Assembly (NCBI GenBank): GCA_015489295.1
Contig: WGAB01000036.1
Span: 1-5,865, forward strand
Reading direction: 5' to 3'
DNA: 5,865 nt
From: Caldifarciminota bacterium
Lineage (GTDB): Bacteria > WOR-3 > Hydrothermia > WGAB01
Of the stretch, positions 1 through 5,865 are shown in pieces. Each line of letters starts with the position of its first letter. Position 1 is the stretch's first letter. The position numbers were made by a program, and so were the translations under genes. Below the pieces are notes generated by a model, which made no database searches, had not been told where the DNA came from, and saw only the letters and a list, made by a program, of their open reading frames with translations.

Positions 1-1526
1 GCGTTATCCTCGCCCTGGCCGGCGCCCACTGGGGCCCCTTGCCTGCGGTGAAAACCGTGGCCATAGATCTTTCGGGGCCCACCCAGGGCCTGGCTCAGGA
101 GATGGCCCGCGTGGTGCCGGTCCTTCGGCAGCGGTTTCCCGAGGCCCAATGGGTGTACTTTGCCGACCGAATACTGCCCCGATACCAGCAAACCCATTTG
201 CCCACCCGGTACCGGGCCCTTTTGCAACAGCCCGCCCCCCTGATCCTGATCACCGACGGCCAGGCCACCGGCTTCCTGAACCTCACGGCCGAAAACCTCC
301 CCTGGATCGTGGTCCTTGTGGGCGACCGGCAAAGGCCCAATGTAGCAATCGAAGGTGTGGAGCCCGAGGCCCCCTATGTGCTCCAGGGGTTTCCGGTGAG
401 CCTGAAGGTCCGGCTCCGGAATTACGGCACCGAGCCTGCCCGCCGCATCCTTTCCCTGGAGGGCCGGGGCCGATCCCACCAGCAGGTCCAGCTGTCCCCG
501 GGGGCCACGGTGGAACTCCAGGTGCAGGGCCAGCCCGACGAGGAAGGGCGTCTCCGCGTGTCCCTGGCGCCCCATGACGCGTTGCCCTGCGACGATCAGC
601 AGGAGGTGGTCGTGCGGATCACCCCGGCCCTGGACCTGGCCTGGTGGGGCCAGCCCTCCCTGGTGCTCCAGGCCCTGCTGGAGCCCGAAGGGGTGCCCAG
701 GCTTTTCCGGGTGCAGCGGGTTGACCATCCCACGCCCGGGCAACTGTCGGCCTATGCCGGGGTGCTGATCCACGGGGCGCCGGCACCGGCTCCGGGCACC
801 CCTCTGGCTGCCTGGATCCGGAATCCGCCCCAGAGGATTCTAATCTTTGATACCACCGGTGCCTGGGCGCGCCTGCTGGGCGTTCCTGTGGAGGACTCGG
901 TGATGTCCCTGAAAGTGGGTACCGAGCACCTGAAGGCCCGGCCTTTCCGGGCCGGCCCTGGGATGAGGGTCCTTGTCCGGAGCGCCACCGGCCAGCCTGT
1001 GGTGGTAGAGCAGGGTAGGGTGGTACTCTTCGGTTTCCTGCCCGATCAGGCCGGAACCTGGCCCCTCACCCCTGAGTTTGTGCGATTGGTGTATCGGTTG
1101 GCGGCTCAGGGAACCACAAGGATAGAGGTGCTCAACGGCATTGCCACCGGAACCCGGGTCCGCCTGCCCCTTCCCGACGACGCGGCACCCCCCTACAGGC
1201 TGGAAGGGCCCCAGGGCACCGTTCCCCTGACGCCGATCCTCGAGGGAGGACGGCCGGTGCTGGAATTCGTGCCGTTTCTTGAAGGGTTTTACCGGGTGCT
1301 GGCCCGCAGCGATACCCTGGCCCGGGTAACCGTGGTGTGCCCTCCGGAGGAATCGGACCCTACACCGGCATCTCCTGAGGAATGGCACCGCCACCTGGGC
1401 GCTTTGGGAAAGGTCATGGGCCTCAAGGAGTTTCTGGGGCTGCGGGATCTTACACTCACCCCCTGGCTTCTCGTGGCTGCGCTGGCCTTTCTGTTTCTGG
1501 AGGCTGTGCTGCTGCGGTGGCGATAA
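1..1526 (+). CDS. BatA/vWA-like membrane-anchored protein, 5'-truncated by the window
   Basis: The frame is open from the first complete codon at position 3, so the start lies upstream; an in-frame TTG at 39 is probably internal. The visible part is 507 residues. It opens with the tail of a hydrophobic helix (VILALAG), as expected after the paired N-terminal helices of BatA-type proteins. A von Willebrand A-like domain follows (about 17-110), with AIDLSGPT in the MIDAS position and LILITDG at about 81-86. The DxSxS motif is degenerate, with Pro in place of the last Ser, so metal binding is doubtful. Residues 113-206 look like a CARDB/Ig-like beta domain ending in the DALPCDD motif common in this family. 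A mixed alpha/beta region follows, and a final membrane helix (WLLVAALAFLFLEAVLL) ends in Arg residues. Relatives often sit near MoxR and DUF58 genes, which could not be checked here. The family assignment is fairly secure; the cellular role is unknown. Confidence 0.75.
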   Translation, partial: VILALAGAHWGPLPAVKTVAIDLSGPTQGLAQEMARVVPVLRQRFPEAQWVYFADRILPRYQQTHLPTRYRALLQQPAPLILITDGQATGFLNLTAENLPWIVVLVGDRQRPNVAIEGVEPEAPYVLQGFPVSLKVRLRNYGTEPARRILSLEGRGRSHQQVQLSPGATVELQVQGQPDEEGRLRVSLAPHDALPCDDQQEVVVRITPALDLAWWGQPSLVLQALLEPEGVPRLFRVQRVDHPTPGQLSAYAGVLIHGAPAPAPGTPLAAWIRNPPQRILIFDTTGAWARLLGVPVEDSVMSLKVGTEHLKARPFRAGPGMRVLVRSATGQPVVVEQGRVVLFGFLPDQAGTWPLTPEFVRLVYRLAAQGTTRIEVLNGIATGTRVRLPLPDDAAPPYRLEGPQGTVPLTPILEGGRPVLEFVPFLEGFYRVLARSDTLARVTVVCPPEESDPTPASPEEWHRHLGALGKVMGLKEFLGLRDLTLTPWLLVAALAFLFLEAVLLRWR

Positions 1527-1530
1527 GGCG

Positions 1531-2385
1531 TCAAGACTCCTGCACGGCCACCATCTGGAGCACCACGGCCCCGAGTAGCAGCAACGCACCAAGCCATTGC
1601 ACGGGTTGAAGGCGCTCCGCCAGAAAGAGAATGCCCCACAGCGCCCCCAGCACCATTTCCAGAAGGAGCACCACCGAGGCCGGTACCGCCTGCACCCGCT
1701 GCAGCCCGTAAACGTACAGGAAGTAGGGCACCAGGGAACAGAAAAGTCCCAGGTACGAAGCGGTCAGCGCAAAGGCGGGCACCCTGAAGTAGGGGAGGGC
1801 CTTTGGCAGGAACACGAGGAGCGGCACCAGGGTCCAGACCATCACCCCCAGGGCCACCTCCTCGGCATTTAAGTGTTTCACCGCCTTGCGGGAATACAAA
1901 ATGTAAAAGGCCCAGGCCCAGCTGGCCGTCAGGATCCAGAGGGCGCCGGAGGAAAAATGGAGGCCCCAGGGCGTGCCCGGCTCCCGGGACATCAGGTAGA
2001 TGCCGGGAATCGCCAGGGCCACGGAAATCGCCTGGATCCGGGTCAGGGGCTCCTTGAGCAGGGGATAGGCCAGCAGGCCTACGTACACCACATAGGTGTT
2101 GATGAGGAAGGAGGCCGTGGCCGCGGTGACCGTCACCTGCCCCTGGAACTGGGCAAAGAAGCCAAAGGCGTTGATGAGCCCGAGGAAGATCACGGCAGGC
2201 TGGGCCAGGATGGCCAGGGTTCGTCGCCGAAAAACCAGCAACAGCAGGGCCAGAAGGCCGGCCACCAGGAACCGGCCGGTGAGCAGGGGCACCGGAGGCC
2301 AGGAGCCCAGAGCCTTACGGATCACAGCAAAGGAGGTGCTCCAGAGCAGGGCAGAGGAGAGCAGGGCAAGCCAGGCCCGGGTCAT
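1531..2385 (-). CDS. DMT superfamily (EamA) transporter
   Basis: This is an integral membrane carrier of the drug/metabolite transporter superfamily, whose members export or import amino acids, nucleotide sugars or other metabolites; the substrate is not predictable. From the ATG at 2385 it has 284 residues, about the usual length, with roughly ten hydrophobic helices in two EamA repeats (about 6-132 and 146-280). Each repeat ends in the typical short charged turn before its last helix: LLKEPLTRIQ near 109-118 and FLAERLQPVQWLG near 254-266. An in-frame ATG 16 codons upstream exists. The start at 2385 is preferred because it overlaps the stop of the preceding gene as ATGA and places the first helix right at the N-terminus. 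It is the last gene of a three-gene minus-strand operon and converges on the BatA-like gene with a 4-base gap. No terminator hairpin with a T-run is visible at its end. Confidence 0.9.
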   Translation of the reverse strand: MTRAWLALLSSALLWSTSFAVIRKALGSWPPVPLLTGRFLVAGLLALLLLVFRRRTLAILAQPAVIFLGLINAFGFFAQFQGQVTVTAATASFLINTYVVYVGLLAYPLLKEPLTRIQAISVALAIPGIYLMSREPGTPWGLHFSSGALWILTASWAWAFYILYSRKAVKHLNAEEVALGVMVWTLVPLLVFLPKALPYFRVPAFALTASYLGLFCSLVPYFLYVYGLQRVQAVPASVVLLLEMVLGALWGILFLAERLQPVQWLGALLLLGAVVLQMVAVQES

Positions 2386-3098
2386 GGGAGGGACTGCTCC
2401 GTTTTTGGCGGTTTGGTGGGATCGTGGAGCCAAGGGATCCAGAGGTAGGGCTCGGACGGCTCAGGCGCTTCAGGGAACCGGCGATGGGCTTCCAGCGCGC
2501 AGGCCACCGCCCCTCCTAAGGCGGCCACCCAGGCATCCCGCACATGGGTACTGGAGAACCCTTGGGGCACCGAGGGGTCTACGACCAGCCCGTTTTTACG
2601 AAGGCGTTGCTGGACGGCCTGGAGAAAGCGGTGCCAGGCTGCGTCTCGCCGGGGCCGGGGGCCGTACTTGTAGGGCAACCGGCGGCCGAGGAGCCCCACA
2701 GCCACGGCCTGGGGATAGGTTTCCACGACCCACCCTCCGGTACGGCACAGGGAGCGGACCTCCGGCGGGTAGAGCCGGTATCCCCGGAGAGCCTCCAACA
2801 GGACGGTGAAATCCAGGTTCCGGAAGGGCAGGAACCCCACGCGATACCGCCGCAGAAGGCGGGCTGCCTCCCGCTCGGCGCGGCGAAAGGGACCAGATCC
2901 CTGCAGGGGTGCATCCACCAGAAGGCCGAAGTGTTCTGGCGGCCTCAGGGAGCGCAGCAGGGCCACCAGCGCCGCGTGATCGGGCACCTGCTGGCCCTCC
3001 AGGGTGTGGAGAACCGAGGTGCCAGGGCGCCAGGCCACCACAGCCACGCCGCTGGGCCGCCCGGGCGACCAGGCCAGGTCCAGGCCCACCAGGTTCAT
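2382..3098 (-). CDS. DUF429 family protein, RNase H-like fold
   Basis: The 238-residue product matches the DUF429 pattern: an N-terminal beta strand with GLDLAW (Asp7), LLVDAPLQ (Asp62) followed by a basic RRAEREAARLL helix (72-82), VVETYPQAV (Glu127), a YK pair at 143-144, and a C-terminal helix with RDAWVAALGGAVA (Asp188). The four acidic residues D7, D62, E127 and D188 are spaced like a RuvC/RNase H-type active site, which suggests nuclease-like or nucleotide-handling chemistry. That is inference, because DUF429 proteins have no settled biochemical role. The C-terminal tail (about 205-238) is rich in Pro, Glu and Trp and looks less conserved. The start ATG at 3098 overlaps the stop of the deacetylase gene as ATGA, and its own stop overlaps the DMT start in the same way, so its place mid-operon is clear. 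No Shine-Dalgarno sequence is visible, which fits coupling to the upstream gene. Confidence 0.85.
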   Translation of the reverse strand: MNLVGLDLAWSPGRPSGVAVVAWRPGTSVLHTLEGQQVPDHAALVALLRSLRPPEHFGLLVDAPLQGSGPFRRAEREAARLLRRYRVGFLPFRNLDFTVLLEALRGYRLYPPEVRSLCRTGGWVVETYPQAVAVGLLGRRLPYKYGPRPRRDAAWHRFLQAVQQRLRKNGLVVDPSVPQGFSSTHVRDAWVAALGGAVACALEAHRRFPEAPEPSEPYLWIPWLHDPTKPPKTEQSLP

Positions 3099-3895
3099 GG
3101 TTGGGTTTTCATTCGCGAGATCCAGGCCAGAAACGGCAGCCGATGCATGGCCCAGCTGCTGAGGGTGGCAAAGGCGTTGATGTATCGAAGTTTCCGGAGC
3201 TCCAGGGATCGCAGTTCAGGGTCGACCTTGGGGTGGAGGCTGAGATCGATGAGGTACACGCCCCAGCGCTGTAGCGCCAGCGGATTGCCCGGCATACCCC
3301 GGGGGCCGGCGAAGGCCACGGAAAACCCTGTCCTCTGGAGCAGGGGGAAAAGCCGGGGGTGCCAGTGGCCGAAGGGGTAGGCCAGGGCGAAGGGTGGGGT
3401 TCCCAGGAGGGTGGCAAGGACATTCCAGGAGGTCTCCAGTTCGGCCAGGACGGCGTCGTCGGGCAACCGCGTGAGGTCGCGGTGGGTATGGCCGTGGCTG
3501 CCCACGAGCCAGCCTGCCTGGTGCAGTTGGCGGAGTTCCCGGGCACCCAGGTGGCGGAACCGGACCCCAAAGGTGGCGTCCCAGGTGTTTTCGCGGCCGA
3601 TGAAGGCCGTGGGAACGAACACGGCGCCCACCCCGCCAAATTTCGCCATTTCAGGTAGGGCCACCCGGTACACGGACTCAAACCCATCGTCGAAGGTCAA
3701 ATAGGCCGTAGCGGGCAAAAAACGGCCGGTTTTTGTGAGACGCCAGTCCTGAGGGGTGGCCAGCCGGTAGCCCCAGGTGTGGAGCTGCCGCAGGTGGCGG
3801 CGGAACAGGCTGGCCGGGACCGTGTCGCCGGAAAGATGGAACCTTCCGTCCAGCCGGTGATACTGCAGGAGGAGGGGAGGGAGTTGTCGCGGCAT
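3095..3895 (-). CDS. CE4/NodB-type polysaccharide deacetylase
   Basis: This is a metal-dependent carbohydrate esterase family 4 protein of 266 residues, expected to remove acetyl groups from N-acetylated glycans such as peptidoglycan or an exopolysaccharide. The NodB motifs are clear: TFDDG at 67-71 supplies the catalytic base and metal-binding Asp, SHGHTH at 133-138 supplies the H-xxx-H metal pair (His134, His138), and AYPFG at 172-176 forms the third motif. The N-terminal PPLLLQYHRL is the usual first strand. There is no signal peptide or membrane helix, so the product seems cytoplasmic or exported by an unusual route. The later motifs are hard to place; His221 in LSLHPKVD is a candidate for motif 5. 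The first gene of a three-gene operon, it starts at the ATG at 3895. No Shine-Dalgarno sequence precedes it, and a TAGAAT hexamer lies 8 bases upstream. Family assignment is strong; substrate unknown. Confidence 0.9.
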   Translation of the reverse strand: MPRQLPPLLLQYHRLDGRFHLSGDTVPASLFRRHLRQLHTWGYRLATPQDWRLTKTGRFLPATAYLTFDDGFESVYRVALPEMAKFGGVGAVFVPTAFIGRENTWDATFGVRFRHLGARELRQLHQAGWLVGSHGHTHRDLTRLPDDAVLAELETSWNVLATLLGTPPFALAYPFGHWHPRLFPLLQRTGFSVAFAGPRGMPGNPLALQRWGVYLIDLSLHPKVDPELRSLELRKLRYINAFATLSSWAMHRLPFLAWISRMKTQP

Positions 3896-3903
3896 CGGTG
3901 GCT

Positions 3904-3909
3904 ATTCTA
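3904..3909 (-). promoter_or_regulatory. Possible -10 hexamer of the deacetylase operon
   Basis: The minus strand reads TAGAAT, matching TATAAT at 5 of 6 positions, with 8 bases between it and the ATG at 3895. That distance would give a leaderless or nearly leaderless mRNA, consistent with the absence of a Shine-Dalgarno sequence. No recognisable -35 element is seen 16-18 bases further upstream, where the sequence belongs to a degenerate hairpin repeat. The call is tentative. Confidence 0.3.
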
Positions 3910-3922
3910 ACGCCTTGGGGTA

Positions 3923-3951
3923 CTGCAGGAGCGGCCTCGGTCACGAGGCGA
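3923..3951 (+). repeat. Degenerate REP-like hairpin at the deacetylase promoter
   Basis: The segment begins CTGCAGGAGCGG, close to the head of the REP copies at 4118 and 4284, and continues into a perfect 6-bp stem GCCTCG (3934-3939), loop GTCA, CGAGGC (3944-3949), ending in GA as the true REPs do. It has GCAG rather than GTAG at the head and a different stem, so it is either a diverged copy or a related family. It sits 28 bases upstream of the deacetylase start codon. Confidence 0.45.
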
Positions 3952-3983
3952 CCCTGCCGCCGGGAGGGACTCCACCCCCACCT

Positions 3984-4017
3984 TAATCCCCCTGAGGGGG
4001 AGGAAGCCCTTAGGGCT
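3984..4017. repeat. Two adjacent palindromes, C/G-rich
   Basis: Two near-perfect odd palindromes sit 3 bases apart. TCCCCCT and AGGGGGA flank a single G (3987-4001), and AGCCCT and AGGGCT flank a single T (4005-4017). The leading 12 bases TAATCCCCCTGA recur exactly at 4402-4413, which suggests a dispersed repeat family with a full copy here and a partial copy there. No T-run follows on either strand, so an intrinsic terminator is not supported. Confidence 0.5.
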
Positions 4018-4117
4018 CAAAACCTTAGATGACGAGGCGGACCCAGGTTCCGCACGAGCGGCGCCGTAGGACACCTGGCAGTCGGACAGGAATTCACCCC
4101 CGGCGGCGATTTCCCTC

Positions 4118-4140
4118 TGTAGGAGCGGCTTCAGCCGCGA
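4118..4140 (+). repeat. REP hairpin repeat, subtype A
   Basis: This is a REP-type element with a GTAG head (4119-4122), a GA spacer, and a perfect 6-bp stem GCGGCT-TC-AGCCGC (4125-4138) closed by GA. It is identical to the copy at 4284. GTAG-headed short hairpins of this type are usually mobilised by RAYT (TnpA-REP) transposases; no such gene is in the window. With the inverted copy at 4196 it forms a pair 55 bases apart, like a BIME. Confidence 0.85.
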
Positions 4141-4167
4141 CAAAGAATCTCTACGTTTCAAGGCGCG

Positions 4168-4185
4168 CTGGAGTACGCCCTCCAG
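4168..4185. repeat. Hairpin between the first REP pair
   Basis: CTGGAG (4168-4173) and CTCCAG (4180-4185) form a perfect 6-bp inverted repeat around the loop TACGCC. It sits midway between the two REPs at 4118 and 4196, where linkers of REP pairs often carry conserved sequence, so it may be part of a larger composite element. Confidence 0.4.
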
Positions 4186-4195
4186 GAATGACCCA

Positions 4196-4218
4196 TCGCC
4201 GCTAAAGCGGCTCCTACA
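4196..4218 (-). repeat. REP hairpin repeat, subtype B
   Basis: On the minus strand this copy reads a TGTAGGAG head followed by the stem GCCGCT-TT-AGCGGC and GA. Compared with the copies at 4118 and 4284, the third base pair of the stem is switched from G-C to C-G on both sides, so pairing is preserved. It faces the copy at 4118. Confidence 0.85.
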
Positions 4219-4283
4219 AGGTCCCCGGACACCGTAGTCCCGTCCTGCAGGAACGGTAGCAGCGGTACCAGCCGCCACGCGCC

Positions 4284-4306
4284 TGTAGGAGCGGCTTCAG
4301 CCGCGA
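4284..4306 (+). repeat. REP hairpin repeat, subtype A
   Basis: Identical over 23 bases to the copy at 4118: GTAG head, then GCGGCT-TC-AGCCGC. Four further bases, TCGG, are shared in inverted orientation with the copy at 4772, giving a 27-base inverted repeat (24 of 27 identical) around the segment that contains the dif-like site. Confidence 0.85.
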
Positions 4307-4415
4307 TCGGCTCGGGCAGCTCTCAGATCAAGCGCCCCGGCCGCCCGGTGGCATCCCGCCCGCCGGGAAACACGTACGAGGCTCGCCTGCCTGCCACACC
4401 ATAATCCCCCTGAAG

Positions 4416-4435
4416 GTGCCACAAATGTGCCACAA
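4416..4435 (+). repeat. Tandem 9-base repeat with 11-bp period
   Basis: GTGCCACAA occurs twice (4416-4424 and 4427-4435), separated by AT, so the copies are one helical turn apart. A partial copy TGCCACA lies at 4392-4398. This spacing is what a protein binding side by side on one face of the helix would use. It ends 65 bases left of the dif-like site. No binding protein can be named. Confidence 0.45.
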
Positions 4436-4500
4436 CCCCGTGGCCCCCAGGAACCTGAATCAATCCTCAGCAACTTCCTCATTCTCAGCCTGTTGCCAGC

Positions 4501-4528
4501 AGTTAACATAAGGTATATTATGTTTCAC
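4501..4528 (-). other. dif: dif-like XerC/XerD recombination site
   Basis: The site is 28 bp with two 11-bp half-sites around a 6-bp centre. On the minus strand the halves are GTGAAACATAA and TTATGTTAACT around TATACC. The right half matches the E. coli XerD half-site TTATGTTAAAT at 10 of 11 positions and the B. subtilis one TTATGTAAACT at 10 of 11. The left half keeps the inner CATAA shared with E. coli. The core is a perfect 7-bp inverted repeat, AACATAA/TTATGTT. Such sites resolve chromosome dimers at the replication terminus with the tyrosine recombinases XerC and XerD and the FtsK translocase, and integrative elements or plasmids also use them. The plus-strand orientation fits almost as well, so the direction is uncertain. 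It lies in non-coding DNA, as dif usually does. A regulator operator is the main alternative. Confidence 0.7.
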
Positions 4529-4554
4529 TTCCACGAGGTGGCCTTGGGGCAGGG

Positions 4555-4570
4555 CCAGGGAACTCCCTGG
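4555..4570. repeat. 16-bp palindrome next to the dif-like site
   Basis: CCAGGGA (4555-4561) and TCCCTGG (4564-4570) form a perfect 7-bp inverted repeat around AC, 26 bases to the right of the dif-like site. It could be an operator or a short hairpin; nothing identifies a ligand or regulator, and no T-run follows it. Confidence 0.4.
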
Positions 4571-4671
4571 GGGTCAATGGGTTAGGCGTGTTGGCCTGAG
4601 AATCAGGAGCCCGAGATGGGCACTGCGTCTGCTGTACTCACTGGCCCCAAAACCCTCGATCCCGAGAGACA

Positions 4672-4720
4672 CAGCAGCAGGATCCTGTACAACCCTGAAC
4701 CCCTGTCAGGTCTGCTGCTG
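4672..4720. repeat. Long imperfect hairpin upstream of the prenyltransferase
   Basis: CAGCAGCAG (4672-4680) pairs perfectly with CTGCTGCTG (4712-4720). Inside it, CCTG (4684-4687) can pair with CAGG (4707-4710), leaving a 19-base loop. It lies about 170 bases before the UbiA-family start codon on the same strand, so it could fold in a long leader transcript if the promoter is upstream of it. No known riboswitch family is recognised. Confidence 0.35.
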
Positions 4721-4771
4721 GCAGCCCGGTGGGAACCTGACGGCCCCGCCCGAATGCTGGAGGTCGACCGA

Positions 4772-4794
4772 TCGCCGCTGAAGCGGCTCCTACG
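4772..4794 (-). repeat. REP hairpin repeat, subtype B
   Basis: On the minus strand this reads a GTAGGAG head, then GCCGCT-TC-AGCGGC and GA, with the same swapped stem base pair as the copy at 4196. It lies 95 bases upstream of the prenyltransferase start and faces the copy at 4284 across the dif-like site. Confidence 0.85.
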
Positions 4795-4889
4795 TACGGT
4801 CGGCTCCCTGGTTCGTGGCGGTCTCACCCCGACCTCCGTCGTTCTTCCCTCCGGCTCCACCCGTACCCGGTCTCCTGCACAATAGAAGC

Positions 4890-5852
4890 ATGGTTCGTCG
4901 GCTTCTGGATTACCTGTTCCTCACCCGCCCCACCCTGCTGTTCCCGGTCTGGGCGTTTCTGCTCATAGGCTTCCATAGAGGCGGTTTTCGGGGGCTCGTA
5001 GACTTCCAACCCATCCTGGCCTTCCCTCCGGCCCTTCTCGTCGGTTTTTTGGCCTATTCCCTGCTGATGGCCGCCACCTACGTGGTGAACCAGATCTTTG
5101 ACCGGGAAACCGACCGACAGAACCGAAAACTCTTCCTTCTGGCCGACGGCATCCTGCCGGTGTCCGGCGCCTGGGCCTTTACTGCCCTGCTGGTGCTGGG
5201 GTCTTTCGCCCTCCTGCTGCCGTTATGGGCCTCCCCCGGATTTCCCTGGATTCTGGGGCTGTGGGCTGCCTCCGGCCTCCTGGGCATGGCCTATAGCGTG
5301 CCGCCGCTTCGCCTGAAAGCCCGCCCCTTCTGGGACCTTCTGGCCAATGCCCTTGGCTACGGCGGCCTCAACGTGCTCTTCGGCCGGGCCCTGGCCGGGC
5401 CGGTGCCCCTTCGTGCTGGGTGGGAAACCCTGCCTTACGTCCTGGCTGTTGGGGCCGTATTTCTGTTGACCACCCTGGCCGATGTGCCCGGCGACCGGGC
5501 CACCGGGGCCCGAACCACCGGGGTAGTCCTGGGAGAACGACTTACCGCGATCCTCGCCCTGCTCCTCCTCTCCTCTGCTCTGCTCGCCGCTGGTCTCCTC
5601 GGCTGTCCCCTGGTGTTCTGGGCCGCGCTTCTCTCCTGGCCCCTCTTTCTGTGGACCCTGGGCCGCCCCCAGGATCCCCAACGGGTAACCTTCGCCTTCC
5701 GCGGCTCCGGGGCCCTCTTTGGGCTTCTGGTGGCCCTCAAGTTTCCGATTTATCTGGTGCTCGGCGCGTTGACGGTGTTTGCCATGAAACTGTATTATCG
5801 GCACCGTTTCGGCCTTTCGGACCCTTCCTTAAAGGACGAACGAACGCCATGA
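4890..5852 (+). CDS. UbiA-family membrane prenyltransferase
   Basis: This integral membrane enzyme transfers a prenyl group from a prenyl diphosphate to an acceptor such as a quinone precursor, tetrapyrrole or glycerol phosphate; the acceptor cannot be predicted. From the ATG at 4890 it has 320 residues and about nine hydrophobic helices, the usual size. The first Asp-rich motif is NQIFDRETD (Asn67, Asp71, Asp75) and the second is DVPGD (Asp198, Asp202); together they bind the Mg-diphosphate. YSVPPLRLKARPFWD (135-149) is the conserved loop between them. An in-frame ATG at 4815 would add 25 Pro-rich residues from repeat-rich DNA, so it is rejected in favour of MVRRLLDYLFLTRPTLLF, a typical family N-terminus. 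No proper Shine-Dalgarno sequence is present; a CACAAT hexamer lies 6 bases before the ATG. The stop overlaps the next gene as ATGA, suggesting an operon. Only the family assignment is firm. Confidence 0.9.
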   Translation: MVRRLLDYLFLTRPTLLFPVWAFLLIGFHRGGFRGLVDFQPILAFPPALLVGFLAYSLLMAATYVVNQIFDRETDRQNRKLFLLADGILPVSGAWAFTALLVLGSFALLLPLWASPGFPWILGLWAASGLLGMAYSVPPLRLKARPFWDLLANALGYGGLNVLFGRALAGPVPLRAGWETLPYVLAVGAVFLLTTLADVPGDRATGARTTGVVLGERLTAILALLLLSSALLAAGLLGCPLVFWAALLSWPLFLWTLGRPQDPQRVTFAFRGSGALFGLLVALKFPIYLVLGALTVFAMKLYYRHRFGLSDPSLKDERTP

Positions 5853-5865
5853 GTTACCGTACCCA
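5849..5865 (+). CDS. Start of a further gene, cut by the window edge
   Basis: An ATG at 5849 overlaps the prenyltransferase stop as ATGA and opens MSYRT before the window ends. The same overlap joins the genes of the minus-strand operon, so a real coupled start is likely. AAGGA lies 13 bases before the ATG, rather far for a normal Shine-Dalgarno sequence. Too little is visible to assign a function; a role in the same prenyl-lipid pathway would be a guess. Confidence 0.5.

Follow-up and report, generated by a model that had tools for sequence, protein, structure and literature searches.

A probable chromosomal dif site between divergent deacetylase and ubiA genes of a WOR-3 bacterium

The 28 bp at positions 4501 to 4528 of the window (the whole stretch of 5,865 bp analyzed here) are, judged by sequence comparison, very probably a chromosomal dif site, that of a WOR-3 bacterium of high GC content, situated at its replication terminus or close to it. 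We read them in this way because they form a dif-type 28-mer, because the site is conserved in relatives mostly as a single copy and in synteny, because a switch in GC skew lies nearby, and because the relatives have Xer and FtsK genes. New is the candidate dif for WOR-3; the kind of site is already well known. The accessible text of Kono 2011 (PMC3025954) describes dif predictions for 641 organisms of 16 phyla, and the term "WOR-3" has 0 occurrences in this paper; a literature search, from which subscription journals mostly fell out, returned no paper pairing "WOR-3" with "dif site" or "XerD." The window has the following features.

3 to 1526, plus strand: unnamed frame of 507 amino acids, open at the left edge of the window; hydrophobic C-terminal end; DUF7407 at 25.3 bits, below the Pfam cut-off of 28.2
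3095 to 3895, minus strand: polysaccharide deacetylase gene (PF01522), divergent left neighbor of the dif-type site; at the equivalent position in 12 of 13 relatives
4117 to 4140, plus strand: REP-like 24-mer CTGTAGGAGCGGCTTCAGCCGCGA; further copy at 4283 to 4306, inverted copies at 4196 to 4218 and about 4766 to 4793
4501 to 4528, minus strand (XerC arm to XerD arm): dif-type site of 28 bp, from the sequence match and a comparable site at the corresponding locus in 13 relatives
4501 to 4511, minus strand: XerD arm TTATGTTAACT, 10 of 11 positions as in E. coli
4512 to 4517, minus strand: central region TATACC, identical in G057
4518 to 4528, minus strand: XerC arm GTGAAACATAA, with inner CATAA and a variable outer part
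4890 to 5852, plus strand: ubiA-family prenyltransferase gene (PF01040), right neighbor of the dif-type site; at the equivalent position in 13 relatives
5849 to 5865, plus strand: first codons of an aspS-like gene, beginning MSYRT, truncated by the window end

On the minus strand, the site reads GTGAAACATAA-TATACC-TTATGTTAACT (plus strand, AGTTAACATAAGGTATATTATGTTTCAC) and has the layout of XerCD-type dif sites, that is, 28 bp made up of two 11-bp arms, partly dyad-symmetric, around a 6-bp center. The XerD arm is conserved: 10 of its 11 positions are those of E. coli. Agreement is lower in the XerC arm (6 of 11, the inner CATAA among them) and in the center (3 of 6). The original prediction had named this architecture as well as the departure of TATACC from the common TGTATA, and both were borne out by the comparison. 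E. coli dif differs from the WOR-3 site not only in its center (TGTATA) but also in the outer XerC arm and in its neighbors (the ydeT/yneL region). Over the full length, 20 (plus) and 19 (minus) of 28 positions match E. coli dif, with 15 at the next-best place in the window, and the values for H. influenzae dif are the same (20 and 19, runner-up 15). B. subtilis dif (CodV/RipX) shares the XerD arm at 10 of 11 and the center at 4 of 6 positions on the minus strand, but its XerC arm agrees at only 3 of 11, and the total is just 17 or, on the other strand, 16 of 28, with a runner-up of 15. Positions 4501 to 4528 are thus the top-scoring place in the window for all three references; the lead is clear with E. 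coli and H. influenzae and narrow with B. subtilis. The 28-mer occurs once in the window even if up to 3 mismatches are tolerated, and none of 200 shuffles matched it.

We searched 147 genomes of candidate phylum WOR-3 for the exact core CATAA-N6-TTATGTTAA and found it at 35 places in 32 genomes, whereas a reversed control pattern gave 4 matches across the same 147. Thirty of the 32, including the closest relative, G057, have a single core; the exceptions are G026 with two cores and G042 with three. In the relatives, the copy-number check that the original prediction had proposed mostly gave one copy per genome. The exact core was not found in the other 115 genomes, which may reflect incomplete assemblies or diverged sites; in G025 and G028, cores with one change were seen. 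With one mismatch allowed, 111 of 147 genomes matched, but among the matches listed the control was about equally frequent in many of them, and therefore we took the conservation counts from exact matches. TTATGTTAA and the inner CATAA were set by the search pattern. As for the remaining positions, the last two bases of the XerD arm are CT or CC in most relatives, other WOR-3 genomes repeatedly have TGTATC, TATATC, or GGTATC as the center, and the outer six bases of the XerC arm vary. The two additional cores of G042 (G042:C44:328-347 and G042:C45:56-75), both CATAATAGCCATTATGTTAA, lie near contig starts and come in addition to the main one; they may represent the Xer site of some mobile element or a duplication made in assembly.

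Short sites do arise randomly, and the frequency of one-mismatch matches near that of the control in many WOR-3 genomes would fit a chance resemblance in intergenic DNA. We consider the probability of such an accident practically negligible. In 20 Mb of simulated Markov-1 DNA modeled on the window, the two strands together gave 4 counts of CATAA-N6-TTATG, which corresponds to 2 places, the core being self-reverse-complementary, and not one core had an XerD arm matching at 10 or more of 11 positions, the criterion applied. Moreover, the exact core is found far above the control, and the site is the center of the only intergenic block that aligns well to the G057 contig. This block comprises positions 4472 to 4563 (blastn, 79.8% over 94 columns, E = 7e-17) and includes 23 identical bases, GTTAACATAAGGTATATTATGTT, at 4502 to 4524; the remaining intergenic matches to G057 cover at most 20 columns with E values of 0.03 or weaker.

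The window itself belongs to a WOR-3 lineage that is a near relative of G057 and probably of G056, as judged from the identity of its ubiA, the gene order in G057, and a REP-like repeat restricted to these two genomes. The ubiA product is 77% identical to that of G057, and the nearest named relative, candidate division WOR-3 MAG L001, has 49%. For the deacetylase, three relatives were found at 74 to 77% identity. On the minus strand left of the site lie genes for an EamA-type transporter, a DUF429 protein, and the polysaccharide deacetylase, and the G057 contig with ubiA has the same gene order (deacetylase 75%, DUF429 50%, EamA 78%); the frame at 3 to 1526 had no match on that contig. The gene following ubiA starts with MKTAYRTHTCGEL in L001 and with MKYRTHTCGEL in G057, and we read the beginning of the gene at 5849 as aspS. 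The intergenic stretch from 3896 to 4889 (994 bp) has no recognized gene; it contains short mechanical open reading frames and REP-like 24-mers only, in keeping with the noncoding, repeat-rich setting described originally. The REP-like core is TAGGAGCGGCTTCAGCCGCGA. With at most one mismatch, its 21-mer was present in 12 copies in G056 and 34 copies in G057 and absent from the other 145 of the 147 WOR-3 genomes; the exact 21-mer was not found on the dif-bearing contig of G057. Sequences of this type occur in Gammaproteobacteria. A candidate driver of such repeats, the Y1 transposase (PF01797), was found in 0 of 4 genomes including G056 and G057, and 5 of 14 control genomes matched.

In 13 of the 32 core-bearing genomes (G023, G024, and G047 to G057), the core lies directly upstream of ubiA, in the same orientation as in the window. 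The ubiA match starts 102 to 424 bases from the first dif base (390 in the window) and is always on the strand opposite to dif. A divergent deacetylase gene lies across dif from ubiA in 12 of the 13; the locus of G056, where ubiA beside dif amounts to merely 35 residues at a contig end, did not show it. Nineteen genomes have the core away from ubiA, and 16 of them were examined for neighbors (G026, G033, and G073 were left out). Neither ubiA nor the deacetylase adjoined the core in these 16, as judged by tblastn on loci of 1.7 to 3 kb, in which more distant or diverged genes would escape; at the core locus of G037, one of the 16, an aspS-like gene was found.

GC skew was followed on eight contigs of relatives and the window, and single steps were fitted on the five longest contigs. 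On the G055 contig (1,067,405 bp), with dif at 451,149, the skew was +0.094 over 400 kb to the left and −0.066 over 400 kb to the right. The best single step lay at 454,200 or 454,700, depending on the fit settings, that is, 3 to 4 kb from dif, and only 0.7% of positions were closer. The optimum is flat: a step at dif reached 98.7% and one at 513,596 reached 97.9% of the best fit. Since the cumulative skew has its maximum at 513,596 as well, 62 kb off dif, the terminus of G055 is placed to some tens of kilobases. On the shorter contigs, the best step was 3.4 kb (G047), 9.8 kb (G053), 3.0 kb (G054), and 3.6 kb (G052) from dif, but each of these contigs alone is weak evidence, because 4.5, 17.6, 6.1, and 10.6% of positions, respectively, were closer to the step; the cumulative maximum of G047 was 28 kb off dif. 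With every sequence oriented as the window and all of its available length counted (up to 400 kb per side), eight of the nine had a positive skew to the left of dif and a negative one to the right; the 16-kb contig of G024 had no sign change at dif. Within 1 to 5 kb of dif, the sign change fails on several contigs. In the window, third-position skew on the plus strand was +0.06, −0.05, +0.03, +0.24, and −0.17 by gene; the window is too short for a judgment. On five contigs of relatives, then, the proposed check for a skew switch put the best step at a distance of about 3 to 10 kb from dif, with the flat optimum of G055 and the weakness of the four shorter contigs to be kept in mind. The orientation of the site to GC skew is also that of E. 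coli dif, a minus-strand site located near 1.5908 Mb, between a skew of +0.029 at 1.30 to 1.35 Mb and one of −0.032 at 1.85 to 1.90 Mb. The flanking genes do run away from the site, as had been pointed out, but this is no counterevidence, since the strand bias of genes is weak in G055: long open reading frames, called heuristically, numbered 169 plus and 116 minus left of dif and 186 plus and 205 minus right of it.

The original prediction had left a choice between the chromosomal dif of a divergent lineage and a Xer site used by an integrative element. If positions 4501 to 4528 belonged to such an element or to a plasmid that uses the host recombinases, a center unlike that of E. coli and the presence of more than one core in G026 and G042 would be understandable, and dif-like sites of such elements do exist according to the available part of a review (PMC5357621). 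However, of the 13 relatives that have the site next to ubiA, 12 keep both gene neighbors, the exact core is single in 30 of 32 genomes, and a skew switch lies nearby in relatives. Moreover, the stretch from 3900 to 4889 has no similar DNA in a phage collection, and a search of viral contigs for deacetylase relatives gave 8 pattern matches, none of which was confirmed. Element genes next to the site and a patchy presence at the locus, the marks of a Xer-using element, were not seen; the neighbors encode the deacetylase, DUF429, EamA, and UbiA proteins. An element-borne site therefore fits poorly and is very unlikely, and the conservation, locus, and skew in WOR-3 relatives support the chromosomal dif of a divergent lineage.

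The XerD-side flank (4472 to 4500) is similar in the window, G057, and G056 (CTCATTTTCAG-like). Among 14 sequences (the window and 13 genomes), AAC is present within −30 to −25 in 10, compared with a background of 6%, and columns −28 and −7 agree in 13 each. The recurrence of AAC near −28 and T at −7 at this locus, together with the position between divergent genes, would suit a promoter or regulatory palindrome of the deacetylase and ubiA genes that resembles dif by accident, but at 16 other WOR-3 core loci (tblastn, 1.7 to 3 kb) neither gene was found, the XerD arm matches E. coli at 10 of 11 positions, and relatives show a skew switch; this explanation of the 28-mer we regard as highly improbable. 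We also considered an accessory dif site on the XerD side and did not adopt it: the motif had been picked after viewing the flanks, the genomes are related, and no fixed A at −28 was apparent by eye in genomes with dif elsewhere. The flank motif is possibly explained equally well by a promoter of the deacetylase gene.

The chromosomal dif reading calls for Xer recombinases and FtsK, and their genes were sought in the relatives. Eight of the 147 genomes were searched, and all eight had PF00589 recombinases, with two or three matches each; FtsK_SpoIIIE was above the Pfam cut-off in seven of them and below it in G023. Four Xer and two FtsK proteins were classified. G057 and G055 each have one protein above the NCBIfam XerD cut-off and a second Xer protein whose best match is XerC, just below the XerC cut-off. 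Residues 5 to 290 of the 297 residues of the XerD-type protein of G057 align to the site-specific recombinase XerD (PDB 1a0p_A) with an E value of 7e-71. The alpha, motor, and gamma domains of FtsK were found in G055 and in G057, where the gene is truncated by the contig end. Past ubiA and the aspS-like gene, some 3 kb from dif, there is a Xer gene in G052, G053, G055, and G024, and also in G054 (by open reading frame) and G023 (by position); G047, G049, and G057 have a different open reading frame there. The near-dif Xer gene of G055 (within L108, G055:C1:440001-460000) is XerD-type. According to the accessible text of Kono 2011 (PMC3025954), xerC mostly lies close to dif and xerD close to the origin, whereas the Xer gene that several WOR-3 relatives have at this distance from dif is XerD-type in G055, the one classified. 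A recombinase gene near the site, as in some WOR-3 relatives, is also a property of the single-recombinase systems difSL/XerS and difH/XerH in the part of the review at hand (PMC5357621), but each of the eight WOR-3 relatives searched has at least two Xer-type proteins; also, difSL as given there has 31 bp with a center of 11, whereas the WOR-3 site has 28 bp with a 6-bp center.

By analogy to the XerCD/dif system, in which dimeric chromosomes are resolved to monomers under the control of FtsK (review, PMC5357621, as far as accessible), a XerC-type and a XerD-type recombinase would bind the 11-bp arms of both sites on a dimeric chromosome. Septal FtsK would bring the two dif sites together, and its gamma domain would activate XerD. 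XerD would then start strand exchange at the 6-bp center and XerC would finish it, giving two chromosome monomers.

In most bacteria, dif is a housekeeping feature, and the value of the site lies elsewhere: a dif consensus for part of a candidate phylum with mostly fragmentary genomes would make the terminus locatable on contigs and the assemblies orientable. The site also points to a locus of the terminus that is retained over widely differing base compositions. Beyond this, one may speculate, although we think it unlikely, that a subset of WOR-3 has held its terminus at one junction (deacetylase/dif/ubiA/aspS, several genomes having a Xer gene some 3 kb off) while contig G+C spread out to values between about 38 and 66%, and that a further conserved element on the XerD side (AAC near −28, T at −7) perhaps aids dimer resolution or the loading of FtsK.
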